The notes beneath the pieces were generated by a model that saw only the letters and a program-made list of their open reading frames with translations, ran no database searches and was not told where the DNA came from. From positions 124,001 through 188,000 of the forward strand of contig JAKCFJ010000004.1 in assembly GCA_025041175.1 (NCBI GenBank): DNA of 64,000 nt, in the 5' to 3' direction. The translations under genes were made by a program, and so were the position numbers. The stretch comes from Halobacteriales archaeon YIM A00010 (GTDB lineage Archaea > Halobacteriota > Halobacteria > Halobacteriales > Haloarculaceae). This document shows, in pieces, positions 1 through 64,000 of this stretch (position 1 is its first letter; every line of letters begins with the position of its first letter).

Positions 1-2
1 TG

Positions 3-968
3 CCTGAAATCGATCAAATTCGGGACGCGATTATGACGGCGTTCAACGCCGCCACGGAGAACATCATAAACTCGATTCGTGGCGATGACCCCTTCGATTC
101 TCGTGAGACCGTTGCGGCGATCGACATCACCCATGAGCAGTTTCACGTTTGGCCGTGGGAAGACAAAGAGGCGGGCATCGCGAAACCCGACTACCCGAAG
201 ATGGTGAGCGGGTACAAGAAAGACGGCGAGTACAAACGAGGGTACAAGTACGCCACTATCACGTTGGTCGGCGATCATGCACCGATTGTTCTCGGTATCG
301 AGCCGGTCAAAGAGGACTCCGCGTGGGAACCCGACGACTCGCCATCGTACTCGAAGGTTGACCTGGTGAGTCGGCTGCTGGATAGTGCTGAACGGTTCGT
401 CGACCTGGACATGGTGATGTTCGACCGTGGATTCTACGTCAATCGAGTCTACGCAGACGTCCACGAGCGCGGGCTCACGTATCTCTCTCCAGTGCCGACA
501 TACGAGGATGACTTGGCAGCAATCCAGGATATTCAGGAGCATCCGACGGCGGACGCAGCTGTCAAGCACGACGTTCCATTCGGAATCGATGGGGAGGTAC
601 ATCACGATGCTGAATTCTTGTACGCGCCGAGCACGAGTGACGATGCCGAGGGGAAGTATGCGGTGTTCGTGACGAATCAGGATTGCGTTGAGCCCGAGGA
701 GATCCGGAGTATTGTGAACGGGTACAGTCGGCGCTGGGATATCGAGAACCAGTACAAGTCGATCAAGGACCTCATGCCGAAGACGTCGTCGACGGACTAC
801 CGACTTCGACTATGCAACTTTGCGCTGTCGACGTTGATCTATAACCTGTGGCGACTGACTGACTATCTAATCAAGGTCGCGCTCAATGAGCCGATCCGGT
901 CACCGCCAGTGATCACGGCGAAGACGTTCGTGCGAGCGTTAGGCGACTTCCTACGGGAGTTCGGGTAA
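3..968 (+). CDS. IS4-like transposase, 5' end outside the window
   Basis: A DDE transposase for cut-and-paste movement of an insertion sequence. The frame is open to the left window edge, so the N-terminus is missing; the first ATG at 33 is internal. The three acidic positions are visible: AIDITH (first D), VMFDRGFY (second D) and RRWDIENQYKSIK (E, with the YREK-like block typical of IS4 relatives). It is homologous along its whole visible length to the broken transposase at 1378-3316, including the segment before the first D. What is visible has no frameshift, so the gene may be functional. The exact IS name cannot be given without a database. Confidence 0.85.
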   Translation, partial: PEIDQIRDAIMTAFNAATENIINSIRGDDPFDSRETVAAIDITHEQFHVWPWEDKEAGIAKPDYPKMVSGYKKDGEYKRGYKYATITLVGDHAPIVLGIEPVKEDSAWEPDDSPSYSKVDLVSRLLDSAERFVDLDMVMFDRGFYVNRVYADVHERGLTYLSPVPTYEDDLAAIQDIQEHPTADAAVKHDVPFGIDGEVHHDAEFLYAPSTSDDAEGKYAVFVTNQDCVEPEEIRSIVNGYSRRWDIENQYKSIKDLMPKTSSTDYRLRLCNFALSTLIYNLWRLTDYLIKVALNEPIRSPPVITAKTFVRALGDFLREFG

Positions 969-1377
969 CGCTTTTCTCACTCCGGGTTCACCGATTCGGT
1001 AGCGACTGCTCTGTCGATTTTTTCGTCTTTTCGGACTATGTATCACATAGAATACTAATTGAGAGTCGGTAATTCGATCGCGCCCGGTTTTCGCACCGGA
1101 ATTTGAGTCACTAACTCGGGAATTTTCTAGTTTCATTTGTAAGCTTATAAGCACGCTAAGAATGTGGAGACCAGACTTTCGGAGGATGACTGATTTGACA
1201 AACGAATCTAGCGATCGGGGACTCGTCTCGCGGATAATGGAACGATTTCGCTGAATGTGACGCACCACTCGATGCGAACTTGATATCTGAATGAGGATAA
1301 CTGACAGGAACAAGGAGCGCGACTGGGTACAGCGGCTATCGAGAATGCGGTGAATACGGGAACGAACACGGCCCGCC
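969..1377. other. Spacer without a supported gene
   Basis: No convincing coding sequence on either strand. It separates the ends of two related IS4-like transposase genes that converge here and probably holds their terminal repeats, but I could not define a matching inverted pair. Confidence 0.4.
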
Positions 1378-3316
1378 TCAGCCGCCTGGCACGAGGCAGA
1401 ATGCAAGGATCTCGATGAACTCACCAGCCGGGATCGGTGGCTGCTCACCGAGATGCACGTCCACAGCGTCCCGGAACAATAGATTCGTCACCCGCTATAC
1501 GTTGTACATGACGACACCGATCGCGAAATATAGAAACCGTACCCGATAGTCCATCGACGCAACCGTTGGCAGGAAATGTTCCTTGATTGTTTTGTATTCA
1601 TTCTCGATCTGCCACCGCTGCGTATATTGGCCAGTGAATCCCTGTCCAATGGGACATCGCGATTCGTCGTGAACACTGCATAGGCCCCGTCTTCTTTCGT
1701 TGAGGGGACGTACATGATGCTCCCTGTATGCACGCGGCCATCAAACCCGTGTGGCACCTTTCGCACAACGCCCACTCCGGTTACGGACTCCCGTTCCAGC
1801 TCCTCGATGTCCTTAATTTCGGTTTTGTACTTTCGTTTCGGGATGAGGTAGGTCATCTCGTGACGGTCGATTGCATCCCGAACACCGTTCGCGTCAAACG
1901 CACGGTCACAAAACACCTTATGGATGTCAACGTGCTGCTCGGCCTGCGCTACTAATCGCTCGACAATACGCTCCTGTGACGTGTCGCCTGCATCATCGGT
2001 TTCCCACACAGAGTCCCGACGCACCGGTTCAATACCGAGGACGATCGGCGTGTCCTCCCCAATGATGGTGATCGTCGCCATTGCGTACCCCCGCTTGTGT
2101 TTTTCTTTCAATCCATGGACCATCTCCGGATAACCCTCTCGTGGGTATCGCTCTTTGCCGTCCACCACCACAGAGTCATCGCCATACGTCACGTCTTCGT
2201 CGTCTTTGTACGGTGAGGCGTAGACCGGCCAGGGCGTGATATCGATGGCGGCAATGGCAGGTTCGCGGAGGCCGCCGTTTTCCCTGACTTCGTCGAGGAT
2301 CGTCTCGATGCCGTGGTGGAAGGGGTCAAGTACCTCGTCACGGATACGTTGCCAGTCTGTCGGCCGTTGTCCGTTTTCGTATTCATCAAGCGTGGTCTGC
2401 GGTGGTGGAGTGGCGGTTTGCTTCATCGTGCGGAGATGGGTGTCGGGATGGGGTGTCTTCGCCCGGTCGCTGAGGCGTTCGAATCGCTGACTGGACCCAA
2501 CCGACCGCGTTGTCGTTCCCCTGTCCGCCATGTTCAGGTAGGCCTGTCGCTCGAAAAACACGAGATCCTCGAACGTGGCGTTGCTCGCCCGCTTCGTGTC
2601 GAACTCATCGAGTCCCCGTTCTTGCGCCGTCTCGACGGCGTCCATGATATGATCGTCGGTGATCTCGGTGGCATTCACCCTATCAGGGTCAAGCCGTGGC
2701 TCGCCGTCTGAAATGATGTCGTGGTCGCTGGCGATAGTCCGGATTTCACGGGCGGTCGCTTTGATTATACGACGGTCAGCGAGTGACAGTCGGTTGCGCC
2801 AGATGTAGTTGATGGCTTGCTGTGTCGGGGGACGGGGGAACTCGAAACGTATCCAGACGTAAGCGGCACCCTTCAATCGGCGGTAGAGCTCGCTCTGGGT
2901 GAACCCGCGTACATACTGATAGAGGAACATTCCGACGACCGATTCGAACGCGAAGTCGGCTGTGTTGGGATGAGGATACCGGTCAGAAAACGACTCTATC
3001 GGTATTTCCAAGGGCACTGCTAGATTGGGAAAATATGGCGGACAGCGCCAGGGTGATCTGATGCCAATGTATATCAAGAAACGCAGGTGATTGATCACGC
3101 AGCTGATTATGGCTGCGTGAGCGATCATGGAACAGCAGTTATGCAGCATGAAACGCCACGATTCCTATGCACCAGTCCGTTCGACCGGCCGTCCTCTTAT
3201 GATTCTCTCCCAATCTAGCAGTGCCTTTCCAAGCGAGTAATCACCTGCGTGATATGATCGTGAAGGCCGCACAGCTCCTCGGCCTGGGCAATGAGAGATG
3301 TGAGCGGCTCACTCAT
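1378..3316 (-). pseudogene. IS4-like transposase, broken by a MITE, a frameshift and a stop codon
   Basis: The gene can be rebuilt. The true start is the ATG at 3316 (MSEPLTSLIAQAEELCG...). Coding runs to 3226, is interrupted by the 213-bp element at 3013-3225, and resumes in frame at 3012 as ...TRLEIPIESFSDRY. The catalytic blocks AIDITP and FCDRAFD are intact. About 40 codons before the third acidic block a one-base loss near 1640 shifts the frame; reading on in the correct frame gives YTQRWQIENEYKTIK and then a TAG in place of a sense codon after VVMYNV, followed by about 35 more codons ending at 1378. An apparent start at 3149 lies inside the inserted element and is artificial. This transposase cannot be active. 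Confidence 0.85.
3013..3225. mobile_element. 213-bp MITE with 18-bp perfect inverted repeats and 8-bp target duplication
   Basis: The ends are GGCACTGCTAGATTGGGA (3013-3030) and its exact reverse complement (3208-3225). The flanks are TTTCCAAG on both sides (3005-3012 and 3226-3233). Removing one flank copy and the element restores the reading frame of the host transposase. The terminal sequence matches the end of the IS6-like fragment at 60461-60475, where the transposase stop codon lies inside the same repeat, so an IS6-family enzyme probably moved it. It contains a hairpin at 3096-3119 (CACGCAGC, 8-nt loop, GCTGCGTG) and no gene. Confidence 0.9.
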
Positions 3317-3467
3317 CGATCAGGGTCCAGTCACCACCGTTACGGCTGCTCGGATCGTTGCGAGTTGACGGCCAGCGCGTAGCGGTCGTCGTTCCAGGTG
3401 AAGGCATTGACTCTCGTGCTGAGTTGTACTGGCAGAAATATCCTCATGGTAGTGATGTAATCGACAG

Positions 3468-6185
3468 TCACTCATCGAGAACTTCCACCGTCCCCTGTTT
3501 CCCATCAATTCTGATGCGGTCTCCCGTCTCAATGGTCGATGTTGCATCCGCGACGGACACAACGGCCGGGATACCATATTCCCGAGCAACTAATGCACCG
3601 TGCGTCATCCGGCCACCAACTTCCATCACAAGCCCGGCTGCATTCAGGAAGAGTGGTGTCCACCCGGGATCGGTTGACGGCGCGATAAGAATCTCGCCGT
3701 TCTTGAGGGACTCTCCGGTCGGATCACGAACCACGCGGGCAGGCCCGTCGACGACACCCGCAGAGACAGGCGTCCCAGTGAGCATTCCCTCCGAATCCTC
3801 GATGTCCTCTGTTGCTGTTGGAGTTTCCCCTTCGCTCGTGAGTATCGGGGGCGCAGTCAGTGAGGCGTGGCGTTCGTGGGTTCTCCGACGTGTTTCGATG
3901 TCTGCATCAATGGGAGCGTCCTCTTCAAGAGCGGCGAGCAGTTCGTCCTTGCGCAGATACCAGACGTCGTCCGGCCGGCTCAGACGACCGTCGGCAGTGA
4001 GTGCTTCTCCGATGTCAGTGAATTCGTCGTGTGCGGCCGCGAGCAGGTGCGCCATCCCTTGTTTGGGGTACTCCCGCAGTTGAATCCCGCCACGGTAGGT
4101 CCGAATGAGACGCCGGACGACCGGTTTTTTCACCGGACCAAACACGCCCTGACCGGCGCGTGCCTCAAGCCGAGAGGCTGCTTGCTGGGCCTCACGCTCC
4201 AACCGTTGCAGGTGGTCGCGATGCGCTCTAGGGTCGCCCTGCACGAGGTTGCTCCGGATCGTCCCCATCACCGTTTCGGGATTGTCCCGCCAGCGGGGGC
4301 GACTGAGGTCAATCTCGCTACTTGCCCGGTGTCCGAACTCGTCAAGGAACTCCTCGAATGCGTCCACAAATTCGTCTCCCCCATCCACCTGTTCGATCTC
4401 TGCCAGCGATGCCTCGTCTCTGAGTGCCTGCGCCACGTCGGAATGGCGGCGGGCAACGTCAGCAAAGTCGCCCACTTGCTGGTTTATCTGGGTGACGATC
4501 TCTTTCTCGAAGCCCTTGCCGAGTGCCTCGATATCGTCGTCAGCATCCGGAAACAGACGGACGAGGAGCTTTTTCGCTGCGACGCCCGCCGGTAACGAAG
4601 CCATATGGGGAAGCGCTTCGGTGAGTAACGCTCCCAAGTCGAACTGTTCGAACGCAGCCCGAACACGCTCTGCACGAGACGTGGGCTGACGGACGCGTGT
4701 GGCTAACCGTTTGCCCCAGGTCTCATACCAGCCGCGTTCGTCGTCGAGATTCGGTGGGCCGAGAACGAACGAGCGAGTGAATCTGGCCACCATCCGCGGC
4801 ACCACCGATACGACGATCGGGGCTGCACGGCCGATACTGCGAGCGATCGTCAGTACTCCGTCGACTCGTTCTCGGGGTGGGATCGCCTCGCTCCGCTGAT
4901 CCAATACGTGCCGAAGAGCGTTCGCTGCCGGTTCGCTCATCGCGTCGAGAACATCTGGAAGGGACTGCCGCAGCGTGTCGATACGTAACAGTGGCGTCAG
5001 GTCGATATACACCCGATGTCCGGCTTCAACTCCCCACAGCTTGGTAGACGCCTCCGGCCGGATTCGTGTCGCGACCCCGGTCACGAACTCGCGCAAGAAA
5101 TCCACGACGAGCGGGGGGAGCGCCTTTGGCATCGCTTGCTGATGACCGAAACTGTAATACACATGTAAGTATTCGTCGTCCGGAAGCGGCGATGGAAGCG
5201 GATACAATGATGTGATCGGGCGGGCCTGGAGGAGCAGGAATTCGTCATTCACGAGCGCCCACTCGATGTCTTGTGGATCCCCCAGTAGCCCCTCGATCTG
5301 GTCGCCAAGGGTGACAAGCGTTCGCAACTGTGCGTCCGACAGCGCATGCGACTCCCGCTTTTCGGATGGAAGTTCGACCGTTTTCGTCCCGCCAGCATCG
5401 GCCGCTTCCGAGCGAAGGGCGTGGCCCTTGGTCCCGACATCGTACTCGAGTACGTCCCCAGTTCTCCGATCGACGCGGGCGTTGTCGGGTGAGACCTCAC
5501 CTGCGACGACCGTATCCCCAAGGCCGAAGTTGGCGTCAATCGACGCAATATGGCGATTACCGGAAACGGGATCGGCAGTGAAGAGAACGCCAGCAACCTC
5601 TGGGTCAACCATTGTTTGCACGACGACCGCCATGTCAACCTCGGTGTGAGAGATATCATTCCGTAATCGGTAGGCCACGGCGCGATCAGTGAACAGGCTC
5701 GCCATACAGTCACGGATCCGATCAAGAACTGCTGCCTGTTCGGTGACGCCGAGGAACGTCTCGTGTTGCCCGGCGAACGACGCCGTTGGCAAATCTTCCG
5801 CTGTTGCACTCGACCGGACGGAGTACGCGTCAGCGGTGACCGTATTCAGTGCGTCCACGACGGCTTGCTGGACCGCGTCTGGGAGCTCGTGCTGCTGGAT
5901 CTCCGACCGGACCGCTGCACTACCCTCAGCGATCGTCTCCGTATCCTCCGGATCAAGCATTTCCACCGACTGGATCGCCGTCTGGATATCCGAATCATCG
6001 ACGACTGCTCGGTATGCGGCGGTCGTCACACAGAATCCGGACGGGACGGGAAGGTCTGCCTCGATGAGGCGTGCGAGATTTGCGCCTTTTCCGCCGGTCA
6101 ACGCGAGGTTCGTTGCATCTGATTCTTCTAGCGGAATCACGAATGGCTCCCGTTCGGACTCGATTGGCTCTGTCGTATCACTCAT
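3468..6185 (-). CDS. PEP-utilising phosphotransferase resembling rifampicin phosphotransferase
   Basis: 905 residues with the architecture of the PEP synthase / Rph family. An N-terminal ATP-grasp domain (about 1-335) has GGKGANLARL near residue 32, SVRSSATAEDLP near 121 and LLLQARPIT near its end. A long middle domain (about 340-790) follows, then a C-terminal phospho-histidine domain with GGRMTHGALVAREYG; the swivelling histidine is about residue 862. Rph enzymes phosphorylate rifamycins using ATP in a two-step transfer. Rifampicin does not inhibit archaeal RNA polymerase, so the natural substrate here is unknown. The start ATG lies 8 nt inside the upstream efflux gene, so the two are translationally coupled. 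A PEP synthase role is less likely because the middle domain does not look like the canonical PEP-binding barrel. Confidence 0.8.
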   Translation of the reverse strand: MSDTTEPIESEREPFVIPLEESDATNLALTGGKGANLARLIEADLPVPSGFCVTTAAYRAVVDDSDIQTAIQSVEMLDPEDTETIAEGSAAVRSEIQQHELPDAVQQAVVDALNTVTADAYSVRSSATAEDLPTASFAGQHETFLGVTEQAAVLDRIRDCMASLFTDRAVAYRLRNDISHTEVDMAVVVQTMVDPEVAGVLFTADPVSGNRHIASIDANFGLGDTVVAGEVSPDNARVDRRTGDVLEYDVGTKGHALRSEAADAGGTKTVELPSEKRESHALSDAQLRTLVTLGDQIEGLLGDPQDIEWALVNDEFLLLQARPITSLYPLPSPLPDDEYLHVYYSFGHQQAMPKALPPLVVDFLREFVTGVATRIRPEASTKLWGVEAGHRVYIDLTPLLRIDTLRQSLPDVLDAMSEPAANALRHVLDQRSEAIPPRERVDGVLTIARSIGRAAPIVVSVVPRMVARFTRSFVLGPPNLDDERGWYETWGKRLATRVRQPTSRAERVRAAFEQFDLGALLTEALPHMASLPAGVAAKKLLVRLFPDADDDIEALGKGFEKEIVTQINQQVGDFADVARRHSDVAQALRDEASLAEIEQVDGGDEFVDAFEEFLDEFGHRASSEIDLSRPRWRDNPETVMGTIRSNLVQGDPRAHRDHLQRLEREAQQAASRLEARAGQGVFGPVKKPVVRRLIRTYRGGIQLREYPKQGMAHLLAAAHDEFTDIGEALTADGRLSRPDDVWYLRKDELLAALEEDAPIDADIETRRRTHERHASLTAPPILTSEGETPTATEDIEDSEGMLTGTPVSAGVVDGPARVVRDPTGESLKNGEILIAPSTDPGWTPLFLNAAGLVMEVGGRMTHGALVAREYGIPAVVSVADATSTIETGDRIRIDGKQGTVEVLDE

Positions 6186-7869
6186 TGTTCTGTAATTCAG
6201 TGTTCATCGGTTGTGAGGGCTGCACCTGTTGTGTGGCCGCGGTTGGTTGATTCAGCTCGTCCGGTATTCCGGGATCTGAGTGGATATCGAGGTCCTTGAA
6301 TGCGTCCGTCACACCACCATCCGTTGCGGCGCGTGGTTCTCCTCGATCCTGCTTGCTTAGTTCCAATTCTGGCAGGAGGAGTGCTATCAGAAACCCGATA
6401 CCAAGCATGACGGCACCCACAAGGAATACGTCGTGGAAGGCGTCTACAACTGCGCCAAGAACCTGTTGCTGACGCTGTGGTGAAAGGTGGTGAAGTGTCT
6501 GTGGGTTCTCCGCTATCCGTTCGGACTGTGCAGTCGATGGGAGAATATCGCGTAGCTCGGTCGTCAGCTGACGGTCCAAGACGATACCGAACACAGCAAC
6601 GCCGAGCGTTCCACCGAGACTCCGAGCGAACCGTTCCACTGCACTTACTGCGCCGAGGTCTTTTCGGGCAGCGGCATTCTGCATGGCAACCTTCAATACG
6701 GGAACTGAAACACCGAGAAGCCCGGCGATGAACATGTATACGGAAGCACGAACCAGAGAGACGTTCACACCCATTGTTGCCAGGAGATAGTAACCGAATC
6801 CACCAATCGCCATACCGGAAACAACGAGGTATTTATATTTACCAGTCTTAGCCATGAGTGCTCCACCGACCACTGAACTGGAGATGTATCCAACTAGCAG
6901 TGGGAACAGTATGATTCCCGTGCTTGTCGGATCCTGACGAAGGACTGTCTGAATGAATATAGGCAGATAATTAACGCCAGCCAGGAATGCCGCGCCGGAG
7001 AGCAGCGAGAGCCAGAATGACACGCTGATTGTACGGATATCGAATAACCGCAATGGAACGATCGGTTCGTCGGCGCGCTGCTCCTGCATGAAGAACAACG
7101 GCAACGTGACGGTCATCGTCATAGCGAGAGCGATGATCGCCCACGAATCCCAGGCATACTGATCCCCACCAAGGGTCGCCATCATCATCAACGCGGAGAC
7201 TCCGACGACAAGGAGGATAGCGCCCGCAATGTCGAGCGGGTGGTCCTCGTCTGGCACCGGGACCTCAAATGATGTCTCGATAAGGGCCATCGCGACAAAT
7301 CCGAGGGGAACGTTGATGAAAAATACCCATCGCCACGAAAACGCATCAGTGAGATAGCCCCCAACGAGTGGGCCTGCGATCGTTGCCACGCCGAAAACAA
7401 TTCTCATATAGCCCATGTATTTCCCGCGCTCACGCGATGAGAAGAGGTCGCCGACACCGGCAGTCCCGATCACCGCCAGCCCACCAGCACCAATGCCCTG
7501 AAGGCCACGAAACAGTGTGAGTTGGAATATCGATTGGGCAAGTCCTGAGAGAATCGAGCCGACAATGAATGTGAGTAATGCCGCATGCATAACGTTCCGT
7601 CGGCCATATGTATCCGAAAGCTTCCCGTACAGCGGTGTGGCAGCTGCCAGCGTCACGAGATAGGCGGTCACGATCCAGAAGATTCGTCCGATTGAACCAA
7701 GGTCAGCCGCGATAGAGGGAAGGGCCGTAGCGACGATCGTCTGATCAAGTGCTGCGAGCGCCATCCCTAATACCAATCCAACGAACGCAACGTACGTGCT
7801 GCGATCATCCGTAGGGCTCCCTTCGCTATCTCCGTGGGGAGGGGATTCCTCACCCTCGGAGGGAGCCAC
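6178..7869 (-). CDS. DHA2-type (14-TM) MFS multidrug efflux transporter
   Basis: 563 residues with about 14 hydrophobic segments. The family motifs are visible: LDQTIVATALPSIAADLG in TM1, GKLSDTYGRRN after TM2 (motif A), FRGLQGIGAGG in TM4, and GPLVGGYLTD in TM5 (motif C of antiporters). It should export hydrophobic drugs in exchange for protons or sodium. It is the first gene of an operon with the Rph-like enzyme (8-nt overlap). A Bat-type regulator is divergently oriented 364 bp away, so the trio looks like a regulated detoxification module. The acidic N-terminal 25 residues are usual for halophile proteins. Confidence 0.88.
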   Translation of the reverse strand: MAPSEGEESPPHGDSEGSPTDDRSTYVAFVGLVLGMALAALDQTIVATALPSIAADLGSIGRIFWIVTAYLVTLAAATPLYGKLSDTYGRRNVMHAALLTFIVGSILSGLAQSIFQLTLFRGLQGIGAGGLAVIGTAGVGDLFSSRERGKYMGYMRIVFGVATIAGPLVGGYLTDAFSWRWVFFINVPLGFVAMALIETSFEVPVPDEDHPLDIAGAILLVVGVSALMMMATLGGDQYAWDSWAIIALAMTMTVTLPLFFMQEQRADEPIVPLRLFDIRTISVSFWLSLLSGAAFLAGVNYLPIFIQTVLRQDPTSTGIILFPLLVGYISSSVVGGALMAKTGKYKYLVVSGMAIGGFGYYLLATMGVNVSLVRASVYMFIAGLLGVSVPVLKVAMQNAAARKDLGAVSAVERFARSLGGTLGVAVFGIVLDRQLTTELRDILPSTAQSERIAENPQTLHHLSPQRQQQVLGAVVDAFHDVFLVGAVMLGIGFLIALLLPELELSKQDRGEPRAATDGGVTDAFKDLDIHSDPGIPDELNQPTAATQQVQPSQPMNTELQNNE

Positions 7870-8135
7870 TCAGACCACCTCCCCACCAATGGCGATCCGT
7901 CGTGTCCGTCCGACAGAGCCACCTGCCTGTAGTAGTCGTAGACGCCGTCGATTGTGATGAGTAATCCAACGAGCACGTCGGTCCGCAACGCGACAATCGA
8001 TACGTTGAGCATAACAAATGATCCGGCAATCTGGTACACGCTGAGTAGCCCATCTAGGCTCGCGAATTCCTTGATTGGTGGTCATGGTCCTTCCACTCTA
8101 CCACTACCATAGCACTACGAAGCGATGCGACTACT
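7870..8135. promoter_or_regulatory. Divergent promoter region of the efflux operon and its regulator
   Basis: No convincing gene. A minus-strand frame (about 7900-8039) has a short hydrophobic stretch but overlaps the efflux start and has no recognisable relatives. The region should hold the efflux operon promoter. Confidence 0.45.
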
Positions 8136-8152
8136 GCCTAGATCCCGCTAGG
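8136..8152. promoter_or_regulatory. Inverted repeat GCCTAG-N6-CTAGG, candidate regulator binding site
   Basis: GCCTAG (8136-8141), six bases, CTAGG (8148-8152). It lies directly upstream of a TATA-like CTTTATGTA that would serve the regulator at 8234. The same motif with the same spacing occurs at 24549-24566, upstream of the closest paralogue of that regulator. This makes it a candidate operator for this Bat-type subfamily. Confidence 0.6.
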
Positions 8153-8233
8153 TATCTTTATGTATAGAATCGAAATAGCGTTCATGGACACCCGGTCATC
8201 AGCCACGGCACGTACGGATTGGGGAAGTGAGCC

Positions 8234-8896
8234 ATGAGATACATTACGTGTGTCATTCATCGAACCGACGGAACTCACTCCGTGAGACGGCGGCTCGTCG
8301 AAGAGCCTGGAGTGACGCTCGAGGCAGTCCTTTCGTTCAATATCCTGAATGATGGATCGGGCCATCGGCTGGCCCGACTCCGTGGTGACCTCGAACGGGT
8401 TCGAGAGCTACTGGCCAAGCGGTCGGACGTACTCGCGTATGACATCTTCGGGGAGCACGAGGGCCTCGTGTACGTACATACGCAGCCAGCCGAAAACGAC
8501 CCCCTCACACGGTTATTGTCCATTCCCCGAGAACACGAGGTGTTTTTCGACATGCCGATCGAACGCGCCGGCGTGGATACGATGCGCGTGACAATGCTTG
8601 GCGAGACAAGCACGGCGTTACAGCGAGCGATCGCAGATGTTCCTGACGAGTTCGATCCTACCCTCGAGCGAGTCGGGGAGTATCCGCCGAACAGTCGGGA
8701 TCTGTCCTCGCTACTCACGGACCGCCAACGGGAGATTCTCACGGTGGCCGTCGAGATGGGATACTACGACATCCCACGACGAACGACACACCGGAACATT
8801 GCCGAGGAGATTGGGCTATCGGTGGGAACGGTCAGCGAGCACCTCCGAAAGGTGGAGGCGAAAATATTCTCAGCAATTGTGGACAAAGAGGTGTAA
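8234..8896 (+). CDS. Bat-type HTH regulator, divergent from the efflux operon
   Basis: 220 residues. It starts with MRYITCVIHRTDG, the usual opening of the haloarchaeal bacterio-opsin-activator family, followed by a sensor-like domain (about 1-150) and a C-terminal HTH_10 domain (about 155-215) with LTDRQREILTVAVEMGYYD and GLSVGTVSEHLRK. Its closest relative in the window is the cassette-interrupted gene at 23085-24514. The position suggests that it controls the efflux/Rph-like operon and itself, probably through the inverted repeat at 8136. The inducing signal cannot be inferred. Confidence 0.85.
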   Translation: MRYITCVIHRTDGTHSVRRRLVEEPGVTLEAVLSFNILNDGSGHRLARLRGDLERVRELLAKRSDVLAYDIFGEHEGLVYVHTQPAENDPLTRLLSIPREHEVFFDMPIERAGVDTMRVTMLGETSTALQRAIADVPDEFDPTLERVGEYPPNSRDLSSLLTDRQREILTVAVEMGYYDIPRRTTHRNIAEEIGLSVGTVSEHLRKVEAKIFSAIVDKEV

Positions 8897-9047
8897 AACG
8901 GCTTTGATTTTTATGAAGTACCAATATGATGGTTTAATTTCCATCTAGATTTAACAGTGATCTGTGACTACTTGTGAAATCAAGAGATATTATAATCATA
9001 CGTCTCCATAGATAAACGGAGACAGTAGCTAATATTTTTGATGAGAA
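8897..9047. other. AT-rich spacer
   Basis: AT-rich DNA with no gene visible. Confidence 0.4.
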
Positions 9048-9263
9048 GGTACTACTAGATTGAGACCAATCGACAGAGAGCAACACCCTGATTGCACCAG
9101 TGGGTGGTCGTTGTCTCGACAACCAGTTCGTTCTTCCCGTCACAATCGACAGTTTGAGCGATTCGGCGATATACGATCAATGATGAGTAGTATCCTGACG
9201 CATCGTTGATTAACCCAATTATCCCGATACTGTCCCTTGGTTTTCGCTCAATCTAGCAATGCC
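9048..9263. mobile_element. Probable degenerate MITE, about 216 bp
   Basis: GGTACTACTAGATTGAG (9048) and CTCAATCTAGCAATGCC (ending 9263) form an imperfect inverted pair related to the ends of the MITE at 3013-3225, and the length is close to that element's 213 bp. No target duplication is visible, so one end may have recombined. The DNA to its right is the tail of a truncated gene. Confidence 0.45.
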
Positions 9264-9379
9264 CACCGGAAGGAAACCTATTGGATCTGTTGCTTGCGGC
9301 AGCCATCGGCCCGAACCCGCACCGCCCCTCGCTGACCGAGGATGTGCAGCACGGCGCGTTCATGCGCGAGCTCGCCTGA
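9264..9379 (+). pseudogene. 3' fragment of an unidentified gene
   Basis: An open frame ending in ...LLAAAIGPNPHRPSLTED...FMRELA and TGA at 9377-9379 reads like the C-terminus of a real protein, possibly a Gfo/Idh/MocA-type dehydrogenase (PHRPS followed by a short helix). It has no start and begins right at the end of the MITE-like element, so the front was lost. Confidence 0.4.
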
Positions 9380-9625
9380 ACCACCGCGATAATGGTGTCC
9401 ACTGTAGAGAGCGACAGCTGGGAGTGAGGATAGTCTGTTCAGGGAACGGTAGGGGAATTCGTCGGAATGAACGTTCTGGATGGTGTCACGTCTCGGTTAG
9501 AGAGCTGTATCTGATCCATCGCAGTATGCCACCGATCTCAGCTCCGAATGTTTCGGATGGCTATCGCGCCGATCTGACCCGTTAAAATAGAACGTATAGC
9601 ACTCAATGATATCTGAAACATCTCG
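9380..9625. other. Spacer without a supported gene
   Basis: No coding signal on either strand. Confidence 0.4.
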
Positions 9626-9958
9626 CTAGTCATTGACTTGAGTGTATGTTCCCATATCTGCCTTGATCCCGAGACGGGCGATCATCTCTTGTGGATCGAA
9701 ACCCATGCGTTCATGCATGGCCGTAATCGTATCGCGGGCGTTCTCAAGAGCCTCCTGATTCTCCCACTCAACGATCGTGATGAGAGTGAACTCACCAGAT
9801 TCCCCCGGCTGTTCAAGCACGAAGTCTTGGATGAAGCCCGGCTGATCCTTGAGCACGTCGTGCGTGCGTCGAAGTGGGCGAAGGAACTCCTCACGAGCCT
9901 CGCCGGGGATGATGAACTTGTCGACACGGTAGATACGAGGAGATGGGGTCTCGGTCAT
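9626..9958 (-). CDS. Antibiotic biosynthesis monooxygenase (ABM)-fold protein
   Basis: 110 residues, the usual size for a single ABM/dimeric alpha-beta barrel domain. VDKFIIPGEAREEFL, then QPGFIQDFVLEQ and EWENQEALENA match the family pattern of strand, helix and a central hydrophobic strand. Members oxidise small aromatics or bind haem or flavin degradation products; the substrate is not predictable. It stands alone between spacer regions. Confidence 0.75.
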   Translation of the reverse strand: MTETPSPRIYRVDKFIIPGEAREEFLRPLRRTHDVLKDQPGFIQDFVLEQPGESGEFTLITIVEWENQEALENARDTITAMHERMGFDPQEMIARLGIKADMGTYTQVND

Positions 9959-10325
9959 ACGTTTACTCCCTTTTTCTTTTCTCCTGAGTAGTATGTGAAA
10001 ATCACGACGTCTGTGCTGGTCATTTTGATGTTTGACATCACGTTATGTGTAAGGGATGATCGAAAATAGCTATTCACGTGAACATGTTCAATACTATTGT
10101 CTGCCCCACCCACCTGATAATGGACAAGTAAGATTTCTAATGCACAGCCACCGACGAAATTTGGGCTGACGAGATAGATTTCAGATAAACAGTGCATGAG
10201 AAATCGCACCGAGCCAACTTCAGCTACACACTAGGTCGTCGGTGTGCCAGAACTCATCTTTGACCGAGCGAATAACCGCCCGAACCGTTTCCGAATGCTA
10301 CTTCTGACTCTCAATCGACCTCAGG
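9959..10325. other. Spacer with no gene seen
   Basis: No supported coding sequence. The part next to 9958 should contain the promoter of the ABM gene. Confidence 0.4.
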
Positions 10326-10955
10326 TTACGCGGTTGGCTGTTCAAGGAACGTCTTGATGATTCGACTTTCGGCGCGGTGAAGAATGCCACTTGCTCCCCC
10401 CTTGCTGACGCCCAGCTCAGCCGCGAGCTCGGTAAGCGTGCAGTCACGCGGGGTATCGTAGTACCCACGCTCGGTCGCTTCGGTGAGTAACCGCAGTTGG
10501 CGATCTGTCAGTAGATCGGTCGGCTCGGTTGACTGCGTGACCGAGCCGATTTCGTAGGGGATCCCCTCGGTCTCGAACGCGTCTTTAAGCTGCGACAACT
10601 GCTCATGTGAGGTGGTCAGGTCAGCGATTGCCCATCCATTGCGAAGAGGTAGGGGAAATTGCAGGAGGTGCCCCGAGGAGAGGATGGCGCGATACAGTGA
10701 TGGAAGGAACTGGAGAGAATACTGAATAAGCATGGTTTGCTTATCGGTATGCAACACGTCATAGGATGGCAACCACTGTGCATTGTCGAGATGGCGAACG
10801 ATAGCCGCGGTATCCGATGTTTGTGCTTCGAAGACTACCCGTAGCCCATCTGCTGTCGGGCGGGTGGCCAGAATCCGGAACTCGTCGTCTGGATGCTCGG
10901 CCGAGATCGAGCCTGGTCCGCCAGGAATTTTGAATTTGACATGCGCACTGGGCAT
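10326..10955 (-). CDS. Bat-type HTH regulator (second subfamily)
   Basis: 209 residues from the ATG at 10955 (MPSAHVKFKIPGG). This start is chosen because the paralogue at 19216-19621 begins the same way; an upstream ATG at 11090 adds about 45 unconserved residues. A beta-rich sensor half is followed by HTH_10 (about 160-205: LTDRQLRLLTEATERGYYDT ... GVSKGGASGILHRAE). It is divergent from the NmrA-like gene at 11117 with about 160 bp between, so that gene is the likely target. The fragment at 30762-31142 also belongs to this subfamily; 41202-41837 is a more distant relative. Confidence 0.82.
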   Translation of the reverse strand: MPSAHVKFKIPGGPGSISAEHPDDEFRILATRPTADGLRVVFEAQTSDTAAIVRHLDNAQWLPSYDVLHTDKQTMLIQYSLQFLPSLYRAILSSGHLLQFPLPLRNGWAIADLTTSHEQLSQLKDAFETEGIPYEIGSVTQSTEPTDLLTDRQLRLLTEATERGYYDTPRDCTLTELAAELGVSKGGASGILHRAESRIIKTFLEQPTA

Positions 10956-11103
10956 ATACATGCCTTCGACTCTCAGCCCCATCCGCTTTACTCTGAACAT
11001 GTTCACGTTAATCATTAAATTTCCTCTTCTCGTAGTATACTCATGAGGAGACAAACGCAGGGTGCCGTACACGCCGTCAGAATCAGACAACTGAACATTG
11101 ATT

Positions 11104-11110
11104 GGGGAGG
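11104..11110 (+). promoter_or_regulatory. Strong Shine-Dalgarno site fixing the NmrA-like start
   Basis: GGGGAGG ends six bases before the ATG at 11117. This favours that start over an in-frame TTG at 11102, which overlaps the site itself. Such clear sites are uncommon in haloarchaea, where many mRNAs are leaderless. Confidence 0.6.
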
Positions 11111-11116
11111 ACCACC

Positions 11117-11998
11117 ATGAACCCCCGCAGCGTCTTTGTCACCGGAGCGACTGGTCAGCAGGGAGGTGCGGTTGCCAACGCCCTACTGTCCGGTGAGTAC
11201 GGCGAATTCGATGTCCACGCGCTAACGCGCAATCCCGACAGCAACCGGGCGCAGACGCTTTCCGACCGGGGGGCAACAATCACAGAGGGAAACCTCCTCC
11301 ACAAAGACAGCCTCAGTTCCACGGTCAAGGCTGTTGACGCAGTATACTGCGTCACAACGCCCGCAGAGGGAGTTGATGCCGAGATCGAGCAAGGAACAAA
11401 CATGGTCGAAGTTGCGGCCGATGGGAGGATTGAGCACTTCGTGTTCAGCTCTGCCCGCGGAGCCGAGCGCGACACTGGGATTCCCCATTTCGACTCGAAA
11501 TACGCAGTCGAACAGCGCATTCGCGACCTTGAGCTTCCAGCAACGATCATCCGGCCGGTAGCCTTCATGCAGAATTACGAATACCAGCGCGAGGTGATCC
11601 TGAACGGAACCCTCGCGTCTCCCCTGGATGAGGGCGTTCCACTGCAACTGGTCGATACCGAAGACATCGGTACCCTCGCCGCCACTGCGTTGGCGACTCC
11701 CGAGACGTACGTCGGTGAGACCATCGAGTTGGCCGGTGATGAACACACGCTCGAAAGCGCGGCCGAGGTCTTCTCCGCTGTGGCGGGGACCAAGGTCAAC
11801 GCACAGCACGTCCCGATTGAGGTCGCGCGTGAGGAGATGGGGAAGAGTCTGACCATGATGTTCGAGTGGCTCGATGACCACAGGTTCGACAACAATATCG
11901 AGGCACTGGAGCGCGACCATGACATCAACCTTACCCGGTTCGAAACGTATCTTCGTGAGCATGGGTGGGCCAGTGGACGAAACCAGATAAACAAATGA
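11117..11998 (+). CDS. NmrA-like NAD(P)-binding protein
   Basis: 293 residues with a Rossmann fold. VFVTGATGQQGGAVANALL at the N-terminus is the GxxGxxG dinucleotide site. HFVFSSARGAERDTGIPHFDSK follows at mid-length, but the YxxxK of active short-chain dehydrogenases is not obvious. NmrA/HSCARG proteins sense the NADP/NADPH ratio or reduce quinones. It is divergent from the regulator at 10326-10955, which probably controls it. Confidence 0.82.
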   Translation: MNPRSVFVTGATGQQGGAVANALLSGEYGEFDVHALTRNPDSNRAQTLSDRGATITEGNLLHKDSLSSTVKAVDAVYCVTTPAEGVDAEIEQGTNMVEVAADGRIEHFVFSSARGAERDTGIPHFDSKYAVEQRIRDLELPATIIRPVAFMQNYEYQREVILNGTLASPLDEGVPLQLVDTEDIGTLAATALATPETYVGETIELAGDEHTLESAAEVFSAVAGTKVNAQHVPIEVAREEMGKSLTMMFEWLDDHRFDNNIEALERDHDINLTRFETYLREHGWASGRNQINK

Positions 11999-12115
11999 TG
12001 CCCGAAGATAGTCAACAGATTAATGAATATGTCGAATAGATCATCAAACCGGTATCATCATGGCTATAGATCACGACAGGCACCGTCACTGTTAACTTAG
12101 GCCGCTCAAGTGCGT

Positions 12116-12157
12116 GGAGTTCCTCTGAACATGATAGGAACATGATAGAGGAACTCC
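12116..12157. repeat. Perfect 11-bp inverted repeat enclosing a tandem 11-bp repeat
   Basis: GGAGTTCCTCT (12116-12126) and AGAGGAACTCC (12147-12157) are exact reverse complements. Between and into the right arm, GAACATGATAG occurs twice in tandem. It lies in non-coding DNA before an IS6 remnant and may be a degenerate mobile-element end or a structured site. Confidence 0.5.
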
Positions 12158-12189
12158 GGTTGGTAGATGCGGACGCCAGTACCGTACCG

Positions 12190-12313
12190 TTTTTGGACGG
12201 GGAGCGCACGCCGGTGGCTTGAGCAGTTCGTACACTACTATAACCATCAGAGACTGTATCAATCGCTCGACGGAAGAACGCCAGTCGAAGGAGGTGCTGA
12301 ACTAGACAGTGCC
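12190..12313 (+). pseudogene. IS6-family transposase 3' remnant with terminal repeat
   Basis: A short frame reads SARRWLEQFVHYYNHQR...SLDGRTPVE, matching the end of the intact IS6 transposase at 22233-22913 (RHYYNHQRPNQALDGRTP). It ends in AACTAGACAGTGCC (12300-12313), identical to the right terminal repeat of that element. The last codons are frameshifted and everything upstream is lost. Confidence 0.75.
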
Positions 12314-12414
12314 GTTCCCAAGGCAATACCATCCGACTGAGTTGAGTAACCTCATCTGTTTAAGGTATCGCTACCTGCCCAGTATTATAAATATTGTATG
12401 ATATCTAAAGTGAT

Positions 12415-12762
12415 TTATGATTCAATTTCTTCAAGAATACTCTCGCCGGTGCCCGGTTTCGATTCCCACGCCCATTCGTCTTCAACTCTCACCCGTCCGT
12501 CATCAAGGAGTGAGACTTCCCCGGTTGAATGACCGCTCGCCGTGTCACCGTCCTCGTTCATCTGCACGTATCGTATGTCCCACTGGCTGCCATCGAACGC
12601 TCCGATTAAGTGTCCCTCGACAATCTCTCCACCCGAATACTGCGCATAGATCCGGTCACCGGCCTGCTCAAATTGGAACTGTGTGTCTCCGTTGACTTCG
12701 CCTTCCTCATCATTGGCAATTCCAACGAGTGTCCGCCCATCAAGCGAGATCTGCTTTGCCAT
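12415..12762 (-). CDS. Small conserved protein (family often labelled N-acetylglutamate-synthase-like)
   Basis: 115 residues with a beta-rich pattern: ISLDGRTLVGIANDEEGEV, YSGGEIVEGHLIGAFDG, and a C-terminal WAWESKPGTGESILEEIE. The family occurs widely in bacteria and haloarchaea under a doubtful 'n-acetylglutamate synthase' label; nothing here resembles a GNAT fold, and the function is unknown. A clear paralogue lies at 25715-26059. Confidence 0.75.
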   Translation of the reverse strand: MAKQISLDGRTLVGIANDEEGEVNGDTQFQFEQAGDRIYAQYSGGEIVEGHLIGAFDGSQWDIRYVQMNEDGDTASGHSTGEVSLLDDGRVRVEDEWAWESKPGTGESILEEIES

Positions 12763-13022
12763 GCGACCACTATCTCAGGTATTCCAATTAATTGTTGGGT
12801 CTACCGTTCCTTCCGATGTAACTGTACGTGGATTTTCTTGTATTGAGCGGACATCGGATGCTGCACGGAGGGTGCACGAACCGTTCTATGTGCTCTGTTG
12901 AATAGCCGAGGGTGAAGTGGGGCAAAGCTCTATCCTAAAAGCTTCTATGCCTGAAATTACCGCTCCAGTCGCTCATGACTTGGCAACTCTTCCCTACGGA
13001 ATTCAAGCGATAGATCTGACTG

Positions 13023-13985
13023 TCAGGCCTTCTGTAACGGTTTCATTACTTCATCAGCGAACAATCGTATGTTGTGGATCGCCTCGTCTCCATAATTCGG
13101 AAGCACAATTGGCGTGAAGTGCGTGAAACCGGCATCGATGAATCTCTGATACTGTTCGCGGCACTCGTTCGAGGTGCCTATGATCGCATCGGAAGCCTCT
13201 GTTTTGAGTTTTGCAACGTACTCCGCTGGTGCGATGTCCTCTTGTTTCGCTTCGTCTCGATACCGCTCCTCTAAGTCCTCCTGCGTCGGTTCGAGGACGA
13301 CGAAATGTTTTACCAGGGGTGTGATCTCGTCGCTGTTGCGTCTGATGTCCTCACAGGTCTGTTCTACTCGTCTCATCTTTTTGGTAGCGTGGGACGGTGA
13401 ATCGGCGTGTATATTGACCGCATCGGCGGTTTCCGCGACGGCATCTAGTGTTCGAGCCGATGTATCCTGTCCGATCCATATCGGGGGGTGTGGGTCTTGG
13501 ATCGGATTTGGGTCTAACGAGAGATCCGTCGTCGTATAGTAGGTGCCACTGAACGAAACGTCGTCTTCACTCCAGAGAGATTTCAGTAATATCACAGCTT
13601 CGGCCATCCTGTCGATTCGGTCCGGCGGCTCCAGATACTCGAATCCCGTCGCAGTGTACTCTCGCTGTTGGTCCCCGCCGGCCGCAATCCCGAAGACGAG
13701 TCGACCGTCGCTCATGTGATCCACAGTCGCTCCGATCTTAGCGAGCAGGATCGGCGACCGGAACGCTGGATTCGTTATTAGGCTCCCGATTTTGATGGTG
13801 TCGGTACAGGATGCGATGAACGCCAGCGTCGTCCACTGCTCGAAGAGGGGTTGCTCTCTGATCAGATGATCTCCGACCGAAATCATCTCGTAGCCCAGTG
13901 ATTCGGCTTCCTGCGCGAGCTGACGGATCGCCTCGAACGAGAGGTTCGCCGGAACGATTGGGTAATCGAAGCGTACCTCAGTCAT
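13023..13985 (-). CDS. LLM-class (luciferase-like) flavin/F420-dependent oxidoreductase
   Basis: 320 residues from the ATG at 13985. The bacterial-luciferase-like TIM barrel is shown by SLGYEMISVGDHL, FIASCTDTIKIGSLI, GRLVFGIAAGGDQQ and WIGQDTSARTLDAVAETAD. In haloarchaea such proteins usually use F420 or FMN for hydride transfer to small organics. It follows the beta-propeller gene with an 8-nt overlap (13978-13985), so the two are co-translated. An upstream in-frame ATG at 14054 would run deep into the neighbour and is unlikely. Confidence 0.85.
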   Translation of the reverse strand: MTEVRFDYPIVPANLSFEAIRQLAQEAESLGYEMISVGDHLIREQPLFEQWTTLAFIASCTDTIKIGSLITNPAFRSPILLAKIGATVDHMSDGRLVFGIAAGGDQQREYTATGFEYLEPPDRIDRMAEAVILLKSLWSEDDVSFSGTYYTTTDLSLDPNPIQDPHPPIWIGQDTSARTLDAVAETADAVNIHADSPSHATKKMRRVEQTCEDIRRNSDEITPLVKHFVVLEPTQEDLEERYRDEAKQEDIAPAEYVAKLKTEASDAIIGTSNECREQYQRFIDAGFTHFTPIVLPNYGDEAIHNIRLFADEVMKPLQKA

Positions 13986-14949
13986 GGACAGCCGCCTCCA
14001 AGCGCCATACCTTCGGCAAATCGAATGACAATGACTCCCATGAGTCGCCCCCATCGAGACTCACGAACAACTGGCCGCTCTCTTCCGGACCGTTCCCCGC
14101 ATAGAACAGCACATCGGAATCGGCAGGATGAAGACACACCGGGTCGGCTGGATTCGCTGCTGGGAGTCCCTCGGCGATCGGTTGCCACGTCCGCCCTCGA
14201 TTAGTACTTCGATAGAGCGGTGAATCGTCCAAATCCACGTACACGTAGACAGTTTCCGGGTTTTGTGGGTCGAACACGATCCCGTGAACGTACTTACCAC
14301 GGAGTGGCTCCACGGCCGTCCAACTCCCTGCTACATCCTCACTGATGAAGAGTCCTTCACCGGCTCCAGCAAAGACGCGATCCGGATTCGTCGGGTCGAT
14401 TGCAACGCGGTGGAGGTCATAGCCGACGAGGGCTTCGTTCCACGAATCCCCTCCATCGTAGCTGTAAATGAAGGCACCGTGTTCGACGCCAGCGAAGAGC
14501 CGCTCCGGACGGTCAGGATGCATCGCAAGGCCGTGAATGTGCCCGGCGTAGAACGGTTCGTGGAAGAACGTCCACTCCGACCTGCTTTCCAACGTCTCGA
14601 TTCCCGACAGTGCGTCGAACGAACGACCATCGGGTGACACGTACAGCATTGGTGGTTCCGTGCCGACGTAGATCGTCTTCGGGTCCGGTGCGAAGGTAAC
14701 ATCCCAGACCCACTCGTCTTCGAAGCCGACCGACGTGAACGTCTCGCATCTATCGTCGGTGTAGTGAAGTCCCCAGCCGCGGAGTCCACAGCCCACATAG
14801 GCGATGGATGGATCATCCGGATGGATTGCAATCGCTCTGACTGCCTGTCCTTTCATCCCCGTCTCGAGGTGCTCGATCGTGTTCACGTCGGTAATACGTA
14901 CAGTCCGAAGGCCATCTTCGGTGCCGACGTACAGTGTACATGGGATCAT
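13978..14949 (-). CDS. BNR/VPS10-like beta-propeller protein
   Basis: About 323 residues. Repeated blades contain Asp-box-like signatures: SPDGRSFDALS, SYDGGDSWNEAL, STNRGRTWQPIA and SLDGGDSWESLS, spaced about 45-50 residues apart. Each is preceded by AIHPDDPSIAYVG-type strands. This is the fold of sialidase-like and photosynthesis-stability-factor-like propellers; catalytic sialidase residues are not evident and there is no secretion signal. The start at 14949 (MIPCTLYVGTEDG) places the first strand at the N-terminus; an ATG at 14997 is possible. It is translationally coupled to the luciferase-like oxidoreductase, suggesting a shared process. Confidence 0.78.
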   Translation of the reverse strand: MIPCTLYVGTEDGLRTVRITDVNTIEHLETGMKGQAVRAIAIHPDDPSIAYVGCGLRGWGLHYTDDRCETFTSVGFEDEWVWDVTFAPDPKTIYVGTEPPMLYVSPDGRSFDALSGIETLESRSEWTFFHEPFYAGHIHGLAMHPDRPERLFAGVEHGAFIYSYDGGDSWNEALVGYDLHRVAIDPTNPDRVFAGAGEGLFISEDVAGSWTAVEPLRGKYVHGIVFDPQNPETVYVYVDLDDSPLYRSTNRGRTWQPIAEGLPAANPADPVCLHPADSDVLFYAGNGPEESGQLFVSLDGGDSWESLSFDLPKVWRLEAAVHD

Positions 14950-15141
14950 TGGATGAATACACCGTTTGGTGTATTTCACAACGATTGCCCGAGACATAGC
15001 TGTTTTCAGAAGACGTCTTTTGTTGGATATTTGTTACAAATGGGCCATGATGAGTAAAGAGAGCAAATTCGTGCGGTGTTCGCTGATTTGAATATCCTCA
15101 GCGAACGAAGCGTTTAGTCAGCACCGGCCGACACCAGTGAT

Positions 15142-16023
15142 ATGGTCGACCAGGTGAGCTCGGATCGATCCGAGGAGGTGGCTCCGGAGACAGCGTTCTC
15201 GTTGTTGACGGATGAGATCCGAATCGAGATCATCGGTGTACTCGGTCACACACCCGGCTACACGGCATCGTTTTCAACACTCCAAGAGCAAGTCGGGATA
15301 GCTGATAGCGGACTGTTCAACTATCATCTTCAAAAGCTCACGGACCACTTCATCCGCCATACGGAGAACGGCTATACGTTGCAGTACGCAGGGAGACTGA
15401 TTCATCGTGCGATCCTTGCCGGGATGTTCACGAAGCGCCCGCAGACCACTCCTGTCGAACTACAGGATGCGTGTCCTACGTGTGGAACGACGCTCGAGTC
15501 GTCCTATACCGATGGAAGGCACCGAGTGATGTGTCCGGACTGTGGGGGCGTGTCATTCATGAGCGCGCTGCATCCAGCCGGGCTCGAACACCGGACGCTC
15601 ACAGAGGTACTCGAAGCGTCGGATCGACTCTCTCGACATGGCGTCGCGCTTACGATGGACGGAATTTGTACACATTGCTCCGGCATCGTGACGCCGACCA
15701 TCGTTACTGATTCGACGCGACCGTTCGGTCAGCCGTTCGCCGACCACAGTTGTAAGAACTGTGGCCTAATACTCACGACCAATATCGGTGAGACACTCCT
15801 CCCTCATCCTGTAGTAATTTCGTTTTTCCACGATCATGGTGTGGATCTGCGGGCAACACGCACCTGGGAACTCGCGTTCTGCATTGCCGACGAGTATCTC
15901 ACGGTCCTCTCGGAAGACCCGTGGCAGATCACGGTATCGATTCCGGTCGGTGACGAGGAGCTACGAGTGACCGTTGATGGCGACCTGAACGTCATTGAAT
16001 TCGACCGAAACAACCGTTCGTGA
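15142..16023 (+). CDS. Winged-helix regulator with zinc-ribbon domain
   Basis: 293 residues. An ArsR-like winged helix (about 15-90) contains FSLLTDEIRIEIIGVL and GLFNYHLQKLTDHFI. CPTCG...CPDCGG (about 110-130) and CTHCSG...CKNCG (about 175-205) follow as two zinc-ribbon halves, then a beta C-terminus. It resembles the haloarchaeal DUF7347/DUF7351 family (my recollection). A paralogue is at 51877-52737, and an exact-looking copy of its last 48 residues lies at 26897-27051. The stop codon is at the very edge of the truncated IS630 gene that follows. Confidence 0.8.
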   Translation: MVDQVSSDRSEEVAPETAFSLLTDEIRIEIIGVLGHTPGYTASFSTLQEQVGIADSGLFNYHLQKLTDHFIRHTENGYTLQYAGRLIHRAILAGMFTKRPQTTPVELQDACPTCGTTLESSYTDGRHRVMCPDCGGVSFMSALHPAGLEHRTLTEVLEASDRLSRHGVALTMDGICTHCSGIVTPTIVTDSTRPFGQPFADHSCKNCGLILTTNIGETLLPHPVVISFFHDHGVDLRATRTWELAFCIADEYLTVLSEDPWQITVSIPVGDEELRVTVDGDLNVIEFDRNNRS

Positions 16024-16946
16024 CTCGGTGGAAGGCTGCGTATGAAGAGGAGGGCGAGGAAGGACTCGCCGCCGAACCGCGAACGAATGGCCGCACGCCA
16101 AAGCTGGCCGAGGACCACTATCAAGCCCTCGAGGAACTCCTCCTGGAGGGACCTGAAGCACATAGGTTTGAGACCAAGCTCTGGACTCTCGACCAGATCG
16201 CAGCGGTCATCGACTGTGAATTCGATGTCTCCGTCTCCAGTTCCTCGGTGTGGCGGTATCTACAAAAGATGGGCTGGAGTTGCCAGAAACCGGAACAGCG
16301 CGCCCGTAAGCGCGACGACGAAGAGATTCGCCGCTGGATGACTGAAACCTGGCCAGCGATAAAAAAAGCGCGGACGGAGGGGTTCACCCTCGTGTTCGTC
16401 GATGAATGCGGATTCTACTTAGATCCAGTCGTGCGCCGTACCTGGGCCCCCCGCGGTGAGACACCAGTCCAGTACAGTTGGACACGGCAGGGGCGGCTCT
16501 CTGTTTTCACCGCCCTCTTGATCACGCTCCATGACACTGAACAGCCCCCGGACGTGGGGCTGTTCTTCTGGATCAGAGAGAAACACTATACCGGCTGGAT
16601 CATTTACGAACTGTTCCGCGATGACTTGCGGTATCGGTGGCAGGACAGTATTCTCGTGTTGGACAACTGGAGCGGCCACAAAAAGGCAGCACGACTCCTT
16701 GAGGAGGCACTCGGTGACACATCACTGGCACTTGAGGTGGAGTTCCTGCCACCATATGCCCCGGAGTTGAATCCCGTCGAGCAGGTCTTGGAACACACGA
16801 AATATGGAGAACTGTCGAACTACATCCCCGCGGACATTGATGCCTTAGAAGCGCGCGTTGACCAGTCGATCGCGGCTAAGGATGAGCAGTCAGAGCTACT
16901 CCGAGGCTTTCTCAAAGCAGCCGAGCTTGATTTCGGGCAGGAATGA
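16020..16946 (+). CDS. IS630-family transposase, N-terminally truncated
   Basis: 308 residues. The DDE residues are visible: LVFVDECGFY, SILVLDNWSGHKK and PPYAPELNPVEQV. The frame opens with a GTG overlapping the stop of the preceding regulator and goes straight into RWKAAYEEEGEEGLAA, the end of the N-terminal helix-turn-helix. About 40 family-typical residues are therefore missing, and the IS is probably inactive. The regulator tail is identical up to its stop codon in the second copy at 27051, after which the sequences diverge, so the IS630 segment was joined exactly behind that gene. Confidence 0.82.
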   Translation: MTRWKAAYEEEGEEGLAAEPRTNGRTPKLAEDHYQALEELLLEGPEAHRFETKLWTLDQIAAVIDCEFDVSVSSSSVWRYLQKMGWSCQKPEQRARKRDDEEIRRWMTETWPAIKKARTEGFTLVFVDECGFYLDPVVRRTWAPRGETPVQYSWTRQGRLSVFTALLITLHDTEQPPDVGLFFWIREKHYTGWIIYELFRDDLRYRWQDSILVLDNWSGHKKAARLLEEALGDTSLALEVEFLPPYAPELNPVEQVLEHTKYGELSNYIPADIDALEARVDQSIAAKDEQSELLRGFLKAAELDFGQE

Positions 16947-17089
16947 CGTACTTCGGTAGCATGAATAGACAAGAGGGCTGTCAGATCGAAACTGCATCTT
17001 TCCCTGGTGTGTGTTTCCACTCTGAAATCAAGAAAGTGCCTGTTTACACCGAGAGATAAAAGCCCACTAAACGTTAGAGTAAAGACGCG

Positions 17090-17689
17090 ATGCTACTCGA
17101 ACACCGAGGCGAAACACCGGATATCCACGAGTCGGCATACATTGCGCCGACAGCGACGATCTGTGGCGATGTGCGTATCGGGGCGAACAGTCGCGTGCTC
17201 TTCGGAGCGACGGTCGCCGCCGAGGGCGGCCCGGTCGACATCGGCGAGAACTGCATCATTATGGAAAATGCCGTCCTTCGGGGGACAGGCCCCCATCCGC
17301 TCCGAATCGGTGAGCACGTTCTCGTTGGCCCTCGCGCCTACTTGACCGGCTGTACGGTTAAGGAAAATGTGTTTCTTGCAACGGGCATCACTATCTTTAA
17401 CGGAGCAGAACTCGGGGCGGGGACCGAAGTCCGGATCAACGGGGTGGTCCATATCATGACCGTACTTCCGCCTGAAAGCCTCGTACCAATCGGATGGGTC
17501 GCGGTCGGTGATCCCGCCGAGATGTTCTCTCCCGATGAGCATGAAGCGATTTGGGAGATTCAAAAGCCACTGAACTTTCCCGAGGTCGTGTTTGGTCTGG
17601 AACGAGCCCCACCCGATACACTAATGCCCCAGCTCACCCGTCGCTATTCACAGGCGTTGGAGGCTCATCACGACGATACAGAACTCTGA
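17090..17689 (+). CDS. Gamma-carbonic-anhydrase-like hexapeptide-repeat protein
   Basis: 199 residues. A left-handed beta-helix is visible as successive hexapeptide turns: IAPTATICGDVRIGANSRVLFGA, VDIGENCIIMENAVLRG, IGEHVLVGPRAYLTG. Gamma-type zinc proteins place three histidines at subunit interfaces; candidates here (GPHPLRIGEHV, NGVVHIM) are only partly canonical, so activity as carbonic anhydrase is uncertain. About 55 bp separate it from the exporter gene, which may share its transcript. Confidence 0.8.
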   Translation: MLLEHRGETPDIHESAYIAPTATICGDVRIGANSRVLFGATVAAEGGPVDIGENCIIMENAVLRGTGPHPLRIGEHVLVGPRAYLTGCTVKENVFLATGITIFNGAELGAGTEVRINGVVHIMTVLPPESLVPIGWVAVGDPAEMFSPDEHEAIWEIQKPLNFPEVVFGLERAPPDTLMPQLTRRYSQALEAHHDDTEL

Positions 17690-17744
17690 GAGAGGATCGA
17701 CTCGATATGTATCATCGACAGACGAAGCTTGTAGGAGATTACGT

Positions 17745-18389
17745 ATGATCGCCAACTGGCTCGACTTCTCGACGCTCGTACTGTTTGTTTCGGCTTCACT
17801 TGCAATTATCCTCGCGCCGGGTCCCGCCTCGATCTATGTTCTCACGAAAAGTGTCAACGGCGGTCACCGAGCCGGGTTCTTAGCCACTCTCGGAACGTGT
17901 ACCGGCCTGCTGGTACATACGAGCGCGGCTGTGCTTGGTCTCTCGGCGATTCTTCGGGCTTCAGCTGTCGCCTACACGACAGTGAAGTACGTGGGTGCGG
18001 CGTATCTGATCTATCTCGGCGTTCAGACCCTGCGAAATAAGGAGACGTTCGACCTCAATCGTACCGGCACTGAAACGAATACACCGGAGAGCTACAGACA
18101 AGGAGTGATTATCAATACCCTCAATCCGAAAGTCGCGGTGTTTTTCCTTGCATTTCTCCCGCAGTTCGTTGATGCGGGCCCAGGGACGACGGTTCAGATG
18201 CTCGTACTAGGAGTGTTCTACACAATACTCGCGTTCCTCTATCAGAGTACGCTTGTACTGGTGTCGAGCAGAATCAGGGAAATTCTGAGTGAACGGTCGT
18301 CGATTAGAGATCGCATCAGGCAAGTCGCAGGAACGGTGCTTGTTAGCTTCGGGATTGAACTCGCGCTCGGCGAGTACATCTCCAGTTGA
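17745..18389 (+). CDS. LysE/RhtB-family amino-acid exporter
   Basis: 214 residues with about six hydrophobic segments. The signature LAPGPASIYVLTKSVNGG lies after TM1, with GAAYLIYLGVQTLR after TM3 and NTLNPKVAVFFLAFLPQF before TM4. Family members export basic or neutral amino acids or homoserine lactones. It is likely co-transcribed with the hexapeptide protein upstream. Confidence 0.88.
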   Translation: MIANWLDFSTLVLFVSASLAIILAPGPASIYVLTKSVNGGHRAGFLATLGTCTGLLVHTSAAVLGLSAILRASAVAYTTVKYVGAAYLIYLGVQTLRNKETFDLNRTGTETNTPESYRQGVIINTLNPKVAVFFLAFLPQFVDAGPGTTVQMLVLGVFYTILAFLYQSTLVLVSSRIREILSERSSIRDRIRQVAGTVLVSFGIELALGEYISS

Positions 18390-18696
18390 CGAGACGCGCC
18401 CACGAGCACTCTCACGATGGCCGGGGGCCGCCTCGGTTCTGGCAGGATACGTATGACCCGCGACCGCAGACATGGTACGGGCCGTATAAGAGAGAATATA
18501 CCACCTGCGGATGTCCCCTCCTTGGGATCCGAATTTCGTGCGGTCAACAGACGGCGGGAACGAACGTACTGATCAACTCCTATTTTTGCACGTCCGATGG
18601 GGAGAATAATCGATTGATCTACGCTGGTGATTGTTGTCCATCTATTCTTAGAGATGTTTCATTAGAATCGGGAGAGTCAATTGCGGGTGATGATGG
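18390..18696. other. Spacer without a supported gene
   Basis: No coding evidence on either strand; it separates the LysE gene from the microprotein gene. Confidence 0.4.
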
Positions 18697-18834
18697 ATGT
18701 GTTGGCAGGACGAGACGTGCAGCCGCTGTACGCGCGCGACCCAGACGACGCACGTCGACGATTTCGGCCGGCTGTGTATCGTCTGCCTGGACCTGCTGGC
18801 GGAGGGTGACGTGGAGGTAGAGCTGGACGCATGA
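18697..18834 (+). CDS. 45-residue zinc-finger microprotein
   Basis: MCWQDETCSRCTRATQTT...GRLCIVCLDLLAEG. Two CxxC pairs about 20 residues apart (CSRC, CIVC) form a likely zinc knuckle, as in the haloarchaeal two-CxxC micro-protein class. The stop overlaps the next start as ATGA (18831-18834), which supports it being real and coupled to the DUF6884 gene. The function is unknown, and the start could be an earlier ATG in another context. Confidence 0.6.
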   Translation: MCWQDETCSRCTRATQTTHVDDFGRLCIVCLDLLAEGDVEVELDA

Positions 18835-19220
18835 GTGAGAGTCGATCGACCGTCTCACGATCTCCGAACGCCGGTGTGGGACCGTCGCTATCCCTCGATC
18901 CGGATATAGCGTCCGACGATCGCAACGAGATCTACCTCGACGGCACACTCGTGCTCGTGGGCTGTGGCAAAGCCAAGCGTGATCCAGCGGATCCGGTCGA
19001 TCTCCACGCGGCGAGTGCCGCGCCCGGTGAACCGTTGAGCAATCTCCACGGCGCGGAGACGGGTCCTGCATGGCGGGCGGAGGATCTCTACACGAGCAGC
19101 TATTTCGCCGCGAAACGCGAGTTCGCTGAGCTGGTCTCGTCGTGGTCGGGCGAGACGGCTGGGTGAGCGGTGCTCTCCGCCGAGTACGCCGTCATCGAGC
19201 CGTGGGAACAGACGATTTCG
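18831..19220 (+). pseudogene. DUF6884-like protein, broken by a stop codon and truncated
   Basis: LVLVGCGKAKRDPADPVDLH and GPAWRAEDLYTSSYFAAKRE are typical of the DUF6884 family of haloarchaeal plasmids. A TGA follows ETAG at 19164-19166, where family members usually have tryptophan. Reading through in the same frame gives AVLSAEYAVIEPWEQTI, the next conserved block. Homology then ends abruptly at about 19216, where the antisense regulator fragment begins. The gene is therefore nonsense-mutated and cut by recombination. Confidence 0.7.
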
Positions 19221-19621
19221 TACGGGACTTCCTCGGCCTCGAACGCATCTTTGAACTGCGAGAGTTGTTCATGTGAGGTGATCAGGTCACTGATCAACCA
19301 TCCGTTTCGAAGAGCCAGGGGGAATTGCAGTAAGTGCCCCGAGGAAAGGATTGCGTGATACAGCAAGGGAAGAGACTGGAGGGAATACTCGATGAGCATA
19401 GTCTGCTCGTCGGCGTGCAGTACCTCATAGGAAGGCAACCACGGAGCCTCGTCGAGATGTCGAATGATAGCCGCGCTGTCCGACGTCTGAGCTTCGAGGA
19501 CTACTCGTAGACCGTTCGCAGTCGGGCGGGTGGCCAGGATGCGAAACTCGTCATCGGGACGCTCAGCCGAGACGGTGGCTGGCCCGCCAGGAAGTTTGAA
19601 TTTAACCTGTGCACTGGGCAT
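19216..19621 (-). pseudogene. Bat-type regulator fragment lacking its HTH domain
   Basis: From the ATG at 19621 (MPSAQVKFKLPGGP) it follows the intact paralogue at 10326-10955 almost residue for residue through KDAFEAEEVPYEI. The DNA then switches to the DUF6884 gene on the other strand, so the whole DNA-binding domain is gone. A stop is reached only at 19100 in unrelated sequence. Its upstream region is also interrupted, by the cupin cassette at 19659-20336. Confidence 0.8.
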
Positions 19622-19658
19622 ATACCGTGGTTTCGACTCACTAGCTTACTATGTTAAC

Positions 19659-20336
19659 GAGGGCGTCATAGAATGGTTCGCACACCTTGGTTACAGACTT
19701 GACGGATGGTACGCACAGGCGGTGCAGTTAACTTCTCTTTGAACCTCATACCGGGTATGAAGAAAGCCGCGATCGGGGACGTAGACCCGGCAGCGACGAA
19801 CAGTCCAGCAGCTGTTGTCCGGTTGCTCTCGCCGGTGCTCGACACGGACGGGTTGGTGATCAATTATTTTGAGGTCGAACCCGCCGAAAGTGTGGGGTAT
19901 GCGTATCATCGGCATCTCGACCAAGAAGAGGTATTCTACGTCCAGAAGGGTACAGTAACGTTTGAAACAGAAGTCGGTGGCGTAGAGGTGGACGCAGGGG
20001 AAATCGTTCGCTTCGGTCCCGGTGAGTTTCAACTCGGGCGAAATATCGGAGACGAACGTGCGCACGTACTCGCAATTGGCGCACCACGCGAGTCGGAGGA
20101 GCTTGAATATCTCCAAGACTGTCCGACCTGTGGAGAGGAGACGGTACAAGTCCCCGAAATCACAGAGAGTCCAAAGGCGATTCTGATTCATTGTACCCGG
20201 TGTGATTCGACCACCGATGAAATACCGCTTTGAATCCGTGTTCCGGTCCCGCTCAATACACACGCCACCGCACCAGAAGATTCGCTATCCATGTACCTGG
20301 AATATACTGCCTTGAGAATCGTTCTATGACACCCTC
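19659..20336. mobile_element. 678-bp mobile cassette carrying a cupin gene
   Basis: The left end is GAGGGCGTCATAGAATGG and the right end is GTTCTATGACACCCTC, an imperfect inverted pair (about 20 of the outer 24 positions match). ATGTTAAC flanks both ends exactly (19651-19658 and 20337-20344), an 8-bp target duplication as made by IS6-family enzymes. There is no transposase inside, only the cupin gene. The same ends bound the cassette at 23683-24463 and the transposase-bearing element at 52957-54057. It inserted in the upstream region of the Bat-type fragment. Confidence 0.88.
19757..20233 (+). CDS. Cupin protein with C-terminal zinc ribbon (cassette passenger)
   Basis: 158 residues from the ATG at 19757 (MKKAAIGDVDP). 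A single cupin barrel contains GYAYHRHLDQEEVFYV (metal-binding His/His/Glu) and GEIVRFGPGEFQLGRN, then a tail with CPTCG...CTRCD, a zinc ribbon. An upstream start at 19706 adds 17 residues and cannot be excluded. It is the sole gene of the mobile cassette, so it may be spread for its own benefit. The ligand is unknown. Confidence 0.8.
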   Translation: MKKAAIGDVDPAATNSPAAVVRLLSPVLDTDGLVINYFEVEPAESVGYAYHRHLDQEEVFYVQKGTVTFETEVGGVEVDAGEIVRFGPGEFQLGRNIGDERAHVLAIGAPRESEELEYLQDCPTCGEETVQVPEITESPKAILIHCTRCDSTTDEIPL

Positions 20337-20504
20337 ATGTTAACGGGAATTTCTTAACCGCGCCCTCTCGTAGCCCGTAGTGTTTTTGCCACATTGTTTC
20401 TCATAGACGACGGCACCAACGCGGGTACACAAACCGCCGAGTCGCTCCAGCTGACTTTGCAAGACGTGACGCCGTATTCGCCACAAAAAGAGGATAAATA
20501 CGCA

Positions 20505-21338
20505 TCAAACGGCCGTAATATCGAAGACCCGTTCTGCGTTCCTGTAGAGGAACAGCTCCGTCACCTCTTCGTCGAGATCGAGGACAGCCAGTTCGTCGAG
20601 GCAGTCTTCGGGCCGGATCATCGGATAGTTAGTTCCAAACAGAACGTTCTCGCTTCCGTACGTCCGGAGGAACTCGACAAATTCGTCCGGATAGCGGCGG
20701 GGTTTGTACGCCGAGGTGTCGATGTAGACGTTTTCGTACTTCGTCACGAGTGCCATCATCTCCTCCGTCCACGGGTGGCCGATATGGCCGGCAACGATCG
20801 TGAGATCGGGAAATTCGCGAGCAACGTTGTCCAAGTATGGAATCGGTCGTCCCACGTCCGAGGGTTTGAGCGGGCCGGTATGACCGACCTGCAAGCAGAA
20901 GGGAACGTCCTGTTCGACGCATTCGGCATACACCGGGTAGTACCGCCGGTCATCCGGTGGCAATTCCCAGAGCCACGGGACGTTCCGAATGCCAACAAAC
21001 CCGAGATCAGTGACGCACCGTCGAACTTCCTCCACCGCCTCCATTGGTTTGTCGAGCGGAACCGAACCGATACCGGTGAATAGCTCTGACCGCTCATCGA
21101 CGATCTCTGCAACGTAGTCGTTACTCAGCAGTGGACCCTCCGGTCCCCACCACGCCGAGATGAGTGCCAACTCGACGCCGGCGTTCTCGTACGCCTGGAT
21201 CGTCCATTCCAACGGAATCTCGGAGAAGGCTTCGTCACCTTGCCACCGACGAAGCGAGGCGAACATCTCGTGGGTGTGAAACTCTGCTGTCGGATGCTGC
21301 ATCCACGCATCCACAACCGGGACGGTATCATTGCCCAT
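20505..21338 (-). CDS. Amidohydrolase-2 family TIM-barrel hydrolase
   Basis: 277 residues. The N-terminus VVDAWMQHP holds only a partial HxH-like metal site. QVGHTGPLKP, IVAGHIGHPWTEEM and ENVLFGTNYPMIRPED match the later metal and active-site loops of the amidohydrolase-2 / dicarboxylate decarboxylase group. The terminal Asp normally found in FGSD-type loops is Asn here (FGTN), and the first HxH is incomplete (DAWMQHP), so catalysis may be altered. The substrate is unknown. It stands alone. Confidence 0.78.
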   Translation of the reverse strand: MGNDTVPVVDAWMQHPTAEFHTHEMFASLRRWQGDEAFSEIPLEWTIQAYENAGVELALISAWWGPEGPLLSNDYVAEIVDERSELFTGIGSVPLDKPMEAVEEVRRCVTDLGFVGIRNVPWLWELPPDDRRYYPVYAECVEQDVPFCLQVGHTGPLKPSDVGRPIPYLDNVAREFPDLTIVAGHIGHPWTEEMMALVTKYENVYIDTSAYKPRRYPDEFVEFLRTYGSENVLFGTNYPMIRPEDCLDELAVLDLDEEVTELFLYRNAERVFDITAV

Positions 21339-21661
21339 ACTTGTACTTCATTTTCCAATAACAAATCCTTATTGAAACGCTACAAAACGGTTCTACCGTG
21401 AGTGCTATCTATCGAGGCCACATGAGACAAGTGAATACAGATATCTGCTAATGGATGGATTCGGATTGCATGCGACTGAAGATTTGACAGCCACTCTCGA
21501 AACCACCGTGCTTTTGCCTTCCAAAAGTGGCTCCCCGTGCGGATTCGTCCAAACAGTCCGTAGAATATCCAGGTAAAGGACGATTCAAAACTCAATCATT
21601 AGTTGATACCCTGATATTTTCGAACCATCCTTACATAGATGGAGAACTAGTTGGCGTCACG
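21339..21661. other. Spacer before the transglutaminase-like gene
   Basis: No supported gene; an in-frame extension of the next gene to 21527 has unconserved sequence. Confidence 0.4.
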
Positions 21662-22240
21662 ATGAAAAATGACACAACGTCATTCCCCAATGCTCGCCTC
21701 AAGGCCACCGACGAAGCTTCGAGGCGGTTACTTGACCAAGGTCTGACCGACCTACAGGATGCAGTTCGTTACGTCCGAGATCTTCCTTACGGCCGCACTG
21801 CGAACCGAGGCGACTACCTGTCGGTTCTCAATGAAGGCGTCGGAACCTGTAGCACAAAGCACGCGCTCTTGTCGCACATATGTGAACACCAGGGAATCGA
21901 CGAGGTTCAGTTGACGCTTGGGATTTACGAAATGAACGAGGACAACACACCGGGAGTCGGGGAGGTTTTGGCGGGCTACGGGCTCGAATATATCCCCGAA
22001 GCGCATTGTTATCTCACGTACGAGGACGACCGGTTCGATTTCACCCGAGCCGATGATGGGGCCGAACCGATCGATCGGTTTCTCGCCGAGGAACCGATTT
22101 GCCCAGCCCAGATCGGTGAGTACAAGGTCGAGCGACACCGCGACTTCTTGGCTGGCTGGATCGATTCGACCGCCGTTGAGATGAGTCTCGACGACCTGTG
22201 GCAAATCCGAGAGGCCTGTATCGAGGCACTGTCTAGTTGA
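21662..22240 (+). CDS. Transglutaminase-like cysteine protease-fold protein, 3' end replaced by an IS
   Basis: 192 residues from the ATG at 21662. The catalytic triad of the transglutaminase-like fold is visible: GVGTCSTKHALL (Cys), EAHCYLTYE (His) and DRFDFTRAD (Asp). The last codons (EALSS and stop) come from the terminal repeat of the IS6 element. Removing the element and one GTATCGA copy gives ...REACIELCSENRL and a TGA, so the native protein was a few residues longer. The change is small and the protein may still work. Confidence 0.78.
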   Translation: MKNDTTSFPNARLKATDEASRRLLDQGLTDLQDAVRYVRDLPYGRTANRGDYLSVLNEGVGTCSTKHALLSHICEHQGIDEVQLTLGIYEMNEDNTPGVGEVLAGYGLEYIPEAHCYLTYEDDRFDFTRADDGAEPIDRFLAEEPICPAQIGEYKVERHRDFLAGWIDSTAVEMSLDDLWQIREACIEALSS

Positions 22241-22969
22241 GCACCTCCTCGGCAGGAGTGCGTCCGTCTAAGGCCTGATTCGGCCGCTGGTGGTTGTAGT
22301 AGTGTCTGAAGCGGCGAAGCCAGCGGCGTGCGCTGGTCGGACTGCCCCGCCAGAACGAGTGAAAGCGGTCGATGCGCATGGCGACGGTCTGGAACCATTT
22401 TTCGATGTGGTTCCGGTCTTCGTAGTCAAGGTGACCGCTCAATTCGTGGCGAGCAAGGGCAGTCAGATAGCCGCCCGCATCGACGAGAAATTCGGTGTCC
22501 TTGATGTCGTGTTGCTCGGTGAGCCGATGCAGAAACGCCGCCGCAGGGTCGGTGCCCCGACGGCTGTAGACATCCACCTCAAGCAGCAGCTTCGACTCGG
22601 TGTCGATCGCGGCGTACAGCCATTTCTCCTCGCCGTCGACTTCGATCTGTTTCTCGTCGACGGCGACCCACGATGGCGCCGCCGTCGGCGGGTCGTGCTG
22701 CGTTTCGGCCAGCGTCTCCTTCCAGTTCCAGACCGCCTGATAGCAGCGATCGACACCCAGTAGCTCCAAGACGCCCTCGACTTCTCGGACTGACAGCCCC
22801 ATCGAGTGAAGTCGCACCGCGAAACAGCGCATGGGTGTCGGCGTACGTTCGTTCTCCCAAACGTCTTGGTTGTCCACGTCCAACCGGTCTTTGAGGAGTT
22901 CGGCGAGCGTCATGACCACCACTCACTACGACCTCCTCGCTTCTCAAACTCGCTGAACTAGACAGTGCC
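22225..22969. mobile_element. Intact IS6-family insertion sequence
   Basis: 745 bp. The inverted repeats GGCACTGTCTAGTT (22225-22238) and AACTAGACAGTGCC (22956-22969) are perfect. GTATCGA flanks both ends (22218-22224 and 22970-22976), a 7-bp exact duplication where 8 bp is usual for the family. The transposase stop codon lies inside the left repeat. This is the only element in the window with an undamaged transposase, perfect ends and target duplication. Confidence 0.9.
22233..22913 (-). CDS. IS6-family transposase
   Basis: 226 residues from MTLAELLKDRLDVD; a start nine bases upstream at 22922 is also possible. An N-terminal HTH (LHSMGLSVREVEGVLELLGV) precedes the DDE core: SWVAVDEKQIEVD, TEFLVDAGGYLTA and DRNHIEKWFQTVAMR. 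It catalyses replicative or copy-out movement of the surrounding element. No frameshift is seen, so it is probably active. Remnants of close relatives lie at 12190-12313, 30163-30245 and 60088-60475. Confidence 0.88.
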   Translation of the reverse strand: MTLAELLKDRLDVDNQDVWENERTPTPMRCFAVRLHSMGLSVREVEGVLELLGVDRCYQAVWNWKETLAETQHDPPTAAPSWVAVDEKQIEVDGEEKWLYAAIDTESKLLLEVDVYSRRGTDPAAAFLHRLTEQHDIKDTEFLVDAGGYLTALARHELSGHLDYEDRNHIEKWFQTVAMRIDRFHSFWRGSPTSARRWLRRFRHYYNHQRPNQALDGRTPAEEVLN

Positions 22970-23682
22970 GTATCGAACTTTGTTCCGAGAATAGACTATG
23001 AAAATCGCTTGAGAACAAAGAAACCAACCTGATCCAAAAGCCTACAACTATATGGGACCTGACGGAAGATTGCTGATATAGGCGTTATTCACACAGTGCC
23101 GAGAGAACCGTCGACTCAATTTTTCGAAGATGCTCATTTATAGTCTCTGGTGTAACACCTATTTCATTTGCAATCGATTCTTGTGTCGTTTTTCGGGGGA
23201 GGTTGTAGTATCCATCCTTCACAGCAGTTTCTAACACCTTTCGCTGGCGTTGCGTGAGCAAGGCAGCGAGGTACTCGTGGCTTGGATTATACTCACCTGC
23301 TCGTTCAAGTGTCACGTCGTAGTTGTCTGGAATCGCACTGTTGACCGTCTTTATTGCCTGTTTGCCCCCGACGAACGTGAACTGAATCCCATCGTTAACG
23401 TGTCGAAGCGGTGTTTCGAGAATAAGCGGCGACCGAGTGATCGCTTCAAATATGGCTGCGACTTCAGATGTTGGTTTCCCGTGGAGATACGCGACGCCTT
23501 CGTCTTCACCTGTAATCTCGCAGGTCAGCACGTCAGGGTGAGTTCCCAGCAGTTCACGTGCCCTATCTAGGTCGCCGTGTAACTCATACAGGAGGACAAG
23601 CGTGTCATCAGACAGTGGGTGAACGTGGTTGATTGCGACCCGGGTGATTGATGGCTCATTCGCGAGTAAATTACTCGCCGGA

Positions 23683-24463
23683 GAGGGTGTCATAGAACTA
23701 TTCGCATGGGGGTGGGTTCACAGCGAAGTTCGATGAACCGGCTGATAAGGAGCTGTGCGTACTCAACAATGATTACTCTCGACTGAGAGTGATGCACTAT
23801 GTTTCCTGAACGTATTGAGACGGAACGACTGCATCTTGAACGGATTTCACACGACTCTGTCGATGTATTCGACCTTCACGAGTTCTACAGCGATGGCGAC
23901 GAAACTGCGGAGATGTTCGAGTACTGGGATTCGACTCCCCACGAGACGGTGAAAGAGACGTACAACTACGTGGACGAAGCTGAACAACTGTGGGATGATG
24001 CGGAGGGGGCAAAATACGTAATTCGACCAACGGAAGACGAAGACGGTGCAGGTGCTATCGCTGGAACGACGGGGCTGTACCCCGACTGGGAGAAACGGTC
24101 TGTCAACCTCGGCATTCTCCTTGACAAACAATTTTGGGGGCGCGGATATGCCGGTGAACGAGCCGATGCCCTCCTCTCTGTCGCGTTTGACCGACTTGAC
24201 CTCGAACTCGTCGTCGCCGCCCACATCGACGGGAACGAGAAGTCTCGCCGAGCAATCAAAAAGTATGTCGAACGGTATGACGGCCAATACGAAGGACTGC
24301 TGCGGAATTGGCTTCCGCTGCCCGATACCGTCGACGACGTTCACAGATATACGATTTCACGAGAAGAGTACTTCGAGGCAACCGACCGCTAAGTAGTTGT
24401 CCTGTATCGACCGATTCGGAGTAGGTGGGATTCCGGGGATGTGAACCGTTGTATGACACCCTC
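23683..24463. mobile_element. 781-bp mobile cassette carrying an acetyltransferase gene
   Basis: The left end GAGGGTGTCATAGAAC and right end GTTGTATGACACCCTC form an imperfect inverted pair of the same type as at 19659-20336 and 52957-54057. CGCCGGA is directly repeated at both flanks (23676-23682 and 24464-24470). There is no transposase inside; the only gene is the acetyltransferase. The pre-insertion gene is rebuilt exactly by removing it, which proves the borders. Confidence 0.9.
23799..24392 (+). CDS. RimJ/RimL-type GNAT acetyltransferase (cassette passenger)
   Basis: 197 residues. IETERLHLERISHDSVDVF opens the fold as in RimJ/RimL proteins, and VNLGILLDKQFWGRGYAGE carries the acetyl-CoA pyrophosphate loop (QFWGRGYA). 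NEKSRRAIKKYVERYDG follows as the usual helix after strand 5. Substrates in this group are protein N-termini, amines or antibiotics; none can be assigned. It is complete, with about 50 bp between its stop and the right repeat. Confidence 0.85.
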   Translation: MFPERIETERLHLERISHDSVDVFDLHEFYSDGDETAEMFEYWDSTPHETVKETYNYVDEAEQLWDDAEGAKYVIRPTEDEDGAGAIAGTTGLYPDWEKRSVNLGILLDKQFWGRGYAGERADALLSVAFDRLDLELVVAAHIDGNEKSRRAIKKYVERYDGQYEGLLRNWLPLPDTVDDVHRYTISREEYFEATDR

Positions 24464-24548
24464 CGCCGGATGAAACTCGTCTTCCGGCCTTAGGACGAGC
24501 GTTGTATAGCGCATGGCCAATAGTCGGAGAATGCCAGCGTATAAAATA

Positions 24549-24566
24549 GCCTAGGTTAAGCTAGGC
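24549..24566. promoter_or_regulatory. Near-palindrome GCCTAG-N6-CTAGGC, candidate operator
   Basis: GCCTAG (24549-24554) and CTAGGC (24561-24566) with TTAA at the centre. On the plus strand it directly follows TATAAAAT (24540-24547), the likely promoter of the HXXEE gene at 24606, so a bound regulator would block transcription. It lies between that gene and the original start of the split Bat-type regulator (24514). The same site precedes the paralogous regulator at 8136. Confidence 0.65.
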
Positions 24567-24605
24567 AATAGCTCGACGGCTATCATTGCCGTTTCTAAAC
24601 ATGTG

Positions 24606-25214
24606 ATGGGAAACGGACTAACCACGTCAGTTTCGAAGGAGAACCGAAAGTGGGCCATCGCCATCGGTGTCTTCATTGCCCTACTGAATATTGCGTATGC
24701 GGTCCATCTTGGTCTTGCATTCGCAGTCATCATTGGCGGTTCAGCCATCATCGCATACGCCGCATGGCTAGTATTGAATTATCGGGAACCAGCCGATCCC
24801 GACCGAGTGTTGACCCTGTATCTACTCGTCATCGCTGGAGAACTCGTTCACCAGATCGAGGAGTACATCGCAGGGTTCCCACAGCAATCCGCCAAGACGC
24901 TAAACGCATCGGCGATGACGCCGAACTTCTTCGTCGTGATGATACTAATTCTGGCGGCGATTGGCGTGACTGCGGCGGTTGGGCTTCAATACGGCCATCC
25001 GCTCGCCAACTACGTCATGTGGTTTATCGTCATCGGTCCCGGATTCGTAAACGGAATCGCACACATCACCTTCCCGTTTATAGTCGGAGAGTGGTATTTC
25101 CCTGGGCTTCTCACGGTCTGGCTTCCACTAATTCCGGGAACTATTCTCATTCGACGACTCTATATCGAGGCTCATCCAGACAAGTCGTTACCTGATAAAT
25201 CCGAACCCGTATGA
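24606..25214 (+). CDS. HXXEE-domain membrane protein
   Basis: 202 residues with about five or six hydrophobic segments. The HXXEE motif that names the family is present as GELVHQIEEYIAGFPQ (about 80-95), and FVNGIAHITFPFIVGEWYFPG carries the second conserved His block. The function of this family is unknown; the conserved acidic and His residues in membranes suggest metal or lipid chemistry. It is divergent from the split regulator and probably its former target, through the palindrome at 24549. Confidence 0.8.
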   Translation: MGNGLTTSVSKENRKWAIAIGVFIALLNIAYAVHLGLAFAVIIGGSAIIAYAAWLVLNYREPADPDRVLTLYLLVIAGELVHQIEEYIAGFPQQSAKTLNASAMTPNFFVVMILILAAIGVTAAVGLQYGHPLANYVMWFIVIGPGFVNGIAHITFPFIVGEWYFPGLLTVWLPLIPGTILIRRLYIEAHPDKSLPDKSEPV

Positions 25215-25250
25215 CTCAAATACCTCAACATTCGTTCCCCGTGTAAGCGG

Positions 25251-25475
25251 TCACGGCAATTCGTCGTGGCCGTCCTCGTCTGCACCCTCTCCATCGGGCT
25301 CCTCCTCCGATAGCGAGGGTCGGTCTTCGAGTTCGGGCTTGGTCACTTGCGTTCGGAATCATTCGTACGTATCGCCGGCCCCAAACTCACCTTCGAACGG
25401 TCCCTTCCTGAACGCGCCCGCCTCACTTACAACCTCGACCAGAAACTCTGAGCGATAGATGTTGTGTAAGACCGT
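25251..25475 (-). pseudogene. 3' fragment of an unidentified haloarchaeal gene
   Basis: Reads ...HNIYRSEFLVEVVSEAG...FGAGDTYE, then a TGA that probably replaced a tryptophan codon, then FRTQVTKPELEDRPSLSEEE and an acidic tail ending at 25251. The codon pattern and acidic tail look genuine, but no start is present and a stop interrupts it. I do not recognise the family. Confidence 0.45.
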
Positions 25476-25480
25476 TTACT

Positions 25481-25665
25481 GGGCGGCTGTTTCTGCCCGT
25501 GTGATGACGGAAGAGTGAACGGCCGACGGGCTGTCGGAACACTACACTTCTGCGTCCGAACAAGACCAAGTATACGATGGTTCGCACTGGTACTCACTCG
25601 TCACGCTCGCGATGGAGATCGACATTGTCTAACCAGCCGCCCGTGCACTCCTCGCACGGACCGAA
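25481..25665. repeat. Left copy of a segmental duplication including the 3' end of a trmO copy
   Basis: Parallels 26105-26446 base by base at many positions (TGTCGGAACACTA..., CACTCGTCACxCTCGC). On the minus strand its right part still encodes the last about 19 codons of a second trmO (GGWLDNVDLHRERDE against GWLEDVDPHCECDE). It lacks the 142-bp MITE of the right copy and so serves as an empty site. Confidence 0.7.
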
Positions 25666-25714
25666 CGGTGGAATATTGTGCCGGAATTTGGCTCAGAACG
25701 TCACGGCAGTGTCG

Positions 25715-26059
25715 TTATTCGATTTCTTCAAGAACAGATTCGCCAGCTCCCTCTTTTGACTCCCATTCCCATTCATCTTCGACTCGCACACGCCCATCAT
25801 CTAGCAGTTTGACTACTCCGACGGAGTGTCCAGTCGCGGTTTCGTTATCCTCGTTTATTTGAACATACCGAACGTCCCACCGGCTTCCATCAAACGTACC
25901 GAGCAAATGTCCGTCAGCGACTTCGCCACCAGAGTAACTCGCGTATATCCGTTCACCATTCTGTTCAAAGTGAAATACGGTGTCTGAACTGACTTCTCCG
26001 TCTTCGTCGTTTGCGACGCCAGCAAGGGTCCATCCGTCGAGCGAAATTTCGCCTGCCAT
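25715..26059 (-). CDS. Small conserved protein, paralogue of 12415-12762
   Basis: 114 residues, similar throughout to the protein at 12415-12762: ISLDGWTLAGVANDEDGEV, YSGGEVADGHLLGTFDGS, then DEWEWESKEGAGESVLEEIE. Same unknown function. It lies between the two copies of the trmO-linked duplication. Confidence 0.75.
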   Translation of the reverse strand: MAGEISLDGWTLAGVANDEDGEVSSDTVFHFEQNGERIYASYSGGEVADGHLLGTFDGSRWDVRYVQINEDNETATGHSVGVVKLLDDGRVRVEDEWEWESKEGAGESVLEEIE

Positions 26060-26104
26060 ATACTACCAGTCTCAGGTAGGCGAATAACGCTTGTGGTGGT
26101 TGGT

Positions 26105-26446
26105 TTGCACGTTTACTGCATGGCGGTTTCATCTCGCGTGATAACTGAAGAGTGAACGGCTGACGTGCTGTCGGAACACTATGCTTCGGCCTTGTTTAGA
26201 CGCAGCAAAGATCGGCTTACACCCTCAGTGCTCAAAGGATGAAACCGTACCGTGAGGTGCTCACTATCGGATTCTGTTCAGCTGAAATGGCTCCTGACTT
26301 GTCCATTCGGGAGCGTCTAAACAAGGCCCTATGCTTCTACATCCAAAACGAGCAAGATCACGATGGTTCCCAGTGACGCTCACTCGTCACACTCGCAATG
26401 GGGATCGACGTCTTCTAGCCAGCCGACCGTGCAGTCCTCGCGCGTA
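26105..26446. repeat. Right copy of the segmental duplication
   Basis: Right-hand counterpart of 25481-25665, containing the 3' end of the intact trmO and the MITE at 26188-26329. Confidence 0.65.
26188..26329. mobile_element. 142-bp MITE with 16-bp perfect inverted repeats
   Basis: It begins GGCCTTGTTTAGACGC and ends GCGTCTAAACAAGGCC plus one C. TATGCTTC occurs on both sides (26180-26187 and 26330-26337), an 8-bp target duplication. The left duplicated segment at 25541-25550 shows the uninserted form. It holds no gene. Its ends differ from those of all other elements in the window, so its source transposase is elsewhere. Confidence 0.9.
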
Positions 26447-26853
26447 TCGATCGCCGGCACGAACGGCTTGACGTCTAACAGTGGTGTCCCGTCCACCATG
26501 TCAACGCCGTCGATGGTGAGCACCCTCCCTTCGACGTCGGCGAGCCCGACGACAGCGAAGCCGATCGCGTTCGGACGCCGTGGTGATCGCGTCGCGAACA
26601 CGCCACGCTCGGTGTCATCAGCAGATGGTGTCTGGCGGAGGGAGATCGACTCCTCTACTTGATGTAAGGCGTAGATGAGTATGACGTGTGAAAAGCCGTC
26701 GATGTCGGTCAGGCCAGCCGCGTACTCCTCGAAGAGTTCAACACGTCCGGTCACGCCGTCTGCGTCGGCTGTCTGTTTGGGGAGTTCGTCCGCATTCGTG
26801 AACTCGCTTCGGATAACGCCGATCGGTTCGTAGCTGATCGTCGTAGCTGTCAT
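26380..26853 (-). CDS. trmO: TsaA-like tRNA methyltransferase TrmO
   Basis: 157 residues. IGVIRSEFTNADELPKQ at the N-terminus, FSHVILIYALHQ in the middle and GVFATRSPRRPNAIG, the hallmark SAM-binding loop, followed by LLDVKPFVPAID. TrmO methylates the N6 position of t6A37 in tRNA-Thr in bacteria; archaeal members are assumed to act similarly. The C-terminus is CEC-rich (PHCECDE). A second copy's 3' end persists at 25600-25665. Confidence 0.85.
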   Translation of the reverse strand: MTATTISYEPIGVIRSEFTNADELPKQTADADGVTGRVELFEEYAAGLTDIDGFSHVILIYALHQVEESISLRQTPSADDTERGVFATRSPRRPNAIGFAVVGLADVEGRVLTIDGVDMVDGTPLLDVKPFVPAIDTREDCTVGWLEDVDPHCECDE

Positions 26854-26896
26854 AATCGGTCCTCGGTAGACGGTCGCGATTCATACAATCTCGGTT

Positions 26897-27051
26897 GCTA
26901 TGCTCGCTTTCTGCGTCGACGAGTATCTCACAGTCCTCTCAGAGGACCCGTGGCAGATCATGGTATCGATTCCGGTAGGTGGCGAGGAGCTACGAGTTAC
27001 CGTTGATAAAAATCTGAATGTCTTCGAATTCGACCGAAACAACCGTTCGTG
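26897..27051 (+). pseudogene. Copy of the C-terminus of the winged-helix/zinc-ribbon regulator
   Basis: Encodes FCVDEYLTVLSEDPWQIMV...DRNNRS and a stop, nearly identical to the last 48 residues of the regulator at 15142-16023. Nothing upstream matches. Some substitutions change residues, so the copy is old enough to have drifted. Confidence 0.8.
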
Positions 27052-27417
27052 AGGAGTGGGGCATTGGACGAAAATCCCCACTAATAGGTCCATAGCCACA
27101 GAGAATTCGAGTGTGAGTACTAAGACGGGACAGCGACACCAAGTTCTGCTGTCAATCGACGAAGCTGGATATCGCATCGACGCCCTCAGTTAGATTCGTC
27201 GAGCGATGACGAAAACTCAATGGCTTCAAGCTGTCCAGCTACTTAAGCTAGAACACATGGACCTTCCATCCCTTTTAGTCAGTTAGATAAAAAGGCTGCT
27301 CAGTACATCTGCTTAGTTACTGTTTATCAGATAGGTGATGGGTGGTGAATATTAATTCAAGGCCGGAGTGAACACGGAGTGCTCGGAGGACGCCCACGAA
27401 CAATCACAGAGTTGATG
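27052..27417. other. Spacer with no gene seen
   Basis: No coding signal on either strand. Confidence 0.4.
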
Positions 27418-27835
27418 TACCCATTCTATCGGTTCTGGAAATTCGTTGGACCATCCCACTTGGGGGCATAAAATAGATAGATATCCCACGTGATACTGTT
27501 GGATCCACACCGAGTGAACCTGCCACGAGTGGTCCTACTGTTCGCTCTGGATCGGTAAACGAGTACATCCCATCGTAGTTGAATTCGGCTGCAGCTTGTT
27601 CGACGGCAGCCGGCGAACCCCCTGGTGACATCGGAATCCAGACGAGACTAACCGGGCGCAATTTCGTGTTTGGAGAGATACGTGCAAGGACTCTCTGCCC
27701 GCAGTCAGGAAGAACGTGCCACCAACGTCTCCGTTGACAGAAAACACTTGTCGAAGCAGGCCAATACCGCCCCATGAATCGTCGGGCATTCCTCGCTGGA
27801 ACCACCGGTGCCGTCAGCCTCCTTACTGGCTGCAA
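27418..27835 (-). pseudogene. Possible degraded thioredoxin-fold (SCO-like) protein
   Basis: The downstream part reads ISPNTKLRPVSLVWIPM...FNYDGMYSFTDPERTVG...LGVDPTVSRG, a strand-helix pattern with residue use like a real redoxin-type protein. The N-terminal part of the frame looks non-coding and overlaps the lipoprotein gene on the other strand. Interpretation is weak; it could be a shadow. Confidence 0.3.
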
Positions 27836-28484
27836 TCAGAGTGGCGGCAGCGAGAGTGAGACTCCCAAAACGTCAATAGAAACGCCGCGACAGACAGAAA
27901 CACCACCGACTACCCCATCACCGACACAGACCACCACTAGGAAATCAACAGAGTCACTAAACGAAATCGTCCCCCCAGCTCTCATCTCGGATCCAGAGTA
28001 CGTTGTAACCGCTGAGGACGGGCTTCTGGCCTGTAGTGCTACCCTCACCGACACTGCTACCCGCAACTTCGAACGAAGCGTGGATGATGTCGTTTTTGCT
28101 GGCCCGATGGCATTTCTTTGGGCAGGTGGACATGGATTCAAAACAGGCAACGCAGGACGTGATCTGGGACCCAATTTCCCGACAACCTATAAAACGCCGA
28201 TTGCCGTGAAACAGACGCGGACCGTGACGCTAGTGGTCCCGAAGACCGAGCGGGACAACGTTGCGCTGAACTTCGGCCCCGCAGGCAACACCATCGAAGA
28301 CGGGTTCCAGTCGGTCCGATTTGAGCCCTGTGAAAACTCTTCACCTGACCCTACCGTATGGGCGGTATGGGCCGGAGGATTTCTGATCAAAGACAAACGG
28401 TGTGTCACGTTCCACATTTTGACCGATGACGACTCCCTGTCCCGGGAAGTCACCCTCTCATTCGGAGCAGGAGCGTGCGAGTAA
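27774..28484 (+). CDS. Secreted lipoprotein with twin-arginine signal
   Basis: 236 residues. MNRRAFLAGTTGAVSLLTGC combines a twin-arginine motif with a lipobox (LTGC), the usual export route of haloarchaeal lipoproteins. A low-complexity Thr/Pro linker (about 25-60) leads to a folded domain with no recognised family. The mature protein should be anchored outside the cell. Confidence 0.75.
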   Translation: MNRRAFLAGTTGAVSLLTGCNQSGGSESETPKTSIETPRQTETPPTTPSPTQTTTRKSTESLNEIVPPALISDPEYVVTAEDGLLACSATLTDTATRNFERSVDDVVFAGPMAFLWAGGHGFKTGNAGRDLGPNFPTTYKTPIAVKQTRTVTLVVPKTERDNVALNFGPAGNTIEDGFQSVRFEPCENSSPDPTVWAVWAGGFLIKDKRCVTFHILTDDDSLSREVTLSFGAGACE

Positions 28485-28691
28485 GCGAGGCCGATACCGT
28501 ATCCGGTTGCGTGTTTCTCTCCAAACGTGCAACATACGACGACAGCGACCGTTCTCCCTACCGATTGTGGCACTTTCGCTGATCGTTCTGCACGAGACGG
28601 AAGACAAGATTGTGTGACTGTCTCGGAGAAACACGAAGAAAGGACGATTAATCGATCGGCGGCGGAACGAAGCCGAAAATCCAATACGACG

Positions 28692-28920
28692 TTACGTGAG
28701 ATTATCTGATTTTCGACAGAAACGGTTATAGGACAGTGTGCCGACAGCAATGACCAACGCACTGCCCACCGCTAGTATCGTGAATTCCGGCGGGAGTTCG
28801 ACGAGAAGCGAATCCAGCCCGGCAACGACGAGTCCACCTATCATCGCACCGAGCGCGACGTGCTCCAGCGCCGAACGTTCGTTCTTATCATTTGCATAGG
28901 AAGTATGTTTTCTTGTTCCA
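28692..28920 (-). pseudogene. Fragment of a small membrane protein
   Basis: NDKNERSALEHVALGAMIGGL then ...PEFTILAVGSALVIAVGTLSY: two hydrophobic segments in good codon context, ending at TAA 28692. No start codon is available before an in-frame stop near 28920, so the 5' end is lost or an unusual start is used. Confidence 0.45.
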
Positions 28921-28934
28921 TCTGTGTCTCTGAC

Positions 28935-29261
28935 TTAGCGATCGTGCAAAACCGACGGATTCAATTTCGAGTAGAATATTAGTGAGATTAAGGTATTTTT
29001 TATCGCGTTCTGCCACGTGATTTCGACGATCTCCCGATCGTTGAAATGTGTGCGGAGTTCTTCGAACGTGGCGTCGGAGACGTGCTTGTGGCGCGTGGCT
29101 TCCTTCACATACGCTAGCGCTGCACGCTCCCGAGCAGAAAAGAGCGGGCTCGTCTGATACTCCACGAGCGCAGGAACTTCGATCCACAAGAGTTGATCTC
29201 CAGACTCGGGATCAAGGCGGATATGGGAACATACACTCGAGTCGATGACTAGCGAGATGGT
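28935..29261 (-). pseudogene. Carboxymuconolactone decarboxylase/AhpD-like protein, N-terminus lost
   Basis: VPALVEYQTSPLFSARERAA and DATFEELRTHFNDREIVEIT match the C-terminal half of CMD-family proteins. The N-terminal half with the redox CxxC helix is absent; the frame only extends to a stop at about 29262 with unrelated sequence. A TTG at 29189 could start an 84-residue product, which would lack the active site. Confidence 0.55.
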
Positions 29262-29381
29262 TCAGACATCACCGAGTGCTATTGCCAAATCATCCTCAGC
29301 GGGCCGGTGAGTTCCACCAATCGTTATTGCACCTCTCATGAGCAAAGGGATTATTATTCCTCCTCAAGGAGATACCAGTAG

Positions 29382-30116
29382 ATGCATCGATCAAAATACG
29401 CCATCGCGTCCGTTGACGAAGTGGAATGGTCAACAGGGACGGAACTCGACAGTCGGATGGCTCTCACAGCGTCGCTCGGCTGTCAGGAGACGGACGTTGA
29501 TGCCTACCGGCTTTCGGGTGATGATTCTATTTCCCTCCCAACTGCCCCCGAGAACGTGTGTATTCCGATCGATGGAACCGGTGAACTGACTGCGGACGTA
29601 TCGCTGACGGTTCCCCATCGTGGGATCGCACGCATTCCAGCGGGAGTCGAGTGTCAGCTCCACAGCGACGAACCAGGATCCTGGTTCGTTATTAGCGCCT
29701 CCACTGAGTCCCCCCCGGGAGCCCAGCTAGCGGTCGTGGACACTGAGGCATGTGAATTCACCGTCCCAGTGACATCAGATATTTTGACCGCTCGTCTCAC
29801 CGACCCCTTAGGATGCACGGGGATGAAAACCAATGCCCGATTACTCAAACCGGGCGACCGGATCCCGTACCACACGGAAGGACAGCAGGAAGAATTGTTC
29901 GTCCCTTTGCACGGGCCAGGTGCGATGCGCATCGGTGGCGAAACACATCAGGTATCGACCGGTACTGTGGTGCGAGTCGCCCCAGAAATGCCCCGCGCCG
30001 CCATTAACGATGGCGACGAAGACGCTCTCTGGGTCATGGTTGGCGCCCCGCCAACCGGTGGATCCACCGACTGGGATCCCGGTGCCGAGATCGTCGAGTG
30101 GCCGGGGCCGGAATAA
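29382..30116 (+). CDS. Bicupin protein
   Basis: 244 residues. The first barrel (about 30-120) has lost metal ligands (GIARIPAGVECQLHSDE). The second (about 135-230) keeps IPYHTEGQQEELFVPLHG and VRVAPEMPRAAIND, the usual cupin motifs. The end WVMVGAPPTGGSTDWDPG resembles the cupin at 46712-47104 (LMVGAPPVGTVDD), so the second barrels are related. The ligand is unknown. Confidence 0.78.
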   Translation: MHRSKYAIASVDEVEWSTGTELDSRMALTASLGCQETDVDAYRLSGDDSISLPTAPENVCIPIDGTGELTADVSLTVPHRGIARIPAGVECQLHSDEPGSWFVISASTESPPGAQLAVVDTEACEFTVPVTSDILTARLTDPLGCTGMKTNARLLKPGDRIPYHTEGQQEELFVPLHGPGAMRIGGETHQVSTGTVVRVAPEMPRAAINDGDEDALWVMVGAPPTGGSTDWDPGAEIVEWPGPE

Positions 30117-30162
30117 CGATCCGCCTGATCGTCTCCCGACTTGCTGATCGAGTGCTTCAGGT

Positions 30163-30245
30163 GGCAGTGTCTAGTCATCGTATCATCAATTCCTCAGCGG
30201 GGAGTTCGGTTCTCGATCGCCTGATTTGGTCGTTGCGTGTTGTAA
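30163..30245 (-). pseudogene. IS6-family end remnant
   Basis: Begins GGCAGTGTCTAGTCATCG, close to the IS6 left repeat GGCACTGTCTAGTT. On the minus strand it encodes TQRPNQAIENRTP, the conserved tail of that transposase. Nothing more of the gene is left. Confidence 0.65.
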
Positions 30246-30761
30246 GAGTGTGACTCCACGAGAACCCCGCTCAAAACTCTGGAGCGTGAAGTACGGCAAA
30301 GAGTCACAAAGGCTGATCTATAACACGCGCCACAGAGCGCAGGAGCGTGTCGGACCACAGATGCGAAGGAACAGGAAAAGTAGAATCACAGCAACGGCTG
30401 ACCTGAGAGGTCTGTAAAAGTTCTGAATATTCATGGGAGAGCGGTCGGGCAAAGACCTCTCCGTCGCTTGGTTTTCCCGAGCATCGCAATCGTTCGGTGC
30501 TCATTTCATTCAAACGTTGCGCTGATCACTCCGACCGCGTCGGTTATCGCGCTCGACTACGACGAGGCTGAATTGGCACAGCTCCTCGCAGATCGGCTCC
30601 GAGAATAGCGAGACTGATCGAAATTACCGTAAAATAGCCTCAAATCACCGTATAATCTATTAATCACAGCATCCGACGTATAAGTTATTCCTGTTTCGAG
30701 TATTTATAACCTCTTCAGCATAATCTCAATATCAGAGCGGCCCATCCGCTGACTCTTCGGT
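30246..30761. other. Gene-poor region with a short gene tail
   Basis: A frame at about 30520-30609 (+) ends in ALITPTASVIALDYDEAELA...RLRE and stop, which looks like the C-terminus of a lost gene. Otherwise nothing is supported. Confidence 0.35.
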
Positions 30762-31142
30762 CTACTCAATCGGCTCTGCGAAGAACTCCTTGACGATCCG
30801 GCCTTCGGCACCGTGGAGCACGACGCTCGCCGTTGACTTACTGACATCCAGCAGATTCGCGAGGTCGGTGAGCGAACACCCGCGCGGGGTATCATAATAC
30901 CCGTGCTCGATTGCTTCCGTCATGAACAGCTGCTGTCGATCGGTCAAGAGATCGGTTGAATCGGTTGACTGGGTAACTGAGACGACTTCGTACGTGAGAC
31001 CAGTCGCATCTAATTCGTCTCTGAGCTGTGCCAGCCGTTCGTGTGAGGTAGTTATGTCCGAAATCACCCATCCATTTCGAATGATGAGGGGAAAGTGTAG
31101 CAGGTTTTCCGGGGCGTAGACGATCACACCGTACTCAATCAC
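30762..31142 (-). pseudogene. Bat-type regulator, N-terminal half lost
   Basis: 126 codons covering LLHFPLIIRNGWVISDITTS, the linker SVTQSTDSTDLLTDRQ and the complete HTH_10 domain (SLTDLANLLDVSKSTASVVL). It belongs to the same subfamily as 10326-10955. It starts at an ATG right at the junction with another broken gene, so the sensor half is missing. Confidence 0.75.
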
Positions 31143-31254
31143 TCGCCATCAAGCGTAGAGGGAACGCTAATGTACCCATCAAGCTTCTCGTTGTCGAGTT
31201 TGGCGCGGACGATAGCTTCGTTGAAATTCTTGTGTTTCTCGATCCCTACTCCTC
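31140..31254 (-). pseudogene. 3' fragment of an unidentified gene
   Basis: Frame GIEKHKNFNEAIVRAKLDNE...SVPSTLDGE and TGA, overlapping the start of the regulator fragment. The composition looks coding; the family is not recognised. Confidence 0.35.
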
Positions 31255-31550
31255 AAACCTTCGAAATCGGCCGATTCGTCGTAACTAAACAACGCCCGGA
31301 AAACAGAATTATAAGAAGATTGGTGGTTTGTAGAAAGCCAAACGCCGAATCTCTGAAGAGACAACGAGGTGGTCGAATAATCGCTTGGGACTGGGGACTT
31401 CAGCCTAATTGCGAGTTCTTCAGGGCGCCTTCAGAGTGGTTCTATATGACTTATGTTCTGAATATATTGATAACAGTAATGAATAGAGAGGGATAATATA
31501 TCGTAGAGAGAGCCGTCGCTCACAGGGCGTGATCCCAGAAAAGTCCAGTG
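31255..31550. other. Spacer next to the transposase
   Basis: No supported gene; it probably includes the IS end beside 31551. Confidence 0.35.
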
Positions 31551-32690
31551 TTAGTCTGGCGGATCGAGACCGTAATACTGCTTCGCTATTGTCACGAACT
31601 GGTTGGCGTCAACACGCGGCGAATAATCGGGATGTTCTTCCAGCGAAAGCTTCACGAGCAGGTCGACGAGCCGCCACGTATTGTACAGCACACATGCGAA
31701 CATGAAATTGAAAAACCGGTAGCGCGGACACGTTGAGGTCGTCCGCACCATGAACGTCTTGATTTTCTTGTAGCCGTTCTCGATACCCCATCTGTGGCGG
31801 TACCACCGAATCAAGCGCGCAATCATGTGGATTCGCTCGCGGTCGTCGTAGGGGGTGCCGTCCTCGTCATAGGCCGAGACGAATGGATGGTTGGTCTGGA
31901 ACACGACGAATCCCGTGCCGTCACCGTCGGAAGCCTCCGTCTCCAAGTCCTCATCCTCCCCACGGAGGTCGCTGAGCAAGCGTGCCAGCGGGGAGATCTC
32001 ATCGCCAAGCTCCGCTTCGTCGATTCCCAGCTCCTCACACATCTCTTGGCGGTAGTTCGGCTTCTCGTCGCTATCGACACCGGAATCTGCGGCTTCCTCA
32101 TCGGTATCGTCCGGCAGCTCCGTTGTTGAGGGCAGGAAGAGATGCGTCCGGTTCGATTGGTCCTCGGGTGACTGCTCGACGATGCGGACGGTCTCGCCGT
32201 GCTGTTTCATCTCCTCGATAGTGTCGTTCTGAGCGGCGAATTTCCGCTTCGGATTGAGAGAATACACGCCGTATTTCTCGCAGGTGTCTTTAACCGGATC
32301 ACTATCGAACTCCCGGTCCATCATCACCAGTTCGATGTCATCGACCATTTGGGTCGCATGATCCAGTAGCTCGTCGGCGATCTCGTCTTTCGACATCCCA
32401 CGTGTTTTCGGCAGCGCGTCGAGTACGAGCGGCACATCGTGGCTGACGATCTGGATGCTCGCCCACTGATAGTAGTAGTTGCCGTCCCGATGACCGAGGA
32501 TGTACGGCTCGATCACAGTTCCCTCCTCGTCGGTGTCCATGTCGCCGGTGAATGGCGCACCCTTCGTCACGTCGATCGCCACCCACAGCGCCCCGACGAG
32601 TTCACCATCTCGTCGTGCGCGTTCAATGAGGCGCTTCGTGGTGCGGCAGTGCTGGCGGCGCATCTCGTCTATGGACAGTTTACGGATTTG
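31551..32690 (-). CDS. IS4-like transposase (second type), 5' end lost
   Basis: At least 370 residues from the ATG at 32663. DDE positions: LWVAIDVTKGAPFT, LVMMDREFDSDPV and RHRWGIENGYKKIKTFMVR. A long acidic insertion lies between the second D and E. The frame extends upstream (WQIRKLSIDEMRRQ) into the edge of a Bat-type regulator, so the native start was lost when the element joined that gene. A close relative is at 59306-60095. Confidence 0.8.
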   Translation of the reverse strand, partial: QIRKLSIDEMRRQHCRTTKRLIERARRDGELVGALWVAIDVTKGAPFTGDMDTDEEGTVIEPYILGHRDGNYYYQWASIQIVSHDVPLVLDALPKTRGMSKDEIADELLDHATQMVDDIELVMMDREFDSDPVKDTCEKYGVYSLNPKRKFAAQNDTIEEMKQHGETVRIVEQSPEDQSNRTHLFLPSTTELPDDTDEEAADSGVDSDEKPNYRQEMCEELGIDEAELGDEISPLARLLSDLRGEDEDLETEASDGDGTGFVVFQTNHPFVSAYDEDGTPYDDRERIHMIARLIRWYRHRWGIENGYKKIKTFMVRTTSTCPRYRFFNFMFACVLYNTWRLVDLLVKLSLEEHPDYSPRVDANQFVTIAKQYYGLDPPD

Positions 32691-33123
32691 CCAGCGATGC
32701 GTCGACCCTGACCCCCTCCGGCTGCTCGGAGAGCGCGTCGGCGAAGGCCGCCTCCGTACCGATACAGGTCACCCGGAGGCCACCGTCGTCGGTGTGCTCG
32801 AACGGCATATCCATCAGGTACGACGACTCGCGCCGGTCCTCCATAAGCAGCCGGGTCAGGTCGTCCGCCGCATACCGTGTGTAGGAGAAGAATCCAGCAT
32901 CGTCGCCGGAGACCGAGAACTCGAAGACCTCGGGCGACTCCGACAGGACTCGACGGAGCCCCTCAACGTCGCCACGGCCTTCGGCGAACATTGCGACGGA
33001 ATCGTCGTCGAGGAGTTCCATGCGGTGGGTGGCCCGGTACTCCAGGCCGAGCTTGTTGACTCGCCGATCGAGCCGGTTGATCCCACCATCCCTGGGATAG
33101 ACCACGAATGTGACGTAACGCAT
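32680..33123 (-). pseudogene. Bat-type regulator with HTH removed by a transposon
   Basis: It starts at 33123 with MRYVTFVVYPRDGGINRLD and keeps the sensor domain (EGRGDVEGLRRVLSESPEV, SYLMDMPFEHTDDG) but stops at DASLANP, where the IS4-like element begins. The whole HTH_10 domain is missing. It is divergent from the glycosyltransferase at 33224 with 100 bp between, the probable former target. Confidence 0.82.
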
Positions 33124-33223
33124 GCGTTCGTGATTGACCGCGACCGACAAAGACGTTGACCATAAGCGTCCATGGATCGCCGGCAGCGCGCTCATCGCCT
33201 CTGGGTGAGGAAAATTTACTACC

Positions 33224-34138
33224 ATGTCTGATCGGCCGCCGACGAGCATCCTCCTGCCGACGACGAGGTGGACCGATGCCTGTGCGGAGCTAGCCGCCCA
33301 ACTCGGAGACGGCGACGAGCTGTTGGTCATCCACGACGGCGCTGACGACCCCGTTACCGAGCGGAAAGATCGCCCCGAGGGCGTCCGGCTCGTCGCCGCC
33401 GGTGAGCCGGCGGGCTGTTCGGGGAAGGCCAACGCCATCGCCGTCGGGATGGAGGCCGCGCGCCACGATCGCCTCGTCTGGACGGACGACGACTTCCATC
33501 ACCCCCCGGACTGGCTGGCGACCTTCAACGCAGACTACGAGGACCACGGACCGGTTGGGGAGGTGCCATATTTCCTTGGGCGGGACCCCCTGTCGCTGGT
33601 GCTCGAACCGCTGTTCGCCTCGGGCGCGTCGCTGGGCATCCACCTGCGCAACCAGATCTGGGGCGGTGCGGTCATATTCGAACGAGATGATATCGACGAG
33701 GCCGCGTTTCTCGATGAACTGCAGCGGACCGTCAGCGACGACGGACTCCTCATGGAGTATCTTGAGGTGACGACGGTCGGCCGGACGCGCATCGTCCCTA
33801 TCGGAGGGACTATCCGGGAGTCGGTCGAGCGGATGGTTCGGTGGACGCAGATTTTCCGGTGGCATTTTCCCGGCGCCGTCGCTGGATTGTATCTCGTCAC
33901 GCTTTTCATCCTCGCAGGGGCGGTCCTGTCCCCGCTCTATACGGCGGCCATCCTGACGGTGGTACACCTCGCCGTCAACGAGATCCTTGGTGTCCGCCGG
34001 TGGACGGCCGTGCTGGCCCTTCCGGCGGTGGTCGTGTTCGTGCCCCTCATTCCGTATACGCTCGCCCGCCGGACGTTCGTCTGGGGCGGCCGGCGATACC
34101 GCTGGCGCGGGAAGTTCGACGTGACGGTCGTCGAATAG
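33224..34138 (+). CDS. Membrane-bound family-2 glycosyltransferase
   Basis: 304 residues. A GT-A domain (about 1-205) contains DELLVIHDGADD, GCSGKANAIAVGMEAA and LVWTDDDFHHPPDW, whose DDD is the metal/nucleotide-sugar motif. Three C-terminal hydrophobic segments follow (about 210-285), then a basic tail. It is similar in plan to ceramide-glucosyltransferase-like enzymes. It should add a sugar to a lipid at the cytoplasmic face. Its base composition looks richer in G+C than its neighbours. Confidence 0.8.
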   Translation: MSDRPPTSILLPTTRWTDACAELAAQLGDGDELLVIHDGADDPVTERKDRPEGVRLVAAGEPAGCSGKANAIAVGMEAARHDRLVWTDDDFHHPPDWLATFNADYEDHGPVGEVPYFLGRDPLSLVLEPLFASGASLGIHLRNQIWGGAVIFERDDIDEAAFLDELQRTVSDDGLLMEYLEVTTVGRTRIVPIGGTIRESVERMVRWTQIFRWHFPGAVAGLYLVTLFILAGAVLSPLYTAAILTVVHLAVNEILGVRRWTAVLALPAVVVFVPLIPYTLARRTFVWGGRRYRWRGKFDVTVVE

Positions 34139-34647
34139 TGACCCAGCCGAGACGAAAATTCGATATCGTCTAATGACTGGCCGAGGGGACGGATTTGGGT
34201 ATAAGTCACTTTGAATTCGGCCGCCTCGTCCTTCAGACCTTATCTGAACAGTGCCACTGTACCGGGAACGAGGGGATGTGCCGTGTAACGCCACGTCACC
34301 GAGGACCTCTCCCAAAGCGGTTCACGAGACCAAGTCCAACGCCAGTGTGGCCACGGTCAGCAGGAGGAGCTCGTGCTGCCCACTGACCGAGTAGTCGCCA
34401 GCGCGCAGGTGAACGATGGCCGCACCGACAAAGTCCCTGCCCTGTTCAGGTATTGGATGCTGACGGCACGGTCGCCATACGGCATACATCTCATCATGAA
34501 ACGCACTCGACCCAAGAGTCACGGTCGTGGTCGCCGAGGATAACAGGAAGTGGAATTCGGTGATACACTATAGGCAGTCGGTGTCTACACCATACCAGCC
34601 GTTCGGTTATTTTCAATTATATTTTATATTGAAGCTGTTGCTTTCGA
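34139..34647. other. Gene-poor region with a possible DoxX remnant
   Basis: On the minus strand 34322-34460 reads FVGAAIVHLRAGDYSVSGQ...LTVATLALDLVS and stop, resembling the end of DoxX-family membrane proteins (AxxVHLxxG then a TM). No complete gene. Confidence 0.4.
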
Positions 34648-35913
34648 TCAGTCCACGTCTTTCGAGACGGAGCTATCTATCCCTTCATCATCCTGCTCTC
34701 CCCCTTCGGTGAGCTGATTTCCCACGCGCCCACGCGAAGAGAGTGCAAGAAAGACGATGCTGAGGCCAATCAACACGATACCACCAACACGGAACGTCAG
34801 TCGGAGGCCAAGCCGTGCACTGATCGGCGAACTAATCAGTGGAGAGAGAAATTGTCCGAGAAAGATTGCACCCGTCAGTCCACCAAACGCGCGGCCACGC
34901 ATGTCTTCGGGAATGTCGTTGGCGACCCACGCGTTCAGATTTGGGGCGAGGAGACCGACGCCAGCCCCGGCGACGGCGAGCCCCAGCATCACGGTCCAAA
35001 CTGTATGCCCGAGACTGATGATGCCAAACCCAACACCCAAGAGGGAGAACATGAGCGCAACGATAGGAACAATGCCGAGCCGGGTACGGATACGGGTGTA
35101 TTGCGTCGAAAGGATGGCTGAAAAGAGCGTTGACACCCCAATTGCTACACCGATGATGATACTGCCCGCGTTCACCCCCTCTGTGAGGTAGAACGGGACC
35201 TCGACCGGTACCATGAAAAATACGATCATGCCGACGAGCGCACACGCGTAGATAAGCGCCAACTGTCCAAGCGGTACTTGTTTGACTAGTTGCCGCATTG
35301 ATCCATTTCTCGTGAATGTACTTGAATCATCGACTGCACGCTCTGGTTCGTACAGGACGAATACAATTAGCGGCATCAGTGCGAAGGCGCCCACATAAAT
35401 GAGAAACGAGAACCGCCAGCCGATACTTGCGAGTACACCACCAACCACGAGGAATACAGTCCCGCCGAAGGTAGTGAATGCTCCTTGCCATCCGAAGACG
35501 GTGTTACGCTGGTCCTCATTCGGAAAGTAATCGGAGATAAGAGTGGTCGCTGTGACAAATACCCCAGCGGTACCGATCCCGAGCAATGCGCGGGAGGCAA
35601 GCAGCGTCGGGAGGGTGTCAAGAACGTAACCTGCACTGCCAGCGATCCCATAAAGACCAGTACTTACACCCAATATAGGCTTGCGTCCGAAGCGGTCAAT
35701 GAGCACCCCCATAATCGGAGCGCCGAGCGCGACAAATAGTGACGGGAGGACGAGAACGAGTCGGACCAACAACTCCGCGTTTTCGACACTCGCGAAGTGA
35801 CTCCTGATTGCCGGAAGTGCAGAAGTGATAGCATTATCTACCATGATAGTCAGCGCGCTCGCCAGCAAGAGCGTCCCGATTATGAGGTATGTATTTGTGT
35901 CAGATCGAAACAT
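34648..35913 (-). CDS. MFS transporter (12-TM)
   Basis: 421 residues with about 12 hydrophobic segments. Motif A is GVLIDRFGRKPIL; SRALLGIGTAGVFV lies in TM4 and GGLTGAIFLGQFLSP in TM10-11. The acidic tail is typical of halophiles. It is divergent from an HxlR regulator 222 bp away, which likely controls it. The substrate is unknown; drug export is the usual role. Confidence 0.87.
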   Translation of the reverse strand: MFRSDTNTYLIIGTLLLASALTIMVDNAITSALPAIRSHFASVENAELLVRLVLVLPSLFVALGAPIMGVLIDRFGRKPILGVSTGLYGIAGSAGYVLDTLPTLLASRALLGIGTAGVFVTATTLISDYFPNEDQRNTVFGWQGAFTTFGGTVFLVVGGVLASIGWRFSFLIYVGAFALMPLIVFVLYEPERAVDDSSTFTRNGSMRQLVKQVPLGQLALIYACALVGMIVFFMVPVEVPFYLTEGVNAGSIIIGVAIGVSTLFSAILSTQYTRIRTRLGIVPIVALMFSLLGVGFGIISLGHTVWTVMLGLAVAGAGVGLLAPNLNAWVANDIPEDMRGRAFGGLTGAIFLGQFLSPLISSPISARLGLRLTFRVGGIVLIGLSIVFLALSSRGRVGNQLTEGGEQDDEGIDSSVSKDVD

Positions 35914-36135
35914 CAGTTTGTCCTCCGGTCAGTGGCTACCCAGCTCAAAAGAGGCGCAACGCGGGGAGCGCAAGCGAGCCGACCATCTCTCGCGTTACTT
36001 CCGCATTCTTCGCTGGAAACACTGATCATCGATCGGTTCCGCCGTTCTAGTTCAGAAGTCGCTTTCATTACAAAATCCACTTATCTCCGAACTTATTTGT
36101 ACCCTCGGCAACATAAGTCGAAGTGAATAGGACCG

Positions 36136-36492
36136 ATGACACCCACACCTACTCATACTGAGGGGACTGAGACGGAGCCGTTAGACGCGTGCCCTGCCCT
36201 AGCAGCGGTCGATGAGATCGGTACGAAATGGCGACTCATTGTCCTTCATGTTCTTCTAGACGGCGAGAAACGGTTCAACGAACTCGAACAGGAGACGGGT
36301 GGGAGTTCGAGTACTCTTTCTCGCGTCCTTAAAGAGCTTGAGGACTCTGGAGTGGTGAATCGACGTGTCGAGGATCGGCCGCTTGCAACGTATTACAGCT
36401 TGAGCGAGAGTGGTCAAGAACTGACACCTGTCTTTGATGAACTGAAACGGTGGGCGGACAGTAATCTTCAAGTTTCATCGAAGGGGGATTGA
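36136..36492 (+). CDS. HxlR-family winged-helix regulator
   Basis: 118 residues. CPALAAVDEIGTKWRLIVLHVLLDG with the conserved Cys near residue 19, then RFNELEQETGGSSSTLSRVLKELE, is the HxlR DNA-binding core. It is divergent from the MFS gene and probably represses it in response to a thiol-reactive or small-molecule signal. Confidence 0.87.
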   Translation: MTPTPTHTEGTETEPLDACPALAAVDEIGTKWRLIVLHVLLDGEKRFNELEQETGGSSSTLSRVLKELEDSGVVNRRVEDRPLATYYSLSESGQELTPVFDELKRWADSNLQVSSKGD

Positions 36493-36639
36493 GATATTAC
36501 CAATCTAATCAGCTTCGTTGAAACCTTCAACGTGCGATGACGATATGAGTGGTTGTCGCTTCAGAGTGGTAACGAATGGACTGAAGATCTGTGTATCATC
36601 GCCATATTCGAAATAGTGACACATATTTGCCAATTCAAG

Positions 36640-37071
36640 CGATTATCCCCGGTATAGTTACCTCCGGTCGCGTCGTACTTGACCCGGCTGAATTTAACTC
36701 GTCCCGAAACGTCGAAAGGTGGCCCTGTGACGCGACGAGATCACCGACGAACCACCCGCCTTTGAGGTACAACGGAAACGATGGCACGATGCCCGAATCG
36801 GCCATCGCACCGTGTGGTTCCGGTGTCATCGTGGTACCCGTAAGAGAAATCGATCAGAACCAGCGTGACGGATTTCGAAACCGGTAACGCCGGAAACCGC
36901 AACGAGCGTTTTGGTGAGAGGGTCTACGCCCGGTGCACCCGTCTCAACGAGGAGGCCAAGCCCCTCCTCATAGGACCTTGCTCCGAGAACCTCGAACGGC
37001 GCGTCAGGATGGACTTCGTACAGGGCGACGAGCCCATCGTTCGATTTGGCCTTTGGCGTTACCCGGGGCAT
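36640..37071 (-). pseudogene. Frameshifted Bat-family regulator remnant
   Basis: The start at 37071 reads MPRVTPKAKSNDGLVALYEV...VTGFEIRHAGSDRFLLRV, then a frameshift near 36826. The next frame continues IVPSFPLYLKGGWFVGDLVASQG...FRDELNSAG as in other Bat-family sensors. The HTH domain is absent. Confidence 0.6.
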
Positions 37072-37157
37072 GGTAGGTTGCTTCTGTGCCGTCGGTGCCG
37101 ACCGAGTTGCATACGAACTACTTGAAATCCCTCCCTATCAAGTTGTTAGCCGGTCAA

Positions 37158-37567
37158 TTACACTGCACCGACCTGTTCCATGAGGCTCAACTGATCGCTT
37201 TGGGTCCAGGTCTCGATGAGTTGACCGCCTTCGAACCGGTCGATCTCGATCGCAGTCAGTTCGACTCGCTCCCCGGTGGGTTCGACCCCGAACAGCGGTC
37301 CATCGTGCGTTCCCACCATCGTCCATCGAAGCGCGACCTCGTCGCCCGCGGCGACCACGTCTTCGCTGGTGAACGTCAGATCCGAAAATAGCTCACGTGT
37401 CGACGACGCGAGCGCGTTGTAGAGTTCGGGTCCTTGCAACTCCTCGGCGAGTTCCCTATCGTGGATGATGTACGCGTCGTGGACCAGTTCCTCGGCCGTG
37501 TTCGGGTTCTTGCCGTCCAGACGTCCTCGTAGAGTCGCTCGATCGCCTGCTGGTTAGTGTCGTCCAT
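37158..37567 (-). pseudogene. SnoaL-like polyketide-cyclase-fold protein with one frameshift
   Basis: The start at 37567 (MDDTNQQAIERLYEDVW) loses frame by one base near 37519. In the correct frame it continues GKNPNTAEELVHDAYIIHD, then FSDLTFTSEDVVAAGDEVAL and a complete C-terminus LIETWTQSDQLSLMEQ. One inserted base restores a normal-length SnoaL-like protein, so either a recent mutation or a sequencing error is possible. Confidence 0.75.
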
Positions 37568-37650
37568 CGAGAGTAGATTGTGAGGTGACGAACGTAGCGA
37601 TTGTCGTGAACATGTTGACGTAGCACTGACCACTCGCGTGAGCGAGCGAG

Positions 37651-37875
37651 GTTAGTCCGGTATGGTGGAATCCGGTGAGAACAGGTCCTTGACAGCCGAA
37701 GTACTCGGCGAGGGCGAACGCGAGTTTGAACGACAGGTCGTACCGCTCGCGCTTGGTGGCGTTGATCGTCTGGCGCGTGACCCCGACCGCTTCGGCGAGG
37801 TCACCCCGACTCAATCTCCGCTGTTGTCGGTACTGGGGAGCACATTCTTCATCGAAGATGGCGAGCCAGAAGCAA
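37651..37875 (-). pseudogene. XRE-type HTH regulator with frameshifts
   Basis: RLSRGDLAEAVGVTRQTINATKRERYDLS is the classic small Cro-like regulator (YozG group). After EYFGCQ a one-base change hides the usual ending; the other frame gives KDLFSPDSTIPD and stop at about 37651. The N-terminal dozen residues are also out of frame. Confidence 0.65.
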
Positions 37876-38057
37876 GAGCTCAACAGGCCCCGAATAGCGA
37901 CGCAATCAGCATCGCGATACGTCGTGACGCTGAGCTGGGAGACGTAAAGCCCCAATCGTCGGGCCAATATCGTACAGCACACCGCTCGAAATCTCATAGA
38001 CGACCAACGAAAAAGCTGCAATCAGTGAAGATTAGCAGGATGCTACCCGACTCCCGC

Positions 38058-40817
38058 TCATCGCAGACTGTTTGCTGCCTGATTGAGAGCCTCGTCGAGC
38101 TTTTCGACATCGGGACCGCCGCCCTGGGCGAAGTCTGGGGGGCCGCCGCCACCGCCGCCGACGGTGGCGGCCAGTTCCTCGACGACCGCGCCCGCGTCAA
38201 CGTTCACACCGTCCGGTACCGCAACGACGAACTGTGCCCCGTCGGTTCCGCTCCCGAGGACCGCGAGTTTGCCCTCGTCGACGAGGGCGTTCGCAGTCGC
38301 TTGCAGCGACTCCATGTCGACGTCGAGCCGACGGACCACGGCGGTACGACCGGCTACATCCACCTCGGTGCCATCCTCACCGACGGCCCGTGTCTTCGCG
38401 AGGTGGTCCTTCAGGTCCTCGATCTGCTTTCCCCGCTCCTTCCACTCCATGAAGAACCGCTCGGCGGTCGCGGGAACCGCCGACGGAGCGACATCAAAGG
38501 TCGCTGCCGTGGTCAGGAGTGAATCTTCGCTCGTCTGGATGTGCTCGATGGCCGCCGTACCCGCTGCAAAGGTAATCCGTTCGACGCCGTCCTGAACGCG
38601 TTCTGTGTTCAGGATCTTGATGGTGCCAATATCACCGGTTCGCGCGACGTGCGTCCCCGCGCAGGCCTGGACGTCTTCGTCGACGTGAACGAGCCGGATC
38701 GTCTCTCCCGTGGGGAAGCCTCCCTGGTAGATGTCGAAGCCGTGCTTGGCCTCGGCCATGTGGCGGTCGGGCCACTCCTGGTGGACGGCGGTGTTCTCGG
38801 TAACGATGTCGTTGGCGCGACGTTCGATTCGCTTTACCCGTTCGCGGGTGAGTCGTTCGTAGTGCCGAACGTCGATGCGCGACGAGGTCGTCCCCTTCTG
38901 TGCACCCGCCTGGCGGACGTGATTGCCGAGTACTGCCCGAGCGGCGTGGCCAATCACGTGGGTCGCGGTATGGTGCTGGCGGAGCTGTTCGCGGCGGTCG
39001 GCGTCGATCCGTCCGTGGACCGTTTCACCCACACCGAGTTCGGTGTCGGTCCGGTGAACGACGACCCCCTCGCGCGACTGGACGTCTACAACCTCGGTCG
39101 TGACCTTGTCCGTCGAGAGGGCCCCTCGGTCGGCGGGCTGGCCCCCGCCCTCGGGATAGAACACGGTCCGGTCGAGGACGACGTCGTATCCGTCCTCGTG
39201 CCCGAAGACGTCGAGGACGCTCGCCTCGAAGGTCGTCGCCTCCGGGTCGTCGTAATAGAGGAGGTCGGTTTCGGCTAGATCGGCGAGCTCGTCAGTCAAA
39301 ACCGATGGGTCGCCGTCCATAGTTCGTCCCTCCTCGTGTCGCTCGGCGACGAGTCGGAGGAAGTCGTTCGGGCGGTTCACGGAGACGTCGAACCTCGCCG
39401 CAATCTCTTCGACTGTTTCGGGCTGGATCCCGTGAGAATCGTAGAGTTCCACGAGGTCCGCAGGCCGGATGGGATCGTCTTCGTTCGCCCGCGTGCGCGA
39501 CAGTTGTCGTACTTTCCGACTCCCTCGCTCCACGGTCTCGGCGTACTGTTCGACTTCTAAGCGCACCATCTCGCGGATCATCTCGCGATTCTCGTAGCCG
39601 AGGCGTTCGGCCTGCGCGTCGACGAGATCTGCCAGCGGCGTCTCGATCCCGATGCTCTCACGCAGGCGCAGAGCACGCCGGAGTACCATCCGCGCGAGGT
39701 AGCCGGTCCCGACGTTCGAAGGGACGATCCCGTCGCCGAGCATGTACGCGAGCGCTCGAGAGTGGTCCGCGAGGGCATATATGTTCTCGAGGGGTTCCAG
39801 GAGGTCGACGAGGCGGTCCGGCGAAACGTCGAGATCCCGGGCGATGCTGTCGCGAGCGGCGTCGACGTCGTCCGCTTTGTCCAAGTCCATGTACCCTGCA
39901 AGCGTTTCCGCCCGGTGGACGAGTTCGGCCTCCTGGGGCGTGTGCTCGATCCCGGCGTCGGTCTTCAGCGATTCGATCGTTTCGGAATAGATCGCTTCGT
40001 AGACGGTGGGCGTCCCCTGGCTCATCCAGACCAGCCGCTCGACGCCGTAGCCCGGATCGATCACCCGGCGGTCCATCTCCGCGTACGTGTTGCCGTCCTT
40101 CAGTTCGTACTCGCCGTCGGGGTCGAGTTCGAACTGCATGAACACGAGCGTCGCGAGTTCGAGTCCCCGGTAGATCACCTCGATGGAGGGACCGGCGTTC
40201 CCGCCGCCGACCCAGACGTCTTCGATGTACGTGACATCGTCGAGGTCGGCGCCGAGCGTCGCGAGCAACTGTTCGCAGTGCTCGATGCAGGTTTCCTTCC
40301 AGTAGACCTCGCCCTCATAGGCGTGTCCCGCGTCCTCGCTGGCGTTGAACACGTGATGGCCCAACATCTCGAAGGCCGTCATGTGACGACCGGTCTTGCC
40401 TACGTTGTCCACGTCGACCATCCGGATGCAGGGCTGGGACACCACGAGCGGATTGGCCGGTGGCGGAGACGCACCGGAGGTGACGTGGGGCTGGAAGCCG
40501 TAGATTGACGCTTGGGTGAGGAGCACGTCGTCGCGCCAGCGGTTGGCTGCGACCGGATAGGGGTCGATGCGGTCGTGACCACGCTCCTCGAAGAAGGAGA
40601 GCAACGTCTCGCGCATCTCCTTTAGGGTGTACGCCTCGTCGAAGCCCGGGTCGTCGAGGAACGCGTAGTCCGCGCACGGGGGCTCTCCGCAAGTTTCTCT
40701 CGTTTCGTCCCGGGTCCAGAAGTGATCCCCGCACGAGGGACACTCCCGGCGGACGAAGTCGTTGTCCTCGAAATATTCGAGGCGATATTCTTCCGTCAGT
40801 CGGTTAGATGAGTTCAT
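38058..40817 (-). CDS. alaS: Alanyl-tRNA synthetase (archaeal type)
   Basis: 919 residues, full length. An archaeal N-terminal zinc element ([18 protein letters not shown]) is followed by the class II core ([27 protein letters not shown] motif 3), the editing domain with HHTATHVI and the distal [13 protein letters not shown], and a Gly-rich C-terminal C-Ala domain ([15 protein letters not shown]). It charges tRNA-Ala and clears Ser/Gly mischarging. No damage is seen. Its surroundings are transposons and pseudogenes, unusual for a housekeeping enzyme. Either it is the sole copy, which would make this replicon essential, or it is an additional copy. Confidence 0.93.
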
Positions 40818-41201
40818 GATGGCGGCCTCAGAGTCTGGTGCGTTTCCGCTTTGGCTTCCGTTTCAGGAAGTTAGCGGTGGCTATTCGTTCGATTCGATTC
40901 GTGTAGCGTGCCGTACTGTCTGTTGCTCTGTGGGACATCTGTTGGTGATTCCGTCCGTCGTTCGGAACGTCTGGACTAGCGATGAGGGATTGCCGACAAC
41001 CAGCGAATGAGAAAGTAGTGCACCTGCTCACGCAGGTGCTGCAGCCGCGCCCACCGAAACGGCGTTGACGATTGGTCGATTGAGAACGGAGCAATGGCTC
41101 TCCAATCGGGAGGCAGAAACCATTCTCCGCGGACTCGTCGCCATTCGTTACAACGTATATCACTACTTCATAAAGCAATTACGATTTCGTCGATCACCGG
41201 G
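40818..41201. other. Spacer upstream of alaS
   Basis: Should hold the alaS promoter; no gene seen. Confidence 0.4.
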
Positions 41202-41837
41202 TCAGAACGAATTGTCGCGAACGAACTCCGTGACGATGGCCCCTTCCGCTCGGTGAAGCACACGGCTCACGGTCCCCTTCGTCACATTGAGTTCGGTTGC
41301 GAGGTCGGTGATCGTACACCCGCGCGGTGTCTTGTAGTAACCACGGTCGACCGCTTCAGTGAGTACCTCCTTTTGACGGTCTGTGAGGCGGTCTACCGGA
41401 TCTGACGATGAAGTGATCGATACGACCTGGTACGTGACACTTGCCGACTCCAATCCGTCTTTGAAACGTGACAGACCTTCGTCCGAAGTAGTGAACGAGG
41501 CAAAAATCCAGCCATCCTGAAGGACGAGTGGGGAATTGAGGAGATTGGTGGAGGAACGCGCCGCGCGGGACGGTGCTGGCTCGTCGATCAGACACCGAAT
41601 GAGTACCACCTTCTCGCCATGATGGAGCACCTCGTGCGAGTGGAATTCCGTCACGTCGTCGAACGACTGGACGACGGAATCGGCGTTCGTGGTTCGTATT
41701 TCGTAGAGAACTTGCATGCGCTTTCCCTTTCCGATCAGTAGCGAGTCCAATATCAGGAATTCATCTTCCGGATAATCACGAGAAACAGCCGCTATCTCCC
41801 CGTGTGAGGGTTTGATTTTCAGTTTTACGTCAGGCAT
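41202..41837 (-). CDS. Bat-type HTH regulator
   Basis: 211 residues from MPDVKLKIKPSHGEIAA at 41837. Sensor half with EFLILDSLLIGKGKRMQVLYE; HTH_10 at about 155-205 (LTDRQKEVLTEAVDRGYYKT ... NVTKGTVSRVLHRAE). Intact, one of three complete copies in the window. No clear divergent partner within 250 bp; the membrane protein at 42127 is the nearest candidate. Confidence 0.83.
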   Translation of the reverse strand: MPDVKLKIKPSHGEIAAVSRDYPEDEFLILDSLLIGKGKRMQVLYEIRTTNADSVVQSFDDVTEFHSHEVLHHGEKVVLIRCLIDEPAPSRAARSSTNLLNSPLVLQDGWIFASFTTSDEGLSRFKDGLESASVTYQVVSITSSSDPVDRLTDRQKEVLTEAVDRGYYKTPRGCTITDLATELNVTKGTVSRVLHRAEGAIVTEFVRDNSF

Positions 41838-42126
41838 ACCCACGGGTACCAGTCGTCCGCACATTAACGGTTCGAACGAATTGCAACATGTTTCGGTCGG
41901 ATTTTATGGTTTCTCATCCTGACGTCTCGGTTGTGGCATCGATTGTCTTCGAAGCACGAAGTGACACCCCTGGCATACTAGAACCGCGTCGACCCCACGA
42001 GACTCGACAGTTGCAGAACTCGCCGCGAAACAACAGATCACCGACTGCCCGCGAAGTAGAGCCAACGTCTGAGCGACAGAAGTGTAGAAATTCCGGTGAA
42101 ATGCCTGAGGAGTTGAAGACTAGAAA

Positions 42127-42633
42127 ATGAATTGGAGACATATCCTACGACCTGGACACGAACCAACGCGGTGGACCCGACCACTGCAGGTTCTCACTGC
42201 TGTGTGTGCAGTCGTCTTCACGATCGGCACGATACTGAACCTGTTCGTCATGACGCCGGATGTTATAGAACATACCATGCGCCTTGCGGGGATGAGCGCA
42301 GCAGAGGCGGCGAACGCTGCGTCGGGAACGTTCTACACTGTGGGTCTCGTAATTGGGATCCTCTACATTATTGGTAACGCGCTGGGAGTACTTGCACTAC
42401 GGGGCCGGGCCTGGATCTTTTGGCTCGCGATTGGGGTTAATCTGACCCAGGGGCTCGGGTTGCTCGGCGTGATCCCACCTGAGGTCTTTCAGGCTGTGGA
42501 AGCGAAACACGGTACAATTGGCCTGCTACCTACCCTGATCGTCGACGGTGGTGGACTGATCCTGGCCGTCGTCCTCATTGCGTCATTCCTCAGGTTCCGT
42601 ACTACCTGGGCTCGGAAGAAGCAAAAGGGGTAA
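42127..42633 (+). CDS. Four-TM membrane protein of unknown function
   Basis: 168 residues. Hydrophobic segments at about 22-42, 68-92, 95-118 and 138-160, with a basic C-terminus (FRTTWARKKQKG). The pattern VLTAVCAVVFTIGTILN ... VGLVIGILYIIGNALG ... FWLAIGVNLTQGLG is clearly membrane-embedded. No family recognised. Confidence 0.7.
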   Translation: MNWRHILRPGHEPTRWTRPLQVLTAVCAVVFTIGTILNLFVMTPDVIEHTMRLAGMSAAEAANAASGTFYTVGLVIGILYIIGNALGVLALRGRAWIFWLAIGVNLTQGLGLLGVIPPEVFQAVEAKHGTIGLLPTLIVDGGGLILAVVLIASFLRFRTTWARKKQKG

Positions 42634-42847
42634 CGCCCAGACAGGCTTTGGAACTGGCATTGGTCACGGTGGCGTTGACGTGGTCCATAACGTGCGTTCA
42701 GTTGCGGTGGTATCTGCACGTTAGGATTAGTGCCTCAGGGTCTGTTGAAATCCTATTTGTTCGAGATTCCTGCGAATGAAATGGCCTGTAAGTAGGTGTG
42801 CGAACCGGCGATCAAACACCAACTGGTGGAGAGAGATACATCCAGTT

Positions 42848-43682
42848 TTATAACCGCGCGGCGATTACTGGTACGGCGCTCACGGTTGAGACGGATCGTT
42901 CGATCGTGTCGGTCGCATACATCGCTTCGACGCCCGCAGTTTCGATCTTCGTTCTGGCATTGCCCACGAGCAAGTGGTGAACACAGGTGACGAAGACCGA
43001 ATTCGGTTCTTCGAATTGTTCGATTGCAGTGGCAATAGTCAAACCGGTGGCAATACTGTCATCAACGAGGACGATGTCCCGACCGGCAGTGCTCGCATCA
43101 CTTGGCTGGATTTCGACCTCAGTATCGGAAATCCGCCGCTTTTCGAAGTGGTTGATCTCCTCCGTCCTGTACGCGTCTCGGGCTGCCACGGCGAGTTCCA
43201 CGGCACCAGCATCGGGTGCCAGAAACAGCGGATCGGTGAGATCGGACAGTGGATTGGCGAGTTGCGGCGATGCATCCACACTCTCACACGGTACCTCGAA
43301 GAACTCACACACGATTTCCTCGTGTGGATTTACCGTTATTCACCCAGTCGGTTCCCGTCGAGATCGCCTTGGCGACTGCCCGAGCCGAAATCGGCTCACC
43401 CTCCCGAAAGGCCTCCTCCTGTCTGGCGTACCCCATATACGGCAGGACGGTGACGATCTCCTCGGTCCATTGCCGGACAGCATCCTGCAGTTGAAGCAAC
43501 TCGACGTGGGCAGCATCGGATACGGTAGAAGCGACGACGATTGCCCGTTCAACAGATCCGGGGGCACGTACGAGCTGTTCCCCGTTCGCAAACTCCTTGT
43601 ACTCAACCTGTGCTAATGGCTCCTTGAGTTCGGCTGCCAGCGCCGACCCAATATCCTGCGATACGGAACCCAGGACAATCAT
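42848..43682 (-). pseudogene. prs: Ribose-phosphate pyrophosphokinase copy with one frameshift
   Basis: It begins at 43682 (MIVLGSVSQDIGSALAAELK). YKEFANGEQLVRAPGSVE and LPYMGYARQEEAFREGEPIS are hallmark PRPP synthetase motifs. Frame is lost near 43325. The next frame gives VNPHEEIVCEFFEVPCESVD and RDIVLVDDSIATGLTIATAI, the PRPP-binding loop, to a normal end. It is probably a redundant copy of an essential gene that is decaying, unless the shift is an assembly error. Confidence 0.82.
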
Positions 43683-43995
43683 ATGTCGAGTCTGGAGTCC
43701 GGTGTGTAAATCAATTCTCGTATCCTGTATCGCATTGACGTGGAATTTTTGAGAGGAGCGGCCCACATTCACCTGTACTTCTATCCTCTGTACTGAGCGA
43801 TCAAGACAGAATTTGGCGGCCTCTGTGGATTTCAATACTGCCGTCTATGTGTCTGTCTGTGGCGTATTCGTCGGTATTTCTATCGAGAACGTCGCTGACA
43901 GCGATACAGGAATGTTCAACCTATAGGTTTAATAATTGGTGTGATATACATTCAACTAGATAGTTGAACAACAGCTCGATGACCTGGATCTCAAC
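43683..43995. promoter_or_regulatory. Promoter region of the ArsR/SRPBCC operon
   Basis: AT-rich DNA near 43920-43960 (TATAGGTTTAATAATTGG) gives a likely TATA element for the operon starting at 43996. No gene. Confidence 0.45.
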
Positions 43996-44298
43996 GTGGT
44001 CTTCAAGGCGCTGGGCCACCCGATCCGTCGAGAAATTCTCGAACAGCTCGCCGACGGGCCGGAGAGCGTCAGCGAGCTGGCTGAACCCCACGACGTTTCG
44101 TTGCAAGCGGTCTCGAAGCACCTGCGCGTGCTGGAGGACGCGGGCCTGCTTGACGTCAAGGAGGACGACCGGGTGCGACAGTGTCACCTCGATGCCGCGC
44201 CCCTGAGCGAAGCGTTCGGATGGCTGACCCGGTACCGCGTGCTCTGGGAGGACCGCTTCGACGCGCTGGCCGACCATCTGGAGACCGAAGACCAATGA
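43996..44298 (+). CDS. ArsR-family regulator leading the SRPBCC operon
   Basis: 100 residues. VFKALGHPIRREILEQLADG and SVSELAEPHDVSLQAVSKHLRVLEDAGL form a canonical ArsR winged helix; metal-binding Cys pairs are absent. This ArsR/AHSA1 gene pairing is common in bacteria. The start is GTG at 43996, as no upstream ATG is in frame. The stop overlaps the next ATG as ATGA (44295-44298). Confidence 0.85.
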   Translation: MVFKALGHPIRREILEQLADGPESVSELAEPHDVSLQAVSKHLRVLEDAGLLDVKEDDRVRQCHLDAAPLSEAFGWLTRYRVLWEDRFDALADHLETEDQ

Positions 44299-44795
44299 CA
44301 GACAATTCGACAAGCGATACGACGCTGACCGCTGAACCGGACGAGCAAGAAATCGTGGTTACGCGCGTCTTCGACGCGCCCCGTGAGCGCGTGTACGAGG
44401 CGTATACGGATCCGGCCCTCATCCCCGAGTGGTGGTGGCCGAGTGGTGTGGAGACCACTGTGGATGAGATGGACGTGCAACCCGGCGGCACGTGGAGATA
44501 CGTTCAGCACATGCCCGATGGCAGTGAGGTCGTCTTCCACGGTGTCTACCACGAGGCTGCTGCGCCCGAACGCATCGACTTCACGTCGGAGTTCGAGGAT
44601 GCTCCGGGCAACGTCGTGCTGGAAACGGTGACGTTCGAAGAACAGGACGGCAAGACGAAGCTGACGGACACATCCGTCTTCCAGTCGGTCGAGGCGCGTG
44701 ATGCGACGCTCGAATCGGGAATGGAAGAAGGGACGGACGACAGCATGGAGCGGTTCGCCGACCTGTTGGCGACGTCCGAGGAGGCAGAGCAATGA
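44295..44795 (+). CDS. SRPBCC/AHSA1-domain protein
   Basis: 166 residues. IVVTRVFDAPRERVYEAYTDP...PEWWWPSG and GGTWRYVQHMPDG, then FVFHG-like strands, are the AHSA1/CalC signature of the START-like fold. It probably binds a small hydrophobic ligand. It overlaps both neighbours by ATGA, so the first three genes of the operon are translationally coupled. Confidence 0.87.
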   Translation: MTDNSTSDTTLTAEPDEQEIVVTRVFDAPRERVYEAYTDPALIPEWWWPSGVETTVDEMDVQPGGTWRYVQHMPDGSEVVFHGVYHEAAAPERIDFTSEFEDAPGNVVLETVTFEEQDGKTKLTDTSVFQSVEARDATLESGMEEGTDDSMERFADLLATSEEAEQ

Positions 44796-45247
44796 CTGAC
44801 GACGAAGCTGCCACGCAATCCGAACAGCAGCCAACGCCGAATCCCGACCTCGACGATCTCGATCGACTGGTTGGCACGTGGGACGTTTCCGGCGGGACGG
44901 AAGGCACGATCACCTACGAGTGGATGGATGGGAAGTTCTTCCTCATCCAGCGCGTCGATCTCGAACAGCACGGCCAGTCGATTACCGGCATGAAGATCAT
45001 CGGACACGAACGGGAATTCGGTGCCGAGCCAAGCGAGGAGATCCGATCGCGGTTCTACGACAGCACGGGCAATACCCTCGACTACGTGTACGAAATGGAC
45101 GGGGACACGCTCACGATCTGGGGCGAAGAAAAAGGATCTCCCGCGTATTTCCAGGGAGAGTTCAGCGATGACGACGGCACCCTCACCGGCGAGTGGGTGT
45201 ATCCGGACGGCAGCGGATACGAGTCGACGATGACCAGAGTCGAGTGA
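44792..45247 (+). CDS. DUF1579-like small beta-barrel protein
   Basis: 151 residues. DLDRLVGTWDVSGGTEGTIT and YEWMDGKFFLIQRVDLEQ, then SGYESTMTRVE, match the pattern of DUF1579-like, lipocalin-related proteins found beside SRPBCC genes. ATGA overlap with the preceding gene. Function unknown. Confidence 0.7.
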   Translation: MTDDEAATQSEQQPTPNPDLDDLDRLVGTWDVSGGTEGTITYEWMDGKFFLIQRVDLEQHGQSITGMKIIGHEREFGAEPSEEIRSRFYDSTGNTLDYVYEMDGDTLTIWGEEKGSPAYFQGEFSDDDGTLTGEWVYPDGSGYESTMTRVE

Positions 45248-45289
45248 AATCACGAAACTGCCAGTCAAACCAACTCAGTAAGATCAACG

Positions 45290-46201
45290 ATGACAGAAAA
45301 TACGATCGACGAGACCGAGATCGAAACGACCGACACGACGCTCACCCTCCGCCGGACGTTCGACGCGTCGCGCGAGCGCGTGTGGAAGGCGTTCACCGAC
45401 CCCGATGAGCTGGAGCAGTGGTTCGTCCCCGAGGACATGACGGCGGAAGTTCGCGCCAACGAAGTCGAGTCCGGTGGTGAGATGTCTATCACCTGGACCG
45501 ACGAGGAACATCGTATCGACAATGAGGGAACTTACGTCGAGGTCGTCGAGCACGAATGCCTCGTTACCGGTGAGGAGACCGAAGCGGGAGAGCTTCGTGT
45601 CAGCTACGAGCTCCGGGATGTTCAGGACGGCACGGAAGTCGTCGTTACCCAGGAGTTCCCTGGGCAGGTTCCCAACGGTGCCGCCGAAGGCTGGGCAGGC
45701 ATGCTCGAAACCCTGGCGGAACTACTCCAGGAATCAGACGGGGATCCCATCGAGGCCGAGGAGCGAAGTATGACAACGAGCCGAGTCATCGAAGCCTCGC
45801 CCGAACGCGTCTACGAGGTGTTCCTTGATCCCGACGAACTCGCCCAGTGGTTGCCACCGACCGGCTTCAGCGCCGAGGTCCACCACCCGGAGCCCGAGGA
45901 GGGCGGAACGTTCCGCGCCACGTTCACGGGCGAAACCGAGAAGTTCGCGGACTACGGCCACTCCTTCGGGGGCACCTACAAGGAACTCTCACCGGGCGAG
46001 CAGATCGTCTACACCGAATCGTTCGAAACCGACGAGCCGAGCATGGCCGGCGAGATGACCGTGACAGCCACCTTCGAGGAGGTGCCAGATGGAACCGAGA
46101 TCACCGTCCGACAGGAGGGCATCCCGGAGGCCATTCCCCCGAGCGACGCCAACGAGGGCTGGAACGACTCCCTCGAAAACCTCGCGGAGCTGGTGGAGTG
46201 A
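45290..46201 (+). CDS. Tandem SRPBCC/AHSA1 protein
   Basis: 303 residues containing two AHSA1 domains. Domain 1 (about 12-150): LRRTFDASRERVWKAFTDPDELEQWF. Domain 2 (about 160-300): SRVIEASPERVYEVFLDPDELAQWL ... GGTFRATFTGET. Fusion of two START-like domains in one chain is less usual. It lies 42 bp after the DUF1579-like gene in the same operon. Confidence 0.85.
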   Translation: MTENTIDETEIETTDTTLTLRRTFDASRERVWKAFTDPDELEQWFVPEDMTAEVRANEVESGGEMSITWTDEEHRIDNEGTYVEVVEHECLVTGEETEAGELRVSYELRDVQDGTEVVVTQEFPGQVPNGAAEGWAGMLETLAELLQESDGDPIEAEERSMTTSRVIEASPERVYEVFLDPDELAQWLPPTGFSAEVHHPEPEEGGTFRATFTGETEKFADYGHSFGGTYKELSPGEQIVYTESFETDEPSMAGEMTVTATFEEVPDGTEITVRQEGIPEAIPPSDANEGWNDSLENLAELVE

Positions 46202-46203
46202 GG

Positions 46204-46380
46204 ATGCGCGATATCGAAACGAGCGAGAGCAGCCTGACGATCCGCCGGACGTTCGGCGCACCGCGCGAGCGGGTATTCCGCGCATTTACGGAGCGCGACG
46301 AACTGGAGGAGTGGTTCGCTCCTTCACCGGGCGTCGTCACGACCGAGGTCCAGACATTCGCTCCCGAGGAGCTCGCAGCT
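46204..46380 (+). pseudogene. Truncated SRPBCC/AHSA1 gene
   Basis: The start is three bases after the previous stop. SSLTIRRTFGAPRERVFRAFTERDELEEWF matches the front of the family, then homology is lost after TTEVQTFAPEE. The remaining two thirds of the domain are absent, replaced by unrelated DNA. Confidence 0.7.
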
Positions 46381-46484
46381 GGGGACAATAGAACTCACCG
46401 AAGATCACTGCCTTTCGGGTGACAGACGTCGATGAAAACGACGCAACGTGGCTGTGAAACCGCGATTCCGTCGAACGGTCGTGT

Positions 46485-46657
46485 CTATGCTCCGTTCTCA
46501 TGTTCACCGGATTTCGAGTGCTCCACCGCCAGAGCACCGAAGATCGCCGTGAGAGCGGCCACGAGTAGTGGATCGATCGGCTCGATAACTTCAGCACCGC
46601 AGTGGAAATCAGTAGCACGACGCCGAGGGATGTCCTTGTCCACCGCTTGCCACCCAT
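46485..46657 (-). pseudogene. Small two-TM membrane protein with a frameshift
   Basis: MGGKRWTRTSLGVVLLIST in one frame and VIEPIDPLLVAALTAIFGA...GEHENGA with stop in another join to a plausible 57-residue protein with two hydrophobic segments. One base is missing near 46580. Confidence 0.45.
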
Positions 46658-46711
46658 CGCGAGAGTGAATGTCCGGGAAACATGCATGTGTACTCGTAAT
46701 TTGCTCTGCGC

Positions 46712-47104
46712 TTACTCTTCCACCATGACGAACTCACCCATGTCGTCTACAGTTCCTACGGGTGGCGCGCCGACCATCAGCCAGCGCTGTTCCTCATCCG
46801 TCTCGTTGACGAACTTCCGGGGGACGTCCGCTGGCATTCGAACGATACCGCCCTCGGGAACGTCGACGAGATCGCCGCCGACGTTCACGTGCCCCGGGCC
46901 GTCGAGTAAGACGTAGACCTCCTCCTGGGACTCGTGTTTGTGATACGGTCCCTCGTCACCGGGCGGGATCGTACAGGTATTGAGGCGCATCTCCTCACAC
47001 CCGAGCATCTCGGTCAGTTTACCGAACTGCATGCCCGACGTCGGGTCCGGGTTCGGTTCTTGCTCGGCCGTTTCGACGTCGACGAGACCATAGTCTTCTG
47101 ACAT
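46712..47104 (-). CDS. Cupin-domain protein
   Basis: 130 residues from MSEDYGLVDVETAEQEP. A single barrel: GPYHKHESQEEVYVLLDG (metal ligands) and GGIVRMPADVPRKFVNET. The end RWLMVGAPPVGTVDDMGEF parallels the second barrel of the bicupin at 29382-30116. An earlier in-frame start at 47176 has unconserved sequence. Confidence 0.8.
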   Translation of the reverse strand: MSEDYGLVDVETAEQEPNPDPTSGMQFGKLTEMLGCEEMRLNTCTIPPGDEGPYHKHESQEEVYVLLDGPGHVNVGGDLVDVPEGGIVRMPADVPRKFVNETDEEQRWLMVGAPPVGTVDDMGEFVMVEE

Positions 47105-47498
47105 CGTGATCGTTTTCGTGTCGCTCCGTGGAGACAATAAGCGCGCTGCCGGCGATCCATGGACGCATATGGTCACTACTTCAGCAGTAGTGAACCCTCG
47201 CAGGCGTCTGCGCTATGTCATCGTCGTGGTCGCCACCGATGGAGAGGGATCCTCACCGACGTCACCGTCATGATGTTCGCCAAGGGTCGTGTCTGCGACG
47301 AGACTCTCCGAGACGACCGTCGGCGAGCACCGCCGGATGAACGGGGCGACCTGTTCTCGTCGCTCCACGTCGGAACCACTGATCGCTGAAGCGACCGCCT
47401 CGTCGGACTACGGCTCCGGTCAATAGCTCGCTCACCTTCGGACAGGTGGACGACCATCCGATCGAAATTATTACGATATTTGATATACACTAGCAGTT
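47105..47498. other. Spacer without a supported gene
   Basis: Some frames are open but none shows family features. Confidence 0.35.
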
Positions 47499-48200
47499 AT
47501 GGCTACAGATTCCCGGACACAACAACCTGACCGGGGCGTGGTGTTCGTCCACGGCACCGGTCTGGACACTTGGATCTGGGAGGAGGTCGCCTCCGCGCTC
47601 GATGCGCCGCATCTCGCGGTCGTGTTTCCGCCCGAGGACGCTCGGGCTTGCTGGCTACGTCGACCACGTTCGCCGACAGATCGACGAGTGGTCCGTCGGC
47701 CAGGTAACGATAGTCGCCTACTCGATCGGCGGCGTCGTCAGCCTCGACGTAGCTAAAGAACTTCCAGACAGGGTCGCGGGGTTCGTCGGTGTGAGCGCCG
47801 CCATCCCGAAGCCCGGCGGTTCGTTTCTCTCGTGCTATCCGTCTACCAGCGACTGATTCGGCACGTCGTGATGCGGCTGGCAGGTACGAAACCGCCGGAC
47901 GAGGCCATTCATAAGTCGCTTTGCAACGGGTTGTCCGACGCACAGGCCGACCGCGTCGTCGAGCAGTTTCGGCCCGAATCCAGAAGGTTGTACACCGACG
48001 AGAGTAGTGCCGAAATCCCGGACGTCCCTTCTCTTTACGTCAAAACGATGGACGATAACGAACTCTCCCGCTCCATGCAAGACGCAATGGTTGCCACTAT
48101 CCAGCCTGACGACGTTGCGACGATCGATGCCGGACACATGCCGATGCTCAGCCATCCCGACGAACTGGCGGGCCTGTTGAACGAATTCGACGAGTCGTGA
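47499..48200 (+). pseudogene. Alpha/beta hydrolase with two frameshifts
   Basis: Three frames must be joined. 47499 onward gives GVVFVHGTGLDTWIWEEVAS (oxyanion HG). From about 47640, YVDHVRRQIDEW and IVAYSIGGVVSLDVA carry the nucleophile elbow. From about 47832, VYQRLIRHVVMRLAG runs to the catalytic DAGHMPMLSHP. All parts of the family are present, so the gene was recently intact or the sequence has two errors. Confidence 0.78.
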
Positions 48201-48287
48201 ACCGACGACCGTTGTGGTCGCGCAGGTCCCGACACCCCGTCCCTGACCGTGGGTTTTTCCACCGAACAGAGGCGAGAGTTAGCAGAG

Positions 48288-48650
48288 TCACGTGATCCAC
48301 TGGTAGAATTCGAGCACGTTCCCCGCTGGATCACGGCACTGGAATATTCGCGTGTCGTTGACCGTCTGCACCGGCATCACGATTTCCACCCCCTCGCTCG
48401 CCAGACGGTCGTGCAGCGCGTCGAGGTCGTCCACTTCGATCGTCGGTACGCAGTTGGTCCCGTACGTGACCTCCTCGCCGGTGACGGCAGGATCGAAGAC
48501 ACCGAACAGAACCCCGCCCAGGTCGTAGAAGACGAACCGATCGGTGGTGCGAGTCGGTTCCCGCCGGAAGAGGATGTCCGTATAAAACTCGCGGGCGCGG
48601 TCGAAATCGAGGGCTGACACGTACAGTGCGTTGAGTTTCAGCTCGGTCAT
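48288..48650 (-). CDS. Glyoxalase/VOC-superfamily protein
   Basis: 120 residues. LNALYVSALDFDRAREFYTDI opens the first beta-alpha-beta-beta-beta unit; FQCRDPAGNVLEFYQW closes the second, with the Glu of the metal site. VOC proteins act as isomerases, dioxygenases or drug-binding proteins; the substrate is unknown. Confidence 0.85.
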   Translation of the reverse strand: MTELKLNALYVSALDFDRAREFYTDILFRREPTRTTDRFVFYDLGGVLFGVFDPAVTGEEVTYGTNCVPTIEVDDLDALHDRLASEGVEIVMPVQTVNDTRIFQCRDPAGNVLEFYQWIT

Positions 48651-48837
48651 ATCGGATCCCGTTCGAGTATTTCTTGGGCTTCTGTCGTAATCAATCGAGG
48701 GTGTACCGTGAGATCTGCGGACAGCACGACGCTGCCACCGAGTCGCTTAGTCCGACGGGAATGGGTCGCTCCGCTGGACGTCCGCCGAAAGTAACGGGTC
48801 GACAGCAACGTGATATAGGTGGAGTGGGAGAAGCGGT

Positions 48838-49440
48838 CTACGTTCCGAGTTCGAGGTCGATATCGAGGTCATAGAAGCGTCCGATGGAGCTGACCTCCAC
48901 CTCGATTCCTCCCTCGACACAGGCGTCCAGCGTTTCGAACGGGTCGACATTGATTATGGGTGTCGCCCGTGATCGGTCGAGCGTCCACGTCCCGGCGGCG
49001 AGGCCGTCCACCACGACTGTGGCCCGGATTACGCCACCGCTAGGGTACACGTGGTCGGCGTACTCGTCGGAGACAACGAGATCGCGATCCTCGTGACCGA
49101 GGAAGTAACTGTCGTACATCGGGAGGAGGCGAACGGTTGGGGACTCGTCGGCGTCGACGGCGTCCGGATCCGAGATGGTCCACGCCTGCTTGCCCTCAAT
49201 TTCGACTTCTATCAGATCGTTCTCGATGGCCTCTCACCCGGCGCGGACGTCCCGCTTGTACAGACCAGACCACGAATAGAAGTCCTCTGGCGTCGCAGGT
49301 TCGTAAGCGGCCATATACCGCTGCGTCAAATCGGCCAACGCGTCTTCGCGATCCGCAGACGGGTCGAGCGGGATCCAGTCGTCGAGTAACGCATACGTTT
49401 CCTCGCCGTCGCGGGATGCCGTCTCGATCGCACGAAAACT
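48838..49440 (-). pseudogene. Winged-helix DNA-binding-domain protein (HTH_42/AlkX group), broken
   Basis: DDWIPLDPSADREDALADLT...ATPEDFYSWSG then RDVRAG, a TGA, and EAIENDLIEVEIEGKQAW; family members have tryptophan at the stop position. It continues LLPMYDSYFLGHEDRDLVV...GVIRATVVVDG to the natural C-terminus at 48838. The N-terminal half is also missing upstream of about 49440. The uninterrupted last 93 codons alone are not a gene. Confidence 0.68.
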
Positions 49441-49788
49441 TACTGATGCAGCAGTGATGTAGATCAGTCATCCCGCCGGCACCTCCGTTGCCGGTTGGAA
49501 GCACGCTGTCCTGCACTTTCTTCGGGTTCGCATGGAAGCGACACTCAGCGAAGTCCTCGACTGGGCCGAGGTGATGGAGCGGGTACGAGCCGCGCTCGTC
49601 TAGTGAACGTTCGTCAGGTAGAGGAGGACGATCTTGATTGTCTTCTTGCTGACACAGACGAGAAGACGATCAATGGTATTCTCCTGTCTTAGACGCTCTA
49701 TATCGCAGGATTTCAGCGGTTTCAAAGATGTGGCGGGTGAGTGGATATACAGTGCTGATTCTTGTGATCGTAGCAGTAAGACGAGAAT
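49441..49788. other. Spacer with a short gene tail
   Basis: A frame at about 49531-49602 (+) reads MEATLSEVLDWAEVMERVRA, possibly the end of a lost gene. Nothing else is supported. Confidence 0.3.
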
Positions 49789-49911
49789 ATGAGCGTTATC
49801 TGTGCCGTGTGCGGCAGGGCCGGCGTGTCGGACGTGGATCATGTCATGGTAGAAGTCACGTACAAGCGGATACAGGACCGCGACGACGTAGAGGAGTTTT
49901 TTTATGCATGA
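49789..49911 (+). CDS. 40-residue zinc-binding microprotein
   Basis: MSVICAVCGRAGVSDVDHVM...EEFFYA: a CxxC pair followed by Asp/His residues, a likely partial zinc site. Similar tiny proteins are frequent in haloarchaea. Coding status is inferred from composition only. Confidence 0.4.
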   Translation: MSVICAVCGRAGVSDVDHVMVEVTYKRIQDRDDVEEFFYA

Positions 49912-50091
49912 CCGATGCGCCTTGAACACCATCGACAGCTGGGAGGAGCCATACTGATCGGTTGGATGTCGAGAATCCCGCCATCTCCGACATCGGTCTG
50001 GATTTTGGCCATAGCTATCTGCTCAGCTCGGATGTTTTCGGCACCTATACTATCAGCTGAATATTTTTAGGCTAAAGCGTATCTTGTGGAT

Positions 50092-51113
50092 ATGACCTCA
50101 CTCGACGCTGTCACTACCGAAGATCGCCGCGACGTTCTCGCAGAGGTCAAGGAAAAAAGCCAATACAACGGCTGATGGCAGCGATTAACTACCTCGAAGA
50201 AGACGACGCGACGATGAAGGAAGTTGCTGAGCGGTACGGCTATACCGGTCCGTGGCTGTCGCAGTGGCTCGAACGGCTCGCCGACGAGCCGTTCGAGGAT
50301 GTCGTCTACGATGAACACCGTTCGGGCAGACCACCCGAGCTCTCTGACGAAGAGTACGAGCAGTTTGTCGAAGTTCTCCATCGTTCACCTGAAGAGGTTG
50401 GATGTGACGCACCCGCGTGGTCTGTTCCACTCGCTCGTCACTACCTCATCGAGGAATTCGGCGTTGAGTACTGTAACCTCCACGTCCGGCGATTGCTGTC
50501 CGAGGCCGGGCTGTCCTGGAAGACAGCCCGGCCTCGGTACTACAAGTCCGACGAACGGGCACAGCAAGCCTGGCAAGAGGGGGTTAAAAAAGCGCGACGA
50601 TCTGGACGACGACTCCACGATCCTCGCCATCGATCAGACACGACAGGTCCTCTCGACGTTGATCCATGCGTGGTTTCGAAGGCGAGCGCCCGTCACCGGC
50701 AGTGACGGGCGCGTGGGACAGTATCAAGCTGCTCGGTGCGGTCAGCGAGGCCGGCGAGACGTTCTTTCTGCCCTGTGCAGAGAATTTCAACAGCGACCCG
50801 ACGATCCGTCTACTGGACGCCCTCCAGACCGAGTTCGGCGAGAAACGCTGCGTCGTCTTGGACAACGCGTCGTATTTCACCGCGAACGCAGTCCAAGAGT
50901 TCGTCGAGGACACTCCGATCGAACTGTGTTACCTGCCGCGGGGGTCACCGGAGCTGAACCCCGCCGAAGAATACTGGAAAAAAACTCAATCAAGCACTCG
51001 GCAACCGCCTGTTTGACACGTTGGGTGTACTTCGCCATGCTTCACTCACTGCTCTTGACACTATCGAACCGCCGAATATCTTTACGTACTTATGTCTATA
51101 AGTATGAGTTCTA
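50092..51113 (+). pseudogene. IS630-family transposase with several frameshifts
   Basis: Pieces in order: MTSLDAVTTEDRRDVLAEV (HTH front), MAAINYLEEDDATMKEVAER through SWKTARPRYYKSDE, STILAIDQTRQVLSTLIHAW (first D), KRCVVLDNASYFTANAVQ (second D), PRGSPELNPAEEYWK (E), and a tail near 51113. Each junction needs a frame change, so at least four shifts have accumulated. It is a different lineage from the IS630 gene at 16020-16946. Confidence 0.82.
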
Positions 51114-51324
51114 TCCGCTGTAGAATGTCGTCCTTACTGGAACCCCCGTTACTGTTAACTCCTTGGCTACTAATTAATAATCAAAAATATGCAATTGGAA
51201 ATTGAGAGGGACACCGATGTTGGCTTATGCCACTCTTGCTGCCGGGGGGGAGCTCAATGGAGGACGTACTGTGCGGGAGAGCTGCCCAGTCGCTTGAGTG
51301 CAAACGCGAGGGATCAACTCCGTC
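51114..51324. other. Spacer
   Basis: AT-rich at its left end; no gene. Confidence 0.35.
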
Positions 51325-51648
51325 TCAAGAGGTCGACGGTGACCACGTGTTCAGCCGGTAGAGCAGACGCAGTACGGCCAGGACGATCGCCGCCCCAACC
51401 ACAGTGCCGAGATACGACGGTAGGTCAATCACGGACGCGAGGATACCGAACGCAAGGACGGCAATACCGATACGGAGAACGGTGTTACCCGCAATATCCC
51501 GAACCACGTCGTCGGGCACCGATGAGGCTGACTCACTGTAGCCCGCCAGCAACCACGTCCACCCTGCAAATTTGATTAGCACCCCCAGTATCGTCACCAA
51601 GGCACCACTCGCGAGCCATTCGATGGCTATGGAGTCAAGCGTAACCAT
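51325..51648 (-). CDS. Small membrane protein, DUF3784-like
   Basis: 107 residues with three hydrophobic segments. AGYSESASSVPDDVVRDIAG between TM1 and TM2 resembles the GY...(E/D) loop of DUF3784-like proteins. Function unknown. Confidence 0.65.
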   Translation of the reverse strand: MVTLDSIAIEWLASGALVTILGVLIKFAGWTWLLAGYSESASSVPDDVVRDIAGNTVLRIGIAVLAFGILASVIDLPSYLGTVVGAAIVLAVLRLLYRLNTWSPSTS

Positions 51649-51876
51649 GTCTGCACGTAGCTATGCAGGAGAATTCGCATAATAGTTCGCCGTACTCCGA
51701 TACATGGTTATCGAGCGGGGCCCAGCAGTCCAAAACGAACATCTGGGGCGAGAATCACGAATCGACGGCCTGTACGGTGGTTCCTGGCTCTCAGTTCTGT
51801 CCGAATCGCCTCGAGACCGTGCGACGAGGACCGTACAACGGTACGGTATAAGTGGGCAGCATCCGACCCCGCACGC

Positions 51877-52737
51877 ATGACGGCATTCGACGACCCCACC
51901 GCGACCGAGGAAGGATTCGCCGAGTTGGGAAACGAAGTCCGACTGCGGGTTTTGCGAGCCCTCTCCGACGCGCTACGTGACGACGACGGACTGCTTTCGT
52001 TCAGCGAACTCCGTGATCGGGTCGGCTACGAGGACGATGGGAACTTCGGCTACCATCTGAAGCGTCTTCGTGGGTCGTTCATTCGAAAGACAGAGCAGGG
52101 ATACGTCCTCCGAGCGCGTGGACTCGCGGTAGTCGGGACGATATTCGCAGGAACGCTCGCGGAGGGAGAGCACCAGACTGCCACCGTCGACGGGGAGTGT
52201 CTGTTCTGCGACGCTCCGTTGCTGGTCGAGTACTCGACCGGCCAGCTCGTGGTTCGGTGCAGCCACGGCCACGCGGTTCTCTCGAATATCTATCCGTCAG
52301 AGGGTGCTGGGCACGGCGACCTCGACCAGTTGGTCTCTATCGTCGGAACCATGACCGCCCAGCAACTCGAACTCGCGCGTGACGGGGTCTGCTCGAACTG
52401 TTATGGCGAGATGACGCCTACTATAGAAGTCGGCGAAGTGATGGACTATCGATTTCGTGCGGCCTGCATACGCTGTGGGATGCAGTACACGACGCCAGTT
52501 GGAATGGCGTTCACCCGACATCCGACCGTCGTTTCCTTCTACGATCGACACGACCGCGACCCGACCGAAGAGTGCCTCTGGGAGTTGGAAGTCTCTCAAC
52601 CGGAAGCAATCACCCGTCACTCGGGAGAATCGCCCCGATTCTGCGTGGCGGTTACACTCGCGGACGAGTCCCTCGAACTGGTGCTCGATGACACAGCACA
52701 GGTCGTGCGCTCCGAACGAACGTCCCGTGCGAACTAA
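51877..52737 (+). CDS. Winged-helix regulator with zinc-ribbon domain, paralogue of 15142-16023
   Basis: 286 residues. GFAELGNEVRLRVLRALSDAL and GNFGYHLKRLRGSFIRKTEQG form the winged helix; CLFCDA...CSHGHA and CSNCYG...CIRCGM form the metal sites (one position is His/Gly-rich instead of a second CxxC). The C-terminus is a beta domain. It shares order and spacing with the protein at 15142-16023. Its stop directly abuts an ISH3-type remnant on the other strand. Confidence 0.8.
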   Translation: MTAFDDPTATEEGFAELGNEVRLRVLRALSDALRDDDGLLSFSELRDRVGYEDDGNFGYHLKRLRGSFIRKTEQGYVLRARGLAVVGTIFAGTLAEGEHQTATVDGECLFCDAPLLVEYSTGQLVVRCSHGHAVLSNIYPSEGAGHGDLDQLVSIVGTMTAQQLELARDGVCSNCYGEMTPTIEVGEVMDYRFRAACIRCGMQYTTPVGMAFTRHPTVVSFYDRHDRDPTEECLWELEVSQPEAITRHSGESPRFCVAVTLADESLELVLDDTAQVVRSERTSRAN

Positions 52738-52922
52738 CGCAGTGCCTCGCTGTTCTCACAGAGCGTAGAGATTGAGGTCCGGTCGGTGCAGGCGCTGATG
52801 AGGACCTCATAAACATCTTCGGCATCAGTGTGAGCATTATCCGTAAGATCTAATGCGATTTCCTCATCAAGTAAGTTGACGAAGAAGTTACGGAGCTGGT
52901 CTTCGTGGATTTCATTGTCTGC
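52737..52922 (-). pseudogene. ISH3-type transposase N-terminal remnant
   Basis: EIHEDQLRNFFVNLLDEEIAL and DAEDVYEVLISACTDRTSIS...LCENSEA match the conserved front of haloarchaeal ISH3-family (IS4 group) transposases as I know them. Only about 60 residues remain, and the rest of the gene is gone. Confidence 0.65.
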
Positions 52923-53029
52923 TTACTGGTTGTTGGACACATCTTGCCCTGTTGAAGAGCGTGTCATAGAATTGTTCCCACATTCAAGTCATTCTGATTA
53001 CTGTTTCAGAGCGTTACAAGCGTAGAAGT

Positions 53030-53048
53030 CCGTGCACCTAGTGCACAG
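53030..53048. promoter_or_regulatory. Inverted repeat CCGTGCAC-N3-GTGCACAG near the left end
   Basis: A 19-bp inverted repeat lying 73 bp inside the element end. A second copy with the same half-site and spacing is at 53980-53998 near the other end. It is a possible binding site of the element's ribbon-helix-helix protein. Confidence 0.5.
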
Positions 53049-53120
53049 AGTTTGAAATCGCTTAGAGAGTACCTTTTCGTTTCCGAATAATGATCTCTCG
53101 CACTCGTTCAGCGGTAGTGT

Positions 53121-53760
53121 TCAGATAAGCTGATTCCATGCGAAGGCGAATGATCTGAGCCACCCGTTTGCAGTTTCTGCGTGGGCATTGCTGAAACAGT
53201 TTGAGAATGAAGAAATACGTCGCTTTACCTCACGAAAGATACGTTCGACGCCGTTCCGATTTCCATGTGTTCGTATCTGAAATCGAAGCCATGTTGATGA
53301 CACGCATCTTGTAATGAGTGTGAACCATCAACGAGAAACACAGCCTCTTCCACATCATGTTTTCGGCGAGTTCAGTAAGAAATGAATGAGAGAGAACCTT
53401 GTTTGTGGTCGGTTCAAGCGTTGTATGGAGTAATTCGTTTGTTTCGGGATCGACCGCAGTATACAGCCAATACTGCTCATTGTTGAGTCGGATCATGGTC
53501 TCGTCAACCGCAATGTGATCTGGACTTCGCCCATTTTCGGGCTGTATCTCAGCCTTGTGCACCCAGTTGTGAACGGTCGAACGAGCTCGTTTAACACCGA
53601 ATACCTCCGGGATAGTGACTGTATTCGAAAGATATAATCCAGTAAGATGGAGCTGAATACCGAGCTTCATAAACAGTTGTTACTTCTCGCCCCACAAAAT
53701 CCAAGTCGATGTCGTCCAAACATCCGTTGAGGCGGCGTTTTTCGGCATAGAGCACTGAAA
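53121..53760 (-). pseudogene. IS6-like transposase with three frameshifts
   Basis: Joined pieces give RRLNGCLDDIDLDFVGRE, MKLGIQLHLTGLYLSNTV, RARSTVHNWVHKAEIQ, HIAVDETMIRLN (first D), VFLVDGSHSLQDACHQHG (second D), VERIFREVKRR (E) and the tail AETANGWLRSFAFAWNQLI. Frame is lost near 53665, 53365 and 53275. The catalytic codons survive but cannot be read together, so the element no longer makes its own enzyme. Confidence 0.82.
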
Positions 53761-53772
53761 AATTGCACCGCC

Positions 53773-53958
53773 TCACACTTCATCCGTATCTGAACACCGC
53801 CGTTCAGCATGATTCGCATCCGACTGGACGAATGCTGTGAGGATAGCCTCGACGATCTCGGAGCGACTGACTTCGAGATCGTCACACTCAGCCACCAGTT
53901 CATCCATCTCTCGGACAATGTCTTCTTCCACAGCAATCCCGAACTTTTCTTTCGCCAT
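53773..53958 (-). CDS. Ribbon-helix-helix protein encoded by the element
   Basis: 61 residues. MAKEKFGIAVEEDIVREMDELV then SRSEIVEAILTAFVQ: a short beta strand plus two helices, the CopG/Arc-type fold, with an acidic tail. It is intact although the neighbouring transposase is broken. It could regulate transposase expression, bind the element ends, or act as an orphan antitoxin; no toxin gene is adjacent. Confidence 0.7.
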   Translation of the reverse strand: MAKEKFGIAVEEDIVREMDELVAECDDLEVSRSEIVEAILTAFVQSDANHAERRCSDTDEV

Positions 53959-53979
53959 AACTGAAACGCGCTAAGAATG

Positions 53980-53998
53980 CCGTGCACCAAGTGTATGG
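53980..53998. promoter_or_regulatory. Inverted repeat CCGTGCAC-N3-GTGTATGG upstream of the ribbon-helix-helix gene
   Basis: It ends about 20 bp before the ATG at 53958 (read on the minus strand), a usual operator position for self-regulation. It matches the site at 53030-53048 in half-site and spacing. Confidence 0.5.
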
Positions 53999-54057
53999 CG
54001 ATTTCAGCTGATCTAAGCAGAGGTAGCCGATCATGTGAATTGTTCTATGACACGCTC

Positions 54058-54299
54058 TTGGCTCGGTTGAGGATACTCCGAATCGTCGCGTCTGGGATGT
54101 CGAAGAACGCAGCAGTGGCGTGCTTCTCACGGCCCTTGTGAACTTCGCGGATGAAATTCGGGACATGAACGTACTCAGCGGGAACTTGTTGGAGAAAGCC
54201 ATCTTCGATCGGATAGCCGAATGGCGGCCGACCGACACGCTTGCCAGTCACTTGATGTTCGAGTTGTGGCATCAAGGCGATGAATTCGCTGACTGACAT
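54058..54299 (-). pseudogene. Serine-recombinase C-terminal part, cut by the IS6-like element
   Basis: VTGKRVGRPPFGYPIEDGFL, FIREVHKGREKHATAAFFDI and DATIRSILNRA are the linker and C-terminal HTH of serine resolvases. The frame ends KSVS and TAG from within the element's terminal repeat. The catalytic N-terminal domain is absent upstream, so this is a fragment at both ends. Confidence 0.6.
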
Positions 54300-54309
54300 A
54301 CCAAGACGC

Positions 54310-54769
54310 CGATTGAACCGATGCTGTGCGCCTTGTTTGTCCGCGAGCTACTGCGATGCCGGGACGCGGAGAGTTCCTACAACAAAACCGATCACGAGCG
54401 GCGCATCCGCCAACCGGGCGTCACCGACTAGTTCGGCTTCGACCTCGCCGAGGACGAACAAGCACCCTGTCGGATGACAATATGACCATGCCTGGAATGA
54501 CCACCTTGACGACGCTCACTGTCAGCGCATCGCTCATGCGGCTGAACGCGTCCGGAACTATGCTCACAAGAGCGGCATCCCACTGGGGTTGGACACGCTT
54601 GAAGGTAAGATAGATGACAAGAATGATGCGCCGCAGTCGACGAAAAACCGCGTCGTCCGCCGAACGACGCGCCAGGTGCTCACGCAGGTGACCAACCTCA
54701 TTTTCCCGATGATCGACTTCGGCCGGGCCGACAATGCACAATATAACACGGACACCTACCTCGGCTGAG
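54310..54769 (+). pseudogene. Degenerate transposase remnant
   Basis: PIEPMLCALFVRELLRCRD...HERRIRQPGVTD, a TAG, FGFDLAEDEQAP, then after a frame change HRIAHAAERVRNYAHKSGIPLG and QVLTQVTNLIFPMIDFGRAD. It reads like the front half of a haloarchaeal transposase. Family assignment is uncertain. Confidence 0.45.
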
Positions 54770-54902
54770 GTCGGCTAGGTCGATTCGTCATGCACAGATC
54801 ACTGCAAAATTTAGCTCGCTGAGGTTGATTTCTCTATTCGTCGCGCATGAGAAATCCACTTGCTCGACTTCAGGTATCGAGCAGGCATATCCGCAACGTC
54901 AG

Positions 54903-56163
54903 TCACAGAGTCTCGATCTCGTCACCAGGTCGGAAGCGCAATGAAACCACGAGCATGACGACGCTGATGCCGACGAGCACGAGAAACGACACTTCATACC
55001 CTCCTAAGAGGTCATGGAGCCACCCGATCACGACTGGCCCGAACGATGATAGCAGGTACCCAATACCGAGCACCATCGAGCTCACTTGCCCCGTTGTGCT
55101 CGGAGTAGGCGCATAATCGACTGGGAGGACCAGTGCGAGGTTGAACAAACCACCCATCCCGACACCCGACACCACCGCCCAAACCCAATGGATGAGTGAG
55201 CGGAACAAGTGCAATCGCTCCGTATCCCACCCCACACGCCAAGAGAGTCACTACGAGTGCGGGGCGACGATCTGGAGAGCGATCGCTGAGTATGACCACT
55301 CCAAGTGTGCCCCCAATTTCGGCAACCGTGAATATCGTCAACAAAGCTCCGGACAGCTCCTCGCTCCAACCGAGACTCTGGTAGAGCGGAGCGAGCCATG
55401 TTAATGTCGAAAAGTAGAGGAATGCCACTCCGCTGTAGAAGAGTGCTAATACCCATACCCACCAGTTACGCCACGATAACGTACGCAGAGTTACCTTCTC
55501 TTCTCTTGGTTCATCTCTGTCTCGCCCGCTGGTCGTCCCAGAATGCTCGCTGCGAGCGACAGGTCTCCACACGACCGCTGCAACAATGGCGAGTACGGCC
55601 CAGAATGCAAGCGGGCCTTGCCACGATCCAAAGACATTCGCCAAGGGAGCGGTAGCGCCGGCGGCGATCGCCGCACCCCCAAGCAGGCTCGTGGTGTACA
55701 ACCCGGTGACGAGGGCGACACGATCCGGGAAATATTTCTTGACGAGCGCGGGAAGGAGTGCTTGAATGAGTGCGATGCCGACGCCAACGAGAATCGCGGT
55801 GGTGAAAAGGACAGCAGTATAGCTGCCAAGCAAGCGGGCGGCTGTCGCCAAGCCGACAAGCACGACCCCCCAGAAGACGGTGCGTTCTTGGCCAAGCCAC
55901 CTGGCGATCGGATCCGCGGTAAGCGCGAATATACCCATGCACACCGTCGGCAACGTAACAAGTAAGCTGACCGCGGCGGAGCTCAGCCCAAGATCCGTTC
56001 GGATCTGTCCGATCACCGGAGAGATCGAGGTGATAGCCAATCGGAGGTTCAACGCCACTAACAACAAGCCAGCGAGGACGAGCGCACGCCGGCCTAAAAT
56101 GAGGTTGGGGAGCGCCCAACTGGATATCCGATCGATGAGAGAAGCTTCGTTTTGAGATTTCAT
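54903..56163 (-). pseudogene. CynX/NimT-like MFS transporter with one frameshift
   Basis: Start 56163. Twelve-TM pattern with LRLAITSISPVIGQIRTDLG and PDRVALVTGLYTTSLLGGAA typical of the cyanate/nitroimidazole (CynX/NimT) group. Frame is lost near 55190; the other frame continues VVSGVGMGGLFNLALVLPVD and SFGPVVIGWLHDLLGGYEV to a natural end at 54903. One base change restores about 420 residues. Confidence 0.82.
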
Positions 56164-56407
56164 AATTTCTATTTTTCATTTACAGTAGAAGTAGAATACA
56201 GAATAATAATGTTACTCATGAATCTTCATCAAGCCGGAGTCAGCGGTCACCGCTATTGAGTACATCCGATGAATTCTCTGTGGTGACGGTGAGAATAGCT
56301 CGCCAGCCACGAGTCATACGCCGAAGCGGGAGCGACATCGTGGCAGCCATGGCCGTGGGGAACACGGTACTCGAGCGATTTTGGCCGAGTACCCTGTGGT
56401 ACGCTCA
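56164..56407. other. Spacer
   Basis: No gene; probably the promoter of the MFS gene. Confidence 0.35.
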
Positions 56408-57337
56408 CTATCGGAACCTAGCGATTAAGTCGTCCGTGATATCGTCAAGTGCTTCCTCTGCTCGGGTGAGAGCAAACGGCTCATCGAGCATCTGGAGGAA
56501 AAAGTGGGTGACATCGTCGTAGTGACGGTGGGTTACGTCGCCCCCCGCATCACTCAGTCGCTCGGCGTATGCGACGCCTTCGTCACGGAGTAGATCAAAG
56601 CCCCCCGTTACAACCGTTGCCGGGGGAAGATCCTGAAAGTCGCAGGCGTCTATCGGTGAAGCGTATGGGTTCCGGCTATGGAGCTGACTCTCGAAATAGT
56701 GTTTCGCAAACCACTCCATGTCCGCGCGTGTGGTCATATACCCATCGTTCTCCTCGTAGGAAGGCCACTCTGAGTTGTACGACACTTTCGGATAGATGAG
56801 TAGTTGGTAATCGATATCGGGGCGCCCAGAGTCACGTGCAATCAGGGTGACGACAGCCGCAAGATTGCCGCCAGATGAATCGCCTGCGACGGCGATGCGG
56901 TTGGCCTTCCCGTTGAACGTCTCTGCGTTCTCGGTAATCCATTTAGTGGCGGCGAAGGCGTCCTCAACGGCCGCCGGGAAGGGGTGTTCAGGGGCGAGGC
57001 GACAGGCGACTGAAACGACGGTAACGTCAGTGGCGTTTGTTACCGCGCGGCAAAGCGCGTCGTGACTGTCGAGACCATTAAGGACGAATCCGCCCCCGGG
57101 AAAGAAAATAACGACGGGAAACGGTCCCTCCCCATCGGGCAGGTAAATCCGTACCGGGAGGTCACTGCTTGGACCGGGGATCGTCCGATCAATCACGTTG
57201 CCAACAGGTTCACGATCATCGGTAGTAAACATCTCTCGCTCCCGCACCGCTTCGACCGACATCTGGTTAAACTCGGGAACGTCCTTCATCTGATCAAGTA
57301 CCGCCTGCATCTCTTGATGGGGCTCTGACGCTCGCAT
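56408..57337 (-). CDS. Alpha/beta hydrolase of the hormone-sensitive-lipase group
   Basis: 309 residues. FFPGGGFVLNG (oxyanion motif, with Pro in place of the usual His), AVAGDSSGGNLAAV (nucleophile Ser in GDSSG), DLLRDEGVAYAERL (Asp) and HRHYDDVTHFF (His). It hydrolyses short-chain esters or amides. It is divergent from the HxlR gene at 57483. Confidence 0.87.
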   Translation of the reverse strand: MRASEPHQEMQAVLDQMKDVPEFNQMSVEAVREREMFTTDDREPVGNVIDRTIPGPSSDLPVRIYLPDGEGPFPVVIFFPGGGFVLNGLDSHDALCRAVTNATDVTVVSVACRLAPEHPFPAAVEDAFAATKWITENAETFNGKANRIAVAGDSSGGNLAAVVTLIARDSGRPDIDYQLLIYPKVSYNSEWPSYEENDGYMTTRADMEWFAKHYFESQLHSRNPYASPIDACDFQDLPPATVVTGGFDLLRDEGVAYAERLSDAGGDVTHRHYDDVTHFFLQMLDEPFALTRAEEALDDITDDLIARFR

Positions 57338-57482
57338 GGTTTCACTTCGTAGATAGGCGGTGTGATGGAATAAATGTCGAGTATCTATAGTAATACGGCG
57401 TTACCATCTCGAACTGCAGTTACAAATTAAAACTTAGTTTCGTTACGAAACGCTAAAGTGCCTGTTGTAGCTTCATGCAAGC

Positions 57483-57875
57483 ATGACCGAGACCAACGAA
57501 GAGTATGAAGTAACCCAAATGCCGATTTGGTCCGCTGGGGAAGAGTGGTGCGGTGTCACGGCGTCGATGCAACTTATTGGGAAGAAGTGGCATCCAGTGA
57601 TTATCAGTCGTCTCCTCAAACACGGAACCCTGCGATTCAACCAACTCCAAGACGAAATCGGGGATATCACCAACAAAGTGCTCTCTGACAGCCTGGAAGA
57701 CCTCCAGCAGAAAAACCTGGTGGCGCGCACGGTCGTTAACGAGAAGCCGGTGCGCGTTGAGTATGAACTCACCGAGCAGGGGAAGTCGCTAAAACCAGTT
57801 ATCGAGGCACTCCACAAGTGGGGCACGACTCATGTCCAGCCCGTGACAAACGACGAAGATACGCTGACTCAGTGA
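57483..57875 (+). CDS. HxlR-family winged-helix regulator
   Basis: 130 residues. CGVTASMQLIGKKWHPVIISRLL and RFNQLQDEIGDITNKVLSDSLEDLQQ form the HxlR core. It lies 145 bp from the divergent hydrolase gene, which is its likely target; the MFS gene beyond may belong to the same regulon. Confidence 0.87.
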   Translation: MTETNEEYEVTQMPIWSAGEEWCGVTASMQLIGKKWHPVIISRLLKHGTLRFNQLQDEIGDITNKVLSDSLEDLQQKNLVARTVVNEKPVRVEYELTEQGKSLKPVIEALHKWGTTHVQPVTNDEDTLTQ

Positions 57876-58038
57876 CAGAGTCTCCATCAAGGATGACATC
57901 CAATCCTCGTTTGCGTGGGGTCGCTATGTTGGTGCTCGAACGACACATCCAACGACCAAAAATCAGAAATTCTAGTGCCCGGCCCTGTGAACGAATTACC
58001 TACTTCGCTTGTGCCTAGAGACTTGATTTCTCCGCGGA

Positions 58039-58977
58039 TCAAACGGGGAAGTCGTCTGACTCCCACGTTTCGATGACGTGATCCAATCCCTCCTCATACG
58101 TAGGGTATTCGGGTTCCCAACCGATGTCAGCTCGGAATGTGTCATTTGATGTCGGAATCGGAGTAGTGAGAAGCTCCACCCGCCCGTCTCCCATTTCTTG
58201 GCGGGCTTTTTCTTCTGACACTCGTTCCGGGGCGGACGCGTCAAGCCGGTCTGCAAAGCTGGTGGAGAACTCCGCGTCGCTGACCGGTTCATCATCGACG
58301 ACGTGCCAGAGACCACTTCGGCCCGCCTCGGCGGTAGCGACAAACGCACTGGCCGCGTCGTCCACGTATATCCGCGAGAGCAGTGCATCGTCCGAGTCAT
58401 CGATGATCGGTCGGTCGCCGCGAACGAGAGCGGTCCCCTGTGCTCGGGTATGAAATGCATCCGGTGCGTAAAACTGGCCACACCGCAGGATACTCACGAT
58501 GAAGCCGTGGTGTTCGCCAGCCTCACGAGCGATTTCCTCAGCGTCTACTGCAGACTCCGCCGTTGGATCCGGGTGAAGTGGGGAGTCCTCATCGAAGGCT
58601 GTTCCATCGGGTTGGCGAGCAACCCAAACGATGCTCTGCTGGAGATATCGATCGGCACCAACTTCGGCTGTCGCCGTGGTGAGTGTTTGAGTCCCCTCAC
58701 GCCGAACGCGGTCGTTGACCGCCCACTTTTCGGGCGTAGGGTTGTCCGTCGGAATCGCTGTGGCGGCGTGAATGACGATATCAGCCCCCTTGGCGGCCTG
58801 AATGACTGATTCTTCATCGAAGAGGTCACCGCGGCGAGGTTCGCCCCCACGTGCTTCGACAAGTTCATCGCCATCGTCGTCTCGTGTGAGTCCAATAACA
58901 GTGTGGCCACGATCGACAAATCTAGTGACAAGTCGTCGGCCAAGCACGCCCGTCGATCCTGCGATGAATACCTGCAT
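58039..58977 (-). CDS. NAD-dependent epimerase/dehydratase family protein
   Basis: 312 residues from MQVFIAGSTGVLGRRLVTRF (Rossmann GxxGxxG). It follows extended short-chain dehydrogenase layout with VIHAATAIPTDNPT and RYLQQSIVW, but the YxxxK catalytic pair is not evident where expected. An atypical member; the substrate is unknown. The start at 58977 is preferred over an upstream one at 59010. Confidence 0.8.
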   Translation of the reverse strand: MQVFIAGSTGVLGRRLVTRFVDRGHTVIGLTRDDDGDELVEARGGEPRRGDLFDEESVIQAAKGADIVIHAATAIPTDNPTPEKWAVNDRVRREGTQTLTTATAEVGADRYLQQSIVWVARQPDGTAFDEDSPLHPDPTAESAVDAEEIAREAGEHHGFIVSILRCGQFYAPDAFHTRAQGTALVRGDRPIIDDSDDALLSRIYVDDAASAFVATAEAGRSGLWHVVDDEPVSDAEFSTSFADRLDASAPERVSEEKARQEMGDGRVELLTTPIPTSNDTFRADIGWEPEYPTYEEGLDHVIETWESDDFPV

Positions 58978-59305
58978 GCTTTTCTCAATACTCGGTAGGG
59001 GGAAATACATACAGGATCATCCGTTATAGGGAGCTGATGATAGGCAAGTAACAGAGATATGGAGGATGGCTATCTACAAACTACCTCTTTGCTTATGAAT
59101 TAGCTCAAGGGGAACACCTGATGTCGGGCAGGTAGCCCAGCAATGCACAATCTAGACATTCTTTCCAGACATTTCATCAGCAGCGAAAACTGACATCGAC
59201 CCAGCTCAGTTTGTCATTTCGGAATCGCCCAGTTAGAACATGAAACAAAGTGGCCCAACACAGTACCGTCGCTCATGAGTTGGGCGAACACGGGAGGATC
59301 TGGCG
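58978..59305. other. Spacer with no gene seen
   Basis: Contains the promoter side of the epimerase and the end of the IS4-like fragment. Confidence 0.35.
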
Positions 59306-60095
59306 TTAGTCAGGCGGATCGAGACCGTACCATTGCTTCGCCACTGTCAGGAACTGATTCGCATCCACCAGCGGCTTGTAGGTCCTGTTCTCACCGTCGA
59401 GAGCGAGCTTCACCAGCAGATCAACGAGTCGCCACACGTTGTACAAGATGCACGCGAACGCGAAGTTGAAGAACCGATAATCGCGTTCGGTCGAGGTCGT
59501 CCGGACCATAAAGTGTTTCTGCTTCTTAAAGCCGTTCTCGATGCCCCACCTGTGACGATACCGATGGATCACCCGCTCGATCATGTGGATGAACGTCTTC
59601 GCCTCCATCTCCTGGCTGTCGGCATCGTGGGCGGTCACGTAGGGATGGTTCGTCTCGAAGACGACGGTTCCAGCGGTGTCCACGTCCCCGTCCTTCGCTT
59701 TCTGTTTGCGTGCTTCAACCTCCTCTTCACAGTGGATATCCGCGAACAATCGCGAGAACGACATGCCATCGCTCGGTTCGCCCTCCACGTCGACGAACTC
59801 CCATTCGCCACACATCTCCGTCCACACGTCTGAGAGACCGTCTTCCTCCTCATCGTCGTCACCCGAGTTCGACTGCTGCGGGAGATAGATTTGCTTGCGC
59901 GTTGGCGTGCCGTCGTCGGTTTCTTCTTCGGTGACGTGGAAGCGTTTGCCGTTACGGTACATCCACGCGATGGTCTCATCCTCGTCGCTGCGGTCGAAGA
60001 TGCGCGTCGGGTTCAGGTAATGAACATCGTACTCTTCGCAGGTGTCCTTGACCGGCTCGCTGTCGAATTCACGATCCATCATCACGAGGTCGATG
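59306..60095 (-). pseudogene. IS4-like transposase 3' part, relative of 31551-32690
   Basis: From DIDLVMMDREFDSEPVKDT through RHRWGIENGFKKQKHFMVR to WRLVDLLVKLAL and GLDPPD it parallels the copy at 31551. Everything before the second D is absent; the frame runs on into antisense of the IS6-like fragment. Collision point about 60088-60095. Confidence 0.82.
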
Positions 60096-60475
60096 TCGAC
60101 TCGAACGTCGTTCTTCATGTGCGACTTTCGAGACATCGTGGCCGAGACCCAGCCGAGACCTTCTTCGCGGAACTCACAGAGAAACACCGCGTCTCCGACG
60201 CAGAGTTTCTCGTCGACGGGATGGGCTATCTCACCGCCCTCGCTCGGACAGATCTCACGGGACATCTTGACTACTCTGATCGCAACATCGTTGAGAAACT
60301 GTTTCAGACGTACACCATGCGAATCGAGCGATTTCACGAAACCTGGAACGGCAGTCAAGCCAGCGCTGAACGCTGGCTGACTGCCTACACCGCCTACTAC
60401 AATCATCATCGGAGTCACCAAGCACTAGAAAATTGCACGCCGGTCAAGGCTCTCAAGCAGGAGGGTTCAATCTAG
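60088..60475 (+). pseudogene. IS6-family transposase 3' part
   Basis: DSNVVLHVRLSRHRGRDPAE, AEFLVDGMGYLTALARTDL (second D), NIVEKLFQTYTMRIERFH (E) and TAYYNHHRSHQALENCTP. The TAG stop lies inside CAATCTAGCAACGCC, the terminal repeat type of the MITE at 3013-3225. The first catalytic half is missing. Confidence 0.82.
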
Positions 60476-61062
60476 CAACGCCGGTTCAGGAAATCCGTCG
60501 AGAATCTGCTCAATACCATTGATATCCAGATTCTCCAGCCACCAGTCACGGTCGCAATCGGCATCACGACGTGGAACTACCATGCTGAAGACGACCTTCC
60601 ACCAGAGGTCAGTGGCACAAAAATCGGTGAGGGGAGTGCGTACAAGTTTGCGACGCTCTCACTGGTTGGGAAGAGCATGCCAGTCGTCTTGGCGTTCGAA
60701 CCAGTGATCGAGAGTTCCGAGTGGGACGACAACCCGAAACACCGCTATCATCGAACGGTTCGGAAACTGATCGTACGAGCGCAGGAACTCGTGAATATCG
60801 ACCTGGTGCTTGCAGACCGTGGGTTTGAATCGTGGAAGTCTACCAGACGCTCGACAACGCCAATGTCAGCTATCTATTGCCGAAAATCGAGCGTTCGGAC
60901 GAGTTAAAATGCATCGAGCGGATGGAGCAAGAGGGTGAAGACGTCGCAGTAGAGTATGGTAAGATTGAGGTTGAGCAGGGATCGCACGAATGTCGAGTGC
61001 TCTACGTGCCCGGGAGAGATGGTGAGACGCAAGCGTTCATCACGAACAAGCGTATCGACCGG
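60476..61062 (+). pseudogene. IS4-like transposase middle part
   Basis: VTVAIGITTWNYHAED (first D replaced by G, if aligned correctly), VNIDLVLADRGFES (second D), then a frameshift near 60828 and VYQTLDNANVSYLLPKIERS through ETQAFITNKRIDRR. It is related to the transposases at 3-968 and 1378-3316. Both ends are missing: the left at the IS6 repeat, the right at the TRAM-like gene. Confidence 0.75.
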
Positions 61063-61296
61063 AGGGTCGGATTGAGGCTGGCTTGTATGTTGCCGTGAGT
61101 GAGACTCCTGTGAATCCGTCTTAGTTCGTGAATCAGTGGAGGATGGTGCGTCAAGAAGTGCGACGCGGTACGTCTTCTCAGCAGCGAGTGCTTTCTGCTC
61201 GATTTCACTCGAGGGGACTTCGATGACGTATGTCCCATCCTGCCCTTCAACTGTCGCGCTGAACAAAGAGCGAAGTGAGTCGAGGACTTCGACCAT
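61062..61296 (-). pseudogene. TRAM-like RNA-binding-domain protein, 3' end replaced
   Basis: MVEVLDSLRSLFSATVEGQD then GTYVIEVPSSEIEQKALAAE and TYRVALL: the small beta-barrel TRAM pattern seen in haloarchaeal proteins. The domain itself is nearly complete, but the C-terminus runs into the antisense of the transposase fragment. A fusion product might be made. Confidence 0.6.
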
Positions 61297-62179
61297 TGGA
61301 GTAGTACTTCTCCGTGCCCAAGGGTCAAATATCTTTGACTGATATCTTTCTAAGCTTGTGAAATTATCTTTTGCAATTGTGATTGAACGCAATCGAGGGC
61401 GTGATAAACCTCATTTCGTGTCTGTAATGCCCATCAGCTGATGCCGTAGCGTCCATTTCGAACACGGTGTGTTTCGCTCAATCAGCTCATCAAGATCGGG
61501 TCGGCTATACGTGGACCTCGTCGTTGCCCTCCAACTCCGAGTACAACGGGGGAGCAGTGAGATCGACACTCTCAGGGGACATATCAATTCCAGGTAGAGA
61601 CATCTCTGCTAGGCATCCATCAGAACCGAACTCACAACATCACTCCCCCAACGTCACACCCATCAGTAGGGCCAGCGATGCGGTCGGCTCCGAGGGTTCT
61701 CCGTCCACCGCTGGCGTTCAGACAGACGAGTAGAACATACGACCAGTTCGAAGTGTTCGTGTCTGTTAGGAGGTCTACCAGCACACACCAGGTTTCACGA
61801 GAAACAGGCTGTCTAAGGTACCTCTTCGCACAACAGAGGGGAACCGACTGATGGACTACACTGATGAACCCCCAGAGCCCCACTCCCCAGGTGGTCTTGG
61901 TTGACGACAGGCCAGGGTGCTCCTATATGCAATAGGGGGGGGGGGTGCGTCCAGCAAGCGAGCCTGATCGACCTCCGAGCGACGTCGCAAATTCATCGTC
62001 CTCAACCCCAGTAAGGTGGCGTGTTCTTGAGTCGCTCTTCATTTTGCACACGGTGTGTCTCCCTGCCCCGTTGGCCCACGACGAGGAAACACTGGAAGAG
62101 GTGGTGTGTGATCCCGGTGTTGTCCAGCGGGACGTTCACCGCAACCTCGGAGGGACGTTACACAATTCAGGCGAGAAAG
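61297..62179. other. Gene-poor region with fragments and a G11 tract
   Basis: A minus-strand tail near 61500-61603 reads MSLPGIDMSPESVDLTAPPL...NDEVHV and stop, perhaps a gene end. A run of eleven G lies at 61925-61935. No complete gene is supported. Confidence 0.35.
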
Positions 62180-62199
62180 CCCACAACTGTAGTCGTGGG
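62180..62199. repeat. IS200/IS605-type end hairpin
   Basis: CCCACAACT-GT-AGTCGTGGG folds into a 9-bp stem with one mismatch. Hairpins of this shape and sequence (CCCACGACTxxAGTCGTGGG) mark the ends of haloarchaeal IS200/IS605 elements. No tnpA or tnpB is near, so it is a remnant. Confidence 0.5.
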
Positions 62200-62329
62200 T
62201 CTCTCCTCCAAATCGGTGCCAAGAGATCACGAGACGAGCAAGCTCTGGGTGGCGCTGGCGAGTTCATCAGGGCTGGTTTCCTGGAGCCGCTCGTGGCCGA
62301 GCTGGAGCCGCAAGTGGTGGCTCCTTGAG

Positions 62330-62706
62330 GACCACTCACGGTACCCGCGAACGGCGACGGCCCTCGACAGGGTTCTGGAAGACACGGGTGCGAGCAGCGT
62401 GCGTCAGCACCGCGTCGCGGACGGCAGCGAACTGTTCGTCGATGCCGTCCGCTTCGAGATCGCGTACGTTGTACAGCAGGGCTCGTGCCAGTGGATTCTG
62501 TGCGTCAGTTTCGAGCGCAACATCATCACCGCGAGCAAGTTGGTAGGCTTTTGCCCAGCATTGGCGAACTCGTTGTCGAAGGCGATCCGAGCGAGGACTT
62601 CGAGCCAGTCCTCTCTCGTGTAGGTCGCGTTCGAACCCACACCAACGTCGATCTCGGGGTACAACAGCGATGACGCTGCTGACCTGGTTTGCTTCGGCTG
62701 CATCAA
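62330..62706 (-). pseudogene. Transposase N-terminal remnant with frameshift
   Basis: EIDVGVGSNATYTREDWLEV...IAFDNEFANAG in one frame, then AKAYQLARGDDVALETDAQN and NVRDLEADGIDEQFAAVRDA in another. The order fits the front of a haloarchaeal IS4-like transposase. The catalytic part is absent. Confidence 0.5.
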
Positions 62707-63026
62707 TCATACCGACCAAACGAGGTGTGTCGAATCGGCTTTTTCCCTACTTCAGTAACTACTGTTTAGCCGTGAGTAACTCAACCGCTTGTTTTGTGTC
62801 GGCTGGCACGGTCGGCTCACTTCTTTGGTTTCGGCTGTTGCCGTGGCAAACGCCGAATCAACTGCTAGTTTTCGTGCACACTACGCCCAATGTGGGGAGG
62901 GATAGTTACCATGTCGGAGTCATCCCACAGCTAAAGTAGTAAAACGCGCGTTCTTGCTGATCAGTTGGTAGCCTAGGCTTCCGGCGAAGCCGTGAGTTTT
63001 CTCTTGGTTCCTATATAACGAAGGAT

Positions 63027-63086
63027 AGTTTACTGTATAGTTTACTCGTGAGTTTACTGGCTATATTACTAGCTGGCCTACTACCG
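63027..63086. repeat. Five 12-bp iteron-like repeats
   Basis: Units start at 63027, 63039, 63051, 63063 and 63075: AGTTTACTGTAT, AGTTTACTCGTG, AGTTTACTGGCT, ATATTACTAGCT, GGCCTACTACCG. The first three share AGTTTACT exactly, the last two only TTACT and CTACT. Strict 12-bp phasing next to a ParA-family gene suggests a partition-complex or replication-protein binding site. Confidence 0.65.
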
Positions 63087-63269
63087 AAGTAGCTATACAG
63101 ACATATAACAAAATATCTGCGCACAAATAGAACTATCGGTAATACCATACTGCAAACCGCCCAACAATTCGTAGACCTAGTTTATTATCCTGTCAGAAAT
63201 AGATATGTACTATTTTTCAATAATACATATATCAAGTATCTCTCGTAGGCAATAGAGCGTCTGACGTAC

Positions 63270-63277
63270 TTTTAATA
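63270..63277 (+). promoter_or_regulatory. TATA element of the partition gene
   Basis: TTTTAATA is centred about 27 bp before the ATG at 63301, the spacing expected for a leaderless haloarchaeal mRNA. Confidence 0.55.
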
Positions 63278-63300
63278 CAGTTGGCTATACATCTATTCAT

Positions 63301-64000
63301 ATGACGCAAGGATTCGTATGGTGGTCGGAAAGTGGAGGACCAGGAAAGACGACAAACTCGATGCAAACTGCAGCTGCTATCGGTCGAGATGGTTACGACG
63401 TCTTAGTGTGGGATTTAGATCCGCAACGTGGTGCACTAACCCACTACTGCGGCTATGAGCATCTCGATCATGATGGGATACCTGAGGACGAAGACGAGGA
63501 AGAAGCGTATGAAGTTGATCCAACAATCATGGATGTTTTTTTCGACAATACAGACATTCGAGAGCTTATTGTCGAGACACCGCACTTCGATCTCGTACCG
63601 GGACATGAAGATCTCGGAAACTTCGAATCGGCACTTGATAGCTCCGGTCGTCGAGGCGTCGATGAATTCTGGGTCATCCGCGAACTGCTAGAAGAACTTG
63701 CCACTGAGTATGACATCTTCATTCTTGATGTCCAAGCAACACTCAACACCCTTGTTGATAACGCTATCATCGCCGCTCGGAACGTCATGGTCCCTATAGA
63801 GCTCACACCAAAGGGAGATGCTTCCCAACGCGGCCTCGAAAATACAATCGATGCGATGGAATCCGGATTTGAAAAGATGGGGGTTGATATTACTATTAAA
63901 GGAACGGTTCCAAGCCGCGTTGGAAACGCAAAAATTTTCGAGCAGTACCGGGACTCGATGAAAGACCGGGGCGTTCCGCTAAGTCCTTTCTCAATCCCTG
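63301..64000 (+). CDS. ParA/SegA-family partition ATPase, 3' end outside the window
   Basis: At least 233 residues, open at the window edge. The P-loop SESGGPGKTTNSMQTAAA is followed by VLVWDLDPQRGALTHY, the ParA box after the Walker A segment, and YDIFILDVQATLNTLVDNA (Walker B). ALTPKGD-like IELTPKGDASQRGLENT and IKGTVPSRVGNAK complete the fold. The signature lysine of the deviant Walker A (KGGxGKT) is Ser here. Such ATPases segregate plasmids along nucleoid DNA, usually with a centromere-binding partner downstream. Confidence 0.88.
   Translation, partial: MTQGFVWWSESGGPGKTTNSMQTAAAIGRDGYDVLVWDLDPQRGALTHYCGYEHLDHDGIPEDEDEEEAYEVDPTIMDVFFDNTDIRELIVETPHFDLVPGHEDLGNFESALDSSGRRGVDEFWVIRELLEELATEYDIFILDVQATLNTLVDNAIIAARNVMVPIELTPKGDASQRGLENTIDAMESGFEKMGVDITIKGTVPSRVGNAKIFEQYRDSMKDRGVPLSPFSIP

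Follow-up and report, generated by a model that had tools for sequence, protein, structure and literature searches.

The locus considered here lies in a 64,000-nt stretch of contig JAKCFJ010000004.1 of Halobacteriales archaeon YIM A00010 (hereafter the window), and it consists of three genes. First of all, P0001 (3468..6185, minus strand) is an intact gene of 905 aa for a putative Rph-like small-molecule dikinase, identified by its ORF and translation, by Pfam and NCBIfam profiles, and by an AF2 model with a fold match to 5hv1. P0002 (6178..7869, minus strand; 563 aa, GTG start) encodes a predicted DHA2-type MFS efflux pump, and P0003 (8234..8896, plus strand; 220 aa) is a divergent regulator with HVO_0513_N and HTH_10 domains. 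The first two genes overlap by 8 nt, ATGAGTGA (6178..6185, minus strand), where P0002 ends with ...AAC AAT GAG TGA and P0001 begins with ATG AGT GAT; that is to say, the TGA stop codon of P0002 falls within the start region of P0001, and the two genes are presumably expressed as an operon. A GGAGGTG motif stands a few nt 5' of the GTG start of P0002, and the intergenic region between P0002 and P0003 (7870..8233) is presumed from its position to hold the promoters of both. The same overlap geometry is found between a TetR gene and an Rph-like gene in Haladaptatus pallidirubidus (ATGAGTGA) and at the locus of a paralogue in the host genome (ATGGGTGA), so that the start of the enzyme gene may account for the overlap no less than a link to the pump does. 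The earlier note on this DNA had described a DHA2 gene that is co-directional with an Rph-like gene and overlaps it by 8 nt, with a "Bat-type" regulator diverging from them; the orientation, the overlap, the three genes and both boundaries are correct, and the Bat-type label holds for the HTH_10 domain but not beyond it, the other domain being HVO_0513_N.

Downstream of the cassette, and outside its function, there is a transposase-like ORF (1488..3149, minus strand) with weak matches to DDE/IS5/ISH3 profiles, and transposase-like ORFs occur on either side of the region (33-968 and 16020-16946 in addition to 1488-3149). Also near the cassette in the window are genes for an ABM-domain monooxygenase (9626-9958), an NmrA-like protein (11102-11998) and a luciferase-like monooxygenase (13023-13985), together with further HTH_10 regulators.

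On P0001, Pfam recognises PPDK_N (PF01326, residues 29-326) and the PEP-utilizers mobile domain (PF00391, residues 828-898), and nothing else. With the fold match and the residue map (an alignment of 125 sequences), the protein is divided into an ATP-grasp domain (residues 1-326, 5208..6185), a middle domain equivalent to the rifampin-binding domain of RPH (residues 327-795, 3801..5207) and a C-terminal swivel phosphohistidine domain (residues 796-905, 3471..3800), all on the minus strand. The AlphaFold model, built from 40 aligned sequences, has a mean pLDDT of 89.1 and a pTM of 0.87, and its top structural match is the Listeria rifampin phosphotransferase 5hv1 (TM 0.82/0.88 over 909 columns; in a second comparison, Z 39.4 and 3.5 A over 831 residues), while PEP synthase and PPDK structures match it over only about 240-340 residues. 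The fold of P0001 is thus predicted to be RPH-like. Its residues K33, R124, T143, E308, Q320, R322, R704, E705, K708 and H862 align with K22, R117, T136, E297, Q309, R311, R666, E667, K670 and H825 of the enzyme of Listeria monocytogenes (RPH-Lm; PDB 5HV1, 5FBT), so that the two share domain order, fold and all catalytic residues; within the middle domain, catalytic Q350, R704, E705 and K708 are retained. The codons of R704-E705 lie at 4071..4076 and that of H862, equivalent to the phosphohistidine H825, at 3600..3602 (minus strand). It has been reported that changes of K22, R117, T136, R666 and E667 in RPH-Lm abolished rifampin inactivation in mutagenesis, and that R666-E667 are essential for the second phosphotransfer (PMC4844700). 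The architecture, the conserved Arg-Glu/Lys of block 9 and the swivel His, by which the RPH superfamily is recognised, are all present in P0001, and the case for reading it as a member enzyme of this superfamily is strong. In the same study, RPH was placed within a broad small-molecule dikinase family of bacteria and archaea (PMC4844700).

The phylogeny agrees with this. In a FastTree analysis of 123 rows, 59 haloarchaeal proteins form a single clade (support 100, stem 0.41), whose sister is a bacterial clade containing the validated RPH branch; P0001 belongs to a ten-member subclade of the haloarchaeal clade and is not grouped with the enzymes validated as rifamycin-inactivating. PEP synthases form the outgroup and P0001 is not among them, and this position, together with domain order and fold, bears out two points made earlier from the sequence, namely that the enzyme is Rph-like and that it is not a PEP synthase. 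The haloarchaeal branch that holds P0001 is one already placed in the family by Stogios 2016 (PMC4844700). When the middle domain was searched against 391 genomes of the class, 48 of them (about 1 in 8) proved to have relatives, and these represent 26 of the 86 genera. The host itself contains five intact Rph-like genes including that of the window, one split gene and one C-terminal remnant, none of them on the largest contig (G000, positions C3:646311, C2:596654, C3:157450, C2:577076, C2:614331-617014 and C3:223790); on C2, three of these are found in a span of about 40 kb. Elsewhere, two or three Rph-like genes in tandem follow a TetR gene, in L059 (Halorubrum sp. Atlit-26R), L188 and L052 (G034). 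Contigs G002:C1 and G006:C1 have the same size (3,915,224) and the same match coordinates, and G006 is listed with 9% contamination. Between P0001 and a host paralogue of 87% identity, dN is 0.071 and dS 0.363, a ratio of about 0.19, which indicates purifying selection and means that P0001 is not a chance ORF. The middle domain is the most conserved part of this pair (89% identity, against 83% for the ATP-grasp domain), and the substrate site is therefore under constraint and probably shared by both copies.

P0002 matches MFS_1 in Pfam and passes the NCBIfam cut-off for efflux_EmrB/DHA2 (TIGR00711, 239.4 bits against 230.2), the EmrB/OtrB/TcmA-like DHA2 exporters being the closest known systems, and it carries MFS motif A (GKLSDTYGRR at residue 82). 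Tetracycline and tetracenomycin pumps are among its better drug-specific matches; unlike the named drug exporters, however, it scores far under every drug-specific cut-off, so its cargo cannot be named. A conserved pairing of enzyme and pump is not supported: a P0002-like pump adjoins an Rph-like gene in 1 of 60 haloarchaeal loci, that of the window alone, and for this DHA2 gene the pairing is thus the single occurrence that the earlier note had named as refuting. A conserved DHA2-Rph unit was found neither in these 60 loci nor in those plasmid records of Haladaptatus, Natrinema and Halobaculum that were inspected. At the locus of the 87% paralogue no pump stands beside the Rph gene, and homology with the window does not extend beyond the Rph gene (89.7% over 3541-6101). 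A pump like P0002 (E<=1e-120) was present in just 3 of 391 genomes; the closest relative elsewhere is divergent from a TetR gene and has no Rph gene in its vicinity. A conserved downstream partner of Rph-like genes was also searched for and none was found; a DUF4010 membrane protein does lie directly downstream in two distant subclades (L169:6258-7019 and L199:9209-9985).

Other exporters do adjoin Rph-like genes. Two congeners (L054, L056) have a different MFS gene immediately upstream of a distant Rph-like gene, a DrrA-type ABC exporter pair is downstream of one host paralogue (L043), and ABC ATPase, ABC-2 permease, TetR and Rph-like genes are co-directional in two genera (L042:4037-9360, L052:3965-13012); bacterial Rph-like genes have MFS neighbours as well, in L060, L089, L101 and L124. 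Exporters near Rph-like genes are only weakly enriched over other genes (4/65 compared with 10/585, p 0.04, from a query set that favours enrichment); the effect is not robust, and within two operon steps it is not significant. Adjacent exporters amount to no more than a loose tendency, and they are not orthologous.

Functional coupling of P0001 and P0002 is accordingly a plausible but unproven hypothesis with one example. The pairing could instead be an accident of rearrangement on a replicon rich in insertion sequences, the kinase being real and the two proteins not acting jointly, and this is a serious possibility at somewhat less than even odds. It would account for the single occurrence of the exact pair, for the homology confined to the Rph gene, for the rarity of such pumps and the TetR partner of the nearest one, and for the transposase-like ORF adjacent to the cassette; it sits less well with the 8-nt overlap, the common strand, the single divergent regulator and the different exporters beside other Rph-like genes.

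The recurrent partner of haloarchaeal Rph-like genes is a neighbouring regulator, of HVO_0513 type in the subclade of P0001 and TetR in others. Of the 10 subclade members, 8, among them that of the window, have an HVO_0513-type gene within 2.8 kb upstream of Rph, and such a regulator also adjoins Rph in Haladaptatus salinisoli and H. halobius. Among the 60 haloarchaeal loci, TetR is upstream of the Rph-like gene in 16 others, and TetR_N is the domain met most often in the nearest gene upstream (11 of 51). In a regulator tree whose sample was drawn from Rph loci, the subclade regulators split into two groups, P0003 being grouped with those of L222, L043, L045, L172 and L173. When such regulators were searched for without this bias, most of the P0003-like ones were away from Rph genes. 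The two closest to P0003 in other genomes stand beside a flavin hydroxylase similar to rifampin monooxygenase and aklavinone hydroxylase (L235:5038-8014) and beside a P450 gene (L236:3514-5479), which suggests that this group of regulators controls oxidative or detoxification genes. The possibility that regulator and pump formed an older unit was considered and rejected, as the 8 loci of P0003-like regulators examined have no P0002 homologue nearby and the nearest P0002-like pumps have no P0003-like regulator nearby.

Taken together, the reading preferred here, with a probability of about 0.5, is that P0001 is an RPH-superfamily small-molecule dikinase in a local detoxification cassette with P0002 and P0003. 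In the proposed mechanism, ATP would phosphorylate H862 on the swivel domain, which would then move to the middle domain, and the phosphate would be passed to a hydroxyl of a small molecule near R704-E705-K708, giving AMP, Pi and the substrate phosphate. The toxicant or its product may then be expelled by the pump, the simplest view being local detoxification under the divergent HVO_0513-type regulator. The substrate is probably hydrophobic and hydroxylated, and perhaps aromatic. It has been reported that zearalenone phosphotransferase, a member of the RPH family, phosphorylates zearalenone (PMC11768653), and that HpeHI phosphorylates simple phenols (PMC12167813). ZPH1101 (the zearalenone phosphotransferase of Bacillus), HpeHI, CreHI and PpsAB resemble the predicted chemistry of P0001, that is, phosphotransfer from ATP to a hydroxyl compound through a swivel-domain histidine; however, HpeHI, CreHI and PpsAB are two-protein enzymes and P0001 is a single chain, and the substrates of all four are known, whereas for P0001 we infer a substrate class only, as also the activity and the joint role with P0002. 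The phenolic substrates of these relatives, and the flavin hydroxylase-like and P450 neighbours of the nearest P0003-like regulators, count for this reading; the unique pump pairing with the pump-less 87% paralogue, the report of PspR, the one haloarchaeal relative studied (discussed below), as a repressor without RIF kinase activity, and the location of most P0003-like regulators away from Rph genes count against it.

Rifamycins do not target archaeal RNA polymerase, and to that extent the earlier argument that they are irrelevant to archaea stands. For the cells it is weak, since rifampicin kills Haloferax volcanii, the cause given being membrane lysis (PMC5566976), and a Halorubrum is inhibited with an MIC of 15.6 ug/ml (PMC11721430). 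P0001 might thus inactivate rifamycins or close ansamycins that harm haloarchaea by lysing the membrane and not through RNA polymerase; the retained RPH fold and catalytic residues are compatible with this, and Stogios 2016 predicted the Haloferacaceae and Natrialbaceae homologues (clades B and C) to be rifamycin-inactivating (PMC4844700). The better arguments against rifamycin as the substrate are the pocket residues and the negative assay of PspR (PMC10948481). In a sequence alignment that is gapped around the pocket, 3 of 12 rifampin contacts are identical in P0001 (Q336, L387 and M673), a count that is approximate because several positions fall in gapped columns; V333, Y351, T354, M359, L478 and F479 of RPH-Lm correspond to F346, L364, F367, G385, A524 and L525, the assignments of G385, A524 and L525 being less certain near gaps. 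A changed substrate pocket is thus supported, most rifampin contacts being replaced. Validated RPHs are defined by membership in clade A, more than 42% identity to RPH-Lm and a score above the cut-off of the curated NCBIfam equivalog RIF_Ptrans_rph. P0001, unlike RPH-Lm, lies outside that clade, with 35% identity and 663.4 bits against a cut-off of 999 (Bacillus RPH scores 1504). Rifampicin is therefore unlikely to be the substrate to which P0001 is adapted, and rifamycin inactivation as its role is improbable.

The assay just mentioned concerns PspR, a PPS-like protein of Haloferax mediterranei that is RPH-like and, as P0001 is, 35% identical to RPH-Lm; it yielded no RIF-P when assayed at high salt, and was reported to bind and repress the phaRP promoters (PMC10948481). 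P0001 could likewise be a DNA-binding repressor on an RPH-like scaffold with its kinase chemistry idle, but this too is unlikely. The gel shifts of PspR were made at a protein:probe ratio of 250,000:1 (PMC10948481), so specific DNA binding is weakly shown; a pure repressor would have no need of the full catalytic set that P0001 keeps under purifying selection; and P0001 has Leu364 where most haloarchaeal members carry Trp. A scan of the collected homologues for the spacing pattern of PspR F340, W360, E377, W380 and R519, used without the PspR sequence, gave only partial fits and no clear match. The DNA-binding role proposed for PspR is not assumed for P0001.

A role in catabolism, in which P0001 would prime an aromatic compound for growth in the manner of PpsAB, CreHI and HpeHI, without a part in detoxification, is likewise improbable: HpeHI has the same chemistry and architecture and the wider window holds monooxygenase-type genes, but no ring-degradation operon was recognised beside P0001, which is single-chain and has an exporter and not a catabolic gene as its neighbour. 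Finally, the automatic label of phosphoenolpyruvate synthase, carried by the best NCBIfam match (PRK06241.1-3), is rejected as next to impossible, since the His domain of P0001 is C-terminal and no C-terminal PEP/pyruvate barrel exists, while in PEP synthase the His domain is central and the pyruvate-binding domain C-terminal (PMC4844700), and since the TIGR01418 score is 372 bits against a cut-off of 739.75, the tree places P0001 elsewhere and the host has a separate PEP-synthase-like gene at G000:C1:2178105.

To return to the detoxification cassette, P0001 is an intact but otherwise unremarkable archaeal representative of a superfamily already known, and the cassette that it forms with a pump is a local assembly. 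As its branch is already in the literature, its pocket is changed and the pairing is found only here, it represents a modest, testable variant and not a new system. A wider proposal, rather doubtful at present, is that haloarchaea possess a distinct and often duplicated clade of RPH-type dikinases, with its own sensor-type regulators and some exporters, that phosphorylates and expels toxic hydroxylated compounds. If true, this would be an archaeal phosphorylate-and-export defence against compounds that bacterial RPH does not handle. In any case, the haloarchaeal clade, with its 48 genomes of 391, up to six copies per host and clade-specific regulators, provides concrete genes for finding what archaea detoxify by phosphorylation, and rph or ppsA labels in archaea should be read with caution as signs of rifamycin resistance or gluconeogenesis.

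Follow-up and report, generated by a model that had tools for sequence, protein, structure and literature searches.

The haloarchaeal window analysed here (a single stretch of 64,000 nucleotides) carries members of what is probably a family of mobile gene cassettes spread throughout the class, in which fixed end modules, A and B, enclose an exchangeable interior, an ISH11-type transposase would act as the mover and passengers would be traded by recombination within the modules. In this model, a cassette consists of module A (~62 bp), an interior that is usually one gene, and module B (~77 bp). The transposase would act on it in trans, generating target duplications of 6-9 bp, and, since cassettes have these modules in common, recombination within A and B could give a resident cassette the passenger of another one and leave its position unchanged. 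Composite elements such as L093 (see below) could lead to the capture of new genes.

Cassettes of the window

Cassette 1 (19659-20336, 678 bp) has an inverted pair of ends and lies between two copies of an 8-bp direct repeat, ATGTTAAC (left copy 19651-19658 on the plus strand, right copy 20337-20344). Alignment of ends of each type delimits module A, an outer repeat followed by an inner block, at 19659-19720 (plus strand) and module B at 20260-20336 (minus strand). The passenger encodes a cupin-domain protein (19757-20233, plus strand; Pfam Cupin_2, E = 8.8e-9), for which the ATG at 19757 is a likelier start than the mechanical open reading frame start at 19706, which falls within module A. 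Cassette 2 (23683-24463, 781 bp), likewise with an inverted pair of ends, is flanked by the 7-bp repeat CGCCGGA (23676-23682 on the plus strand and 24464-24470), with module B at 23683-23759 (plus strand; delimited by alignment of B ends, B-end profile E = 2.1e-14) and module A at 24402-24463 (minus strand; alignment of A ends). Its passenger is a GNAT acetyltransferase gene of 197 codons (23799-24392, plus strand; Pfam Acetyltransf_3, E = 2.8e-19). This cassette breaks a gene for an HVO_0513/HTH_10 regulator (23085-23693, minus strand; Pfam HVO_0513_N and HTH_10), the native 5' part of which is found beyond the cassette at 24464-24514 and the in-frame ATG of which now comes from the cassette end. 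When the flanks are joined in silico the reading frame is regained, and homologues align from residue 1.

The four ends of these cassettes score 37-42 with an end matrix that reached 12 at one position and 14 at none when run on both strands of 1.07 Mb of shuffled DNA. The coordinates, ends and direct repeats given for both cassettes in a preliminary description of this DNA are correct. The absence of a transposase from either cassette was also correctly noted there, while the label 'metabolic' attached to the two passengers has domain names as its sole basis. Protein searches over 146 genomes of the family returned many cupin and GNAT homologues, with no further clean end pair at the 60 loci beyond the two of the window, a point against the model. 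Against plasmids, the cupin cassette gave two weak partial matches, and a Halalkalicoccus plasmid GNAT homologue aligns to bases 74-730 of the GNAT cassette. By eye, the DNA upstream of this homologue looks like a decayed B end.

A third locus (52957-54057) had been described as an IS6-like element with the same ends. Its two ends, at 52957 and 54057, are genuine and have no direct repeat, but the label is wrong since the IS6 is an insertion within a ribbon-helix-helix cassette of the 395-406-bp group, the two main pieces of which match the 395-bp element L090 (80% and 78%). The degraded IS6-family insertion (53113-53800, minus strand), with a transposase fragment that scores under the curated cut-off, has its own 8-bp direct repeat, CGTTCAGC (53105-53112 and 53801-53808). 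It separates the 5' part of the ribbon-helix-helix gene (53801-53958, minus strand) from the 3' part, which lies across the IS6, below 53112. Without the insertion a 405-bp cassette is left; the RHH_1 match of its relative L090 (E = 8.2e-4) is just under the cut-off. The ribbon-helix-helix stretch matches pNRC100 at 70897-71080, within a segment (70690-71220) listed as an ISH2 copy in a table of PMC10264941, and the 405-bp element would fit MITEHsal2 if the 411 and 413 bp tabulated there include duplications of 6 and 8 bp.

The proposal that an IS6-like enzyme moves the cassettes drew on this locus, and an IS6 transposase lies between cassette ends both here and in L068. It is highly improbable, because the IS6 of the window is nested in a cassette with ends and a duplication of its own, and cassette ends do not accompany the IS6 of L068 in its closest relatives: among 30 loci holding these, any such end occurs in two and an end pair around the transposase in none. 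IS6 was rejected as the parent of the cassettes on these two grounds.

A class-wide family with two-block ends

A catalogue of 97 unique A-B elements was assembled from capped or sampled scans. Because loci were picked for carrying the ends, its proportions are not rates. No match to an ISH11- or IS6-type transposase was found in 95 of the 97, a few of which hold other transposase-like ORFs that appear, by eye, to be nested, and the 91 interiors compared fall into 79 clusters. Passengers with Pfam matches include acetyltransferases, cupins, toxin-antitoxin genes and one Trp/Tyr-tRNA synthetase, among others, and several of the passenger ORFs tested had no Pfam match. For the passenger of L001, which looked glyoxalase-like by eye, two Pfam scans gave no match and no name is claimed. 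The orientation of passengers relative to A and B is mixed, as judged by eye. The two end modules differ from one another, and each combines the outer repeat with an inner block that is conserved across cassettes with unrelated passengers. Of 391 genomes in the class, 251 have matches to the B-end profile, and viral contigs yielded a single match, L287, when scanned. The search for the same ends around distinct intact genes elsewhere, with direct repeats, was positive, and the earlier suggestion of a cassette system with unrelated passengers, made for one archaeal replicon, holds far beyond it.

A direct repeat of 6-9 bp flanks 40 of the 95 cassettes (with one mismatch in eight of the 40) vs 2 of 285 shifted controls, and a stricter duplicate filter leaves 39 of 93 vs 2 of 279. 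No such repeat was found in the other 55 of the 95, which counts against the model. That the ends are fixed structural or regulatory repeats, for which conservation alone speaks, is nevertheless vanishingly improbable in view of the excess of direct repeats over controls and of the regulator gene whose frame is restored by joining the flanks of cassette 2. The same cassette is also found at separate sites, each with its own duplication (L267/L404): a gapped alignment gives 93% identity over 807 bp and 97% over 614 bp of interior, the ungapped value of 32% being due to an indel. L143 and L428, likewise at different sites, are identical over 374 bp, the former at a contig end and the latter with no duplication. 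Some elements are multi-gene (L077, L093), and L093 comprises two cassettes and an HSDR_N gene within one outer duplication, TAGAGTA.

Transposase-free cassettes that carry genes are already known as mobile insertion cassettes (MICs). According to PMC3913671, MIC231A1 (Bacillus cereus) and mic-qnrD (Proteeae) have inverted repeats of an IS kind, another gene, no transposase and usually a target duplication; MIC231A1 is described as moved in trans by IS231A, and two mics on related plasmids have similar repeats and different content, a possible parallel to passenger exchange. The A-B elements share with MICs the IS-related inverted repeats, the lack of a transposase, the target duplication and intact foreign genes with no relation to transposition (by Pfam). 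They differ in being class-wide, with ~80 interiors, in their dissimilar two-block ends that extend beyond the IS repeat, and in five same-site changes of passenger. They do not encode the IS5-like transposase that would make them ISs of the ISH11/IS5-like kind. Haloarchaeal MITEs (ISH2, MITEHsal2 and HqIRS families; PMC3119063 and PMC10264941) are, like the cassettes, transposase-free with IS ends, but are mostly short and non-coding, whereas 86 of the 95 cassettes are at least 300 bp long, genes with Pfam matches are present in many, and only a few of 139-150 bp fit that description. ISH2 holds one ORF (same sources), and for Haloquadratum walsbyi the ISH2 type alone is named as likely coding in the sections available of PMC3119063.

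ISH11-type elements as candidate movers

The autonomous elements that share the outer ~24-28 bp with the cassettes are ISH11-type (IS5-like), 1.07 kb long with a 330-aa transposase, and are annotated in public records as IS5-like ISH11 family and ISHma6. Since this outer segment of both modules matches their terminal repeats, the ISH11-type transposase is the most likely enzyme to mobilize the cassettes in trans, a proposal derived from sequence comparison. In cassettes and ISH11-type elements alike, the length of the duplication varies and is 6-9 bp in most, and a table in PMC10264941 lists ISH11 copies with duplications of 6, 8 and 9 bp. B ends and ISH11-type transposases also tend to be found in the same genomes, with odds ratios of 3.0-4.2 at the five thresholds used (p <= 3.5e-6, uncorrected for genome relatedness).

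Unlike the cassettes, the ISH11/ISHma6 elements lack inner blocks, which were absent from the 12 ends inspected, and 30 end pairs of ISH11-type size gave profile scores of 10-31 (median 24) vs catalogue medians of 46 (A) and 54 (B). A close ISH11-type transposase is missing from two thirds of B-positive genomes and from 36 of the 71 with the strongest B ends, and the only ISH11-type copy found in the genome of the window carries an in-frame TGA, all of which argues against an ISH11 mover. The missing inner blocks, these end scores and the 36 genomes would be consistent with a mover that is an unseen autonomous element with outer repeat and inner block, ISH11 having the outer repeat only, by descent, and a few elements (L062, L072 and L080) contain transposase-like ORFs of other kinds. 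This alternative is rather unlikely, however, as these ORFs differ from one another and look, by eye, like later insertions, L156 has ends near-identical to those of L072 without its transposase-like ORF, and no A-B element with a plausible autonomous transposase of its own was recognized in the catalogue (screened for ISH11/IS6-type enzymes, and by eye for others). The agreement between duplication lengths of cassettes and those tabulated for ISH11 in PMC10264941 also favours the ISH11-type transposase.

Passenger change at shared sites

Five pairs of loci have shared flanks and both modules with unrelated interiors, so that passengers appear to have been replaced in place. The two loci of case 1 (L270/L291) have identical A modules over 62 bp and identical B modules over 77 bp. 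Local homology extends over 62/77 bp of A/B (case 1), 62/89 bp (case 2), 57-58/82 bp (case 3) and 77-80/76 bp (case 4) and stops there, with no interior shared. In three pairs (cases 2-4), the inner module part on one side diverges more than the flank, which is the pattern expected from a crossover inside the module; in cases 1 and 5, differences are not clearly more frequent in the inner module. In plasmid searches for four of the same-site cases, there was no third passenger among the matches listed.

Alternatively, these differences could reflect independent insertions at hot spots, or differing deletions from a multi-gene ancestor, rather than exchange. Deletions do occur at such sites (the L270 copy in case 1 lacks 155 bp adjoining module B), multi-gene elements exist, and cases 2 and 5 share ~26 bp of flank next to module B besides the modules, so that the two sites may not be independent. 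Such an origin is distinctly unlikely, however, given that synteny of the flanks reaches 0.7-2.6 kb to either side in cases 3-5 and several kb in case 2, that the duplication site is identical at both loci of case 4, and that local homology in cases 1-4 stops at the lengths given above, with no shared interior. Passenger exchange would instead proceed by a double crossover. The inner blocks may serve as needed sites or as homology arms.

While gene-bearing cassettes have precedents, ends built of two blocks and the exchange of passengers in place seem to be new. Searches of open PMC papers, PMC3129680 and PMC10969869 among them, listed no description of an A-B cassette system.

Integron gene cassettes are exchangeable single genes within fixed borders. 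The haloarchaeal cassettes would resemble them in this respect, by analogy, but differ in transposing with target duplications. More tentatively, the end modules may be a gene-exchange platform, in which the inner blocks are where passengers are swapped in situ, through homologous recombination or a dedicated enzyme, yielding a class-wide pool of single genes with an integron-like role built on IS ends. For haloarchaea, the cassette system offers a testable route by which individual genes could pass between replicons and species, as could toxin-antitoxin genes and even a tRNA synthetase. A locus could swap its gene within an unchanged mobile frame, and many of the short orphan ORFs of haloarchaeal genomes would become members of one system.

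Three cassettes in the window

The two transposase-free elements with shared ends and direct repeats that the preliminary description reported are indeed present in the window sequence, at 19659-20336 (cassette 1) and 23683-24463 (cassette 2). Cassette 1, with inverted ends GAGGGCGTCATAGAATGG.. and GAGGGTGTCATAGAACGA.. and ATGTTAAC flanking both sides, carries a cupin-domain protein (Pfam Cupin_2, E 8.8e-9), while cassette 2, with ends of the same kind and CGCCGGA on both sides, carries a GNAT acetyltransferase (Pfam Acetyltransf_3, E 2.8e-19). Purifying selection was found on the GNAT family in 4/5 comparisons (dN/dS 0.07-0.12; the fifth with an internal stop), values that are no proof of function inside a cassette since the compared homologues stand outside cassettes. 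Cassette 2 interrupts an HVO_0513/HTH_10 regulator-type gene: once the flanks are joined at the 7-bp duplication, they encode an unbroken 213-aa protein, with which homologues within the genus align from residue 1, and the outward end of the cassette starts with an ATG that, by sequence, is an in-frame start for the cut gene.

The stretch at 52957-54057 had been taken for an IS6-like element owning these ends and moving the cassettes in trans. Two main pieces of it align with a 395-bp element from Halomicrobium katesii (locus L090) that carries a ribbon-helix-helix gene, and the IS6 lies between these pieces (53113-53800), flanked by an 8-bp duplication of its own, CGTTCAGC; when the IS6 is removed, 405 bp with a whole ORF are left. 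The IS6 is thus an insertion in a ribbon-helix-helix cassette, so that the window has three cassettes whose ends are not those of IS6. A second, fuller IS6 (22225-22950, between cassettes 1 and 2) encodes a 229-aa transposase above the NCBIfam cut-off and has an end of type GGCACTGTCTAGTT, to which 12289-12313 is a 25-bp match. In the 395-406-bp elements (L120:3623-4027 and relatives), the ribbon-helix-helix stretch matches pNRC100 70897-71080, which lies within a copy of ISH2, described as a MITE of ISH8 (PMC10264941); judging from this match, two end systems apparently carry the same passenger. More end matches were found elsewhere in the window's genome, including pairs at C2:683846-684255 (410 bp, duplication GTCCAGT) and C3:97026-97884 (no clear duplication).

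Paired end modules and their passengers

A scan of genome contigs found at least 118 loci matching the end pattern, those listed being haloarchaeal by their titles. The collected loci hold 119 unique end pairs, 34 with an IS5-like transposase, one with an IS6 match only and 84 with neither; a direct repeat flanks 45 of these 84 and 18 of the 34, compared with 0 or 1 of 118 shifted-flank controls. When cassette ends were aligned (58 elements), conservation reached past the IS repeat and defined two modules, A (~62 bp) and B (~77 bp), each curated from 47 elements, with the ribbon-helix-helix group and other divergent elements excluded. In module A, GAGGGTGTCATAGAACnGTTCnCAyACC is followed, after a variable stretch, by GAATCGnTAAGTACAG; module B shares this outer part and continues with GGTGTTGATTTCA, a variable stretch and GGTGAATnnGCCGnTAAGTAGGnnTGCG. 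At L420, an extra B-like end (~80 bp, 2414-2496) lies just outside the element at 1890-2398, possibly tandem or nested.

Requiring both profiles, with A and B facing inward at most 3.6 kb apart, gave 97 unique A-B elements, of which 95 are without an ISH11- or IS6-type match (median 614 bp). Their interiors fall into 79 clusters among the 91 elements long enough for comparison, and 6-9-bp direct repeats flank 40/95 (8 with one mismatch) vs 2/285 controls; a stricter duplicate filter left 93 elements, 79 clusters among 89, and 39 with direct repeats (controls 2/279). Other transposase-like ORFs occur in a few of the 95 (L062, L072, L080) and appear nested by eye. Passengers with Pfam matches, each in a verified A-B element, comprise three GNAT proteins (window, L024, L400), cupins (window, L132; L133 under cut-off), MazG-like (L057), HD_4 (L103), hexapeptide (L124), PIN (L258), SnoaL_4 (L323), DUF433 with DUF5615 (L281), a PAS/HATPase_c kinase (L398), FMN_dh (L335, in the catalogue as L266/L282), Amphi-Trp (L312), TrkA_C (L413), HicA with DUF7387 (L026), DUF7344 (L403; L022 under cut-off), MarR (L045, under cut-off) and a class-I Trp/Tyr-tRNA synthetase (L322:2532-4233, direct repeat GTGTGTTC). 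Among pairs recognised by the outer repeat alone, L025 carries an Mrr nuclease and L089 a PemK toxin together with a likely antitoxin. Many remaining passengers are small ORFs, for which a membrane segment is often predicted, and four further proteins tested (L017, L060, L152, L001) had no Pfam match. In a Halobacteriales MAG (L103:4553-6712), two cassettes lie 25 bp from each other; their A modules closely resemble one another, and their passengers differ. On a Halalkalicoccus plasmid (L432), the DNA upstream of a GNAT homologue (upstream of 3044) resembles, by eye, a decayed B module; if it is one, the GNAT passenger there would be an old cassette.

Mobility and the ISH11-type transposases

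The cassettes are almost certainly mobile. Apart from the duplications and the interrupted regulator gene, a 776-bp element is found in two loci (L267 and L404; 93% over 807 bp) with different flanks and duplications, TATAAA and TAGTATAA, and a 374-bp element occurs in identical form on plasmids from Halobacterium salinarum and from Halorhabdus tiamatea. The IS5-like transposase of the end pairs (330 aa) partially matches IS1182 and IS5 models, under their cut-offs, and closely similar 1069-bp DNA in public plasmids carries the annotations IS5-like ISH11 family and ISHma6. These ISH11-type elements have no inner blocks (12 inspected ends), and 30 ISH11-sized pairs score 10-31 on the end profiles (median 24), compared with catalogue medians of 46 (A) and 54 (B).

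ISH11-type transposases probably move the cassettes. In a class-wide sample, the module B profile matches 251/391 genomes and 58/86 genera (E 1e-4), and a close ISH11-type transposase (E 1e-80) occurs in 100/391 genomes and 41/86 genera: in 84/251 B-positive vs 16/140 B-negative genomes (odds ratio 3.9, p 1e-6, uncorrected for relatedness). No close ISH11-type transposase is present in two thirds of the B-positive genomes, nor in 36 of the 71 whose B ends are strongest. In the window's genome a single ISH11-type element was found at E 1e-80 (1768-2836 of L003, G000:C4:576500-581000), and its in-frame TGA means that no working copy was seen there at this threshold.

Probable passenger exchange and possible origin of new cassettes

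When flanks were compared across 145 element records, in which some loci appear twice, 11 pairs, amounting to five cases, had both flanks in common and dissimilar interiors; two additional pairs have only one short flank in common. In case 1, L270 (86-aa ORF) faces L291/L024 (GNAT), L270 and L291 being on one contig (G397:C2), 2 kb of which agrees with Halobacterium noricense plasmid NZ_CP089469.1; synteny extends 1.1 + 1.5 kb beyond the elements, and the right flank of L270 lacks 155 bp adjoining module B. Case 2 opposes L092 of Natrialba taiwanensis (81-aa ORF) and L124 of N. aegyptia (hexapeptide protein; several kb), case 3 L304 and L308 (1.6 + 2.6 kb), case 4 L279 (178-aa ORF) and L281 (DUF433/DUF5615; identical duplication site, 0.7 + 1.5 kb) and case 5, the most diverged, L416 and L430 (2.2 + 1.0 kb). 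Although at different loci, cases 2 and 5 have ~26 bp of flanking sequence next to module B in common and thus may not be independent. It is highly probable that passengers have been exchanged in place.

Within the elements, homology stops at A/B positions 62/77 (case 1), 62/89 (case 2), 57-58/82 (case 3) and 77-80/76 (case 4). Differences number 5/150 in the flank vs 6/27 in the module's inner third on the B side of case 2, 1/150 vs 8/18 on the A side of case 3, and 4/150 vs 4/21, with 5/20 in the middle third, on the A side of case 4; no clear inner-module excess was found on the other sides of cases 2-4 or in cases 1 and 5. A crossover inside a module would leave its outer part as the resident's and its inner part as the donor's, which fits this pattern, and recombination within the modules is the moderately favoured route of exchange. 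New single-gene cassettes may arise by deletion from composites such as that of Halorarius halobius (L093), in which an HSDR_N gene lies between two cassettes and the duplication TAGAGTA is at the outermost ends only.

Haloarchaeal MITEs, ISH2 and MITEHsal2 among them, were already known (PMC3119063, PMC10264941), and no description of the breadth, the paired two-block modules or the in-place exchange was found in the open full-text papers searched. Gene-bearing units without a transposase between IS-like ends have been described as mobile insertion cassettes (PMC3913671), and the haloarchaeal cassette family can be classed as a variant of this kind.
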